This document shows positions 1 through 51,669 of a DNA stretch of 51,669 bases, in pieces. The position numbers were made by a program, and so were the translations under genes. Source of the stretch: Acidobacteria bacterium 13_2_20CM_57_17 (GTDB taxonomy: Bacteria > Acidobacteriota > Terriglobia > Acidiferrales > UBA7541); assembly GCA_001914785.1 (NCBI GenBank), contig MNDE01000050.1, forward strand, positions 1 through 51,669, read 5' to 3'. Under the pieces are notes generated by a model that saw only the letters and a list, made by a program, of their open reading frames with translations, ran no database searches and had not been told where the DNA came from. The stretch's first letter is position 1. Every line of letters starts with the position of its first letter.

Positions 1-227
1 CGAAGGATCGGGTACAGCAACAAGCCCACAGTAACGTGACGAAGCCCCGCGAGGATGAGCGGTGGAAACGATTCCACCCCGATGCGGATCGCCAAATACG
101 TCGAGCCCCAGACGAGATAGACGGCAGCAAAGGCCACAAGGACCAGAGTCGTTACGGCGGCGGGCGTGTGCGCCGCTTGGTTAGGAGTTCCGACTGAATT
201 CTGAGAATCGGGAGCCGGGGTGGACAT
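1..227 (-). CDS. EamA/DMT-family transporter, N-terminal part (runs off left edge)
   Basis: Reverse complement reads MSTPAPDSQNSVGTPNQAAHTPAAVTTLVLVAFAAVYLVWGSTYLAIRIGVESFPPLILAGLRH...; VYLVWGSTYLAIRIG is typical of EamA transporters. Not in ORF track because it is partial. Confidence 0.85.
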   Translation of the reverse strand, partial: MSTPAPDSQNSVGTPNQAAHTPAAVTTLVLVAFAAVYLVWGSTYLAIRIGVESFPPLILAGLRHVTVGLLLYPIL

Positions 228-535
228 TAAATTATTTTCACCTGAAATCCCTTCCATGAATAGATGCGCCAGCCCCCACTGTCGAGCACCATATTGGTTG
301 AGCATCTTGCCAGCGTATCCACAGAATGTAGTGGCCGAGTTCCAGTACTATTACCAAGTGTTTGAAGTTAAGACACTTCCGTCTTTTTCCACAGGTTGAC
401 GCTGGTCACGACTAGTGGCATCTTAGCGCTCCGCTCCGCACAGGCGTGGAACGGGGCAAATCCAGAAAGTCAGTTAGACAGTTAAGTTTGTTGGGCCAAA
501 GCCAGCGACTGTGAAATGACGTTTCTGAGGGCTTG

Positions 536-1090
536 ATGAGCGCGACGAATCGCGTAGCTCCATTTGAGTTGTGGCCGGACGAACCGTCCGAAGAAGCCCG
601 CGAATCCGCTGGATCGCGATTGATCTCCTTTGCGCCCCGCGTCTCCGCAATGCGCGTTCCTGAGCTGAGATTGACCCCACTTCTGCACCCTGAGCAGCCT
701 CGGCGTTTTGTCCGCGTGCCCACGCACGCCGTAGGTGTCCATCCCGAACAGCGTGAATATCCGCGTGCCAGCCTGAACCTTCCGCTGCGTCTTCGCAGTG
801 CTGGCGGAGTGCCCGAGGAATTTCCCATAACGCTGGTCACTCGCAACATCAGTTCCACGGGCGTCTATTTTCTGTGTCCCAGGCAACTGGCGGTTAGCAC
901 TCCGATCGAACTGGAAATTGTGCTGGTAAGCAAACCCTTGGGCCTCGGCAACGTTGTCGCTGCAACCATGGCACGTGTGTGCAGAACAGAAACGGCCGCC
1001 ATGCCTGGCTGGCATGGCATCGCTGCAATCTTCGATGATGTCCAGTTTGACCGCGACGACCGCATCCCTTCCCGTTATCTGAAATCCTAG
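536..1090 (+). CDS. PilZ domain-containing protein
   Basis: YPRASLNLPLRLRS...TRNISSTGVYFLCPRQL...GWHGIAAIFDD matches the PilZ pattern. Confidence 0.7.
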   Translation: MSATNRVAPFELWPDEPSEEARESAGSRLISFAPRVSAMRVPELRLTPLLHPEQPRRFVRVPTHAVGVHPEQREYPRASLNLPLRLRSAGGVPEEFPITLVTRNISSTGVYFLCPRQLAVSTPIELEIVLVSKPLGLGNVVAATMARVCRTETAAMPGWHGIAAIFDDVQFDRDDRIPSRYLKS

Positions 1091-1195
1091 TTCTCTCGCT
1101 TCCGCTCTTTTCCGAACCGACTTCCAAACTTTTCTGCCATCTATAAAAATCAGCCGAATTCGACCTTCGCCGAGTTTCTGCTACTCTGTGGAACC

Positions 1196-1852
1196 ATGTC
1201 CGCGAAACGAGCTTGCTCCATTGAAGGAGTTCTCTTCGACTGGGACGGCACCCTCGTTAATTCCTACCATGCCGATACCTCCGCGTATCTAGCGATGTTC
1301 AAAGAGATGGGCATCGCCTGGGGACTCGAAGAACTTGAGGACAATTACTCACCCAATTGGTATCAGGTCTACCGCGCCGCGGGATTACCACGGAAGTGCT
1401 GGGATGAAGCGGACCGCGCATGGCGCGCGCATTATGCAAAACACCGGCCGAAGCTGATGGCCGGTGCGCGCCGCGTCCTGGCGAGATTGCGCGACGCGCA
1501 TTATCTTGGCCTGGTTACCAGCGGCGATCGCGACCGTGTCACCCGCCAATTGCGCGAGTTTCGTTTGACTGCGGTATTTGCCGCGCGCGTTTGCAGCGGG
1601 GACTCCCTCCGCAAGAAGCCGCATCCGGAGCCGCTGCGTCTGGCCCTGCGACAGATGCAGTTGGACCCATCCGCTTGCATCTACGTCGGTGACGCTCCGC
1701 AGGATGTGGAAATGGCGCGGCGTGCGGGGGTGCGCGCAATCGGCGTCCTCGGCCCCTTCCCCACGGAAAAGCGTTTGCGCGCGGCCCGGCCAGAATATCT
1801 GATTGGTTCGATCGAGGAATTGCCGGACGTTCTGAAAAGATTGCTTTGTTAA
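1196..1852 (+). CDS. HAD-family hydrolase (phosphoglycolate phosphatase-like)
   Basis: FDWDGTLVNS motif I, LVTSGDRDRV, KPHPEPL, YVGDAPQDVEMARRAG. Confidence 0.9.
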   Translation: MSAKRACSIEGVLFDWDGTLVNSYHADTSAYLAMFKEMGIAWGLEELEDNYSPNWYQVYRAAGLPRKCWDEADRAWRAHYAKHRPKLMAGARRVLARLRDAHYLGLVTSGDRDRVTRQLREFRLTAVFAARVCSGDSLRKKPHPEPLRLALRQMQLDPSACIYVGDAPQDVEMARRAGVRAIGVLGPFPTEKRLRAARPEYLIGSIEELPDVLKRLLC

Positions 1853-1865
1853 CGCACCAACTTGC

Positions 1866-2759
1866 TTACGGTTTCGCAGAAATCGCAGCAGCCGGCGGAA
1901 CCGTCGCTTGCGGCACGCTGGAAACGGGTTTGAAGTCCGTCCATTTGATAACCAGGCGAACGGGAATCTCCAGCCCCTTCAAGTTCAGCGTGCCATCCGA
2001 GCGTGAGTAGTTCGGAAACCAGTATTTTCCGTCGACATTCTCGCGATAAGTCTCAAACAGGCTGAAGGGCAGATCCGCGACCGCATGCATGTCGCCTTGA
2101 TCCGTCACCCATTTCCCATAGGTTTTCACGACTTCCAGGTACTTCGTATCCACCCACACGATGCCGTCGAAATACGCCTTGACGCGTTCAACCATTCTTG
2201 GCTTGGCCTGAAAAATGTAACACTCGACTTCATCCACCTGTTCTTTGCCCAAGTACTTTAGGTCGTATTTCGCAAGCTGGTTTGAAGTAAGCGGAAATGC
2301 AGGAACGCGCTGAAGCCCCTCGAGATCTTCCGAGCGGAGAAAGAGATGTTGGAGCGTGGAATGCGGCCTCTCGACAACCTTCTCGAACAGCTTCCCGTCC
2401 ACATCTCGGCTCGGTTGCGTCACCAGCACAAATTCGCCCGAAGGCTGGCCGTCCGGGCCGAACTCCTGGATTCGTATCGTTTTCCGGTAGGTATAGCGCG
2501 TGCGCGAAAGGATGTATTCGTCCTCCTTCCCTGAAAAGTGTTTGATGATTTCCGCCTCCGGGCGCGATGGTGGCGCTTCCGGCTCGGACACGTTTCCGAC
2601 GCGGTTAACGTGATGCTCCGGCGGCGGCGCGAGCGGGCCCTGAGGAGCGTCCTGCGCGCGCAGCAATCCCCAATGCATTCCCACCAAAACGAGAAGAACA
2701 ATCCCGCGCAAAAGGAATGACCGGTGCTTGTAGCATGGAAAGAGTCTTGCCTGGCTCAT
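1866..2759 (-). CDS. Secreted hypothetical protein (outer-membrane lipoprotein-sorting-like)
   Basis: Start chosen at MSQARLFP... with N-terminal hydrophobic segment; body resembles LolA-like/DUF proteins (YIFQAKPRMVERVKAYFDGIVWVDTKYLEVVKTYGK). Confidence 0.6.
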   Translation of the reverse strand: MSQARLFPCYKHRSFLLRGIVLLVLVGMHWGLLRAQDAPQGPLAPPPEHHVNRVGNVSEPEAPPSRPEAEIIKHFSGKEDEYILSRTRYTYRKTIRIQEFGPDGQPSGEFVLVTQPSRDVDGKLFEKVVERPHSTLQHLFLRSEDLEGLQRVPAFPLTSNQLAKYDLKYLGKEQVDEVECYIFQAKPRMVERVKAYFDGIVWVDTKYLEVVKTYGKWVTDQGDMHAVADLPFSLFETYRENVDGKYWFPNYSRSDGTLNLKGLEIPVRLVIKWTDFKPVSSVPQATVPPAAAISAKP

Positions 2760-2916
2760 ATAAGAGTTTGATGCGCTCAATTCGCATCCGGGCAGCCTCG
2801 CGCCCGGCGCCGAAGCAAGAAGTTTAGCGCACTCCTTGAACGTAGCCCCAACAACCCGAACCGTGAGGGACGGCCAAGGAAGAATCTTCGTCTCTCTGCT
2901 ACAATTTCGACGATTC

Positions 2917-3210
2917 GTGAGCGACGCAAAAATAGCCAAGCGATATTTCGTCTCGGGGATGGTCCAGGGCGTGGGCTTTCGTTACTTCGCGCAAGACGCC
3001 GCGGAAAAGCTGCACGTGAGCGGCTTTGTCAGGAATCTACGGGATGGCCGCGTGGAAGCATATGTCATGGGTACTCCGGAGCAGCATGCCGAATTCCAGG
3101 CGATGTTGCAGCGCGGGCCGCGTTTTTCGAGCGTCAGCGAAGTCCGCGAAGAGCCGGCAACTCCGGATCCGCAGTACGAAGGCGGATTCGTCATCAATCC
3201 AAGCGCTTGA
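2917..3210 (+). CDS. acyP: Acylphosphatase
   Basis: [48 protein letters not shown] start inferred at 2917. Confidence 0.9.
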
Positions 3211-3245
3211 ACGGAACAAATAAGAGACACAGGGGAGACGTTCGA

Positions 3246-3767
3246 ATGGACGATTTGAAGAAGCTGATCCGCGAAGTGCCGGATTACCCGAAGCCGGGCA
3301 TTCTTTTCTACGACTTGACTACGCTTCTGAAGGACAAGCAGGGTTTTCACATCTTGATTGACCGGCTTTGCGATCACTACAACGGTCACATGATTGACAT
3401 CGTTGCGGGGATCGAGGCGCGCGGCTTCATCTTTGCTCCCGCTTTGGCGTACCGGCTTGGCGCAGGTTTTGTTCCTGTTCGAAAACCGAAGAAGCTCCCT
3501 GCCAGAACCGCCAGCGTCTCCTATGCCCTCGAATACGGCACGGACACGCTCGAAATCCACGAAGACGCCGTCAAGCCCGGCCAGCGCGTAATCATTTGCG
3601 ACGACCTGCTCGCCACCGGTGGCACGGCCAGCGCCACAGCCAAACTCATCCAGCAACTCGGCGGGACTGTCGAAGGCGCAGCCTTTGCCGTAGAACTCAC
3701 TTTCCTCAACGGCCGTCGCAAACTCAACGGCGTCGACGTCTTCTCTCTAATCCAATACGACAAATAG
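3246..3767 (+). CDS. apt: Adenine phosphoribosyltransferase
   Basis: [30 protein letters not shown]...[31 protein letters not shown]...[15 protein letters not shown]. Confidence 0.95.
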
Positions 3768-3778
3768 GCGGATGACGG

Positions 3779-4348
3779 CTAGCCGTGTGCCGAGTGTGCT
3801 CTAATTAGCAACCAAATCAAAATCGCCGCAGAAATAACCGGAACAAGTATCTTCAGGACGGCTTGCATTTTTCGCGAAGCAACCGTATCGGTTCCCCACG
3901 GCATCAGCTCAAGTCCGTCAGCAGATGGAGGCTTGACAACTAGTAACCAACGGACCAACTCCGGCTCTTCCTCGACATTCAAAAAGATCGACCTTGAGGA
4001 CGATGAATTCGCGTTCATTTCACGACGCAAGAGGTTCCCGCCCCTCAAGTGAATCGACAGTATGTTTTTGCCAAACCATGACACGCGACCTATTTCTGTC
4101 CACGGAACAAACTGCATGGAAATGTATCGCCTGAAGTGCACTCCATCTTCGTCGGCGAATCCATAAACGGAAGAATCAAGATAAACCGCTAACAAAAACC
4201 ACAGCACCAGAATAAGCGCAAGCTGCCAAGGAAATGGTCGCCCAGACACAATAAGAAAAAGCACGCCAATGCCAATCATGAAGAATTGCGCTAAGCGCAT
4301 TACCGCCCAATACTCGACTGATCCTACGGGAGCCTTGGATTCGCTCAT
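3779..4348 (-). CDS. Membrane protein, hypothetical (PH-domain-like)
   Basis: MSESKAPVGSVEYWAVMRLAQFFMIGIGVLFLIVSGRPFPW..., two TM segments at N terminus, one at C terminus. Confidence 0.55.
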   Translation of the reverse strand: MSESKAPVGSVEYWAVMRLAQFFMIGIGVLFLIVSGRPFPWQLALILVLWFLLAVYLDSSVYGFADEDGVHFRRYISMQFVPWTEIGRVSWFGKNILSIHLRGGNLLRREMNANSSSSRSIFLNVEEEPELVRWLLVVKPPSADGLELMPWGTDTVASRKMQAVLKILVPVISAAILIWLLIRAHSAHG

Positions 4349-4352
4349 GGCC

Positions 4353-5096
4353 TTAAGCCCGGGCCTTCCGCTGCCGGAGGGCTTCAAAGAGGACCACGCC
4401 GGCGGCAACCGAAACGTTGAGAGACTTCACCGGGCCGGTCGTTGGCAACGAAACAACGAAATCGCATCGCTTGCGCGTCAGTTCATGCAAGCCTTGCCCC
4501 TCGCTGCCGAGCACAATCCCCACCGGCGAGGTGTAGTCCACTTCGGTGTAATTCTTGTCCCCCTGCTCATCGAGGCCCACCAGCCAATAACCCGCTTCTT
4601 TCAACTCTTCCATCGTGCGCACAAGATTCGTCACCTTCGCGACCGGCAAGTGCGCCAGCGCTCCAGCGGAGGCCCGCGCAACCGCGTCGGTAAGCCCCGC
4701 CGCACGCCGTTCAGGAATCACCACCCCGTGCGCCCCCGCAGCCAGCGCCGTTCGAATGATTGCTCCGAGATTGTGTGGATCTTCGACTCCATCCAGCAGA
4801 ACGATTAGCCCAGACTGTCCGTGCCCAGCACCATTGGCATGCGCCAGAATGTCTTCCAATGTCGCCGCCGCGCGCGCTGCCGCCAACGCCACTACTCCCT
4901 GGTGATCTTTCGAATTTGCCAGCCTGTCGATCTGCCCGCGGTCCTCGAACCGCACCGGGACCCCGTGCTTGCGCGCCAGTTGCACGATTTCTTCAACTCG
5001 CGTGTCCTGCCGCCCTTTCGCAATCGCGATGCGATCGATAGGCCGCCACGCCTCCAGCGCTTCCTTAACCGCATGTATCCCAGTCAGCTTGTCCAT
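4353..5096 (-). CDS. rlmB: 23S rRNA (guanosine-2'-O-)-methyltransferase RlmB (SpoU/TrmH family)
   Basis: GIHAVKEALEAW..., LLDGVEDPHNLGAIIRTALAAGAHGVVIPERRAAGL, GIVLGSEGQGL, LPTTGPVKSLNVSVAAGVVLFEALRQR. Confidence 0.93.
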   Translation of the reverse strand: MDKLTGIHAVKEALEAWRPIDRIAIAKGRQDTRVEEIVQLARKHGVPVRFEDRGQIDRLANSKDHQGVVALAAARAAATLEDILAHANGAGHGQSGLIVLLDGVEDPHNLGAIIRTALAAGAHGVVIPERRAAGLTDAVARASAGALAHLPVAKVTNLVRTMEELKEAGYWLVGLDEQGDKNYTEVDYTSPVGIVLGSEGQGLHELTRKRCDFVVSLPTTGPVKSLNVSVAAGVVLFEALRQRKARA

Positions 5097-5145
5097 GGAG
5101 TAGTGAGTCTACCGTCGGCCGCCCGCAGTTGAAAGCAGTAGGTAG

Positions 5146-5165
5146 GACAGGCATTCTTGCCTGTC
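5146..5165. repeat. Short palindromic intergenic repeat (REP-like), copy i
   Basis: GACAGGCA-TTCT-TGCCTGTC; same core recurs at 16617 and, in variant form, at 16655. Confidence 0.7.
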
Positions 5166-5206
5166 TTCCGTGCACTAAGGCATCCCCAGCGCGTTAGTCG
5201 CATTCG

Positions 5207-5758
5207 TCAATCCAGCGCCGAACAAAATTCCACAATTCTCTCGCGTGCCGATTTTACCGGCACGCCAAAGGAAAGTGCAGCCGCCTCATCCAATAGCAGA
5301 ATCACCCGGTCAAGCTCCCCTTCCCCTGCACGCCCAGCCAGCGCCAGCCGGATGGGATGAAACAACTCTCGGCCCCGCAACTCCATTCCGTCCTTCAACG
5401 CCGTGACTATCTCCTTGAATCTTTCCGAGGTCAGCGCTTTCCCATCCAGTAGCAGCAGCGCGACTCGGCGGAGCACTTCGCGTGCTGCATAACGCGAAAG
5501 GACGACGTGGCTTTCCACCCGCGAGATTATTTCGCGCGCGTCATAATGAAAAACCAGTCCAAGCAGATCGGCAAGCGCCGCCCGGTCAGAGGCGTGGCCT
5601 CCGAGCATCGCAGCCGCCTGTTCGCACCAGACCTGTTGCTCCAGCGAAGGCTCTGCCGCCAGCAACCCGCGTTCGCGCAGAATAGCGACGACGTCGCGCG
5701 CAGTGAAGACACTCGCAGCGCCAACCGGCACATTAGAAGGATAATCAGGAGCCATCAA
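5207..5758 (-). CDS. Stand-alone glutamyl-tRNA synthetase anticodon-binding (C-terminal) domain-like protein
   Basis: ...LTSERFKEIVTALKDGMELRGRELFHPIRLALAGRAGEGELDRVILLLD resembles the GluRS C-terminal domain; no HIGH/KMSKS catalytic part present. Confidence 0.7.
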   Translation of the reverse strand: MMAPDYPSNVPVGAASVFTARDVVAILRERGLLAAEPSLEQQVWCEQAAAMLGGHASDRAALADLLGLVFHYDAREIISRVESHVVLSRYAAREVLRRVALLLLDGKALTSERFKEIVTALKDGMELRGRELFHPIRLALAGRAGEGELDRVILLLDEAAALSFGVPVKSARERIVEFCSALD

Positions 5759-5827
5759 GGCGATTGTAGCGAACCGTAGTCCGACCGTGTTGTAGTGGCG
5801 GGTCTTCAGAGCCGTTCTTTTGCCAAA

Positions 5828-6307
5828 TTATCGCGAAGTCAACGTGGCAACCACATGCGCCGCGATGGCTTCCCCGCGGCCAATCGCGTCAACACCCTCG
5901 TTGGTCTTCGCTTTGAGATGAATCTTCTCGGCGCCCACGCCCAGCGCCTTCGCCAGCGCCTCTCGCATCTTCGGAAAATGCGGCCCCAGCTTCGGTTTTT
6001 CCGTGATCACCACGGCATCCACGTGCTCAATCGCAAATCGTTTTTCATCCAGCAGCTTTTTCGCGTGTTCCAGAAAGAGCATGCTGTTCGCGCCCTTCCA
6101 CTTCGGATCGGTGTCCGGAAAATGCGTCCCAATGTCCCCAAGTCCCGCCGCCCCAAGCAGCGCATCGCAAAGCGCATGCGCCAGTACGTCCCCGTCCGAG
6201 TGCCCCACCGGCCCCTTCTCGAACGGCAACTCAATCCCACCCACGATAAGTTTTCGCCCCTGTTCTAGTCGATGCAGGTCGTAACCGATTCCGCAGCGCG
6301 TGCTCAT
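5828..6307 (-). CDS. ispF: 2-C-methyl-D-erythritol 2,4-cyclodiphosphate synthase
   Basis: RCGIGYDLHRLEQGRKLIVGGIELPFEKGPVGHSDGDVLAHALCDALLGAAGLGDIGTHFPDTDPKWKGA. Confidence 0.96.
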   Translation of the reverse strand: MSTRCGIGYDLHRLEQGRKLIVGGIELPFEKGPVGHSDGDVLAHALCDALLGAAGLGDIGTHFPDTDPKWKGANSMLFLEHAKKLLDEKRFAIEHVDAVVITEKPKLGPHFPKMREALAKALGVGAEKIHLKAKTNEGVDAIGRGEAIAAHVVATLTSR

Positions 6308-7020
6308 GCCCTCGTGCGCTCGCGTTCTAGGTAGAACCGCGCCAATTCCATATCCGCCGGCTTGGTGATTTTCATGTTTCGCTCGGAACCCAGCACGACG
6401 TGCACGTCGTGCCCCATACGCTCCACAAGTCCCGCCTCATCCGACGCATTGACTCCATCCGTCTCCGCACGCGCAAACGCTTCTTTCAAGAGTTTCGTCG
6501 AAAACGCCTGCGGCGTCTGCGCCAGCACTACGCGCTCACGCGGCACCGTGCCTGTAATCAACGCTACGTCTTCCGGCAAACTCGCGCGCTTCACTTCCTT
6601 GACCGTGTCCATCGCCGGGATTCCAAGTATCGCAGCCTCGCACCGCCGCGCTTCTTCTATCACTCGCGCGACCTGCTCCGGCGTCACGAACGGCCGTACC
6701 GCGTCATGCACCAGAACGATTTCTGTTCCGTTCGCCACCTCACGCAGCGCCGCCGCCACCGAATCCTGCCGCGAATCTCCGCCTTTCACCACCCGCACCG
6801 CCTGCTTGAATTTTTCCTTCTTGATCCGCTCTTCGAGCCGTGCCACTTCATCCGCCCGCGTTGCCACAATAATGTCCGTCACCTGCGGGCACGCCGCGAT
6901 CCGCCGCAGGCTCAGGATCACAATCGGCGTTCCATCAAGCTCTAGAAACTGCTTGGGCGTTTCCGCGCCCATGCGCGTTCCCATCCCGGCCGCGGGAAGA
7001 ATGGCAGCGATTCGGCTCAT
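6304..7020 (-). CDS. ispD: 2-C-methyl-D-erythritol 4-phosphate cytidylyltransferase
   Basis: IAAILPAAGMGTRMGAETPKQFLELDGTPIVILSLRR...LVHDAVRPFVTPEQV...; overlaps ispF by 4 nt. Confidence 0.95.
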   Translation of the reverse strand: MSRIAAILPAAGMGTRMGAETPKQFLELDGTPIVILSLRRIAACPQVTDIIVATRADEVARLEERIKKEKFKQAVRVVKGGDSRQDSVAAALREVANGTEIVLVHDAVRPFVTPEQVARVIEEARRCEAAILGIPAMDTVKEVKRASLPEDVALITGTVPRERVVLAQTPQAFSTKLLKEAFARAETDGVNASDEAGLVERMGHDVHVVLGSERNMKITKPADMELARFYLERERTRA

Positions 7021-7203
7021 GTTTGGGGCGATTCCACCCGGACGTTTCAGGGCATGGCTCGCAAACTTCAGAGTGTACCTCAAGCGGGGGCGCAGGGCGA
7101 AATTGGATGAGTGTGCCGCAGCCGGTCAGTTTGAATTTTCTGAATCGTGACAGTAGGGGTCAAAATCCAAAGTGACCCGCTGCCGCGTGTGGCGCGCTAT
7201 CGG

Positions 7204-8478
7204 CTAATTGGCGTCGGGTTCAGGTAGGACGACGCGAGCCTGGCGCTCCAGCGCGCCCTGCTCCTGCAGACGGTTCGGTGTTGCTGCCCGGTTCCCTGTT
7301 TCCGAACGCGCCATGCCGTTACTTTCTCCGCGGCCCGCGCCGGCAGCGTGTCGCAACGTAGGCGCCGTCTGCTCCGCGCGTTCTTCCAGCCGGCCAAAAA
7401 TCATCTTCCCCGCCGTCGTCTGGTGCACCGACGTGACAACAATGTCGACGCCCTTGTTGATCAACCGCCGCGCGCCATCCACCACGACCATCGTTCCGTC
7501 ATCCAGATACGCCACGCCCTGATTCGCTTCCTTGCCTTCCCGCAGAATCAAAACCTTCATGGGCTCGCCTGGTAGCACCGCAGGCTTCAACGCATGCGCC
7601 AATTGATTGACGTTCAGCACCGAAAAGCCTTGCACCGTGGCCACTTTGTTCAAATTAAAGTCGTTGGTAACTATTTTTGCGCCCGTACGCCGCGCCAGTT
7701 CCACGAGTTTGTGGTCCACGTCCCCGGCCTGAGGCGCATCCTCTTCCAGAATCCGCACTTCCACTTGCGGCATTTTCTGAATTCGTTGCAGCACTTCTAG
7801 CCCGCGCCGTCCTCGCTGCCTCTTCAGCGAATCCGAAGAATCCGCAACCATTTGCAATTCGTGCAGCACAAACTGCGGAACTCCGAGCACGCCTTCCATA
7901 AACTGTGCTTCGCATATCTCCGCAATCCTTCCGTCGATCAACACGCTGGTATCCAGAAGTTTCATGGATTCCGCCGCAGTGGACTTCTTCCCAAAGAACC
8001 CGTCCAGCGCGTTCACGTGCACTTCTCCGCCCCGCCCCGAACCAAGCACCAGCCCCAAATAGCCAAAGCCAAAGAGTGCTGCAAATTCGAGGAAAGATTT
8101 GGTCGGTTCGGGCTCATCGGTGCGCGAAATCACCAGGGTTACAAGCAACGCCGCAAACACTCCGAGGACCGCGCCAAACGCCCCTCCCAGCAGTCCGCCC
8201 AAGGCCGCCCGGCGCAATCGTAATTCCGCAAACAGAATCGCCAGCGCAATCAGAACTCCCACTCCAGCAGCCTGCACTCCCCCGAGTCCGAACGGCTTCA
8301 CCGTATAACTCACCGCTCCCGTGCACGCGAGGAGGAACGCTCGAACCGCCCAGAAATCCCCGCCTCGCCGCGATCGCCATGCAGGACGCACGCGCACGCC
8401 AGTTTCTTCGCCCTGAGGTGAAATTTTCAATTCCGGAGAATGCGTGCGCCGCTGCGCTTCACTACCCATCCGGCTCAT
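7204..8478 (-). CDS. PIN/TRAM domain membrane protein (YacL family)
   Basis: N-terminal TM segments, LLDTSVLIDGRIAEICEAQFMEGVLGVPQFVLHELQMVADSSDSLKRQRGRRGLEVL, C-terminal TRAM-like KEANQGVAYLDDGTMVVVDGARRLINKGVDIVVTSVHQTTAGKMIFGR. Confidence 0.92.
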   Translation of the reverse strand: MSRMGSEAQRRTHSPELKISPQGEETGVRVRPAWRSRRGGDFWAVRAFLLACTGAVSYTVKPFGLGGVQAAGVGVLIALAILFAELRLRRAALGGLLGGAFGAVLGVFAALLVTLVISRTDEPEPTKSFLEFAALFGFGYLGLVLGSGRGGEVHVNALDGFFGKKSTAAESMKLLDTSVLIDGRIAEICEAQFMEGVLGVPQFVLHELQMVADSSDSLKRQRGRRGLEVLQRIQKMPQVEVRILEEDAPQAGDVDHKLVELARRTGAKIVTNDFNLNKVATVQGFSVLNVNQLAHALKPAVLPGEPMKVLILREGKEANQGVAYLDDGTMVVVDGARRLINKGVDIVVTSVHQTTAGKMIFGRLEERAEQTAPTLRHAAGAGRGESNGMARSETGNRAATPNRLQEQGALERQARVVLPEPDAN

Positions 8479-8678
8479 ACGACCTCACAGTTTGGATCTT
8501 TCACTGCAAAATCAGTACAGCCAGCCCGCAGGAGCGGAGGTTGGGAGAGGGCCGATGCGGGATGTGCAACGCTTTTTTTTCGCGCTGCCGAGGTTTATAT
8601 ACTCTCTCAATATTGCGGCGTCAAGCGAGTTTCAACTCGGCGCAGTAGATTTTCGGTGAAACCAGTAGGGCATTCCCA

Positions 8679-9887
8679 TTATGGGACGTATAGTCGCGGG
8701 ACGCGCTGGCTCACCGCGCAAAGCAGGTCCGAGGTCACCGTCCCGATGCTGCGCGCCACCCGATTTGCCAGCAGGATTGCTTTGCCATCCGTACCGTGAA
8801 TGGTGGCCACATCGCCGATTTCCGCGCCATCGATCTCTGTCACATCGATCATGGTCACATCCATCGAGATAATGCCGACGATCGGCGCGAGCTTCCCACG
8901 CAGCAGCACATTCCCGCGGTTTCCCAACGAGCGATGGATTCCATCTCCGTACCCCGCGGCCAGAACACCGATGCGAGACGGCCGCTTGGCCACAAACGTC
9001 GCGTTGTAACCGACTCCCGCGCCGACGGGCACCGTGCGAATGCTGATGATCCGCGCGCGAAGGCTCATCACCGGCTTCAGCGGCAAACGCGCCTCGGCTT
9101 CTTCGCGTTTCTCCGGCGGATCGTAACCCGGATGGTAGCCATACAGAATCGCTCCGGGCCGCACCATGTCCGCCCACGTTTCCGGACGCGTCACGATCGC
9201 CGCGCTGTTCGCCAGGTGCACAATTCCTGGGTCAATCCCCAGCGCGCGCAAGCGTTCGAGCGCCGCGTAAAATCGCTCTTCTTGCTCACGAGTCTGCTGT
9301 CCAACCGCGGTGTTGGTAAACACTTCCGACGACGCAAAGTGTGAAAAAATTCCGGTTAGCTGCAGATGCTTGCACTTCCCCAATTGCCGCGCAAAGCAAT
9401 CCATGTCCGTGGAAGAAACGCCCAGACGGTTCATTCCCGTATCGATCTTCAGGTGGAATGGCACGCGCTTCTTGCCGCCGCGGCGCGCGGCCGCCCGGTT
9501 CAGTAATTCCAGTTGCTCGCAGCGATGAACCACTGCCGTTAGGTCATGCTCCACCAGCCGCGATTCTTCGCCCGGCACAAAACTTGTCAGCACCAGGATC
9601 GGCTTGCGGACGCCGTTCTGGCGGACGGCGATTCCCTCGTCCGTGCATGTAACGCCAAACCAGTCCGACCCGGCCTTCTCCAGCGCCTTGGCCACTTCCG
9701 GTCCGCCGTGCCCGTAGCCATTGCCTTTGACGATGGAGAGAATCTTGCGCGGCGCTTTGCGCTTTTCGTGTGGCGGGCTAACGTACTTGCGGATCGCTTC
9801 TAGATTCTGCGCCAGCGCGCCAAGCGAAACTTCCACCCATACCGGGCGTCGCACTTCTTTGCGGGAACTTTTCTGTGTGCCTGCCAT
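8679..9887 (-). CDS. alr: Alanine racemase
   Basis: ILSIVKGNGYGHGGPEVAKALEKAG (PLP lysine), FHLKIDTGMNRLGV, MVRPGAILYGYHP, PVGAGVGYNATFVAKRPSRIGVLAAGYGDGIHR. Confidence 0.95.
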   Translation of the reverse strand: MAGTQKSSRKEVRRPVWVEVSLGALAQNLEAIRKYVSPPHEKRKAPRKILSIVKGNGYGHGGPEVAKALEKAGSDWFGVTCTDEGIAVRQNGVRKPILVLTSFVPGEESRLVEHDLTAVVHRCEQLELLNRAAARRGGKKRVPFHLKIDTGMNRLGVSSTDMDCFARQLGKCKHLQLTGIFSHFASSEVFTNTAVGQQTREQEERFYAALERLRALGIDPGIVHLANSAAIVTRPETWADMVRPGAILYGYHPGYDPPEKREEAEARLPLKPVMSLRARIISIRTVPVGAGVGYNATFVAKRPSRIGVLAAGYGDGIHRSLGNRGNVLLRGKLAPIVGIISMDVTMIDVTEIDGAEIGDVATIHGTDGKAILLANRVARSIGTVTSDLLCAVSQRVPRLYVP

Positions 9888-10160
9888 GTGCCTTCCGAAA
9901 AATTCAGTTTACGCCATCCACGCGGCTTACGCCCTCCGCCAGCCGCTTTGCCTGCCGCCTGAATGACAATACCTCTCACACTGCAAACTGGTGGCCTTTC
10001 GCAGTCGCACCTCCCGATTTCGGCTCAAACAGTTTTGCTGGAAAACTTTCCTGCTGTTCCGAATGCTCTTTGGATCTTTCCATTATTCCTTTCTTAACTT
10101 TTCCTTGACTTTCCTCCATTAGCCAGTAAACTTTATCTCGTATAAAACTACATTCGGAGT

Positions 10161-10188
10161 GCGGGAGCTTGCTTCCGCTTTTCTTTTT
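10161..10188 (+). terminator. Possible rho-independent terminator on + strand
   Basis: GCGGGAG-CTTG-CTTCCGC followed by TTTTCTTTTT; flanking genes are both on the minus strand. Confidence 0.5.
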
Positions 10189-10441
10189 AGGGCAGTCATT
10201 TCGGCCTTGCTAGTCCAAAACAGCCAAAATCGCGTTCTTTAGAATCAATCACTTACGAAATGCTCTTTTTGTAAGTCCTTTCCTTTGACATTCATGCAAA
10301 TTCATAGGGGGGTAGGGGGGTACAGCACCTATGGCACGCGCTGACGAGGTCGCTCGCTGCTCTTCCTCTTGGATGGGCTCCAACAGTCATGCTGCCGACT
10401 CAGCCGCCCAGTGTGGGCAAACTGCCGCGGTGTGGCAGCAA

Positions 10442-11809
10442 CTACATGTCGTCCGGGGCGAATTGCGAGAACGCGTCCGGTGCCGCCTCTTCAAACCGCG
10501 TGAACCGGCTCCGGAATACGAACTTGACCATGTCGGTCGGTCCATTTCGCTGTTTCGCGATTCGGAGTTCCGTTTCTTCCCTTTCTTCCGGCGTCGCCCC
10601 CGCTTTGAAGAAATGCGGCCGATAGATGAACATCACCATGTCCGCGTCCTGTTCGATGGCGCCGGACTCGCGCAAATCCGATAGCTGGGGCCCGCGCTCG
10701 TCGCGTTCCGGCGCGCGCGTAAGCTGGCTGAGCACCAGCACGGGAATCTGCAACTCCTTCGCCAGTCCCTTCAATCCTCGCGAGATGCTGGACACCTCTT
10801 CCTGGCGGTTCCCAAAACGTCCGCGCGCGGTAATCAGCTGGAGATAGTCCACCACTAGCATGGACAATCCTTTGTCGCGCTTCAGCCGCCGCGCCTTGGC
10901 CCCGATTTCCAGCACGCTGATCGATCCCGCGTCGTCGATCCACAGGGGCGCCGATGAAATCGTTCCCAGCGATTCCGTCATCCGCCGCCAGTCTTCCTTG
11001 CTCAAATGCCCGGTGCGGAATTTGTGCGCGTCAATCTGCGCCACCGACGCCACCAGTCGCTGCAGCAGCGATTCCTTGGACATTTCCAGGCTGAACATGG
11101 CTACCGGGTGCCCGCCGCGAATGGCGATGTTTTCCATCAGGTTCAGCGCCAGCGCCGTTTTCCCTTGCGAAGGCCGCGCCGCCAGGATCAGCAATTCCGA
11201 AGGCTGCAAGCCGGATGTGAGCTTGTCCAGCTCGATATAGCCCGTGGGGATTCCCGTGATGCTCTTGCCTTCACGGAAGATTCTTTCCAGCCGTTCAAAA
11301 TTGTCGCGAACGATGTCCTTTATCGAAATCAGCCCAGCGCGCACGCGGTCTTCCGCCAGCGCAAAAATCGAAGACTCCGCGTTGTCCAGGATCGCGTCGG
11401 CGCCGTCCTCGCCCTCAAAGGCGCGCTGCTGGATATTGTGCGTGGCGTGAATCAGGTTCCGCAGGATCGCCTTTTCCTTGACGATGCGCGCGTAATGCTC
11501 GATGTTCGTGACCCTCGGCATGCCGTCGGCGAGTGACGCCAGGTACGGCGCGCCACCGGAGGCTTCCAGTTCGCCCTTGCGGTTCAGCTCCTCGGTCAGC
11601 GTCACCAGGTCGATGGCCTGCTGGCCCTCGCCCAGAGAGATCATCTGCGTGAAAACGCGCCGGTGCTGGTCCAGAAAGAAATCTTCCGGCCGCAGATGCT
11701 CGATCGCCGGGTTCAGCGCGTGGTTATCCAGCAAAATCGCGCCAAGAACAGAGCGTTCCGCATCCAGGTTATTAGGCAAGGGTTTTTCGAGTGTGGCTTC
11801 AGAGGGCAT
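10442..11809 (-). CDS. dnaB: Replicative DNA helicase DnaB
   Basis: LPNNLDAERSVLGAILLD, LLILAARPSQGKTALALNLMENIA (Walker A), MLVVDYLQLI, SQLTRAPERD. Confidence 0.96.
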   Translation of the reverse strand: MPSEATLEKPLPNNLDAERSVLGAILLDNHALNPAIEHLRPEDFFLDQHRRVFTQMISLGEGQQAIDLVTLTEELNRKGELEASGGAPYLASLADGMPRVTNIEHYARIVKEKAILRNLIHATHNIQQRAFEGEDGADAILDNAESSIFALAEDRVRAGLISIKDIVRDNFERLERIFREGKSITGIPTGYIELDKLTSGLQPSELLILAARPSQGKTALALNLMENIAIRGGHPVAMFSLEMSKESLLQRLVASVAQIDAHKFRTGHLSKEDWRRMTESLGTISSAPLWIDDAGSISVLEIGAKARRLKRDKGLSMLVVDYLQLITARGRFGNRQEEVSSISRGLKGLAKELQIPVLVLSQLTRAPERDERGPQLSDLRESGAIEQDADMVMFIYRPHFFKAGATPEEREETELRIAKQRNGPTDMVKFVFRSRFTRFEEAAPDAFSQFAPDDM

Positions 11810-12155
11810 TAGTATTCGCTTTATATTCGCCTACAATAACACAAAGCTCTTTTGCCGCGCAAGACTGGCTTGCACACGGAAACGCGGCAGTCAAAAAATT
11901 TCAGGTGGCGAGAATAATTACGATGGGCCTCGACCAGTTCCTGTTTGCTGCTTTGTGATGTTGGCGCAGTGTGCGCCGGAGAAAGACGCATGTCAATTAG
12001 GATGGATGTGCAAGATTGCGGAACATGTGCAAAACTTTTTGACTTTTTCCGCGCAATGTTTTTTGCGGCCTCCGGCATTGAAAAATGTGTCGCTTTGCGC
12101 GAAGCGCGCATCGAAGTTTTGTGTATAAATCCAGAATAGAGAACGGAGAGTCTCG

Positions 12156-13169
12156 ATGGCAAAAATGAAAGTGGCGCTGGTGCCCAAACCGGGAGCGGAT
12201 TTCGAAATCGTCGAGCGTGAAATTCCGCAGCCATCGGTGGGGCACGTGCGCGTTCGCGTGCAGGCTTGCGGCATTTGCCACAGCGACAGTCTCGTAAAAG
12301 AGGGACACTGGCCCGGCATTCAATATCCCCGCGCCCCCGGGCACGAAGTCGCCGGCGTGGTCGACGAAATAGGTTCCGGCGTCATCGGATGGAAAAAAGG
12401 CCAGCGCGTCGGTGTCGGCTGGCACGGCGGGCAGGACGGCACGTGCCTCCCGTGCCGCCGCGGAGATTTCGCCAATTGCCGCAACCTGAAAATTTCGGGA
12501 ATCAGTTATGACGGCGGCTACCAGGAATACATGATCTCCCCGGTGGAAGCGCTTGCCGCCATTCCGGAGAGCCTGGATGCCGCAGAGGCCGGTCCCCTGC
12601 TCTGCGCGGGAATCACCACCTTCAACTCATTGCGTCACAGCGGCGCGTCGCCCGGCGACCTCGTTGCCGTGCAAGGCATCGGCGGCCTTGGGCATCTCGG
12701 AATTCAGTTTGCCAATAAATTTGGATACAGAGTTGCCGCGGTCGGCCGCGGCCCGCAAAACGCCGCCCTCGCGAAAAAACTCGGCGCGCACTTGTATATC
12801 GACAGCAAAGCCACCAACGCCGCGGAAGAACTTCAGAAGCTCGGCGGCGCCAGCGTGATTTTGGCCACCGCTCCGGATTCAAAATCGATGTCCGAACTCG
12901 TCGGCGGTCTGGCCTTGAACGGGACACTGCTGGTTGTCGGCGCGGGGCAAGGTCCGATCGAGGCTTCGCCGATTCAACTCATCATGGGGCGAAGGAGAAT
13001 CCAGGGCTGGCCTTCCGGCATTCCCACAGACTCCGAAGACACCCTGCGCTTCGCCGAAATGACCGGCATCCGCCCCATGATCGAAAAATTTCCCCTGGAA
13101 AAAGCAGCCGAAGCCTACACCCGCATGGTGAGCGGCAAAGCCGAATTCCGCGTTGTTCTCACTATGTAA
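12156..13169 (+). CDS. Zinc-dependent alcohol dehydrogenase (AdhP-like MDR)
   Basis: VQACGICHSDSLVKEGHWPGIQYPRAPGHEVAGVVDEIGSGV, CLPCRRGDFANCRN. Confidence 0.9.
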   Translation: MAKMKVALVPKPGADFEIVEREIPQPSVGHVRVRVQACGICHSDSLVKEGHWPGIQYPRAPGHEVAGVVDEIGSGVIGWKKGQRVGVGWHGGQDGTCLPCRRGDFANCRNLKISGISYDGGYQEYMISPVEALAAIPESLDAAEAGPLLCAGITTFNSLRHSGASPGDLVAVQGIGGLGHLGIQFANKFGYRVAAVGRGPQNAALAKKLGAHLYIDSKATNAAEELQKLGGASVILATAPDSKSMSELVGGLALNGTLLVVGAGQGPIEASPIQLIMGRRRIQGWPSGIPTDSEDTLRFAEMTGIRPMIEKFPLEKAAEAYTRMVSGKAEFRVVLTM

Positions 13170-13170
13170 A

Positions 13171-13545
13171 CTATTGCAATTCGGATATCGCTCTCAAGAC
13201 GGCAGCCTGTATGCAAGTGGCGGCGTGAGTCGAAAAACTGCCACTAGAGCTTTCGTTAAAGGTCTTGACGGCGAGCAGGAGACCCTCATTGCCACGTTGA
13301 ATTAAATCCAGCGTGCCGATGCCCGCAGAAGAATATCTTTCGGCGATAGGCACGACTAAAGAGAGGTTGGCTTCGATCAGGCGCCTAGCGGCAGATTCCG
13401 CTAGCTCATTCTGTTTCCTCACGCGTTGCAATAGATCGGTCTCTTCGCCTTTCGTCAACGGCGGAATAGTGCTGAGCTCGCGCAGATAGAACTTCAACGG
13501 ATCATTGGCGTCCAAATCCATCACATGCTCACCGGTCATAGGCAT
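13171..13545 (-). CDS. Truncated sigma-70-like protein (regions 1.2 and 2 only)
   Basis: DPLKFYLRELSTIPPLTKGEETDLLQRV (region 1.2) + EANLSLVVPIAERYSSAGIGTLDLIQRGNEGLLLAVKTF (region 2); stops after ...VLRAISELQ, no regions 3/4. Confidence 0.8.
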   Translation of the reverse strand: MPMTGEHVMDLDANDPLKFYLRELSTIPPLTKGEETDLLQRVRKQNELAESAARRLIEANLSLVVPIAERYSSAGIGTLDLIQRGNEGLLLAVKTFNESSSGSFSTHAATCIQAAVLRAISELQ

Positions 13546-13585
13546 CGCTCGCCTGTCGATTGATAGCGCTCGATGAGGAACGGAG

Positions 13586-14032
13586 CTACGATTCTTTTTC
13601 GACTGTCACCTTGATCTGCGCGGTCACGTCGCGGAACACCTTGATGGTCACCTGAAATTCTCCGATGCTCTTGATCGGCTCGCCAAGCTGTGCCTGGCGC
13701 TTGTCAATCTTGAAGCCCTGCGCCCCAAGCCCCTCCGCGATGTCGGCGGAAGTCACCGACCCGAACATCTGATCGTTTTCTCCGGTCTTGCACGTAAACT
13801 TGAGCGAAATCCCGTTGAGCAATTCGGCTTGCTTCTGCGCGGCTTCCAGCTCCGTCGCCGTCTTTTTGGCCAGCGAAGTGCGAATCCGCTCGATGGCTTT
13901 CAAGTTTCCCGCGGTCGCTTCAACGGCAAGCTTTTTCGGCAAAAGAAAATTGCGCGCGTAGCCCGGCTTCACCGTCACCACGTCGCCGCGGTGGCCCAGC
14001 TTTTCGACGTCTTCCTGAAGAATGATTTGCAT
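13586..14032 (-). CDS. rplI: Ribosomal protein bL9
   Basis: MQIILQEDVEKLGHRGDVVTVKPGYARNFLLPKKLAVEAT. Confidence 0.97.
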   Translation of the reverse strand: MQIILQEDVEKLGHRGDVVTVKPGYARNFLLPKKLAVEATAGNLKAIERIRTSLAKKTATELEAAQKQAELLNGISLKFTCKTGENDQMFGSVTSADIAEGLGAQGFKIDKRQAQLGEPIKSIGEFQVTIKVFRDVTAQIKVTVEKES

Positions 14033-14086
14033 GTCTTCTCTCTAAGCTCCTGTTTCCTTGCCCCTTGGGGTCATCACCGCGAGGGT

Positions 14087-14602
14087 TCATGCCTTTGGCG
14101 CTTCAGCGACTAGCGCGGCAGCCGGTGCCGCTGTTCCATGTGACGGCGCTGCGTGGGCCGCTCCCGGCACTACGACGCGAGGCGCCTGCGTGCCCGCCGC
14201 GCTTCCGGAGAATGGCAATAGCGCGATGTTGCGCGCCCGCTTGATGGCCACGCCCAGCCAGCGTTGGTGCCTGGCGCAAACGCCCGTCATTCGTCGCGGC
14301 AGTATCTTTCCGCGCTCCTGCACGAACTGCGAGAGGATGTCCGCGCGCTTGTAGTCGATGAAGTCCATCTTCTCGACGCAGAACTTGCACACCTTCTTCT
14401 TGCGGAAATACTGGCGCTTGCCTCTGGGCCGGCCTCCGGGCCCCCCAGGTCCGCCCGGACCGCCTCCTCCCGGGCCGCCTTCGCGCCGCGGACCACCGTG
14501 CCCGCCGCCCGGGCCGCCGTGACCGCCACCGTGGCCGCCTTCTCGCCGTGGAGCTCCTCCCGGCGCTGTTGCTTGTTTCTGTTCCTCTGCCATACCTTCC
14601 AC
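14087..14602 (-). CDS. rpsR: Ribosomal protein bS18 with long Gly/Arg-rich N-terminal and Ala-rich C-terminal extensions
   Basis: Core [69 protein letters not shown]; start could be MAEEQ (14593). Confidence 0.93.
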
Positions 14603-14704
14603 CCTTTCACTCGTCGCCCGGCCTCGCCGGGAACAAACCTTTTATGATTCCGGTAAAACCGGAGTCACTTTGCTTTAAACAAAAAATCTCATCGCAGCGC
14701 AGAA

Positions 14705-15121
14705 CTAGCTCGTCGCCGTGGCCTGCTCCGGAGCCGCCGCCGCAGGAGCAGGAGCCGGCGTTCGCCGCGGACGCCGCGCCGCGCGCTTCTCGCGCTTCAG
14801 CGAAAGTTTCTTCTGGCGTTTCAAATCTTCATCCAATCGCACGGTCTGATACTTAATCACGTTGTCTTGCACGCGCAGGCGCCGCTCCAGCTCAGCGATC
14901 AATTCGCCGTGCGTGGTGCGGATTTCCTGATGCACGTAAATTCCTTCGCGGTGCTTGGCCACGCGGTACGCCAGCTTCCGCGTGCCCCAGTGCTCGGTCT
15001 TCTCGATCTTGCCGCCCTTTTCCGCGCAAGTGTGCTCGACGACCGCGAGCAGCTTCTTGATTTCATCTTCCGGCGTCGCCGGACGCACGATGAAAACCAA
15101 ATCGTAATAACGCTCTTCCAT
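14705..15121 (-). CDS. rpsF: Ribosomal protein bS6 with basic/Ala-Pro-rich C-terminal tail
   Basis: MEERYYDLVFIVRPATPEDEIKKLLAVVEHTCAEKGGKIEKTEHWGTRKLAYRVAKHREGIYV. Confidence 0.95.
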   Translation of the reverse strand: MEERYYDLVFIVRPATPEDEIKKLLAVVEHTCAEKGGKIEKTEHWGTRKLAYRVAKHREGIYVHQEIRTTHGELIAELERRLRVQDNVIKYQTVRLDEDLKRQKKLSLKREKRAARRPRRTPAPAPAAAAPEQATATS

Positions 15122-15205
15122 AATGACCTCTTTTTCTTTTGACCCCGAACGAATCGGCGTCGCTTCAAATCTTTCCCGGGCGCGCAAAACGAAAGAAAAC
15201 TCTTT

Positions 15206-15802
15206 CTACTTTTGCTCCGCTTCTTCCGGCTCTTCTGGTTTCCGCCGGTTGTATTTCGTCATCGCCGCGTCGAGTCCCTGCTTCAGGATCATCTCCACGG
15301 CGTCTCCGGCTTCGCCGATCATTTCCGCCGCGACTTCCAATTCCGCCTTTTTCATCGGCCGCAGAACGTATTCTTTGCGGCTGCTCAACGGATGGTCCGG
15401 CCCACACCCAAGCCGCAGCCTTGCGAATTCCTGCGTGCCGACCGAACTGATCACGGACTTCGCGCCGTTGTGGCTTCCCGCGCTGCCGTCCGGATGAATC
15501 CGAATGGTGCCCAGCGGCAGTTGCGCCTCGTCCCACATGAGCAGCAGATCTTCCGTGCCCAGTTCGTACTTACCCAGCAGATCCCTCACGGAAACTCCGC
15601 TGAGATTCATGTACGTCTGCGGCTTTGCCAGGATCACTTCTTCCCCGGCAATCTTTCCCCGGCCCACCAGCGCCTTGCCCTCGGGCCGTTCCACGCGAAT
15701 CCCGCTGCGATTCGCCAGTTCATCCACCGCCATGAAACCCAGGTTATGCGGCGTCCACTGATACTCCGGATCGGGATTCCCAAGTCCCACAATGAGCCGC
15801 AT
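15206..15802 (-). CDS. pth: Peptidyl-tRNA hydrolase
   Basis: MRLIVGLGNPDPEYQWTPHNLGFMAVDELA, AKPQTYMNLSGVSV, GSAGSHNGAKSVISSVGTQEFARLRLGCG. Confidence 0.95.
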   Translation of the reverse strand: MRLIVGLGNPDPEYQWTPHNLGFMAVDELANRSGIRVERPEGKALVGRGKIAGEEVILAKPQTYMNLSGVSVRDLLGKYELGTEDLLLMWDEAQLPLGTIRIHPDGSAGSHNGAKSVISSVGTQEFARLRLGCGPDHPLSSRKEYVLRPMKKAELEVAAEMIGEAGDAVEMILKQGLDAAMTKYNRRKPEEPEEAEQK

Positions 15803-15841
15803 AGACGTTTTTCCAGCCGCCCGCAAATCGCGGGGCGCGCG

Positions 15842-16594
15842 TTACTTTTTCTTTTCGCCCTTGTCGCTTTTTTCGCTCTTCTCCGCCTTGGGCTTGGCTT
15901 CCTCTTCGGCGCCTTCTTCGCCTTCCACTTCCTTCTTGCCCTTCTTGATGACTTCCGGCTCGGCCGGCGTTGCGGTTTCCGCAGCCACGGCTTCCGCAGG
16001 CTTCTCTTCTTCGACCTTGAGCATGACCACGTGCGCCAGCACGCGTTCGGGTTCGGTCAGCAGTTTGAGTTTCGTGGTGTCAATCGACAAATCACCGGCG
16101 CGCAACTGCTGGTTGAGCATCAATCCGCTGACATCCACCTTAAACTCCGTCGGAATGTCCGCCGGCAAGCATTCGATTTCCACTTCGCGCGTCACGACTT
16201 CAAAAACTCCGCCTTGCACTTTCACTCCCGCAGGCTCGCCGAAGGTGTGCACGGGAACCATCACCTTCATGCGGACGTCCATGGCCACGCGAAGAAGATC
16301 GACGTGCAGCAATTTTCCGGTGATGGGGTCCGTCAGCCAATCCTTCAGGATCGCAGGCTCGTGCTTGCCGCCAAGGTCCACCTGAAACAGAGTGTTGTGC
16401 CCGGTTTCCGAGCGGAGAATCGCGCTGACTTGCTTGGCGTTCACTGCCAGCGTGATGGATTGGCCCTTGCCTCCATACAACACCGCCGGCACTTTGCCCG
16501 TCTGGCGCAGCCGCCGCGCCTCGTTCTTGCCGCGCGAGCTGCGCGGCGCGCCTTCCACCACAATTTTTTCTGGCTTTTCTGCCTTCTGTGCCAT
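15842..16594 (-). CDS. rplY: Ribosomal protein bL25/Ctc family with acidic/Lys-rich C-terminal tail
   Basis: GKNEARRLRQTGKVPAVLYGGKGQSITLAVNAKQV...LTDPITGKLLHVDLLRVAMDVRMKVMVPVHTFGEPAGVKVQGGVFEVV. Confidence 0.93.
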   Translation of the reverse strand: MAQKAEKPEKIVVEGAPRSSRGKNEARRLRQTGKVPAVLYGGKGQSITLAVNAKQVSAILRSETGHNTLFQVDLGGKHEPAILKDWLTDPITGKLLHVDLLRVAMDVRMKVMVPVHTFGEPAGVKVQGGVFEVVTREVEIECLPADIPTEFKVDVSGLMLNQQLRAGDLSIDTTKLKLLTEPERVLAHVVMLKVEEEKPAEAVAAETATPAEPEVIKKGKKEVEGEEGAEEEAKPKAEKSEKSDKGEKKK

Positions 16595-16616
16595 GTCCTT
16601 CTTCCCTTCCCTGTAG

Positions 16617-16676
16617 GACAGGCATTCCTGCCTGTCTTGTTGCTAGTTCTCAGAGGACAGACAAGAATGTCTGTCC
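16617..16676. repeat. Paired palindromic REP-like elements (REPIN-like doublet), copies ii and iii
   Basis: GACAGGCA-TTCC-TGCCTGTC (16617..16636) and GGACAGACA-AGAA-TGTCTGTCC (16655..16676), loops in opposite orientation. Confidence 0.7.
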
Positions 16677-16682
16677 TGCAAA

Positions 16683-17627
16683 TCAAATGAACAATTCGCT
16701 GATGGAAGTCTCTTCGTGAATCGAGCGAATCCCGCGCGCCAGCAAATCCGCCACGCTCAACACCTTGATCTTCCCCATCTTTTTCGCCGCCTCGCTCAGC
16801 GGTACGGAGTCTGTCGCTACAATTTCCTTGATGCTTGACTTCTCGATCCGCTCGATGGCCGGCCCGGAAAGCACGGCATGCGTGCAAGCCGCGTACACTT
16901 GCGTGGCCCCTTCTCTCAGCAGCGCTTCCGCCGTCTTCACCAGCGTTCCCGCGGTATCAATAATGTCGTCCACCACCAGCGCGCTGCGTCCGCGAACGTC
17001 TCCGATCAGGTTCATCACTTCGCTCACGTCCACATCCACGCGGCGCTTGTCCACGATAGCCAGGGGCGCATCCAGCTTCTTTGCGAAAAATCGCGCGCGC
17101 TCCACGCCGCCCGCGTCGGGCGAAACTACGGTCAGGCTCGGCAATTTCAATTGCCGGAAGTGTTCGACCAGCACCGGCGAACCGTATAAGTGATCCACGG
17201 GCACGTCGAAATAGCCTTGAATCTGCGGCGCATGCAAATCCAACGTCAGCGCCCGGCTCGCGCCCGCGGTTTCCAATAAGTCCGCCACCAGCTTTGCGGA
17301 GATCGGAACGCGTGGTTTGTCTTTGCGGTCCTGCCGCGCGTAGCAGTAATACGGCAGCACCGCGGTAATCCGCCAAGCCGACGCCCGTTTGAACGCATCG
17401 ATCATCAGCAGCAGTTCCAGCAGATGACAGTCCACCGGAGCGTGGCACGGCTGCACAACAAAAACGTCCGCCCCGCGAACGTTTTCCAGAATCTGAAAAT
17501 AAATCTCACCATCGCTGAAGCGCCCCAGCAGCGCCTTGCCCAGCGGCACGCTCAAGTGGCGGCAGATGCTCTCCGCCAGTACTGGGTTCGCGGTCCCAGA
17601 GAAAATCTTAAATCGGTCGTCGTCCAC
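16683..17627 (-). CDS. prs: Ribose-phosphate pyrophosphokinase
   Basis: FKIFSGTANPVLAESICRHLSVPLGKALLGRFSDGEIYFQILENVRGADVFVVQP...ALVVDDIIDTAGTLVKTAEAL; GTG start inferred at 17627. Confidence 0.93.
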   Translation of the reverse strand: MDDDRFKIFSGTANPVLAESICRHLSVPLGKALLGRFSDGEIYFQILENVRGADVFVVQPCHAPVDCHLLELLLMIDAFKRASAWRITAVLPYYCYARQDRKDKPRVPISAKLVADLLETAGASRALTLDLHAPQIQGYFDVPVDHLYGSPVLVEHFRQLKLPSLTVVSPDAGGVERARFFAKKLDAPLAIVDKRRVDVDVSEVMNLIGDVRGRSALVVDDIIDTAGTLVKTAEALLREGATQVYAACTHAVLSGPAIERIEKSSIKEIVATDSVPLSEAAKKMGKIKVLSVADLLARGIRSIHEETSISELFI

Positions 17628-17752
17628 GACGCTTGCGCTCCGTGTGACCACTCGGTAGCCACACCAACTTGCATGCAACGGAACCGGAAAGATCTTCTAA
17701 ACGATATGGACACGAAGAGACGCTGCGGCAGAATCCACGACACGCTTGCAGA

Positions 17753-18655
17753 CTAGCCTGCGATGCGCATCAGACGAGCGTACCTGTCGCGCGAGAGAGT
17801 CTCGCAGACGAAGATCTGATCGTGCGGAAACCCAACAGCGGCTCGGCGCGCCATCGCTGGGCTCGGGAAAACTCCAAACACCGCCGAACCGCTACCCGCC
17901 AGCGAGGCTTCCGTAGCTCCTTTTTGGAGCAACTCCCGCTTGATTTGATCAAGCCGGGGATGCCGCTGAAAAACCGGCCCTTCAAAATCATTGGAAAGGC
18001 CGTTTCCCTGCGAGCTCCAAGATAGAGCACAGAACTGAAAGAGTTTAGAGGTTCCCGCCGAATTTGTCAACGCGAGCGGTTTGGCCTCCAGCCAGCGGTA
18101 GGCGTCGGGGGTCGGCACATAAATGTCTTTTGGCGAGACAATCAGGACCTGCAACTTCCGAATATCCGGCAGAGGATAGATTTCGTCGCCTTTGTTTACG
18201 CCGAGCGCTCGCCCGCCCAGCAGGAAAAAAGGCACGTCCGCGCCGAGGGATGCGGCAATTTCCAGCAATCGAGCGCCGGCCAGTTTCTTTTTTGTGAGCC
18301 GCAGATAGCCCAACAGAGCTGCCGCGGCGTCGCTCGATCCTCCGCCGAGGCCTCGGCCCGCCGGGATTGTTTTCTTGAGCGCGATTTGCACCCCGCCGGT
18401 GATTTTCAGTTCACAGCGAAGCGCATCCACGGCGCGATAGACAAGGTTCTTCTGAGGTGGTTCTGCGGAAAGGGGCTGGTTCCCTTGGATGGTCAGTGAA
18501 ATTTCCGACGAGCGTGAGGTGCGCAACCGCAAGTCGTCATGCAAAGAGATCATTTGGAAAATGGTCCTTAACTCGTGAAAACCATCATCACGTTTCCCGA
18601 GGATATCCAGGCGCAGATTGATTTTTGCAAACGCGGGAATGCGGACTTCGGGCAT
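17753..18655 (-). CDS. ispE: 4-diphosphocytidyl-2-C-methyl-D-erythritol kinase
   Basis: IPAFAKINLRLDILGKRDDGFHELRTIFQMISLHD, KTIPAGRGLGGGSSDAAAALLGY. Confidence 0.94.
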   Translation of the reverse strand: MPEVRIPAFAKINLRLDILGKRDDGFHELRTIFQMISLHDDLRLRTSRSSEISLTIQGNQPLSAEPPQKNLVYRAVDALRCELKITGGVQIALKKTIPAGRGLGGGSSDAAAALLGYLRLTKKKLAGARLLEIAASLGADVPFFLLGGRALGVNKGDEIYPLPDIRKLQVLIVSPKDIYVPTPDAYRWLEAKPLALTNSAGTSKLFQFCALSWSSQGNGLSNDFEGPVFQRHPRLDQIKRELLQKGATEASLAGSGSAVFGVFPSPAMARRAAVGFPHDQIFVCETLSRDRYARLMRIAG

Positions 18656-18663
18656 GCGCTGGA

Positions 18664-20742
18664 TTAAGGCTTCGCGACGCTGGTCGTGGACTTTTGGGCC
18701 ACGCGACGCTTCGACTGTGAGAGCTTCTTTTCGAGTTCGGCAACCTTGTCGGTTTCCAAATCCGCGGGGAGCGAGCGCCGCCATTCCACCAGCGATTTTT
18801 CCCACTCCGCGGCGGCCAGGTCGCCCCGGCCTAACTTCGCATAAAGATCGCCGAGGTGGGAATGAATCGTCGCGTCGTGCCTTTCTCGCTCGACGGCCTT
18901 GCGCAGCGTGCTCTCCGAAGCGCCCAGCTTGTTCTCTTTGAAATAAATCCAGCCGAGACTGTCGAGATACGCCCCGTTGAAGGGGTCTTCCTTCAGCGCC
19001 TTCTGGACGAGCGCCTCCGCTTCGTCAAGCCGTATCCCCAGGTCGCCCAGCATGTAGCCGTAATAATTCAGGACGGGGGCGTTTTTCGGATTCACCGCCA
19101 GAACTTTCTTGAACTGTTCCTCGGCTTTGTCGAAAAATTTCTGCCGCTCATAAATGGCGCCGAGCAGGAACCAGACCATTTCGTTTTCGCGCGGCTGGCC
19201 CGGCAGGACTTCCGCGGCGCGCGCGGCTTCCTCGGCTTCCTTGTATCGCCGGCCGCGTTCGTAGACCTGAGCAATGTTCAGGTACGTTTCGCGATCGTTC
19301 GTATCGCCGTGAAGCTGGGCGCGCAAAATTTTGACGGCGTCATCCGTCTGTCCGTTTTCGCCGAGCAACAGGGCGTGGCTCGTTCGAATCGAAGGATCGG
19401 CCGGGTATTTCGCCAGCGCTTCCTTGCCCGTCTGCAACGCTTTGGGCAAATCTTTCGCGGCGCGGTAGGTGTCTATGATCATCATGCGCGCGCGGCGATC
19501 CTCTTCCTCGCCAAGATGCCCCAATTCTTCGAACGTATAAATGGCCGCCTGATAATTCTGCGTATCGCGATAAAGCTGCCCGAGCTGCTGATACAAAATG
19601 GCCAGCGACCGCCGCCGCGATGGCACCGCGGGAGACTGCCCCTTGATTCCGGTCACAGCGTCCGACAAAACGCGAATGGCGTCTTCGTAACGCCCCTGCG
19701 CCTGGTACAACATCGCCTCGTTGTACATGACTTCCAGGCTGCCCGGCGCGTACTGCCGCGCCTTGACTAGGTTTTCTTCGGCTTTGTCGAGCTGGTGCAG
19801 TTCGCGGTAAATCTGCGCGATTCGCAGATACACGTCGGAATCGTCCGGCATCACATCCGAAAGTTTTTGGTAAACCTTCAGCGCCTCGGAATATTTCTCT
19901 TCCGTCAGCAAGGTCTGGCCCAGGCCGCGCTGGTGGCTGGGCTCCGACGGATCGAGTTCCATGGCCTTGCGGTAGGCCTCTTCGGCCTTCGCCAGCTCAT
20001 GCGTCTGCGTGTAGGCATCGCCAAGGAGATCGAGGAGCACCGCCGACGGAGAATGCGACGTGATGCCTTCGAGCAGAGTAACCGCTTCAGCGGACTTGCC
20101 CTGGTCCATCAGCAACTGGGTCAATTGCTCCACCGCTGGTTCGTTTTCCGGATCAGTCTTGAGGATGCTCCGCAGAACCTGTTCGGCCTTGTCGTGTTCG
20201 TTCTTCAGGCGGTAAAGCCGCGCCAGCCATAGCCCCGATTCCGTATCCGAAGGATCGAGCCGGTGGATCTCGCGATACTGCTCGATGGCCCGGTTCACCG
20301 TTTCCGGCTGGCCGTTACTTGAGCTGACATCGCCGAGGCTGCGCAAGTAGATTCGCCCCAACAACCGCCGTGATTGGACGTTGTCCGGGTCGCGCTTCAG
20401 GATTTCCTGCGCTTCAGCCACGGCATCGTGAATGCGCTGGGCCTTCCAATACATCTCCGCCAGCCGCTCGCCGATGACCTGCGATTTCGGGTCCAGCGTA
20501 TAGGCTTTTTTGTAGGCTTCGATCGCTTTGGTGGCGTAGTCCGCGTTGCTGGTCGCTTCGTACTGCTGCTCGTAGATATGGCCCATCGTGAAGTTGTAAT
20601 AGGCATCGGCGCGCGCGGAGTCGTTTGCGGAAGGGACCGTTTTCGGCTCGATGAGCTGCTCTTGCGGCGCTTGCGCAAGGGCAGCCGCAGCGAAGGCGCC
20701 TGTCAATAATACGGAGAGAATAATCTGTCGAAGGTTCATCAT
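18664..20742 (-). CDS. TPR-repeat protein with signal peptide
   Basis: MMNLRQIILSVLLTGAFAAAALAQAP signal; many 34-residue TPR units (EEAYRKAMELDPSEPSHQRGLGQTLLTEEKY etc.). Confidence 0.9.
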   Translation of the reverse strand: MMNLRQIILSVLLTGAFAAAALAQAPQEQLIEPKTVPSANDSARADAYYNFTMGHIYEQQYEATSNADYATKAIEAYKKAYTLDPKSQVIGERLAEMYWKAQRIHDAVAEAQEILKRDPDNVQSRRLLGRIYLRSLGDVSSSNGQPETVNRAIEQYREIHRLDPSDTESGLWLARLYRLKNEHDKAEQVLRSILKTDPENEPAVEQLTQLLMDQGKSAEAVTLLEGITSHSPSAVLLDLLGDAYTQTHELAKAEEAYRKAMELDPSEPSHQRGLGQTLLTEEKYSEALKVYQKLSDVMPDDSDVYLRIAQIYRELHQLDKAEENLVKARQYAPGSLEVMYNEAMLYQAQGRYEDAIRVLSDAVTGIKGQSPAVPSRRRSLAILYQQLGQLYRDTQNYQAAIYTFEELGHLGEEEDRRARMMIIDTYRAAKDLPKALQTGKEALAKYPADPSIRTSHALLLGENGQTDDAVKILRAQLHGDTNDRETYLNIAQVYERGRRYKEAEEAARAAEVLPGQPRENEMVWFLLGAIYERQKFFDKAEEQFKKVLAVNPKNAPVLNYYGYMLGDLGIRLDEAEALVQKALKEDPFNGAYLDSLGWIYFKENKLGASESTLRKAVERERHDATIHSHLGDLYAKLGRGDLAAAEWEKSLVEWRRSLPADLETDKVAELEKKLSQSKRRVAQKSTTSVAKP

Positions 20743-20834
20743 AGCCCCAGAAACGTAAATTATCCCATGCGGCCGAAACGCGGTCAAAAGCCAAATCTTG
20801 GACGTTTCCAGAGATTGGGCGCCCCCGTAGATAG

Positions 20835-20971
20835 GATGCAGACTGGCGGGAAAACGTTGAAAGAGGAGACGCCATTTTCACGCACGCCGACACGTACACC
20901 TCGCACGGCGACATCACTGACGCGGACGGCAAGCCCAAAGTGATCGAAGTCACCTACTACCGGGTGAAGTA
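20835..20971 (+). pseudogene. Possible gene remnant (C-terminal fragment of small DUF protein)
   Basis: In-frame ...DADWRENVERGDAIFTHADTYTSHGDITDADGKPKVIEVTYYRVK*; no start, stop codon just upstream. Confidence 0.35.
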
Positions 20972-21014
20972 GGAATGGATGCGGCGCCAGGGCGAAAGGA
21001 TCTACCGCGGACCT

Positions 21015-22292
21015 TTAGTGTAGGAAGTGACGCTTGCCGGTGAAGACCATCGCCAGGCCCAGGCGGTCGGCGACGGCTACGACATCGGCATCGCGCACGG
21101 AGCCTCCGGGCTGGATTACGGCGGTGGCGCCAGCTTTGGCCGCTTCTTCCACTCCGTCGGGAAAAGGGAAAAACGCGTCGGAGGCGACCACGGAACCGGC
21201 TAAGGAAGATTGCGCCTTCATCACGGCGATTTTCACGGAGTCCACGCGGCTCATTTGTCCCGCGCCGACACCCAGCGTTGCGCCGGCTCTAGCAAACACG
21301 ATGGCGTTGGACTTCACGTGCTTCGCTACTTTCCACCCGAAGCGCATCGTTTGCATTTCTTCGGCCGTGGGTACGCGCTTCGTCACCGTGCGGAGCTCAT
21401 CGTCCTTGAGCTCGCCGAGGTCCGGCTGCTGTACCAGCATTCCGCCAAGGATGCGCTTGAGCTGCAGTTCACGCTCCGGCTCCAGGCCTCCGGCGGGCAC
21501 TTCAAGCAAGCGCAGATTCTTTTTCGCGGCGAAGATTTCTTTGGCGCGGTCCGCGAAACCGGGCGCGGCAATACATTCGACGAATAGTTTCGCGACTTCT
21601 TCGGCCGTCGCGGCATCCACCGCACGGTTGAACGCGAGCACGCCGCCAAACGCCGAAACGGGATCGCATGCCAGCGCTCTGAGATATGCGTCGAGCAGCG
21701 TCGCCTGTTCCGCCGTACCACAGGGATTGTTGTGCTTGATGATTACCGCCGCTGGATTCTTGAATTCGGCGGCCAGGCTGCGCGCCGCTTCCAGATCGAC
21801 GAGATTGTTGTAGGAAAGTTCCTTTCCCTGCAGTTGTATCGCGGCTGCCAATCCTTCCGGGGCATGACCCGCCGGAACGTATAGCGCCGCAGCCTGGTGG
21901 GGATTTTCTCCGTAGCGCAATTCCTGCTGGCGCCGCAAAGCGACATGCACGCGTTCCGGCAGCACGGGTTTCGCTGACAGAGAAACGCGTCCAGAGGCAG
22001 CCGACAATCGCTCCAGCTCCATGGTAATCATGCCGTCGTACCGCGAAGTTGCGGCGAACACTTTTCGCGCCAGCTCAAGCCGAGTCGCGAGCTTCGTTTC
22101 GCCCGCGCTCTCGAGCTCACCGGCAACGCGAGCGAAATCCGCGGGGTCCGTCACCACTGTGACGCTCTCGAAATTCTTGGCCGCGGAGCGCAGCATGGTT
22201 GGCCCGCCGATGTCGATGTTTTCGATCAACTCTTCCGCGGTGAGTCCGGCCTTCGCCGCCGTGGCTTCGAACGGATACAGATTCACGACCAC
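21015..22292 (-). CDS. purH: PurH, C-terminal part (AICAR transformylase); upstream frame broken
   Basis: [46 protein letters not shown] ... KHNNPCGTA ... [31 protein letters not shown]. Confidence 0.9.
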
Positions 22293-22528
22293 CAGGTCGA
22301 TGGGAGCGATTCCATGTTCCGCCGCCTGCTTTTGGTCTTCCGCATGGCCAGCATTTCGGGCCAGCCGGTGAAATCGGAAACGTCGCGCACCGCGATTCCC
22401 CCTTCGCGCAACAGCCTGGCGGTTCCTCCGGTCGAGAGAATGTCGATCTTGAGCGCGGCCAAGCGCTTGGCAAATTCCACAATTCCAGTTTTGTCAAAGA
22501 CGCTGATGAGCGCGCGCTGCACCGCCAT
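22283..22528 (-). CDS. purH: PurH, N-terminal part (IMP cyclohydrolase/MGS-like domain), frameshifted after ...TGWPEML
   Basis: [56 protein letters not shown] then out of frame. Confidence 0.88.
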
Positions 22529-22617
22529 GGATGCCTCCACAATGGGAAAAGCAGATCAGTGTAAGGGGCTCACGGGAATAGGGGAAGTACAAACCGTGCG
22601 GGGGGACGGGAAGGGAT

Positions 22618-23226
22618 CTACGATTTCACTAGAGCTTTCAATTTCACCTGGCCCTCAACCACTTCGACAACGTATTCGACGTCGCGGCAATTCTTCTGTT
22701 TTTGCAACTCTTTCGTTTTCTTCAGAACAAACTCGTTGAAGCTGGAGCGCGATAGCTTCCCTGTCGCTTCCCCGGCCGTCTGCTTGGCTTGCAAAAATGC
22801 CTGGTACAGCTGATCGACCTTCTCGGTTTCGCGCTCCGGCTCCGAGCACGTCATGCGAAAGGATTTTCCTCCGACGGCCACGGCTGCCGCTTCTTCCTCG
22901 GGGTGCTCCTTCGCGCGAGCCGCTTCGATTTCTTTCGCTGCCGCTCCAAAATGCCGCTGGACCGTGCCTTCTTCCTTCTGTTTCACTTTTTTCCGGAAGA
23001 TGTCTTTGTATTTTGCGTAAGTCTGCGACAGATTGTTGAAGCGGAAACGCTGCGCGAACTTCAGTTCGCCGCCGCGTTCCGAATAGCGCTTGACCATCAT
23101 GTCGATGCGCCACTCGATTTCCGTGGGTGGCCGCTTCCGTCCGCCGCCGAAATACTGATCGTATTCGACCTTGAGCTGTCGAATATCTTTTTCGAGTGTA
23201 GCCAACTCTTCGTCAATGGTGGCCAT
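22618..23226 (-). CDS. Hypothetical protein (resembles MXAN_5187 C-terminal-domain family)
   Basis: MATIDEELATLEKDIRQLKVEYDQYFGGGRKRPPTEIEWRIDMMVKRYSERG; family name from memory. Confidence 0.6.
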   Translation of the reverse strand: MATIDEELATLEKDIRQLKVEYDQYFGGGRKRPPTEIEWRIDMMVKRYSERGGELKFAQRFRFNNLSQTYAKYKDIFRKKVKQKEEGTVQRHFGAAAKEIEAARAKEHPEEEAAAVAVGGKSFRMTCSEPERETEKVDQLYQAFLQAKQTAGEATGKLSRSSFNEFVLKKTKELQKQKNCRDVEYVVEVVEGQVKLKALVKS

Positions 23227-23364
23227 GAGCGGGGAGAAACCTCGAACCTCCATGCTAAGAGGATGGAAGAGAACCGTCAACCGGAGGAATGGGCGGCAGT
23301 TCACACGCGGCACCGCGACGGACGAACTAACGGCATTGCCCCCCGCCCTGCACTGTGTTGAAAT

Positions 23365-24801
23365 GTGGCGATGGACGCGGGGAGCAAGAGAACGATTTCG
23401 GCGGAGCAGGCGGAATTGCTGCGGCAGATTCCGTCGATAGACGAATTGCTCGCCCAGCCGAGGCTGGCGGCACTTTCCAAACGCGTGGACCGCAACCTAG
23501 TCGTCGAGGTTGCTCGCGCGGTGCTGGCGGACTTACGTTCACGCATTGCGGGTGATTCGAATTGGACAGCGTTGGGGCTGAATGCCGCTTCCGTGGAAGA
23601 GCTCATCAGCAACGAAGTCGAACGAATCCTCTCGCGGTCGCTGCAGCCAGTGATTAACGCGACGGGCGTGATTCTGCACACGAATCTGGGCCGCGCGCCA
23701 TTGACCGAAGCCGTGGTCGACGAATTTCGCCGCAGCGCCACGCACTATTCGAACCTCGAATACGATCTCGAAGCGGGTGCGCGCGGGAAACGTGATGTGC
23801 ATACCGCGGAACTGCTTACGCGTTTGACTGGTGCGGAAGCGGCAATTGTGGTGAACAATTGCGCGGCGGCTGTGCTAGTGACGCTTGCGACGCTGGCGCG
23901 CGGTGGCGAAGTGATCGTCTCGCGCGGGGAGCTGATCGAAATTGGCGACGGATTCCGAATCCCTGAGATCATGGAGCAGAGCGGCGCGAGCCTTCGGGAA
24001 GTGGGCACCACCAATCGCACACACATCGCGGACTACGAAAACGCCATCAACGAAAGGACGCGCGTCTTACTGCGCGTTCATCCTTCGAACTTCAAAGTCA
24101 CAGGTTTCACGGATAAGCCTTCCCTTGAAGAGCTCGTGGCGCTCAGCCAGAGGAGCGGCCTGCCTCTCGTGGAAGATCTCGGCTCGGGGTGTCTCGTCGA
24201 TCTTTCCGAATTTGGCGTGAGCGAACCCACGGTAAAGCAAAGCGTCGACGCGGGCGTCTCGCTGGTGATGTTCAGCGGAGACAAACTTCTGGGCGGGCCG
24301 CAGGCAGGCATCATCGCCGGGAAAAAAGAGCTTGTGGCTCGTGTGCGCCGCCATCCGCTGTTTCGCGCGCTACGGGTGGACAAACTCACCATCGCCGTGC
24401 TGGAAGCGACTCTTGGGGCCTATCTTCGCGCGGCGTGGGACGAAGTTCCCGCCATTCGAATGATTCGAGCGACGCCGCAGGAACTGAAACGCCGTGCGGA
24501 GAATTTCCTCCGCGAACTCCGCCCCGAGCTTCCGTTGGACGAAGTGGAAATCGAAATCGCCGATGGCAGTTCTCTCGCGGGTGGCGGCTCCACACCTTCG
24601 CAATCGCTCCCTACGAAAATTATTCAGATTGCGAGCGTCCGCTACTCCGCGATGAAACTCGAGCAGCGGCTGCGGCGCGCTCCTGGAGGCGTCTCGGTCA
24701 TCGCCCGCGTCGAAGACGACAGGCTCATCCTCGACTTGCGCACGGTGTTTCCGGAACAGGAATCGCTATTGATTAAAACGCTCTCCGCCGCTCTGCATTA
24801 G
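23365..24801 (+). CDS. selA: L-seryl-tRNA(Sec) selenium transferase
   Basis: LRQIPSIDELL, INATGVILHTNLGRAPL, VVNNCAAAVLVTLATLARGGEVIVSRGELIEIGDGFRIPEIMEQSGASLREVGTTNRTH, MFSGDKLLGGPQAGIIAG (PLP Lys). Confidence 0.95.
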   Translation: MAMDAGSKRTISAEQAELLRQIPSIDELLAQPRLAALSKRVDRNLVVEVARAVLADLRSRIAGDSNWTALGLNAASVEELISNEVERILSRSLQPVINATGVILHTNLGRAPLTEAVVDEFRRSATHYSNLEYDLEAGARGKRDVHTAELLTRLTGAEAAIVVNNCAAAVLVTLATLARGGEVIVSRGELIEIGDGFRIPEIMEQSGASLREVGTTNRTHIADYENAINERTRVLLRVHPSNFKVTGFTDKPSLEELVALSQRSGLPLVEDLGSGCLVDLSEFGVSEPTVKQSVDAGVSLVMFSGDKLLGGPQAGIIAGKKELVARVRRHPLFRALRVDKLTIAVLEATLGAYLRAAWDEVPAIRMIRATPQELKRRAENFLRELRPELPLDEVEIEIADGSSLAGGGSTPSQSLPTKIIQIASVRYSAMKLEQRLRRAPGGVSVIARVEDDRLILDLRTVFPEQESLLIKTLSAALH

Positions 24802-24943
24802 AGAGTAAGCTCTGTGAGACACGACTAAGCTCCGATTCGACCGAGCTTGGCTTCATTTTCGGAAATCTCTCCAGCACAATGTTGCGTCGAATAAAGAGAC
24901 GGAGTAATGTAGCCAGTCCCGTCTCACACAGCGCCTTAATTTA

Positions 24944-27400
24944 TTGCCGAGGAATCATTTGATCGAAAGCTTGCTTCAAGATATCCGCTACGGCATACGC
25001 ACGCTGGGCAAGAATCCCGGCTTCACGGCCGTCGCGGTGCTGACGCTGGCCTTGGGAATCGGGGCGAACACGGCGATCTTCAGCGTGGTCGAAAACGTGC
25101 TGCTTCGCCCGCTGCCTTATCCTCAGCCGGGAGACTTAGTGCAAATCTGGAATACCTATCCGCCACAGGCTCCGCGCGCCGGCTTGTCGCCGGGCGACTA
25201 CGCGGACTGGCGCCAGCAAAACACCAGTTTTTCCGAAATGGGCGGCTATGCCCATATCTCCCAGGGATTTAATTTAACTGGCGAAGGAGAACCACAGCGC
25301 GTGCTCGGGAGTTACGCAAGTGCGGGACTGTTCCCCTTGCTGGGGATACACCTCGCGGCGGGCCGCTATTTCGTTGAGGAAGGGGACCGGGCAGGAAGTT
25401 CTCCTGTGGTGATTTTGAGCCACCACCTTTGGCAGAGCCGATTTGGAGGCGATCCCGCTGTCGTAGGACGAACGATCACGCTCGACAACCAGCGTTATAG
25501 GGTAACGGGAGTGTTGCCGGCAGATTTTCACCTTCTGCGCTGGCCTGACCTTTGGATGCCCTTTGGCCAGTATGGAGATGACTTGACCGAGCACGTTCAT
25601 CACTCCTTCATCGGCGTGGCGCGGCTCAAACCGGGCGTCACGCTGGCGCAAGCGCGCGACGAAATGGCCAGGCTGAATCAACAGGAAACCATTCAGTATC
25701 CGGATTCGCACAAGTTCTTTGGGGTGCTCGTCGAACCGATGGAAGATCCGTCCGCAGCGAAACTGCAAGGCATCCTGCTGGTGCTTTCCGGGGCCGTGGG
25801 CCTGGTGCTGCTGATTGCTTGCGGGAACATCGTGAATCTCCTTCTGGTGCGAAATGCGGGCAGGGAACGGGAAGTGGCGGTGCGCACCGCGTTGGGCGCC
25901 AGTTCCTGGCAGTTATCACGCCAACTGCTCACGGAAAGCATGTTGCTATCGCTGGCGGGAGGCGCGTTAGGGCTGATCCTGGCAGTGGGCGGTTTGCGCT
26001 TCCTGATAGCGTTTGTTCCCGCCGATCTGGGAGTGTTACGAGAGAGCGGCCTGAACAGCAAGGTGCTGGGGTTCACCGCCGCGGTATGCGTGGCCACCGG
26101 AATCATTTGCGGGCTGCTTCCGGCGCTGCGCACACTCCGGGCGAATCTCGCGGGAGTCCTCAAGCAGGGGAGCAAAGGGACAAGCGCAACGGGGCATCGC
26201 CGGACGCACAACGCCCTGGTGATCTCGGAGATCGCGATGGCGCTGGTGCTGCTGATTGGCGCGGGCTTGCTGCTGCGGAGTTTTCAATATCTATTGGAAG
26301 TGGATCCGGGTTTTCGCGTGGACCATATCCTGACGGTGGAGGTGCAACAGGCGGCGCTGCCCTTTACACAGGCAAGCAAACTTTCACAGGAAGACTGGAT
26401 CCAGATTGGACAAAAACAGTCCCTGCAATTTGAGCAAATCGTGGAACGCATCCGCGCTCTTCCGGGCGTGAAGGAAGCCGCGGGCATCGACGATTTGCCC
26501 TTAAGCAAGGAATTTCGCCAGGCGTCCAGATTCGTGATCGAGGGCCAGCCCATCCCGAATGCCGGAGCACGGCCGATCGTGCAATTCCGGACCGTGAGCC
26601 TTAGCTATTTTTCGACCATGGGGATTCCCCTGAGCAAGGGCCGGTTGTTTACCGAGGACGACTGGAGAGTGCCGAGAGCGGTGATCAACGAGACGATGGA
26701 GCGGCGTTTCTGGCCCAACGGCGACGCACTCGGGAAGCGCATCAACCTCTGCTCGCTCGATCCAAAACCATGCTGGAGCACCATCATTGGCGTCACCGGA
26801 AACGTGCATCAGTTTGGGCTGGATGCCGAGCCAACCTTTGACGTTTACTTCGTCGGAGGGTGGACACCGTATGTGGTAGTGCGAACGGCTTCCGATCCGG
26901 TAGCGCTGGCGGCTGCGGTCACGGACGCGATTCACAAAGCGGATCCGAATCTGCCAGTAACGCACGTAATGACTATGGACGGGTTGCTCACGGACACTAT
27001 TTCTCCGAGGCGATTTTCGGCCACGCTAGTCGGGGTTTTCGCGGTGCTTGCGATCGTGCTCGCGGCTGTGGGGATTTATGGAGTCATGAGCTACACGGTG
27101 AGCCAGCGCACGCAAGAGATTGGAGTGCGCATGGCGCTAGGCGCGCAATTAGCCTCGGTGCGGCGCATGATTCTGGGCCAGACATTGAAATTGACGCTGA
27201 TCGGAGTCGCGCTCGGACTGGCGGGCGCGTTTTTTGTGACGCGTTTCCTGGTTAGCTTACTCTTCGGCGTGAGCATGTACGACCCGGTTACCTTCTTGGG
27301 TGTGACGGCGTTGCTGGTCGCAGTCGCGCTGGCGGCCTCCTACATTCCGGCGCGCCGCGCCATGCGCGTCGATCCCATTGTGGCTCTGCGGTACGAATAG
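24944..27400 (+). CDS. ABC transporter permease, MacB/FtsX-like (ADOP family)
   Basis: [40 protein letters not shown]...[19 protein letters not shown]. Confidence 0.93.
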
Positions 27401-27440
27401 ACGGCCGGCCTTGCCATCCCACGTCTCCGGACTGCGTCAA

Positions 27441-27479
27441 TTGACTTCCTCCCGTGATATGATATAGGCGTGATATAGG
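27441..27479 (+). promoter_or_regulatory. Candidate promoter with phased direct repeats (TGATATAGG x2)
   Basis: TTGACT-16-TATAGG with extended -10 TGn; TGATATAGG at 27460 and 27471, partial TGATAT at 27455. Confidence 0.5.
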
Positions 27480-27487
27480 AGCACGAC

Positions 27488-27745
27488 ATGGCCACAGCGC
27501 TTATTCATATGGATCCCGTACAGAAGCAGCGGCTCGCTCACCGCGCGAAACTGCGCGGAAAATCCTTCTCCCAAGAAGTTCGTGACGCGGTGGATTTGTA
27601 CCTGGACTTGCCTGTGGAGAATGAAGAGGAACTTCGCGACTTGGCCAAGGCGGCAAATCAAGCCGCCGACCGAATGATCAAAAACCTGGACGAAACCGTC
27701 GCCTACGTTGACCGCGTTCTGAAGCACCGTAGGAATGGCAAGTGA
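27488..27745 (+). CDS. Small protein, ribbon-helix-helix/antitoxin-like N terminus
   Basis: MATALIHMDPVQKQRLAHRAKLRGKSFSQEVRDAVDLYLDLP...; good upstream SD (AGGAG). Confidence 0.65.
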   Translation: MATALIHMDPVQKQRLAHRAKLRGKSFSQEVRDAVDLYLDLPVENEEELRDLAKAANQAADRMIKNLDETVAYVDRVLKHRRNGK

Positions 27746-27969
27746 GTTGGGCGCGAGATGCAGTATCGGCCATCCGGAAAATCGTTCTGATCGAAGACCG
27801 GATGGAATCGCTGACGGTGCAAGTGAAGGATCTTGCAGATGGTTACATGGACGTCGATCGCCGTTTGGTACGGCTTGAAGCCAAGTTCGATTTGATCGAA
27901 AAAATGGCGGCGCCTGGGCGGAGGGCTCTGCCGGTAAAATCGCGTTCTCACAGAGATAAGACTAGCTAG
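27742..27969 (+). CDS. Small hypothetical coiled-coil-like protein, translationally coupled to previous gene
   Basis: MSWARDAVSAIRKIVLIEDRMESLTVQVKDLADGYMDVDRRLVRLEAKFDLIEKMAAPG; overlaps previous CDS by 4 nt (GTGA). Confidence 0.65.
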   Translation: MSWARDAVSAIRKIVLIEDRMESLTVQVKDLADGYMDVDRRLVRLEAKFDLIEKMAAPGRRALPVKSRSHRDKTS

Positions 27970-27977
27970 GCAGCAGC

Positions 27978-28982
27978 GTGCTCTCCTTCCGTGTGAAAAA
28001 TGGAAAGCTGAAAGCAACATCGCGGCCGCTGCCGAAGCTCCGGCAGGGGTGGGCACTCGTTCGGGTGCGACTGGCGGGAATTTGTAACACCGACGTAGAG
28101 CTGCTCCACGGCTACTACGATTTTCGCGGCGTTCCCGGACACGAATTTGTGGGCACGGTTGAACAATTGCGTGGCGCCTCGACTGCGAAGAAAAATAAAT
28201 GGCTGAGGCGGCGTGTTTGCGGTGAAATCAATATTTCCTGTAGGGCGCTCGGGCGGCGTCCCATCTGCGGCTTTTGCCGCCGCGGACTGAAGACGCATTG
28301 CGCGCATCGAACGGTACTCGGAATCATTGCCCATCCGGGGGCCTACGCGGAATACTTGACACTGCCGCTGGAAAATCTTCACATCGTGCCCGATGGCCTC
28401 AGTGATGAGCAGGCGGTGTTCGTCGAACCGCTCGCCGCTGCTTGCGAAATCCTCGATCAAGTGAATGTGAAGGAATTTCGCTCCGCTGCCGTTCTTGGCG
28501 ACGGCAAGCTCGCGCAGTTGATCGCGCGCGTGTTGCGCACTGCCATTCCCCGCGTGGGGATGTATGGCAAGAACGAAAACAAGTTGGCACTCGCCCGCCG
28601 CGCCGGAATTCAAACGAAGAGAGTACGGGGTGATGCGTCCGATCTGAAGCGGATTGCAGAAAACTTCCGGCTGGTAGTCGAAGCGGCCGGCTCGCCAAGT
28701 GGGCTGGCACTGGCACAGCACATCGCCGAGCCGCGCGGGACGCTCGTGCTCAAGTCGACGTTCCACGGGGCAGCCTCTGCCGAAACGTGGCCGATTGTGG
28801 TTAAGGAAATTACCGTCGTCGGCTCGCGCTGCGGCCCGTTCGGCAAGGCTATTGCGCTGTTGCAGTCTGGAAAACTCGATCCGACGCCGCTCGTCGCGCG
28901 CACATTTCCTCTCTTGCACGCGCCAGCGGCCATTCGCTTCGCGCGGCGGCCCGGCGTACTGAAAGTTTTGCTGAAGCAGTAA
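27978..28982 (+). CDS. Zinc-type alcohol dehydrogenase-like protein (MDR family)
   Basis: LAGICNTDVELLHGYYDFRGVPGHEFVGTV, structural-zinc-like CGFCRRGLKTHC, PLAAACEILDQV. Confidence 0.88.
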   Translation: MLSFRVKNGKLKATSRPLPKLRQGWALVRVRLAGICNTDVELLHGYYDFRGVPGHEFVGTVEQLRGASTAKKNKWLRRRVCGEINISCRALGRRPICGFCRRGLKTHCAHRTVLGIIAHPGAYAEYLTLPLENLHIVPDGLSDEQAVFVEPLAAACEILDQVNVKEFRSAAVLGDGKLAQLIARVLRTAIPRVGMYGKNENKLALARRAGIQTKRVRGDASDLKRIAENFRLVVEAAGSPSGLALAQHIAEPRGTLVLKSTFHGAASAETWPIVVKEITVVGSRCGPFGKAIALLQSGKLDPTPLVARTFPLLHAPAAIRFARRPGVLKVLLKQ

Positions 28983-28995
28983 GAAAGGAATCTTG

Positions 28996-29766
28996 TTAGA
29001 GCCGGTTGATGCAAGAGGCGACGCACGCCGCGCCGAAACCGTTGTCGATGTTGACGACAGTGACGTTGGAGGCGCAAGAATTGAGCATGCCTAGCAGAGC
29101 GGCGACGCCTCCGAAGCTGGCGCCGTAGCCGACGCTCGTGGGCACAGCGATCACCGGCACGGCAACGAGCCCGCCGACGACGCTGGGAAGAGCGCCTTCC
29201 ATTCCAGCCACGCAGATAATCACACGCGCCTGAGCCAGCTTGCTCTCACGGTGTTCGAGCAAACGATGAATGCCGGCCACGCCGACGTCATACAGAGGCT
29301 CTGCGCGGTTGCCCATCAAGCGCGCGGTGAGAAGCGCTTCCTCGGCAACGGGGATGTCGCTGGTGCCGGCGGAGACGACGAGAATGGTTCCTTTGCCGGT
29401 GATTTCGTCGCTGCGCTCGATGCTGATAACGCCGGACAATTCGTGAAACTTCGCGCTACGCGCGTCTTTTCCGCTGGTGCGTTTTACGGCAGCAAAAATC
29501 TTTTTATCGGCGCGAGTCACCAAAATGTTGTGGCGCGAATCTTTCTTACGCAGCATGGCGAGCACAATTTCCGCGACTTGCTGCGCCGTCTTGCCTCTTC
29601 CGAGAACGACTTCGGCAAAACCCTGCCGCAATGCGCGGTGATGATCCACTTTCGCAAAGCCGAGATCTTCGAATGGCAAGTGCTTCAGCCGCTCGATGGC
29701 CTTGTCCGGAGCGAGTTCCCCCGCTTTCACGGATTCCAGAATTTTCAGCAATTCGCTTTGATTCAT
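28996..29766 (-). CDS. larB: Nickel pincer cofactor biosynthesis protein LarB (PurE-like)
   Basis: [45 protein letters not shown]...[65 protein letters not shown]. Confidence 0.94.
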
Positions 29767-29866
29767 ATTTTCCGGCCGCCGCGAATTCTATCATCGCAGA
29801 AGGCGATTGCCTTTGCTTGACTTGCCGAAACGCCACTGCGAGACTGATTCTACCCGCGCGGAAAAC

Positions 29867-30502
29867 ATGGCTGACACACAAAAACAGATTGTCACCGTGG
29901 GTGTGACCGGCGCCAGTGGAGCGATTCTGGCGCAGAAGACGCTAGCGTTACTTGAAGAAGACCCGCGCGTCGGCCGCATTCATTTGGTGATCACGGAAGC
30001 CGGCCAGCGGCTGTTTGCGGAAGAGCTGGGCATTACTTCCGGTGACTTGAGGCAGCTCCCCAGCCGCATTCTGGGACACCCAGTCGGGAAGATCGAAGGC
30101 CTGCCGAACAAAGACGTGGGTGCTTCGATTGCCTCGGGCAGCTACGCCGTGGACTCCATGGTGATCATTCCGTGCTCGATGGGGACGCTGGGCGCGATTG
30201 CCGGCGGCATCAGCGACGACCTTGTTTCGCGAGCGGCAGACGTGATGCTGAAAGAAGGCCGCAAACTGGTTCTTTGCGTGCGCGATACGCCGTTCAACCG
30301 CGTGCACTTGGAAAACATGCTGCGCGCGCAGCAGGCCGGTGCAGTGATCATGCCCGCAGTGCCGGCGTTCTATCACCACCCGAAAACGATCGACGATCTC
30401 GTTACCCAATACGTATGCCGCGTCCTGGCGCAAATTGGATTGGCGCAGGAACAGATGTATCGCTGGGCAGGCACACCGGCTGCGAAAAAAGCGGAAGCGT
30501 GA
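29867..30502 (+). CDS. ubiX: UbiX-family flavin prenyltransferase
   Basis: VTVGVTGASGAILAQKTLALLEE...VIIPCSMGTLGAIAGGISDDLVSRAADVMLKEGRKLVLCVRDTPFNRVHLENML. Confidence 0.92.
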   Translation: MADTQKQIVTVGVTGASGAILAQKTLALLEEDPRVGRIHLVITEAGQRLFAEELGITSGDLRQLPSRILGHPVGKIEGLPNKDVGASIASGSYAVDSMVIIPCSMGTLGAIAGGISDDLVSRAADVMLKEGRKLVLCVRDTPFNRVHLENMLRAQQAGAVIMPAVPAFYHHPKTIDDLVTQYVCRVLAQIGLAQEQMYRWAGTPAAKKAEA

Positions 30503-30521
30503 AGCAGCACGAAATTCAAAA

Positions 30522-31394
30522 ATGGCCAGCCGCATCAAAACCGTCCTCGAAATGATCAAGTTTGAGCACTCCGTGTTTGCTCTTCCCTTCGCGCTGACGG
30601 GAGCGCTACTGGCCGCGCGTTGGACACTTCATAGCTGGCCTTCGCTTCGCCAAGTCTTGTGGATCATAGTTGCCATGGTTGCCGCGCGCTCCGCGGCGAT
30701 GACCATGAACCGCATCGTTGATCTTCGCTTTGACCGCGAGAATCCGCGAACGAAACAGCGCGCGCTTCCAACGGGCGCGCTGACGCTGCAATTTGCATGG
30801 CTCTTCACGGTTGTTGCGGTCGCATTATTTTTCACGGCGGCGTGGCAATTGAACTCGCTCGCTCTGAAGCTTGCGCCGCTGGCGATCGCGATACTTTTTT
30901 TCTATTCCTTTACCAAGCGCATCACCACTTGGTCGCATCTTTTCCTGGGATTTGCTCTTGGTATCTCTCCGGCGGCAGCGTGGATCGCCATTACGGGCGG
31001 CCTCGATCCGCGCATGCTGATCTTATGCGCCGCGGTTACGCTGTGGGTTGGCGGGTTCGACGTGCTCTACGCCTGCCAGGATGTCGAGTACGATCAGCAC
31101 GCCGGGCTCTTTTCCGTGCCCAAGAGATTCGGGATTGCCAAAGCGCTGCTCATCGCGCGCATGATGCACATCGGCGTAACCGCGTTTCTGGCCTGGCTGG
31201 CATTAAGCTTCGGCTTGCCGTGGCCGGCATGGGCGGGAATCGCAGTCGTCGCGTCGCTGCTGGCGTACGAACATTCCCTTGTCAAAGCGGATGATCTCAG
31301 CAGGCTAGACGCTGCGTTTTTCACGGTGAACGGCTATATTAGTATGTTGTTTCTGCTGTTCTGGGGCGCCGCGGCTGCGGTTTGGCGCGTTTGA
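30522..31394 (+). CDS. mqnP: UbiA-like polyprenyltransferase, likely menaquinone (MqnP)
   Basis: IKFEHSVFALPFALTGALLAARW...SAAMTMNRIVDLRFDRENPRTKQRALPTGAL; adjacent to mqnE. Confidence 0.9.
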   Translation: MASRIKTVLEMIKFEHSVFALPFALTGALLAARWTLHSWPSLRQVLWIIVAMVAARSAAMTMNRIVDLRFDRENPRTKQRALPTGALTLQFAWLFTVVAVALFFTAAWQLNSLALKLAPLAIAILFFYSFTKRITTWSHLFLGFALGISPAAAWIAITGGLDPRMLILCAAVTLWVGGFDVLYACQDVEYDQHAGLFSVPKRFGIAKALLIARMMHIGVTAFLAWLALSFGLPWPAWAGIAVVASLLAYEHSLVKADDLSRLDAAFFTVNGYISMLFLLFWGAAAAVWRV

Positions 31395-31413
31395 AACTTT
31401 CGACGGATTCAGA

Positions 31414-32571
31414 ATGAGCGAACTCACGATCACCGACCTGCAGTTGAAGTCGATTGCGGAGAAAGTTTTCGCCGGCGAGCGTCTTGCGTTTGACGACGGC
31501 ATCAGCCTGTATCGTTCGCCGGACCTGCTCGCTGTTGGCTGGCTTGCGAATCACGTTCGCGAGAAAAGACACGGCAACGTCACTTATTTCAATGTCAACC
31601 GGCACATCAATCCGACGAATATTTGCGTCGCTCACTGCAAACTGTGCGCGTTTGGCCGCGACCCCAACGCGCCGGGCGCATACAATTTTTCGCTGGAAGA
31701 AATTTACGCCCGCGCCGAACAGGGAGCCCGTGAAGGCGCATTGGAATTCCACATCGTCGGCGGTTTGCACCCGGATTTGCCGTTTGAATATTTCCTGGAG
31801 ATGATTCGCGGGCTGAAGCAGCGCTGCCCGGGCGTGCACCTGAAAGCATTCACCATGGTTGAAGTGGGCTACTTCGCTCGCATCGCGAAGCTGTCGACCA
31901 AAGAAACTTTGCTCAAACTAAAGGAAGCCGGTATCGATTCCCTGCCCGGCGGCGGCGCGGAAATTTTTCATCCCCGGGTGCGCCGGATTATTTGCGACCA
32001 CAAGGTCAGCGGGCAGATGTGGCTCAACATTGCACGCCAGGCGCACGAAATCGGTTTGCGCTCGAACGCCACGATGCTCTACGGGCACGTGGAAACAGAA
32101 GAAGAGCGCGTCGATCATCTCGTCCGGCTGCGCGAATTGCAGGACGAGACTCATGGTTTCGTGGCGTTTATCCCGCTGGCGTTTCATCCCGACAACACGG
32201 CGCTTTCGCACATTCCGAAGCCTACGGGCTACGCCGACTTGCGCAACATCGCTGTTTCTCGGTTGATGCTCGATAATTTTGAACACATCAAGGCGTACTG
32301 GATCATGCTTTCGCCCAGCGTCGCGCAAATCGCCTTGCGCTTCGGCGCGAACGACCTCGACGGCACGGTGGTCGAAGAAAAGATTTATCACGACGCCGGC
32401 GCTAAAACGTCCGAGTTCACGCCGCGCAGTGAATTGGAACGCTTGATTCGCGCGGCAGGACGCGTGCCAGTCGAGCGCGACACGCTGTATCATCCCGTCG
32501 ACCGCTCGAAGATGCCGCCGCTTCCTCCGCCCGCGCGCACGGATCTCGTCTCGCTTACGCTCAACGTGTAA
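31414..32571 (+). CDS. mqnE: Aminofutalosine synthase (radical SAM)
   Basis: VNRHINPTNICVAHCKLCAFGRDP (CxxxCxxC), GALEFHIVGGLHPDLPFEYFLEMIRGLKQRCPGVHLKAFTMVEV. Confidence 0.94.
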   Translation: MSELTITDLQLKSIAEKVFAGERLAFDDGISLYRSPDLLAVGWLANHVREKRHGNVTYFNVNRHINPTNICVAHCKLCAFGRDPNAPGAYNFSLEEIYARAEQGAREGALEFHIVGGLHPDLPFEYFLEMIRGLKQRCPGVHLKAFTMVEVGYFARIAKLSTKETLLKLKEAGIDSLPGGGAEIFHPRVRRIICDHKVSGQMWLNIARQAHEIGLRSNATMLYGHVETEEERVDHLVRLRELQDETHGFVAFIPLAFHPDNTALSHIPKPTGYADLRNIAVSRLMLDNFEHIKAYWIMLSPSVAQIALRFGANDLDGTVVEEKIYHDAGAKTSEFTPRSELERLIRAAGRVPVERDTLYHPVDRSKMPPLPPPARTDLVSLTLNV

Positions 32572-32604
32572 GCCAGTGGTAGGACTCTCCCGAGGGGTAC
32601 TTCA

Positions 32605-32794
32605 ATGCGACAGGTAATCCTCTACACTGGTGAAATTGGCTATTGGGTCGCAGAATGTCCGAGTCTTCCCGGATGCATCAGCCAGCGAAAAAACAAACGA
32701 GGACGCCATTCACAATATTCGCGAAGCCATCGAAGGTTATATCCTTGCGTTGAAGGAAGATGGACTCGCGGTTCCTCCCGCTTTGGAAGCTTAG
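32605..32794 (+). pseudogene. HicB-family antitoxin-like gene with single-base frameshift at A6 run
   Basis: MRQVILYTGEIGYWVAECPSLPGCISQ(R)KTNEDAIHNIREAIEGYILALKEDGLAVPPALEA* is restored if one A is dropped from GCGAAAAAAC. Confidence 0.8.
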
Positions 32795-32795
32795 T

Positions 32796-33827
32796 TCAGC
32801 GGATTGTGGCGGCCTTCTGGGCGACCTTCTCCAAGACTTCGGGAGGCAGAATCGCGTAGCCCTTTTCCTGGGCGATTTTTTGGCCGCTGGTGTAGACCCA
32901 CTTCAAGTAGCTGGCCACGGAACTGCCCCGGCCGGGATCCTTCGCAACGGCGGGCACGTAGAGCCACGTGAAGCTGCTGATGGGGTAGCTTTCTTTGCCG
33001 GGCGCATTTGTTAGGGAAACGCGGAGATCATTATTCATTTTGCTTCCGCTCGCGGTTGCGGCTGCCTCGATCGATTTTGCCGAGGGCCTAACGAATTCAC
33101 CCGCTGCATTCTTGATGCTGGCGATGCGGACCGCCGAGCTGGCGGCAATGTTGAGTTCGGTGTATCCGATCGCGCCCGGCATGCTGCGCAGCTTGGCTAC
33201 CAAATCCTGCGAACGTTGGAAGGCTTGACCCACGGGCCATTTCGGCGATTCGCCGCGTCCCGCCGTGGCAAGAAACTCAGGACTCACTTTCGCCAGGTAG
33301 TCGGAAAGAATGTAGTTGGAACCTTTACCTTCGTTACGATGAAGCACTTGAATGGGAAGCTCCGACAGTTTCATGTCCGGATTGAGCTTGGCGATCGCGG
33401 GATCGTTCCACGATTTGGTTTTTCCCAGAAAAATGTTGGCCAGCACCGGCCCGGTAAGTTTGAGTTCGCCCTTCACGTCTGGCAGCTCATAGATGATTAC
33501 AATCCCAATCAAAACAGCTGGCAATTCAAGAATCGATTTGCCGGAAGCGCGCAACTGGGCTTCTGGAATCGGCGCATCGCCCCCGCCAAAATCACCTGAG
33601 CCTGCAAGAATGTTCCGGGCGCTCTCCGCTGTTCCCACGGCCATGTAGCGAATGTCCGTGGCGGGTTGCTGTGCGTGAAATTCGTCGGCCCAGCTTTTAT
33701 AGAGCGGTTCCGGCATGCTGGACCCGGTCTCTACGAGGACCATTTTCTCCTGGCCACGTGCCCCCGCCGGGAGCAAGAATATCCATCCGAGAAAAACTGC
33801 AGGGAGCCTGAATGACCTGGTACGCAC
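32796..33827 (-). CDS. PstS-like phosphate ABC transporter substrate-binding protein
   Basis: LVETGSSMPEPLYKSWADEF...GSGDFGGGDAPIPEAQL...GPVLANIFLGKTKSWNDPAIAKLNPD...LPIQVLHRNEGKGSNYILSDYLAKVSPEF. Confidence 0.9.
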   Translation of the reverse strand: MRTRSFRLPAVFLGWIFLLPAGARGQEKMVLVETGSSMPEPLYKSWADEFHAQQPATDIRYMAVGTAESARNILAGSGDFGGGDAPIPEAQLRASGKSILELPAVLIGIVIIYELPDVKGELKLTGPVLANIFLGKTKSWNDPAIAKLNPDMKLSELPIQVLHRNEGKGSNYILSDYLAKVSPEFLATAGRGESPKWPVGQAFQRSQDLVAKLRSMPGAIGYTELNIAASSAVRIASIKNAAGEFVRPSAKSIEAAATASGSKMNNDLRVSLTNAPGKESYPISSFTWLYVPAVAKDPGRGSSVASYLKWVYTSGQKIAQEKGYAILPPEVLEKVAQKAATIR

Positions 33828-34050
33828 ACGATCCTCTCAATCTTCCGGAAATGTATTCAAATTCCGCGTTCAGTCAACAAATAATTTCACAACGTATACA
33901 ACGAGACTAGCGGAAGGAATCACGTGCGTGAAAGGGGGCGAAAATACAGTTGTGTGGAATCTGGCACTAAACGATGGCGACGCGCAACTTAGGTGAATTC
34001 TGACCCGTCTTAAGCCTGTATTACACTGACATGCGAGGAGCCCTCTTGGA

Positions 34051-34380
34051 ATGCGAACGATTCTATTGCTCACCATCTCGAACATCTTCATGACCTTTGC
34101 GTGGTACGGCCACTTGAAATTCCGCGGCGAGGCGCTTTGGAAAGTGATCCTAGTGAGTTGGGGGATCGCCTTCTTCGAATACTGTTTCCAGGTGCCCGCG
34201 AACCGCATCGGTTCTTATCAATTCAGTGCCGCCCAACTGAAGACCATTCAGGAAATCATTACTCTCTCGATCTTTCCAGTTTTCTCCGTGGCGTACCTCG
34301 GCGACAAATTCAGGTGGAATTACGGCGTCGGTTTTGCTTTTATCGTGATTGCCGCATTCTTTGTCTTTCACAAATGGTAG
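34051..34380 (+). CDS. DMT-family/DUF486 small membrane protein
   Basis: MRTILLLTISNIFMTFAWYGHLKFRG...FEYCFQVPANRIGSYQFSAAQLKTIQEIITLSIFPVFSVAYLGDKFRWNYGVGFAFIVIAAFFVFHKW. Confidence 0.88.
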   Translation: MRTILLLTISNIFMTFAWYGHLKFRGEALWKVILVSWGIAFFEYCFQVPANRIGSYQFSAAQLKTIQEIITLSIFPVFSVAYLGDKFRWNYGVGFAFIVIAAFFVFHKW

Positions 34381-34420
34381 TCTAAACAATCCTGGCCCAC
34401 TTCTACGCTTGGGAGTTTTC

Positions 34421-35380
34421 ATGCGTTCCGAGAACATTTTCATTTGCACGCTTTTCCTCCTGACAGGCGGCTTATCGGCGCGGGCCCAGACGGTCACTCC
34501 TTCGCCGGAAACTGGAGTTACTCCGAACACTCTTCTGCTCTACCGCGCGGATCTTGTTCCCGGCAAGGAAGCGGCCTACGCGCAGACGGAATCGGATATT
34601 GCCCGCGGCTATGCGAACGCAAAGATTCCGGTCTACTGGCTCGCCCTCCAGTCCACCACAGGTTCGCCGCACGTGCTTTACTTCGATGGATTCGACACAT
34701 TCGCGGAAATCGAAAAGGCGGGGACGGACATAGCCGAAGGACTTAACACTTATCCGGAACTCGCCACTCTCCAGCAAAAATTGCAGGAATTCGTCACCGC
34801 CACGCGCACGGCCATGGCCTTCCGCCGCGACGACCTGAGCTATCACCTCAACAAGATCGACCTCGCCAAAGCGCGCTACGTTCGCGTCACCATTTTTCAA
34901 CTCCGGCCAGGCTACGAAGACGAATTCTCCGATGCGTTCCGTGCGCGCGCCAGGATTCATGAAACCAACGACGTCGAAACTCCCTGGATGGTCTATCAGG
35001 TCCACTCGGGACTTACGTTGCCCGCGTTCCTCGAATTCCAGCCCATGGATTCCCTCGGCGAAATTGACGATGCGCTCGATCGCGAAAAAAGAGGCCGCCG
35101 TGCTCCCGTCGAGAAGCGCCCATCGCCGGCCCAGAAGTGGATGAAAGACACGGAAGTCAGTATTGAAACGCAGATTTACAACGTCAGCCTTGCGATGAGC
35201 GACCTCTCGGCGCAGTCCGTAGCCGTGGCGCCCACACCAGCACGTCCTGTCTTCGAGCGAAATGAAGGAGAGGCCGCGAAGCCAGGGCAACGCCCAAGGA
35301 CTCCGCCATCGAGTTTTGCGCAAGCTCCGCTTCGGCGCGCTGAAGCGGCCACCGCGGATGATGAATCTCCCCGCGAATGA
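34421..35380 (+). CDS. Secreted hypothetical protein
   Basis: MRSENIFICTLFLLTGGLSARAQ signal peptide; C-terminal part overlaps the opposing gene. Confidence 0.65.
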   Translation: MRSENIFICTLFLLTGGLSARAQTVTPSPETGVTPNTLLLYRADLVPGKEAAYAQTESDIARGYANAKIPVYWLALQSTTGSPHVLYFDGFDTFAEIEKAGTDIAEGLNTYPELATLQQKLQEFVTATRTAMAFRRDDLSYHLNKIDLAKARYVRVTIFQLRPGYEDEFSDAFRARARIHETNDVETPWMVYQVHSGLTLPAFLEFQPMDSLGEIDDALDREKRGRRAPVEKRPSPAQKWMKDTEVSIETQIYNVSLAMSDLSAQSVAVAPTPARPVFERNEGEAAKPGQRPRTPPSSFAQAPLRRAEAATADDESPRE

Positions 35381-35954
35381 TTCGACCGCGTCCGTCCGTT
35401 GTATACAAGCAATACCGTTCGGTTAGGAAATATTCCAGCGTGCCACGTCGCGAGGAAAACACTTCGCCAATGGGGCGATATCGGCACTTCAGCAACGCAG
35501 ACGACGCTCCGAGATGCGTTCGCTCGCTGTCGTAGTGATTCCAGCCGTCCTGGTTTGCGCAGCGCATGCGCGCGTGAAAATACGGCAAGTGAAACCACGC
35601 ACGGGCAATCGCAACCGCCAGCGCGTTGCCTGCGTCCAGGCTGAAAAACCACACGCCGGGCTTGCCATCGCAGGTCACATAGGTTCGGATATTCAATTCA
35701 GGGAATGCGGAAAGCCACGGAAGCGCAGGCGTCCCGCGTAACCGCACACCGGTCATGCGAAACGGAACGACCGCGAGCCACGCGCTTCCTTCGAAGGTGT
35801 CGACTTGCAATTGCGGCGGGAGGAGCGGGCGCATCACAGCCGCATTCACTGGCCAATGTGCGAAGAGCAGGTCGTGCCAACTCTGCGCCATCACCCACGG
35901 CCCTGCGGACATTGGCCATGGCCGGTGCGCCACTCCTTGTATGACCGAGTCCAT
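35184..35954 (-). CDS. DUF2071/YqjF-like protein
   Basis: MAQSWHDLLFAHWPVNAAVMRPLLPPQLQVDTFEGSAWLAVVPFRMTGVRLRGTPALPWLSAFPELNIRTYVTCDGKPGVWFFSLDAGNALAVAIARAWFHLPYFHARM. Confidence 0.88.
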   Translation of the reverse strand: MDSVIQGVAHRPWPMSAGPWVMAQSWHDLLFAHWPVNAAVMRPLLPPQLQVDTFEGSAWLAVVPFRMTGVRLRGTPALPWLSAFPELNIRTYVTCDGKPGVWFFSLDAGNALAVAIARAWFHLPYFHARMRCANQDGWNHYDSERTHLGASSALLKCRYRPIGEVFSSRRGTLEYFLTERYCLYTTDGRGRIIRGEIHHPRWPLQRAEAELAQNSMAESLGVALASRPLLHFARRQDVLVWAPRLRTAPRGRSSQG

Positions 35955-36068
35955 CCGGGCTTTCAAGACTTTCTCGACAAGCTCATTTTCTGAATATACC
36001 CTTCCACTGGGCTCCCGAATCGTATTCTGTGAATTCAAATAGAACGAAAGAGCCAAAAGGAGAATATT

Positions 36069-36494
36069 ATGCAGCGCAAAGCATCCGCGGTTTGGCAAGG
36101 CGGGCTGAAAGACGGGAAGGGCTCGATTTCTACGGATAGCGGCGTCCTGAAACAGACGCAATACTCCTTCAGCACACGTTTTGAAAACGGCATTGGAACC
36201 AATCCCGAGGAGTTACTCGCTGCCGCACACGCAGGTTGATTTACGATGGCTCTTTCCGCCCAGTTGGGCGGTGCAGGTATGACAGCCAGCAGGCTGGAGA
36301 CGACGGCCACGATTTCGCTCGAAAAGGTCGGAGACGGCTTTGCCATCACGAAAAGCCATCTGGACCTAGTCGCTAAAATTCCCGGCGCGGACAAAGCCAA
36401 ATTCGACACCGCCGTGAAAGCCGCTGAAACCGGCTGCCCGGTCTCAAAACTTTTCAAGGCGGAAATCAGCGTCAGCGCGCGTCTGGAAACATAG
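36069..36494 (+). CDS. osmC: OsmC-family peroxiredoxin, candidate selenoprotein (in-frame TGA = Sec at codon 57, nt 36237..36239)
   Basis: [149 protein letters not shown] 6 nt before ATG; UGA replaces the catalytic Cys. Confidence 0.9.
36237..36287 (+). promoter_or_regulatory. Candidate bacterial SECIS element immediately 3' of UGA
   Basis: UGA...CCGCCC(36256-36261)-AGUU-GGGCGG(36266-36271); possible lower stem GGCU(36248-36251)/AGCC(36284-36287); loop has G at second position, 22 nt between UGA and loop. Confidence 0.75.
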
Positions 36495-36546
36495 AAAACC
36501 GGACGTTTTCAAGGGGAATTCTCATTCAAAAGGCCAAGCAGGTACA

Positions 36547-37704
36547 ATGCCCCACATGATTCCAGCTCCGGGAGTCTTCGCTGCAGGTGTCGCGATCTTC
36601 CTGATCGTGCTCTGGGACGCGTTCGAGGCTATCATCCTGCCGCGCCGCGTCACGCGAAAATTCCGCCTCGCGCGCCTTTTCTACCGTTCTACTTGGATTA
36701 CCTGGAAATTCGTGATGTGCTTCATCCCTAAGCCCAAGACCCGAGAAGCGATGCTGGGGTTTTATGGCCCGCTTTCGCTCCTGGTTCTCGTCGGAGTTTG
36801 GGCCGTGGGCCTCGTGCTTGGCTTTGGGCTCATGCAGTATGGCGCCGGTTCCGCCGTGACAATGACGGGCATCCAGTCCAGTTTCCTGACGGACATCTAT
36901 CTGAGCGGCACGACCTTCTTTACGCTTGGCCTCGGCGACGTCATTCCGCGCTCCGGATTGGCCCGCGCGCTAGTCGTCACCGAAGCCGGCTTTGGATTTG
37001 GTTTTCTTGCCGCCGTCATCGGCTACTTGCCATTCATCTATGGCTCGTTCTCCAAGCGCGAAGTGAATATCTCGCTGCTCGACTCCCGCGCCGGCACGCC
37101 GCCTACCGCCGGCGAACTTCTTCGCCGCCACAGCTACGCCCACGGCCAGGACGCCCTCCGCGTTCTCCTCAAGGAGTGGGAGTTTTGGTGCGCCGACCTG
37201 ATGGAGAGCCATCTCTCCTATCCCGTGCTCGCCTATTTTCGCTCGCAGCACGACAACCAGTCCTGGATCGCTTCGCTCACGGCAATTCTGGACACTTGCG
37301 CGATCGTCATGGTTGGGATCGAAGGCGCTTGTGAAAAACAGGCCGAGCTTACTTTTGCGATTGCGCGTCACGCCGTCGTCGATCTTTCGCAAGTCTTCGG
37401 TACAGCTCCCAAGCCGCTGCCGCACGACCGCCTGCCTGCGCAAGATTTGCGCCGCATCCGCGACATTCTTGCCCAGCACGGCATGAAACTTCATGACGGC
37501 GAACAAGCCGACCGCAAACTCTTGGAGTTCCGCAAAATGTATGAGCCTTACATCTACGCGCTGGCCAACTATCTGAACCAGTCGCTGCCGCCCTGGATTC
37601 CTCAGAAAAAAGGCAAGGACAATTGGCAGACCACCGCCTGGGCGCAGTCCGCCGGCGTGATCGACAAGGAAGTGGCCACGGTCGTCGCCGATGATCATTT
37701 CTAG
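36547..37704 (+). CDS. Ion channel (2-TM potassium-channel-like pore) protein
   Basis: DIYLSGTTFFTLGLGDVIPRSGLARALVVTEAGFGFGFLAAVIGYLPFIYGSFSKREVNISLLDSRAGTPPTAGELL. Confidence 0.85.
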   Translation: MPHMIPAPGVFAAGVAIFLIVLWDAFEAIILPRRVTRKFRLARLFYRSTWITWKFVMCFIPKPKTREAMLGFYGPLSLLVLVGVWAVGLVLGFGLMQYGAGSAVTMTGIQSSFLTDIYLSGTTFFTLGLGDVIPRSGLARALVVTEAGFGFGFLAAVIGYLPFIYGSFSKREVNISLLDSRAGTPPTAGELLRRHSYAHGQDALRVLLKEWEFWCADLMESHLSYPVLAYFRSQHDNQSWIASLTAILDTCAIVMVGIEGACEKQAELTFAIARHAVVDLSQVFGTAPKPLPHDRLPAQDLRRIRDILAQHGMKLHDGEQADRKLLEFRKMYEPYIYALANYLNQSLPPWIPQKKGKDNWQTTAWAQSAGVIDKEVATVVADDHF

Positions 37705-37744
37705 TCTTATTTAGACTAGTTAGCGCTAGTCTAATTTAGACTAG
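37701..37744. repeat. Tandem palindromes spanning the stop codon of the channel gene
   Basis: CTAGTCTTATTTAGACTAG (37701..37719) and CTAGTCTAATTTAGACTAG (37726..37744), separated by TTAGCG. Confidence 0.85.
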
Positions 37745-37799
37745 TTTGAGCGGCGTGACGCTGCCTCATAATCGCTAATTCTTTCGCTGGGGTGAAATC

Positions 37800-38762
37800 A
37801 TGAAAGCCATCCTCGTTCGTGAATTCGGCGGCCCCGAAGTCCTGAAGCTCGAGGAAGTCTCCACACCAAAGCCGGCCGCCGGACAAGTCCTCGTCCGCAT
37901 CCACGGCGCGGGCGTGAATCCCTACGACACCTACATGCGCGCAGGCACCTACGCAATCAAGCCGTCGCTTCCCTACACGCCGGGCTCGGACGCCGCGGGA
38001 GTCATCGAAGCGGCCGGCGCTGGCGTGAAAAAAGTGAAGCCGGGAGACCGCGTCTACACTGCGAAGACCCTCACCGGCGCGTACGCGGAGTATGCTCTCG
38101 CGCTGGAAGAGCAAGTGCATCCCCTGCCCGAGAAAATCAGTTTTGCCCAGGGCGCTGGCGTGTGGGTCCCCTACGGTACCGCGTATCACGCATTGCATCA
38201 CTCTGCACAAGCGCGCGCGTCCGAAACGGTCCTCGTGCACGGTGCGAGCGGAGGGGTCGGCACGGCGGCAGTACAAATGGCCCGGGCCATGGGACTCACC
38301 GTCTTCGGCACCGCCGGAACGCAGAAGGGCGTCGATCTCGTCAAGCGCGAAGGAGCGCATCAGGTTTTCGATCACAGTAAGGCCGACTATCAGGAAGAAA
38401 TTATGAAATCGACGACCGGCCGCGGCCTGGACATTATTCTTGAGATGCTCGCCAACGTAAATCTTTCGGCGGATTTGAAACTGCTCGCAACAAATGGCCG
38501 TGTAATCATCATCGGCAATCGCGGCGAGATCAGTATCAACCCGCGCGACTTGATGCTGCGCCGCGCTTCAGCTCGCGGCTTCACGCTATGGGCTATCACT
38601 CCCGCGGAAGAAGCAGAAATCCACGCAGGCCTCATTGCCGGCCTCGAAAACGGCACGCTTCGCCCGGTCGTTGGCAAGGAGTTGCCCCTCGCCGAAGCCG
38701 CGCGCGCCCACAAAGAAATCCTCGAGCCCGGCGCCGCTGGGAAAATTGTTCTTGTTCCCTAG
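37800..38762 (+). CDS. NADPH:quinone oxidoreductase-like MDR protein
   Basis: MKAILVREFGGPEVLKLEEVSTPKPAAGQVLVRIHGAGVNPYDTYMRAG...VLVHGASGGVGTAAVQMARAMGLTVFGTAGT. Confidence 0.93.
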   Translation: MKAILVREFGGPEVLKLEEVSTPKPAAGQVLVRIHGAGVNPYDTYMRAGTYAIKPSLPYTPGSDAAGVIEAAGAGVKKVKPGDRVYTAKTLTGAYAEYALALEEQVHPLPEKISFAQGAGVWVPYGTAYHALHHSAQARASETVLVHGASGGVGTAAVQMARAMGLTVFGTAGTQKGVDLVKREGAHQVFDHSKADYQEEIMKSTTGRGLDIILEMLANVNLSADLKLLATNGRVIIIGNRGEISINPRDLMLRRASARGFTLWAITPAEEAEIHAGLIAGLENGTLRPVVGKELPLAEAARAHKEILEPGAAGKIVLVP

Positions 38763-38798
38763 CGAAGCATCCAGAACCGCGCACGCATCTGCCCGGCG

Positions 38799-40550
38799 TT
38801 GCGGCAGCCTCGAGACATATCGACTTCATTCGGGCCGCGAACTTGCCGTATAATTGGTTTTCTAAAATTTCAGCTCATAGAGACTCTGGCCGGCAGCGGA
38901 ATCACTTTCATCGTGCACACAGCCCTTTTACTCTCGGTTGTTCTCGTGGCCCAAAACCCGATCAGCCATTATTGGCACAAGCTCACCGACAGAACCTTTA
39001 CCGGCATCTATCACGCCAACGCTTTCGACCTGGCGATGATGATTCCCTACTTCATCGTCCTCCTGGTTCTCGCGGTTTACGGTCTGCATCGATACTGGCT
39101 GGTCTACGACTATTTCGCGTATTCCAAAAATGTTCCCCCGGCTCCGCCGCCGGTCGCGAACTGGCCGCGCGTCACCGTGCAGCTGCCGATCTTCAATGAG
39201 CGCTACGTGATCGAGCGGCTCGTCGAAGCCGTTTCGCGTTTCGACTACCCCCCGGAACTGCTCGATGTACAAGTCCTCGACGATTCCACCGACGAAACCC
39301 GCTACATCGCTCGCGCTTGCGTCGAGCGCCACGCCGCGCAGGGCATGCCCATCGCCTACATTCATCGCACCAATCGCGAAGGTTACAAAGCCGGAGCCCT
39401 GGAAAACGGGCTGAAAACCGCCAAGGGCGAATTCGTCGCCATTTTCGACGCGGACTTTCTTCCCGAGTCCGATTTTCTACGCCGCACGATTCCCTATTTC
39501 ATGAACCCCGACGGTGGCGGCAACATTGGCATGGTGCAGACACGGTGGACATACCTCAACAGCGACTATTCCCTGCTCACCAACGTCGAAACCATTCTTC
39601 TCGACGGCCACTTTGTCGTCGAGCATGGCGCCCGTTCTCGCCGCGGCACTTTCTTCAACTTCAATGGCACGGCCGGCGTTTGGCGCCGCAAAGCCATTGA
39701 CGACGCCGGCGGCTGGCAACACGACACGCTTACCGAAGACACAGATCTTTCCTATCGCTCGCAGCTCAAGGGCTGGAAGTTTCTCTACCTCCCGCAAATC
39801 GAATGCGCTTCCGAGCTTCCCGTGGACATGAACGGCTTCAAAGCCCAGCAGGCGCGCTGGGCCAAGGGTCTTATGCAAACGGCGAAAAAAATCCTTCCCA
39901 AAGTTTGGAAGTCAGCTGCGCCCTGGCACGTCAAAGCCGAAGCCTTTTTCCACCTTACCGGCAACATCAGCTATCCGCTGATGATTTTGCTTTCCACAAT
40001 GTTGCTGCCCGCGATGATCGTGCGCTTTTATCAGGGCTGGGTTCAGATGCTGGTGATCGACCTGCCGCTCTTTCTCGCCTCCACATGTTCCATCTCCAGC
40101 TTTTATCTCGTCGCGCAAAGAGAGCTGCGGCCCAAGACCTGGCAACGCACCTTTCTCTATTTGCCATTCGTTATGGCCACGGGCATCGGCATCTCCGTTC
40201 GCAACGCGCAAGCGGTGATCGAAGCGCTGCTCGGCAAGAAAAGCGAGTTTGCCCGCACGCCTAAGTTCAATATCGAAGGCAAGCAGGGCACCTTTGCAAA
40301 AAAATCGTACAAGAACAAAGCCGGGTGGATGCCTTACGCTGAAGTGCTCCTAGGTTTGTATTTCTCACTCGCCATCGTGTATGCCATCGCCAACGAAAAC
40401 TACGCCACTGTCCCGTTCCTGCTGCTCTTTGTTTGGGGCTACCTGTACACCGGCTCGATGTCCCTCGGCCAAACGTACTTCGCGCGTCTCCGCTTCGGCG
40501 TCAATGCTCCTGAAATGCGTCCCGCGACCTCCGGCGCTCCGGGCTTTTGA
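38799..40550 (+). CDS. Glycosyltransferase family 2 (cellulose-synthase-like), membrane protein; start uncertain
   Basis: VTVQLPIFNERYVIERLVEAVSRFDYPPELLDVQVLDDSTDET...FVAIFDADFLPESDFL...TEDTDLSYRSQLKGWKFLY...QQARWAKGLMQTAKKILP. Confidence 0.9.
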   Translation: MRQPRDISTSFGPRTCRIIGFLKFQLIETLAGSGITFIVHTALLLSVVLVAQNPISHYWHKLTDRTFTGIYHANAFDLAMMIPYFIVLLVLAVYGLHRYWLVYDYFAYSKNVPPAPPPVANWPRVTVQLPIFNERYVIERLVEAVSRFDYPPELLDVQVLDDSTDETRYIARACVERHAAQGMPIAYIHRTNREGYKAGALENGLKTAKGEFVAIFDADFLPESDFLRRTIPYFMNPDGGGNIGMVQTRWTYLNSDYSLLTNVETILLDGHFVVEHGARSRRGTFFNFNGTAGVWRRKAIDDAGGWQHDTLTEDTDLSYRSQLKGWKFLYLPQIECASELPVDMNGFKAQQARWAKGLMQTAKKILPKVWKSAAPWHVKAEAFFHLTGNISYPLMILLSTMLLPAMIVRFYQGWVQMLVIDLPLFLASTCSISSFYLVAQRELRPKTWQRTFLYLPFVMATGIGISVRNAQAVIEALLGKKSEFARTPKFNIEGKQGTFAKKSYKNKAGWMPYAEVLLGLYFSLAIVYAIANENYATVPFLLLFVWGYLYTGSMSLGQTYFARLRFGVNAPEMRPATSGAPGF

Positions 40551-40574
40551 TTCTCTTGCATAGTAGGGCGCTTC

Positions 40575-41423
40575 TTGGAAAAGCTTTCATTCAAGAATGG
40601 CGATGTCAGCTTGCAAGCGGTCGCAGCCGGCCCACACGATGGCCCCGTCATCGTTCTCCTCCACGGTTTCCCGGAATTCTGGTATGGATGGCGCCGGCAG
40701 ATCGAGCCGCTAGCCGCCGCTGGCTTTCGCGTGATCGTCTCCGAACAGCGTGGTTACAACCTCAGTGGCAAACCTGACGGAGTATCCGCTTACGCTTTAA
40801 CGGAACTTGTTTCCGACGTCATCGCCATCGCCGATCAACTCGGCCGAGAAAAAATCTTTCTTGCGGGACATGACTGGGGCGCTGCCGTCGCCTGGAGCAC
40901 CGCCCTGCTTCATCCACAGCGCATAGCCAAGCTCGCCGTCCTCAACGTTCCTCATCCGTCGGTGATGCGCAAATTCCTCAGCACACGTCCGCGCCAGCTC
41001 CTCCGCAGTTGGTACATGTTCTTCTTTCAACTTCCCTGGCTGCCGGAAGCCGTTTTCTCCGCGTTCAACTTCCGCATCGGCTCGCGAGCCCTGCTCCGCT
41101 TCAGCCGTCCCGGCACTTTTTCCGAGGAAGATCTAGCGCAATATCGGGCGGCTTGGTCTCAACCCGGCGCTCTCACCGGCATGATCAATTGGTATCGCGC
41201 CCTCTTCCGCACTCGCGTCAAATTCCCAGACAAAATCGTCCGCGTCCCCACACGCATCCTCTGGGGCGAACGCGACGCCTTCCTTCTGGCCGAAATGGCG
41301 CGCGAAAGCCTGCGCTACTGCACGAACGCGGAACTTTTCACCTTCGCCAATGCCACGCATTGGCTCCAGCACGAAGAGCCTGCTCGCGTCTCTGAATTGT
41401 TGATCGATTTCTTTCGCAGCTGA
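40575..41423 (+). CDS. Alpha/beta hydrolase (epoxide hydrolase-like)
   Basis: VIVLLHGFPEFWYGWRRQIEPLAAAGFRVIVSEQRGYNLSGKP, LAGHDWGAAVAWSTALLHP, RILWGERDAFL. Confidence 0.93.
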   Translation: MEKLSFKNGDVSLQAVAAGPHDGPVIVLLHGFPEFWYGWRRQIEPLAAAGFRVIVSEQRGYNLSGKPDGVSAYALTELVSDVIAIADQLGREKIFLAGHDWGAAVAWSTALLHPQRIAKLAVLNVPHPSVMRKFLSTRPRQLLRSWYMFFFQLPWLPEAVFSAFNFRIGSRALLRFSRPGTFSEEDLAQYRAAWSQPGALTGMINWYRALFRTRVKFPDKIVRVPTRILWGERDAFLLAEMARESLRYCTNAELFTFANATHWLQHEEPARVSELLIDFFRS

Positions 41424-41465
41424 TCGCGCTTCCGTCGGATATCCGCGGGCGGAATCCCGCGTCAT

Positions 41466-42578
41466 TCACTCAAACTGAAAGAAGACAATCTCCGGGCTGG
41501 ATCCGAGCCGAAGCGGAGGTCCCCAGGTCCCCGCGCCGCTGCTCGTGTAGACCAGCATCTTTCCAATTCGGCTAAGCCCGTAAACGAACTGGCGGTAAAT
41601 CCGCCGCGCCATCCACGTCCAGGGAAGAAACTGGCCAACGTGCGTGTGTCCTGAAACTTGCAACGAAATCCCTTCTTTCTCGGCGATGTGCGGCCGGTCC
41701 GGCGCATGCGTCAGCAGGATGCTGGCGCGATTCCGGTCTACTCCGATCTGTCGCAGCACTTTCTGAAAATGCTCGTCAGGCGCGGCGTGATTGTAAGGTA
41801 CGCCAACGATCTGCAGTTGATCTGCGTCCACTTTCTCGTTGTGCAGCACGCGCACTCCCGCATTGCTAACCGCTTGCAGGTATCGCGAATCGTCGCCGAA
41901 TTGTTCATGGTTGCCAGCAACGAAATACGTGCCGTGCGGCGCTCGCAGAGCGCGCAAAGGTTCCGCCGCTTTCGCCGCATCGATCGCCGTACCGTCGTAC
42001 AAATCGCCCGCCAGGAAGACGGCGTCGGGGTTCTCTCTCATCACTTTCTTTACGATCCGCCGCAAAAAGCCGCCGTTGCGGACATGCCCGAGATGCAGGT
42101 CGCTGACCAGCGCCGCTGTCCGTCCGCGCCACGTTTCCGGCAAATTCTCGAGCCGCACCGTGATTCGCCGGATGCGCGTCCACCCGGCGTTCAGCAGTCC
42201 GGCAACTGCGATCAATACCGCGGCCGCGTACAAGACCTCCACGATCGCATGGAAATTCACATTTACACCTACAAGCCTCGTTGCGCCAAAAACCACCCAC
42301 GAAGCACCCGCCGCAAAAAACAAAAAGCTGACAATTCCAAGCCACACGGCGGCAATGCGATAGAGAGTACGCACCGTGCGATTGGAGTAGCGAAACGCCA
42401 ACAGCGACGCTGCCAGGAAGCTGACCGACAAGGCCCCCACAGTCACCTTAAGCCATAGCGCGGAGGTCCCATTCTTTGCCGCCGCAAACGTCCATGTCTT
42501 GTAAATGAAAAAATGTGTAAAGAACAAAGTGGATTGGATGAAGCTGACAAACGCGATGATTCGGGCTCGTTTACTCAT
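41466..42578 (-). CDS. Membrane-anchored metallophosphoesterase
   Basis: TM segments then AALVSDLHLGHVRNGGFL, DAVFLAGDLYDG, YFVAGNHEQFGD, LTHAPDRPHIAEKEGISLQVSGHTHVGQ. Confidence 0.93.
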   Translation of the reverse strand: MSKRARIIAFVSFIQSTLFFTHFFIYKTWTFAAAKNGTSALWLKVTVGALSVSFLAASLLAFRYSNRTVRTLYRIAAVWLGIVSFLFFAAGASWVVFGATRLVGVNVNFHAIVEVLYAAAVLIAVAGLLNAGWTRIRRITVRLENLPETWRGRTAALVSDLHLGHVRNGGFLRRIVKKVMRENPDAVFLAGDLYDGTAIDAAKAAEPLRALRAPHGTYFVAGNHEQFGDDSRYLQAVSNAGVRVLHNEKVDADQLQIVGVPYNHAAPDEHFQKVLRQIGVDRNRASILLTHAPDRPHIAEKEGISLQVSGHTHVGQFLPWTWMARRIYRQFVYGLSRIGKMLVYTSSGAGTWGPPLRLGSSPEIVFFQFE

Positions 42579-42965
42579 ACCAGATTAGATTCGCGGTGCC
42601 GTCACATTGGTATTTGGGTCTTCCAGCGTGGTAGCGCACACTTTTCTTAGTCCGTTTCTTCAACGTGAACCGCTAAGCCCTGCACCTGGAATCGCGCCCT
42701 TCTACTTACCTCCTGAAATGGCGAGACACTACGGGCGCGCGGCCTGTAGATGTCAGTGAGGAACAGTCCGACTGGCAAACTTGCCACACATCCGAGACCC
42801 CTGAGGGGTTTCGCCCTTTTGTGCTCGTCGACGAGCTTGTCGGCGTTTCTCCAGCATTTCTCCCGACCAGCCCTTTCAGTTACAATCGCCCGTCCCCGTG
42901 TGGCACGCCGCAAACCCACATGCCCCGTGGGCGCAAGATCAAAACGGCAGTTCCGAGGTGCGCGA

Positions 42966-44828
42966 ATGAGTGGTCGCCTGTGGCCGATGGGATCGCGTAG
43001 TCTATTGAACTCAGCGACGCTGACCGTCTGCGGTTTGCTCAGCCTGGTTTGCCTCGCCGCGAGCGCGCAGGCTCAGGAGCGCCGCGAGCGCGAACCCAAT
43101 AGCGTCTACGCGGAGCGCCGTGCCAAGCTAGCGTCTCAAGTTGACGGCCCAATCGCCCTGTGGGGCTACACCGGCCGTGAAGAAGTCTCCCAAACCAACG
43201 TTTTTGAGCAGGAAGAGAATTTCTACTACCTCACCGGCCACAACGAAGAAGGCGCCGGTCTTCTGATTCTTCCTCCGGCCAAGGCGGCTAGCACTGCGAG
43301 CGGACCGCGAGAAACTTTATTTCTTCCCGCGAAAAATCCTCAAAAGGAAAAATGGAACGGCGTCCGCAAGTCGCCGTCGGATCCCGGCATCGAGGCGCGC
43401 ACCGGGTTTGCTTCCGTGAAACAGTTCGACACCGACTTTCGCTCCACGATTGAGAATCTTGCGAAGACTAATCCGACTTTCTGCACGATTCTTCCCTACC
43501 AAAAAGAACTTGGGGGCTATCCGCACGAAAAAGAAGTTGTCGATTGGCTGCAGCTCGCCGCGCCGCAAGCCAAGCTCAAAGATGTTCGCGCGCAGATTGG
43601 CGCGATGCGCCAGATCAAGTCGCCCGGCGAAATCGCCTTCTTGAAGGAAGCGATTGACTTGACCCTGGACTCCCACCTGGAGGCGATGAAGTTGACGCAT
43701 CCAGGGCTTTACGAATATCAGGTTGCTGCAAAAATGGTCGAAGTCCATGCCTGGGGCGGCTCGGAAGCGGAGGGCTACGCGCCGATTGTTGGCGCCGGCC
43801 CGAACTCCACCGCGCTTCACTACGACAAGCTCTCGCGCAAAATCGAAGACGGCGACATCGTCGTCATGGACGTTGGCGCGCAGTATTCCGGCTATTCCGC
43901 GGACATTACGCGCACCATTCCTGCCAACGGCAAGTTCACGCCGCGCCAGCGCGAAATCTACGAAATCGTCCTGGGCGCGCAAAACGCCGCCCTCGCCGCG
44001 CTCAAGCCGGGCATGGATTTCTGTAACAAAAACGGCAAGAGCGTCCAGAAAATTGCTTACGCCTACGTCGACACGCACGGAAAAGATCTTCACGGCAAAT
44101 CCCTCGGCCCGTATTTCATCCACGGCCTCGGTCACCACATCGGCCTGAACGTTCACGACCCCGGCGACCACTGCGCCCCTTTCCAGCCGGGTATGGTCAT
44201 TACTATTGAGCCCGGCATCTACATTCCGGAAGAGAATCTCGGCGTGCGCATCGAAGACGATGTTCTCATCACCGAATCCGGCCACAAGCTGCTCAGCGAA
44301 CGCCTCCCCCGCGACCCCGATGAAATCGAAAAAATCATGGCCGCTGCAGCCGCACGACGCGCGAAAAGAGAAAAAGACGAGACACATGAAAACAATTCGT
44401 CAGCGGAAACTTCCGCAGACAGCAGCGTGATCCGCAGCTTGATTGAGAAATACGCGAAATCCGTTGACGCGGCAGACACCGCTCTCGCTGCGGAGGTCTG
44501 GCTGGACTCGCCGGACGTCTCCTTCATTCACCCCTTGGGCCACGAGCACGGTTTCGAGCAAATCAAGCAAAATGTGTACACACGCCTGATGGGTGAAACA
44601 TTCTCGGAGCGCAAACTGAGTTTCCACGACGTTTCCGTTCACGTTTATGGAGACGCGGCCCGGGCCGAGTTCTATTGGGACTTTGCTGCGAAATTCAGAA
44701 AAGATGGCGCTCCTCTCGCAACTCACGGCAGGGAAACGCAGCTCTATCAGAAGCTAGATGGCCGGTGGCGCCTGGTTCATGTTCACTACTCCGGAATGCC
44801 GGTGACCGCGGAACGCCAGGGCTTCTGA
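42966..44828 (+). CDS. Secreted M24 (aminopeptidase P-like) metallopeptidase fused to SnoaL/NTF2-like C-terminal domain
   Basis: Signal-like LTVCGLLSLVCLAASAQAQ; EEVSQTNVFEQEENFYYLTGHNEEGAGLLI; IVVMDVGAQYSGYSADITRTIPANGKFTPRQREIYEIVL; GLGHHIGLNVHDPGDH; C-term SLIEKYAKSVDAADTALAAEVWLDSPDVSFIHPLGHEHGFEQI. Confidence 0.9.
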   Translation: MSGRLWPMGSRSLLNSATLTVCGLLSLVCLAASAQAQERREREPNSVYAERRAKLASQVDGPIALWGYTGREEVSQTNVFEQEENFYYLTGHNEEGAGLLILPPAKAASTASGPRETLFLPAKNPQKEKWNGVRKSPSDPGIEARTGFASVKQFDTDFRSTIENLAKTNPTFCTILPYQKELGGYPHEKEVVDWLQLAAPQAKLKDVRAQIGAMRQIKSPGEIAFLKEAIDLTLDSHLEAMKLTHPGLYEYQVAAKMVEVHAWGGSEAEGYAPIVGAGPNSTALHYDKLSRKIEDGDIVVMDVGAQYSGYSADITRTIPANGKFTPRQREIYEIVLGAQNAALAALKPGMDFCNKNGKSVQKIAYAYVDTHGKDLHGKSLGPYFIHGLGHHIGLNVHDPGDHCAPFQPGMVITIEPGIYIPEENLGVRIEDDVLITESGHKLLSERLPRDPDEIEKIMAAAAARRAKREKDETHENNSSAETSADSSVIRSLIEKYAKSVDAADTALAAEVWLDSPDVSFIHPLGHEHGFEQIKQNVYTRLMGETFSERKLSFHDVSVHVYGDAARAEFYWDFAAKFRKDGAPLATHGRETQLYQKLDGRWRLVHVHYSGMPVTAERQGF

Positions 44829-44878
44829 GGAAGGAAGCATCCTTTTTTACGAGGTTCGCTGCCGACCAAGACGCCAGA

Positions 44879-44908
44879 TTGACCGTCATCGATGAGGCAC
44901 CTTATACT
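44879..44908 (+). promoter_or_regulatory. Candidate sigma70-type promoter upstream of efp
   Basis: TTGACC-N18-TATACT. Confidence 0.5.
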
Positions 44909-45054
44909 GACTACCCGCGCTGGTTTATGGATTTCGCACCAGCGTGCCTCGAGTCATTCCGGATGAGGCTGTGTTCCTGGCCCGCCTGAATTTCCGAAAT
45001 TTGCAATCGATCCAGGGAGCAGTCGGCCCGACCCGGTCGGGGCCGCATAAAAAA

Positions 45055-45621
45055 ATGAGCAGCGTCAAAGCCACACAACTTCGTCCCGGCATGGTGATCC
45101 AGCACGAGGGCCAGCTATTCACGATATTCAGCGTCGATCACCGCACTCCGGGAAACAAACGCGGATCGATGCAAACACGCATGAAGAATCTGAAGAGCGG
45201 AGCGATTATCGATTACCGCTTCCGCGCCGAGGAGTTCGTCGACCGCGCGATCCTCGATGAAATTGAATACGAGTACCTCTACAAGGAGGGCGACGATTTT
45301 CATTTCATGAACACGGAGACGTACGAGCAGATGCACCTGACGCGCGAGCAGCTCGGCGAAACCGTCTACTACCTGATTCCCAACACGGTGGTGAAAGTCG
45401 AATTCTTCGATGAAAAACCGATTGGCGTCGACCTGCCGGACACCATGGATTTGAAAGTCGTGAAGACCGAACCCACGTTGCAAAAAGCCACTGCCAGCGC
45501 GGTGATGAAGCCTGCTACGCTGGAAACCGGTTTGATCGTGAATGTGCCGCCCTTCGTGAACGAAGGCGACAAAATCAAAGTGGATACCACCGAGGCACGT
45601 TACGTTCAGCGTGTCGAGTAA
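45055..45621 (+). CDS. efp: Elongation factor P
   Basis: MSSVKATQLRPGMVIQHEGQLFTIFSVDHRTPGNKRGSMQTRMKNLKSGAIIDYRFRAEEFVDRAILDEIEYEYLYKEGDDFHFMNTETYEQ. Confidence 0.95.
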   Translation: MSSVKATQLRPGMVIQHEGQLFTIFSVDHRTPGNKRGSMQTRMKNLKSGAIIDYRFRAEEFVDRAILDEIEYEYLYKEGDDFHFMNTETYEQMHLTREQLGETVYYLIPNTVVKVEFFDEKPIGVDLPDTMDLKVVKTEPTLQKATASAVMKPATLETGLIVNVPPFVNEGDKIKVDTTEARYVQRVE

Positions 45622-45770
45622 GCTTTTAGGGAATTATGGATTTAACTTCAACCATACAATGCCCGGTTTTTATTCTTTGCTTTTGCGTGCGCCTGATGGA
45701 TGATGGCAGTTCAAGTTTCCGCCTCCGCAGCTAATTTCAGCGCAAGCCGGAATTAGAAGAGGCAGAACGG

Positions 45771-45804
45771 CGTCCCGGTGCAAACCGGGACGCTTTTTGT
45801 TTTT
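45771..45804 (+). terminator. Rho-independent terminator after efp
   Basis: GCGTCCCGGT-GCAA-ACCGGGACGC followed by TTTTTGTTTTT. Confidence 0.9.
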
Positions 45805-45807
45805 GGC

Positions 45808-47154
45808 TTAGTGTTTTCCCGCGGAACCCGCCGCGGATTTTTCTCCGGCGGGGTGCGCGCCAAAAACGCGGTCAAAAATGCCATTGACAGAGCGAAGCTG
45901 GCGCTGCAGATCGAAAGTATGCGCCAGAGCCTTCGAATCAAGAACCTTCGCGATGCGAGCATCTTTCGCGACGCGGTCGCGGAAGCTGGTGTCCGTTTCC
46001 CACGCGGCCATGGCGTTTTCCTGCACCGCTTTGTACGCATCGTCGCGCGGCATGCCTTTTTCCACCAAATCTTGCAGCAACTGTCCCGAATAAACTAGGC
46101 CGTGCGTGGATTCTAGGTTGCTCAACATGCGTTCGGGGAAAACGCGCATCTGGCCGAGGATCATAGTCATTTTCGAAAGCATGTAGTCGATCAAAATAGT
46201 GGAATCGGGAAGAATGACGCGTTCGACGGAGCTGTGAGAAATGTCACGCTCGTGCCAGAGGGCGACGTTTTCGAACGCGGCGAGCATGTTCGAACGCACA
46301 AGGCGCGCGAGGCCGCAGATTTGTTCGCAGGAAACAGGATTGCGCTTGTGCGGCATGGCGGAGCTGCCGCGCTGCTCGCCGCTGAACGGTTCCTCGACTT
46401 CGCGGACTTCGGTGCGCTGGAGATGGCGAATTTCCAGCGCGATTTTTTCGAGCGTGGCGGCAATCAGAGCAAGCGCGCTGAGATATTGCGCGTGGCGGTC
46501 GCGCTGAATCACCTGGGAAGCGACGGGCGCGGCGCTGAGACCTAGACGCTTGCAGATGCGTTCTTCGATTTCCGTGCCGAGATGCGAAGCATTACCAACG
46601 GCGCCGGAAACTTTTCCGACCGCCATCTGCGCGGCTGCGTCGCGGAAGCGCGCGATGTTGCGCTGAATCTCCGAAAACCAATTGGCGATTTTGAGCCCGA
46701 ACGTGATTGGCTCGGCGTGAATGCCGTGAGTGCGGCCAATCTGCGGCGTATGGCGGAACTCGTGGGCGCGCAGATCGAGAATTTCGCCAAACGTCACCAG
46801 TTCGCGCTCGATCAATTTTGAAGCGTCGCGAACTTGCAAGGCCTGCGCGGTATCGACGACGTCGTTGGACGTCATGCCGTAATGCAGCCAGCGCGCCGCG
46901 GCGGGATCGCCGATGGATTCGCCGACAGCCATGGTGAACGCGATGACATCGTGCTTCACGCGGCCTTCAATCTGATGGATCTGCGCCACATCGATTTTGG
47001 CGCGCGAGCGAATCGCGGCCGCGGCGTCTTTCGGGACTAGTCCAGCTTCCGCGAGAGTTTCCGTCGCGGCAAGCTCGACTTCCAGCCACTTGGCGAACTT
47101 GTTGGCGTCGCTCCAAACGTGGCCCATCTCCTGGCGCGTGTAGCGTGGAATCAA
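45808..47154 (-). CDS. purB: Adenylosuccinate lyase
   Basis: MIPRYTRQEMGHVWSDANKFAKWLEVELAA, RWLHYGMTSNDVVDTAQALQ, GRTHGIHAEPITFGLKIA, EPFSGEQRGSSAMPHKRNPVSCEQICGLARLVRS. Confidence 0.96.
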   Translation of the reverse strand: MIPRYTRQEMGHVWSDANKFAKWLEVELAATETLAEAGLVPKDAAAAIRSRAKIDVAQIHQIEGRVKHDVIAFTMAVGESIGDPAAARWLHYGMTSNDVVDTAQALQVRDASKLIERELVTFGEILDLRAHEFRHTPQIGRTHGIHAEPITFGLKIANWFSEIQRNIARFRDAAAQMAVGKVSGAVGNASHLGTEIEERICKRLGLSAAPVASQVIQRDRHAQYLSALALIAATLEKIALEIRHLQRTEVREVEEPFSGEQRGSSAMPHKRNPVSCEQICGLARLVRSNMLAAFENVALWHERDISHSSVERVILPDSTILIDYMLSKMTMILGQMRVFPERMLSNLESTHGLVYSGQLLQDLVEKGMPRDDAYKAVQENAMAAWETDTSFRDRVAKDARIAKVLDSKALAHTFDLQRQLRSVNGIFDRVFGAHPAGEKSAAGSAGKH

Positions 47155-47392
47155 TTCCCTCTCCTAAGCGGCGAAAAAGACGACTCGGTGAATGTTCCCC
47201 AATTCCATGATACCGCACTTGGATAGCGCTTCGCTGGACGGCGGTAGCCCCGGGTGAGTGTCCGAAATTGGGAAGGCGAATGGCGGAAGCGAGCAGTTGC
47301 GAGGTCCGGGCGAGGGGTTACGCGCTGGATAAGGCTCTGGCCAGCAAGGGTTTGCGGGTTGATCCGGACCGGCACAAGAGTTGCACGAGGGC

Positions 47393-47415
47393 AGGGTGTA
47401 GGGTGTCTACACCCT
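47393..47415. promoter_or_regulatory. Perfect inverted repeat upstream of padR-like gene (candidate operator)
   Basis: AGGGTGTAG-GGTGT-CTACACCCT. Confidence 0.55.
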
Positions 47416-47557
47416 GGGGGTAGAATGTCGACAGCCTTGGATGGAACAAAGGGTGGGTTTCAGTCGTCATTAGCTAAGACTGGGAGCGAGCAAGCAACGC
47501 AGCGGAAGCAGTTGAAGAACTTACTTTAGGTGAAAGACCTGACTGAGGGAAAAGACA

Positions 47558-47911
47558 GTGGGAGAAAAAAGGGAGCGGTACCAGAACCGGATTGAGCTTT
47601 TGCAGGGGACGCTGGACCTGCTGATTTTGCAGACACTGCAATGGGGACCGCAGCACGGCTATGGGATCAGCGTGGCGATCCGGAATCGTTCCGGCGAGTT
47701 GCTGCAGGTGGATACCGGTTCACTGTATCCGGCGCTGCATCGCCTGGAAAAACAGAAATGGATTAAGGCGGAATGGCGAATCTCCGAAAACAAGCAGCGA
47801 GCAAAGTTTTATCAACTGACGGCCGCGGGAAAAAAGCAACTGACAAGAGAACGCTCGAAGTGGTCGCAACTTTCGGACGCGATTGCAGGAGTGTTGCAGC
47901 CCGAGGAGTAG
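47558..47911 (+). CDS. PadR-family transcriptional regulator
   Basis: LLQGTLDLLILQTLQWGPQHGYGISVAIRNRSGELLQVDTGSLYPALHRLEKQKWIKAEWRISENKQRAKFYQLTAAGKKQL. Confidence 0.95.
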   Translation: MGEKRERYQNRIELLQGTLDLLILQTLQWGPQHGYGISVAIRNRSGELLQVDTGSLYPALHRLEKQKWIKAEWRISENKQRAKFYQLTAAGKKQLTRERSKWSQLSDAIAGVLQPEE

Positions 47912-47957
47912 GGACAATGCGAGGAAGTAAGGAAATAAGGAAACGCAGAGGTGGCCA

Positions 47958-50597
47958 GTGAGTTTCTGGCGACGTAGGAGACGGGAAGCGGATCTCGAAG
48001 AGGAAGTGCGGAGCCATCTGGAGATGGTGGCGCGAGAGTCCGTGGAAAGGGGGGAAACGGCGAAGAAGGCGGAGCAGGCCGCGCGGCGGGAATTTGGGAA
48101 TGTGGAATTGGTGAAAGAGGTCACGCGAGACGTTTGGGGATGGCGATGGTTGAGAGATTTGGCCGACGATGCGCGTTATGGAATGAGGGTGTTGCTGAAG
48201 AATCCGGGTTTCACGATAGCAGCCGTCGTGGCGATTGCTCTAGGCGTGGGAATAAACGTTGGAATCTTTTCGGTGCTAAACGGCGCCGCGTTGCGTTTAC
48301 TTCCGATCCCTCGTGCGGAACAGTTGGTCAGCGTGAGCCAGATCTTTCATCGGCGGACAGTTCGCAACACTCACGGCGAAACGAGCATGTTCTCGTACTC
48401 GGAATATCTTGACTACAGCGAACACAATCACGTCTTCTCGGGACTTCTAGCCTATGAGCCCTTCCTCGAAGGAACCCTTGCTGGCATCAAAATGCAGCAG
48501 CTTTTGGGGACGGCAACTTCATGCAACTATTTCGAGGTTTTGAACGAGCATCCTGCACAGGGCCGTGGCTTTGTCGATTCTGATTGCGCTGCTTCGGGCG
48601 AAAATGCCGTCGTCGTGGTCAGCGACCAATTGTGGCGGGACACGTTTGGAGGTGACCCAACACTCGTAGGCAAAAAAATCACTTTGAATCGCATGGCATT
48701 CACCGTGATTGGCGTGGCTCCTCCGGGATTCACGGGCACAGAGCCGATGCCAAGCGCATTCTGGGTGCCCATAACCATTCAAAAAGTTCTCGACGCAGGA
48801 CGCGATCGCCTGGGCGATGACAATATGAGTTGGCTGGCCTTGCTCGGCCGCGTACGGCCAGGCGTTATGATGGAGCAGGTGCGCGCGGACCTTGGTGTTA
48901 TCGCCGGACGCATCGACCAACTGAATCCTGGCCGCACTACTTCGTTGGCGATCTCGACAGCTACATTTTTCGGCAGACCAGAAGAGCGGGAAAGCCTCAT
49001 CCCAGTGGCTTTCGTAATTCTCGCCGCTTTTGGACTCGTGCTGCTGATTGCGTGTGCGAACGTAGCCAATCTTCTGCTTGCACGCGCTTCCGCGCGCCAA
49101 AAGGAAATCGCGCTGCGGCTATCCATCGGCGCGAGCCGGTGGCGTCTCGTGCGGCAATTGTTGACAGAGAGTCTCCTGCTTTCCATGCTCGGAGGAGCGT
49201 TGGGATCGCTGTTCGCGTTCTGGTCGTTCGCGAGCATCACGCAATTTGTTACTTCTCACCTGCCGCATATGTTTTCTACTCTCGCGGTGAATGTTGCGCC
49301 CGATTTTCGTGTGCTCGGTTACGCGCTGGCACTGACTCTTGTAACTGGAATCCTGTTCGGTTTGATCCCCGCTTTGCAGAGCTCGCGACTCGACCTCAAC
49401 ACCGCCTTGAAAGAAGACGGTGCGAAGTCCGGCCCCGGCAAAAAGAGCGGTCGGTTTTTGCGCAACACTTTGGTCGGCGCTCAGATCGCCGTGTGCATGA
49501 TCCTGTTGTTGGCGGCTGGACTGTTGCTACGCGGGCTTTACTACGCCCAGACGGTCGATCCCGGTTTTGAGATGAAGGACGTTGCGGCGGCGTTTCTCTA
49601 TCCCAAAGCGCAGGGTTACGATGAAACCAGAGCGACGGCATTTATGGGCCGCTTGCGAGAGCGCCTCGCGGGCCTTCCTGGCGTAAGCGAAATTGCGCAA
49701 GCGGAGTGCGCGCCGCTGAGCCACGACTTTAGCGCCGACTATATGACGGTTCCTGGCCGACTCGACAAAGTCCTGATCGAATACAACCACATCACGCCAG
49801 ACTATTTTTCTGTGGTCGGCATTCCGATCGTGCGAGGCAGGGACTTTGGACCAGACGAGACAGAGGACGCCCCAGGAATAATCGTCACCGAATCCACAGC
49901 ACGACGCCTTTGGCCCGGCGCAGATCCTCTCGGGAAAACACTGCGCCAAGATACTGGGCGCGAATACTCAGTTATTGGCGTGGCTAAGGACGCACAAGTT
50001 TCGCATCTGGGCGACGTCAACGCGCCGTACCTCTATTTTCCGGCCGGGCCACAAGATAACGTGCGCACTTATGTGCTGGTGCGTTTCGCCGGAAGCTTCA
50101 CGCCGGTCGACAAAGCCATTCGCGAGGCCGTGCGGTTGCTCGATCCCGATATGCCCGTCGATGTGGTTAGACTCGAAGACTACCTCGAAGTTTGGCGCTC
50201 GCCCTCGCGCATTGTAGCGGCGCTCTCCGGTGCGCTCGGCGTTTTAGCAGTGCTGCTTGCTTCGATCGGCGTATATGGAATGGTGTCCTACAGTGTAAGC
50301 CGCTGCGTGCGCGAGATCGGCATCCGCATGGCCCTTGGAGCTGACCGCACCGAAGTAATGAAACTTGTCATTGAGCAAGCCATGCGGCCGGTACTGATCG
50401 GTGGGCTTGCGGGCCTGGCCGCGTGTGCTGCTGTGTCCCATGTGCTTTCCAGCATGCTTTTTGGTCTCAGTGCGCATGATCCCCTGGCTTTCATTTCTGT
50501 TCCTTTACTGCTATTGCTTGTGGCCCTGGCCGCGAGCTACATACCTGCGCGGAGAGCGATGAAGGTCGATCCGATGGTGGCCCTCAGATACGAATAG
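47958..50597 (+). CDS. ABC transporter permease (ADOP family, PadR-linked)
   Basis: MSFWRRRRREADLEEEVRSHLEMVARESVERGETAKKAEQAARREFGNVELVKEVTRDVWGWRWLRDLADDARYGMRVLLKNPGFTIAAVVAIALGVGINVGIFSVLNG...[19 protein letters not shown]. Confidence 0.95.
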   Translation: MSFWRRRRREADLEEEVRSHLEMVARESVERGETAKKAEQAARREFGNVELVKEVTRDVWGWRWLRDLADDARYGMRVLLKNPGFTIAAVVAIALGVGINVGIFSVLNGAALRLLPIPRAEQLVSVSQIFHRRTVRNTHGETSMFSYSEYLDYSEHNHVFSGLLAYEPFLEGTLAGIKMQQLLGTATSCNYFEVLNEHPAQGRGFVDSDCAASGENAVVVVSDQLWRDTFGGDPTLVGKKITLNRMAFTVIGVAPPGFTGTEPMPSAFWVPITIQKVLDAGRDRLGDDNMSWLALLGRVRPGVMMEQVRADLGVIAGRIDQLNPGRTTSLAISTATFFGRPEERESLIPVAFVILAAFGLVLLIACANVANLLLARASARQKEIALRLSIGASRWRLVRQLLTESLLLSMLGGALGSLFAFWSFASITQFVTSHLPHMFSTLAVNVAPDFRVLGYALALTLVTGILFGLIPALQSSRLDLNTALKEDGAKSGPGKKSGRFLRNTLVGAQIAVCMILLLAAGLLLRGLYYAQTVDPGFEMKDVAAAFLYPKAQGYDETRATAFMGRLRERLAGLPGVSEIAQAECAPLSHDFSADYMTVPGRLDKVLIEYNHITPDYFSVVGIPIVRGRDFGPDETEDAPGIIVTESTARRLWPGADPLGKTLRQDTGREYSVIGVAKDAQVSHLGDVNAPYLYFPAGPQDNVRTYVLVRFAGSFTPVDKAIREAVRLLDPDMPVDVVRLEDYLEVWRSPSRIVAALSGALGVLAVLLASIGVYGMVSYSVSRCVREIGIRMALGADRTEVMKLVIEQAMRPVLIGGLAGLAACAAVSHVLSSMLFGLSAHDPLAFISVPLLLLLVALAASYIPARRAMKVDPMVALRYE

Positions 50598-50643
50598 GAA
50601 TTGGAAAACAGAAATTAGAAGTTGGAGGAGAAGGAGAGTCACT

Positions 50644-51669
50644 ATGAGCTGGTTGAGTGGACTCTTTGGCAAACGAAGGCAGGAGAAGGAACTGGAAGAG
50701 GAAGTGCGGAGCCATCTGGAGATGGCGGCGCGGGAGCGCGCGGAGCGAGGAGAGAAGGAGGAAGAAGCGGAGCACGCGGCGCGGCGGGAGTTTGGGAATG
50801 TGGGACTGGTAAAGGAAGCGACGCGGGACACTTGGGGATGGCGATGGTTGAGAGATTTGGCCGATGATGTGCGTTACGGGATGCGTACGCTGCGCAAGTC
50901 TCCCGGTTTCACTGCGGTGGTTGTGCTTACCCTAGCGCTCGGTATAGGTGCCAACACCGCAATCTTCACGCTAATTGATGCGGTGATGCTGAAGGCGCTG
51001 CCTGTACCGAGCCCTGAGCAACTCTATCGGCTCGGCGATAACAATAATTGCTGTGTCATGGTCGGCACCCAGAACGGCGGTAGTTTTGTTCTTTATTCTT
51101 ATGCGCTGTACGAGAATCTTCGCGACCACACACCTGAATTTAGCGAGCTCGCTGCTTTTGAGCCCTGGACATCGGATTTAAGCGTTCGCCGTAACGGGTC
51201 TGCCGCCGAGCCCTATAAGGGGGAGTTCGTCTCGGCAAATTACTTCAGTACGTTAGGCGTCCGCGCCCTCGCTGGCCGAGTGCTCGCGCCCCCCGATGAG
51301 TCAGCAAGGGCGCCTCGCGTTGCGGTGATGAACTACCACACCTGGCAGCAGCGCTTCGGGCTAGATCCATCTGTGATCGGCTCAACGTTAAACATTAATG
51401 GCGTTACTTGCGCGATTGCAGGTGTGACTCCACCGGGATTTTATGGGGACACTCTTCGCAGCGATCCTCCGGACTTCTGGCTGCCCTTGGCCGCCGACCC
51501 GGAAAAATGGCGCCTCCCTAACGCTACCGTGGAGTGGCTGTATCTTGTGGGACGACTAAAGTCCGGCTTTGCGCCGGAACCCGTGCAAGCACGACTCACC
51601 GTCGAATTACAGGAGTGGCTCAGCAGTCACCGCGAAGTTATTCCCGACCGAGACAGGAAAGATATTCCT
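50644..51669 (+). CDS. ABC transporter permease (ADOP family), partial at right edge
   Basis: [108 protein letters not shown]...; open to the window end. Confidence 0.93.
   Translation, partial: MSWLSGLFGKRRQEKELEEEVRSHLEMAARERAERGEKEEEAEHAARREFGNVGLVKEATRDTWGWRWLRDLADDVRYGMRTLRKSPGFTAVVVLTLALGIGANTAIFTLIDAVMLKALPVPSPEQLYRLGDNNNCCVMVGTQNGGSFVLYSYALYENLRDHTPEFSELAAFEPWTSDLSVRRNGSAAEPYKGEFVSANYFSTLGVRALAGRVLAPPDESARAPRVAVMNYHTWQQRFGLDPSVIGSTLNINGVTCAIAGVTPPGFYGDTLRSDPPDFWLPLAADPEKWRLPNATVEWLYLVGRLKSGFAPEPVQARLTVELQEWLSSHREVIPDRDRKDIP

Follow-up and report, generated by a model that had tools for sequence, protein, structure and literature searches.

Arc1p and Trbp111 are non-catalytic tRNA-binding partners of aminoacyl-tRNA synthetases and act in trans, and the second glutamyl-tRNA synthetase (GluRS2) of Helicobacter pylori is specific for tRNA(Gln). 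Bacterial GluRS were separated by Dasgupta and Basu into GluRS1, with an H-phi-GG motif, and GluRS2, with an H-phi-GN motif; two acidobacteria carry both, and the acidobacterial GluRS2 was predicted to act on neither tRNA(Glu) nor tRNA(Gln) (PMC3927822). In a review of synthetase duplications, YadB is the only GluRS case listed (PMC9437257). The gene described here comes from Acidobacteria bacterium 13_2_20CM_57_17 and lies in a stretch of 51,669 nucleotides, the whole of which is called the window. The features of its locus are collected in Table 1.

Table 1. Features of the GluRS-domain locus in the window.
Feature	Position	Strand	Basis
Stand-alone anticodon-binding domain CDS, almost certainly of GluRS2	5207..5758	-	ORF; PF19269; AlphaFold2 model and Foldseek; family alignment A1
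Pfam Anticodon_2 match, protein residues 40-145	5324..5641	-	Pfam
GluRS C-terminal signature around RELFHPIRLALAGRAGEG	5318..5371	-	alignment A1 and GluRS alignment
C-terminal tail VKSARERIVEFC	5222..5257	-	alignment; fossil of the tail in an orphan-less genome
rlmB, downstream neighbour, slot boundary	4353..5096	-	PF00588 and PF08032
ispF, upstream neighbour, slot boundary	5828..6307	-	PF02542
ispD, same gene string	6304..7083	-	PF01128
yacL-type PIN/TRAM protein, same gene string	7204..8478	-	PF01850 and PF01938

The open reading frame called in this region of the window has 183 codons and is a real, conserved gene, hereafter the orphan. The ATG at 5755 (182 aa) is preferred as the more likely start over the adjoining TTG at 5758 (183 aa). 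In the encoded protein, which is mildly acidic (pI 5.6), Pfam finds the Anticodon_2 domain (PF19269; E 1.5e-6, 29.1 bits, above the cut-off of 23.6); the catalytic domain (PF00749) with its HIGH and KMSKS motifs is absent from both the Pfam search and the alignment. The NCBIfam model gltX_bact is matched only at its C-terminal positions 375-458 of 470, and the score against TIGR00464 (20.3 bits) lies below the cut-off of 289.95 that defines the GltX enzyme. Since the catalytic domain is missing, catalysis by the orphan as a GluRS is excluded.

An AlphaFold2 model of the orphan, built from 27 relatives, is all helical with a pLDDT of 95 and a pTM of 0.90. GluRS accounts for all 27 of its top PDB fold matches in Foldseek, the first 14 at a probability of 1.00, with modest E-values (0.017 upwards) and TM by query of 0.51-0.64. 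The protein is therefore predicted to have the all-alpha cage fold of the GluRS C-terminus. When the PDB was searched by sequence, neither the protein itself nor the profile of alignment A1 gave anything significant, only chance matches (FtsH and others). In view of these empty searches and the modest Foldseek E-values, the case for homology rests on Pfam, the fold and the relatives of the gene. Overall, the orphan encodes the anticodon-binding domain of bacterial GluRS alone.

The genes yacL, ispD, ispF, the orphan and rlmB follow one another on the same strand, the orphan ATG lying 72 bases past the ispF stop. Wherever the genes around an orphan were read, it sits between ispF and rlmB. The preliminary description of this DNA had proposed the same gene order and a protein resembling only the C-terminal anticodon-binding part of GluRS; Pfam and the reading frames bear out both, and the fold comparison that it suggested brought up GluRS in all of the 27 best matches. 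The full gltX that it suggested looking for elsewhere in the genome is present as well, as described below.

The genome from which the window comes is an incomplete draft (77.6% complete) with one protein that has a GluRS catalytic domain, a GluRS of 508 aa on contig C147. The main GluRS of this genome is a GluRS1, on a different contig from the orphan. Across the order there is one full-length GluRS per genome, no GlnRS or GluQRS was seen, and GatB was found in 52 of 52 good genomes. Therefore, GluRS and GatCAB together presumably produce Gln-tRNA(Gln). In a small number of genomes of the order, the GluRS match was missing or limited to a piece at the end of a contig, and these cases are taken as gaps. 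One of them, G087, is 99% complete and carries the orphan; neither PF00749 nor a GluRS1 protein query found a GluRS catalytic domain in it, and in its genus mate G088 the only trace of GluRS1 is a fragment where a contig ends. The missing GluRS of G087 is probably a gap. Two tRNA-Cys(GCA) genes were also noted in the window genome, on separate contigs (L252 and L258).

Elsewhere in the phylum, the profile of A1 matches full-length GluRS (best E 4e-26), mostly in frames of about 500 aa. Many of these Acidobacteriota have the order yacL-ispD-ispF-gltX-rlmB, and the orphan aligns to the last ~150 residues of the gltX in that slot; many genomes with a slot gltX have a second GluRS, of the C147 type, at another locus. 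All 26 of the GluRS1 (C147-type) proteins examined read HVGG, and H[VI]GN is found in 20/20 proteins of the GluRS2 type, most of them in the slot. In a tree of the anticodon-binding domain, the orphan, a shortened form called mini-GluRS (see below) and GluRS2 are separated from GluRS1 and E. coli GluRS by a split with support of 100/99. Placing the orphan with GluRS1 is rejected by a topology test (p-AU 0.02), and a single clade of orphan and mini-GluRS is not rejected (p 0.48). Therefore, from motif counts and tree together, the slot gene is GluRS2 and the orphan corresponds to its C-terminal half; the orphan is almost certainly the surviving anticodon-binding domain of GluRS2. As to the full-length enzymes, the HIGH (H[VI]GN) and LSKR motifs are intact in 20/20 acidobacterial GluRS2 (L082, L086, L076 and others) despite their predicted inactivity. 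A seeming stand-alone domain outside the order, a short frame in G178, proved to be a gltX cut at a contig end.

Within the order, the slot is occupied differently from family to family. In f88 it holds a mini-GluRS of ~330 aa without HIGH and KMSKS, which aligns along GluRS2. In the HIGH region, LHVGNARTALFNW has given way to variants like LTVESARNALFLW, and variants like WGQWSGRTRV stand in place of the LSKRHGATS loop. The catalytic domain has lost its middle, while the parts for stem contact and anticodon binding are kept. The mini-GluRS proteins are mutually 60-74% identical, so constraint acts on them as well. Their AlphaFold2 model is good only in the N-terminal 110 residues, so the C-terminal half was judged from sequence; the fold search still returned GluRS (best 2o5r). 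In f89 and in f1, the family of the window, the slot holds the bare anticodon-binding domain. In the tree built from rlmB, ispF and ispD, the first family to split off is f88, and f89 stands next to f1 (support for the fork of f89 and f1, 92/81), an order that fits successive steps from enzyme through mini-GluRS to bare domain. The interval between ispF and mini-GluRS also contains a small, very basic ORF (MRQKxF...KKHQKRRKRAKQK) in the f88 loci L124 (888-1630), L125 and L126, and in L124 and L125 an ORF that by eye resembles secreted Spy/CpxP proteins; the window has neither of the two between ispF and the orphan.

Clean losses of the orphan recur in some lineages of f1 and amount to five changes on the tree, at least three of them forced by well-supported branches. 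In the orphan-less genome G085, the spacer before rlmB reads VKTVRAHILKFCAALD followed by a stop, a fossil of the orphan tail. G070 (L127, around 4900-5470, minus strand) has a frameshifted copy that has lost the LDRVILLLD region to an internal deletion; this copy is either decaying at present or an assembly error. Therefore, the fossil and the broken copy indicate that absence of the orphan in f1 is loss.

Where it has been retained, the gene is well conserved. Relatives with 53-96% identity occur in public acidobacterial genomes, including Acidobacteria gp2 and Candidatus Acidiferrum; no homologue was found in plasmid records. One carrier, L008, belongs to a record named Betaproteobacteria bacterium (BOG_genome_mining.134); since the rlmB-ispF-ispD tree places it firmly inside the clade of the acidobacteria, it is probably a mislabelled bin. 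In f1, an orphan without internal stops is present in 63 of 89 genomes and in 41 of the 50 good ones, and A1 has 32 invariant columns across its 27 sequences. At dS of 0.15-0.85, most of the closest pairs have a dN/dS of 0.10-0.14, and the median is 0.16; this is somewhat higher than in the neighbours ispF (0.08), ispD (0.09) and rlmB (0.10) and far below 1. Retained copies are thus under purifying selection (dN/dS about 0.10-0.16). This disfavours the view that the orphan is a functionless, dying relic that persists through slow erosion. The repeated losses, the deletion and frameshift in G070 and the fossil tail in G085 speak for such a relic, but its retention in most good genomes, its invariant columns and the conservation of mini-GluRS as well make it very improbable. 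The idea that a full gltX was shortened by an assembly deletion gains a little from the incompleteness of the draft; however, dozens of independent assemblies carry the same short intact ORF, in the same slot wherever the context was read, so the orphan is not an assembly artefact. A chance resemblance to GluRS is opposed by the fold and family tests, and hardly any weight is left to either of these two explanations.

The preliminary description had seen in the ORF a gltX that eroded where it stood until its tRNA-recognition domain was left, with a clean frame and perhaps an independent role, and had named a different fold or an assembly deletion as what would overturn this reading. The survey of related genomes argues against such a deletion, and the full gltX of the slot, the mini-GluRS of f88 and the bare domain after it bear out erosion in place. 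What has to be refined is the identity of the eroded gene, which is the second paralogue GluRS2 and not the main GluRS. As for the independent role, selection on the gene stands and the kind of role is a matter of interpretation.

Several retained residues bear on that role. The Arg of HPIR (residue 137), with which the RxALxG motif begins, aligns with the first residue of RVAVTG in E. coli GluRS. It is invariant throughout A1, as are other basic residues, eight invariant Arg/Lys in total. The tail VKSxRxRxLEFC is strongly conserved in the orphan and is common to GluRS2 and mini-GluRS, but not to GluRS1 or E. coli GluRS. The Pro that follows the RxALTG motif in GluRS2 is an invariant Gly in the orphan, and base-specific contacts may therefore have changed. 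At the position that, judged from the aligned sequences of E. coli GluRS and GluRS1, corresponds to the Arg of discriminating GluRS, which we take to be Arg358 of Thermus thermophilus, the orphan mostly has His or Gln, with Arg in 1/27 sequences, whereas GluRS1 keeps the Arg. Most orphan sequences thus lack the residue expected of a discriminating anticodon reader, as far as the alignment can tell. The effect of this residue differs between species (PMC3927822).

A proposed course of events can be described as follows. Among the ancestors of this acidobacterial lineage, GluRS2 almost certainly lost its catalytic half in place, and GluRS1 presumably took over all glutamylation as GluRS2 lost catalysis. 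The orphan would still have the alpha-helical cage fold of GluRS2 and, as an auxiliary protein without catalysis, would bind the anticodon arm of tRNA(Gln), of tRNA(Glu) or of both; it might hold or protect those tRNAs, or mischarged Glu-tRNA(Gln), for GluRS1 and GatCAB. A GluRS2-derived domain that lost its catalytic half in place and serves as an auxiliary tRNA binder is probably the best explanation overall; that binding of the anticodon arm is the activity retained appears, from the conserved residues, slightly favoured. The mildly acidic pI, the Gly in place of the GluRS2 Pro and the repeated losses in f1 weigh against it. The word auxiliary is used since relatives live without the orphan after several losses. 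No correlate of loss was found in the anticodon residues of GluRS1, which are identical with or without the orphan, in GatB, which is present in both cases, or in GlnRS and GluQRS, neither of which was seen in the order. The tRNA(Gln) isoacceptors show no clear correlate either: both were confirmed in genomes with and without the orphan, and in G047 and G084 the UUG isoacceptor did not turn up. Since the losses in f1 came without clear change in GluRS1 anticodon residues or tRNA(Gln) genes, the orphan is not essential for the formation of Gln-tRNA(Gln).

A more specific form of this explanation makes the orphan a trans-acting subunit for tRNA(Gln) specificity or handover, serving GluRS1 and GatCAB as a new kind of transamidosome accessory. 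GluRS2 would have lost catalysis stepwise, from enzyme to mini-pseudoenzyme to bare domain, and its tRNA(Gln)-reading half would steer tRNA(Gln) between the sole GluRS and GatCAB. Descent from GluRS2 is consistent with this, as are the pairing, across the order, of a single GluRS with GatB in the absence of GlnRS, the discriminating Arg kept in GluRS1 and mostly replaced in the orphan, and the presence of both tRNA(Gln) isoacceptors in the window genome. However, orphan-less relatives have the same GluRS1 residues and some of them have both tRNA(Gln) genes, the locus shows no linkage to gat genes, and the published prediction for acidobacterial GluRS2 is inactivity on tRNA(Glu) and tRNA(Gln) alike (PMC3927822), so the handover subunit is offered tentatively, as a possibility with the balance against it. 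Less likely still, the orphan may have lost tRNA reading and become a protein-protein module, a regulator or scaffold acting on GluRS1, GatCAB or an enzyme encoded by a neighbouring gene. The acidic pI and the conserved tail of GluRS2 type, absent from GluRS1, would suit such a module, but RNA binding accounts more naturally for the eight invariant Arg/Lys, one of which is the motif Arg common to tRNA-binding GluRS.

Compared with the known systems, the orphan most resembles acidobacterial GluRS2 of the H[VI]GN type (PMC3927822), with which it shares the slot between ispF and rlmB, the LFHPIRxAL-G motif, the VxSxRER tail and the side of the tree; it differs in lacking the entire catalytic and stem-contact part and in its length of about 180 aa, against about 500 aa in GluRS2. 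PF19269 Anticodon_2 forms the C-terminus of the enzyme in the GluRS examined, whereas it makes up the whole protein in the orphan. The likeness to Arc1p and Trbp111 would lie in tRNA binding in trans, which for the orphan is a proposal; folds and origin differ. In literature searches, with most subscription journals outside their coverage, no stand-alone or truncated GluRS anticodon-binding domain was found to be published; provisionally, therefore, such a half appears undescribed, whereas catalytic halves of the YadB type are well known. YadB (Glu-Q-RS) is, like the orphan, a GluRS paralogue cut down to a single half, but it is the catalytic half without the anticodon-binding domain (PMC9437257), and the orphan is its exact mirror image. 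What would be new is a synthetase-derived paralogue in which the halves are reversed relative to YadB and the intermediate stages are preserved: full GluRS2, mini-GluRS, bare domain and fossil in one fixed slot form an unusually complete record of the passage from enzyme to non-enzyme. If the orphan still reads tRNA(Gln), a protein of 20 kDa would make it testable how bacteria with GatCAB serve tRNA(Gln) as well as tRNA(Glu) with a single GluRS. In this order of soil Acidobacteria, a spare GluRS was almost certainly whittled in place to its tRNA-reading part, the part that YadB lacks.
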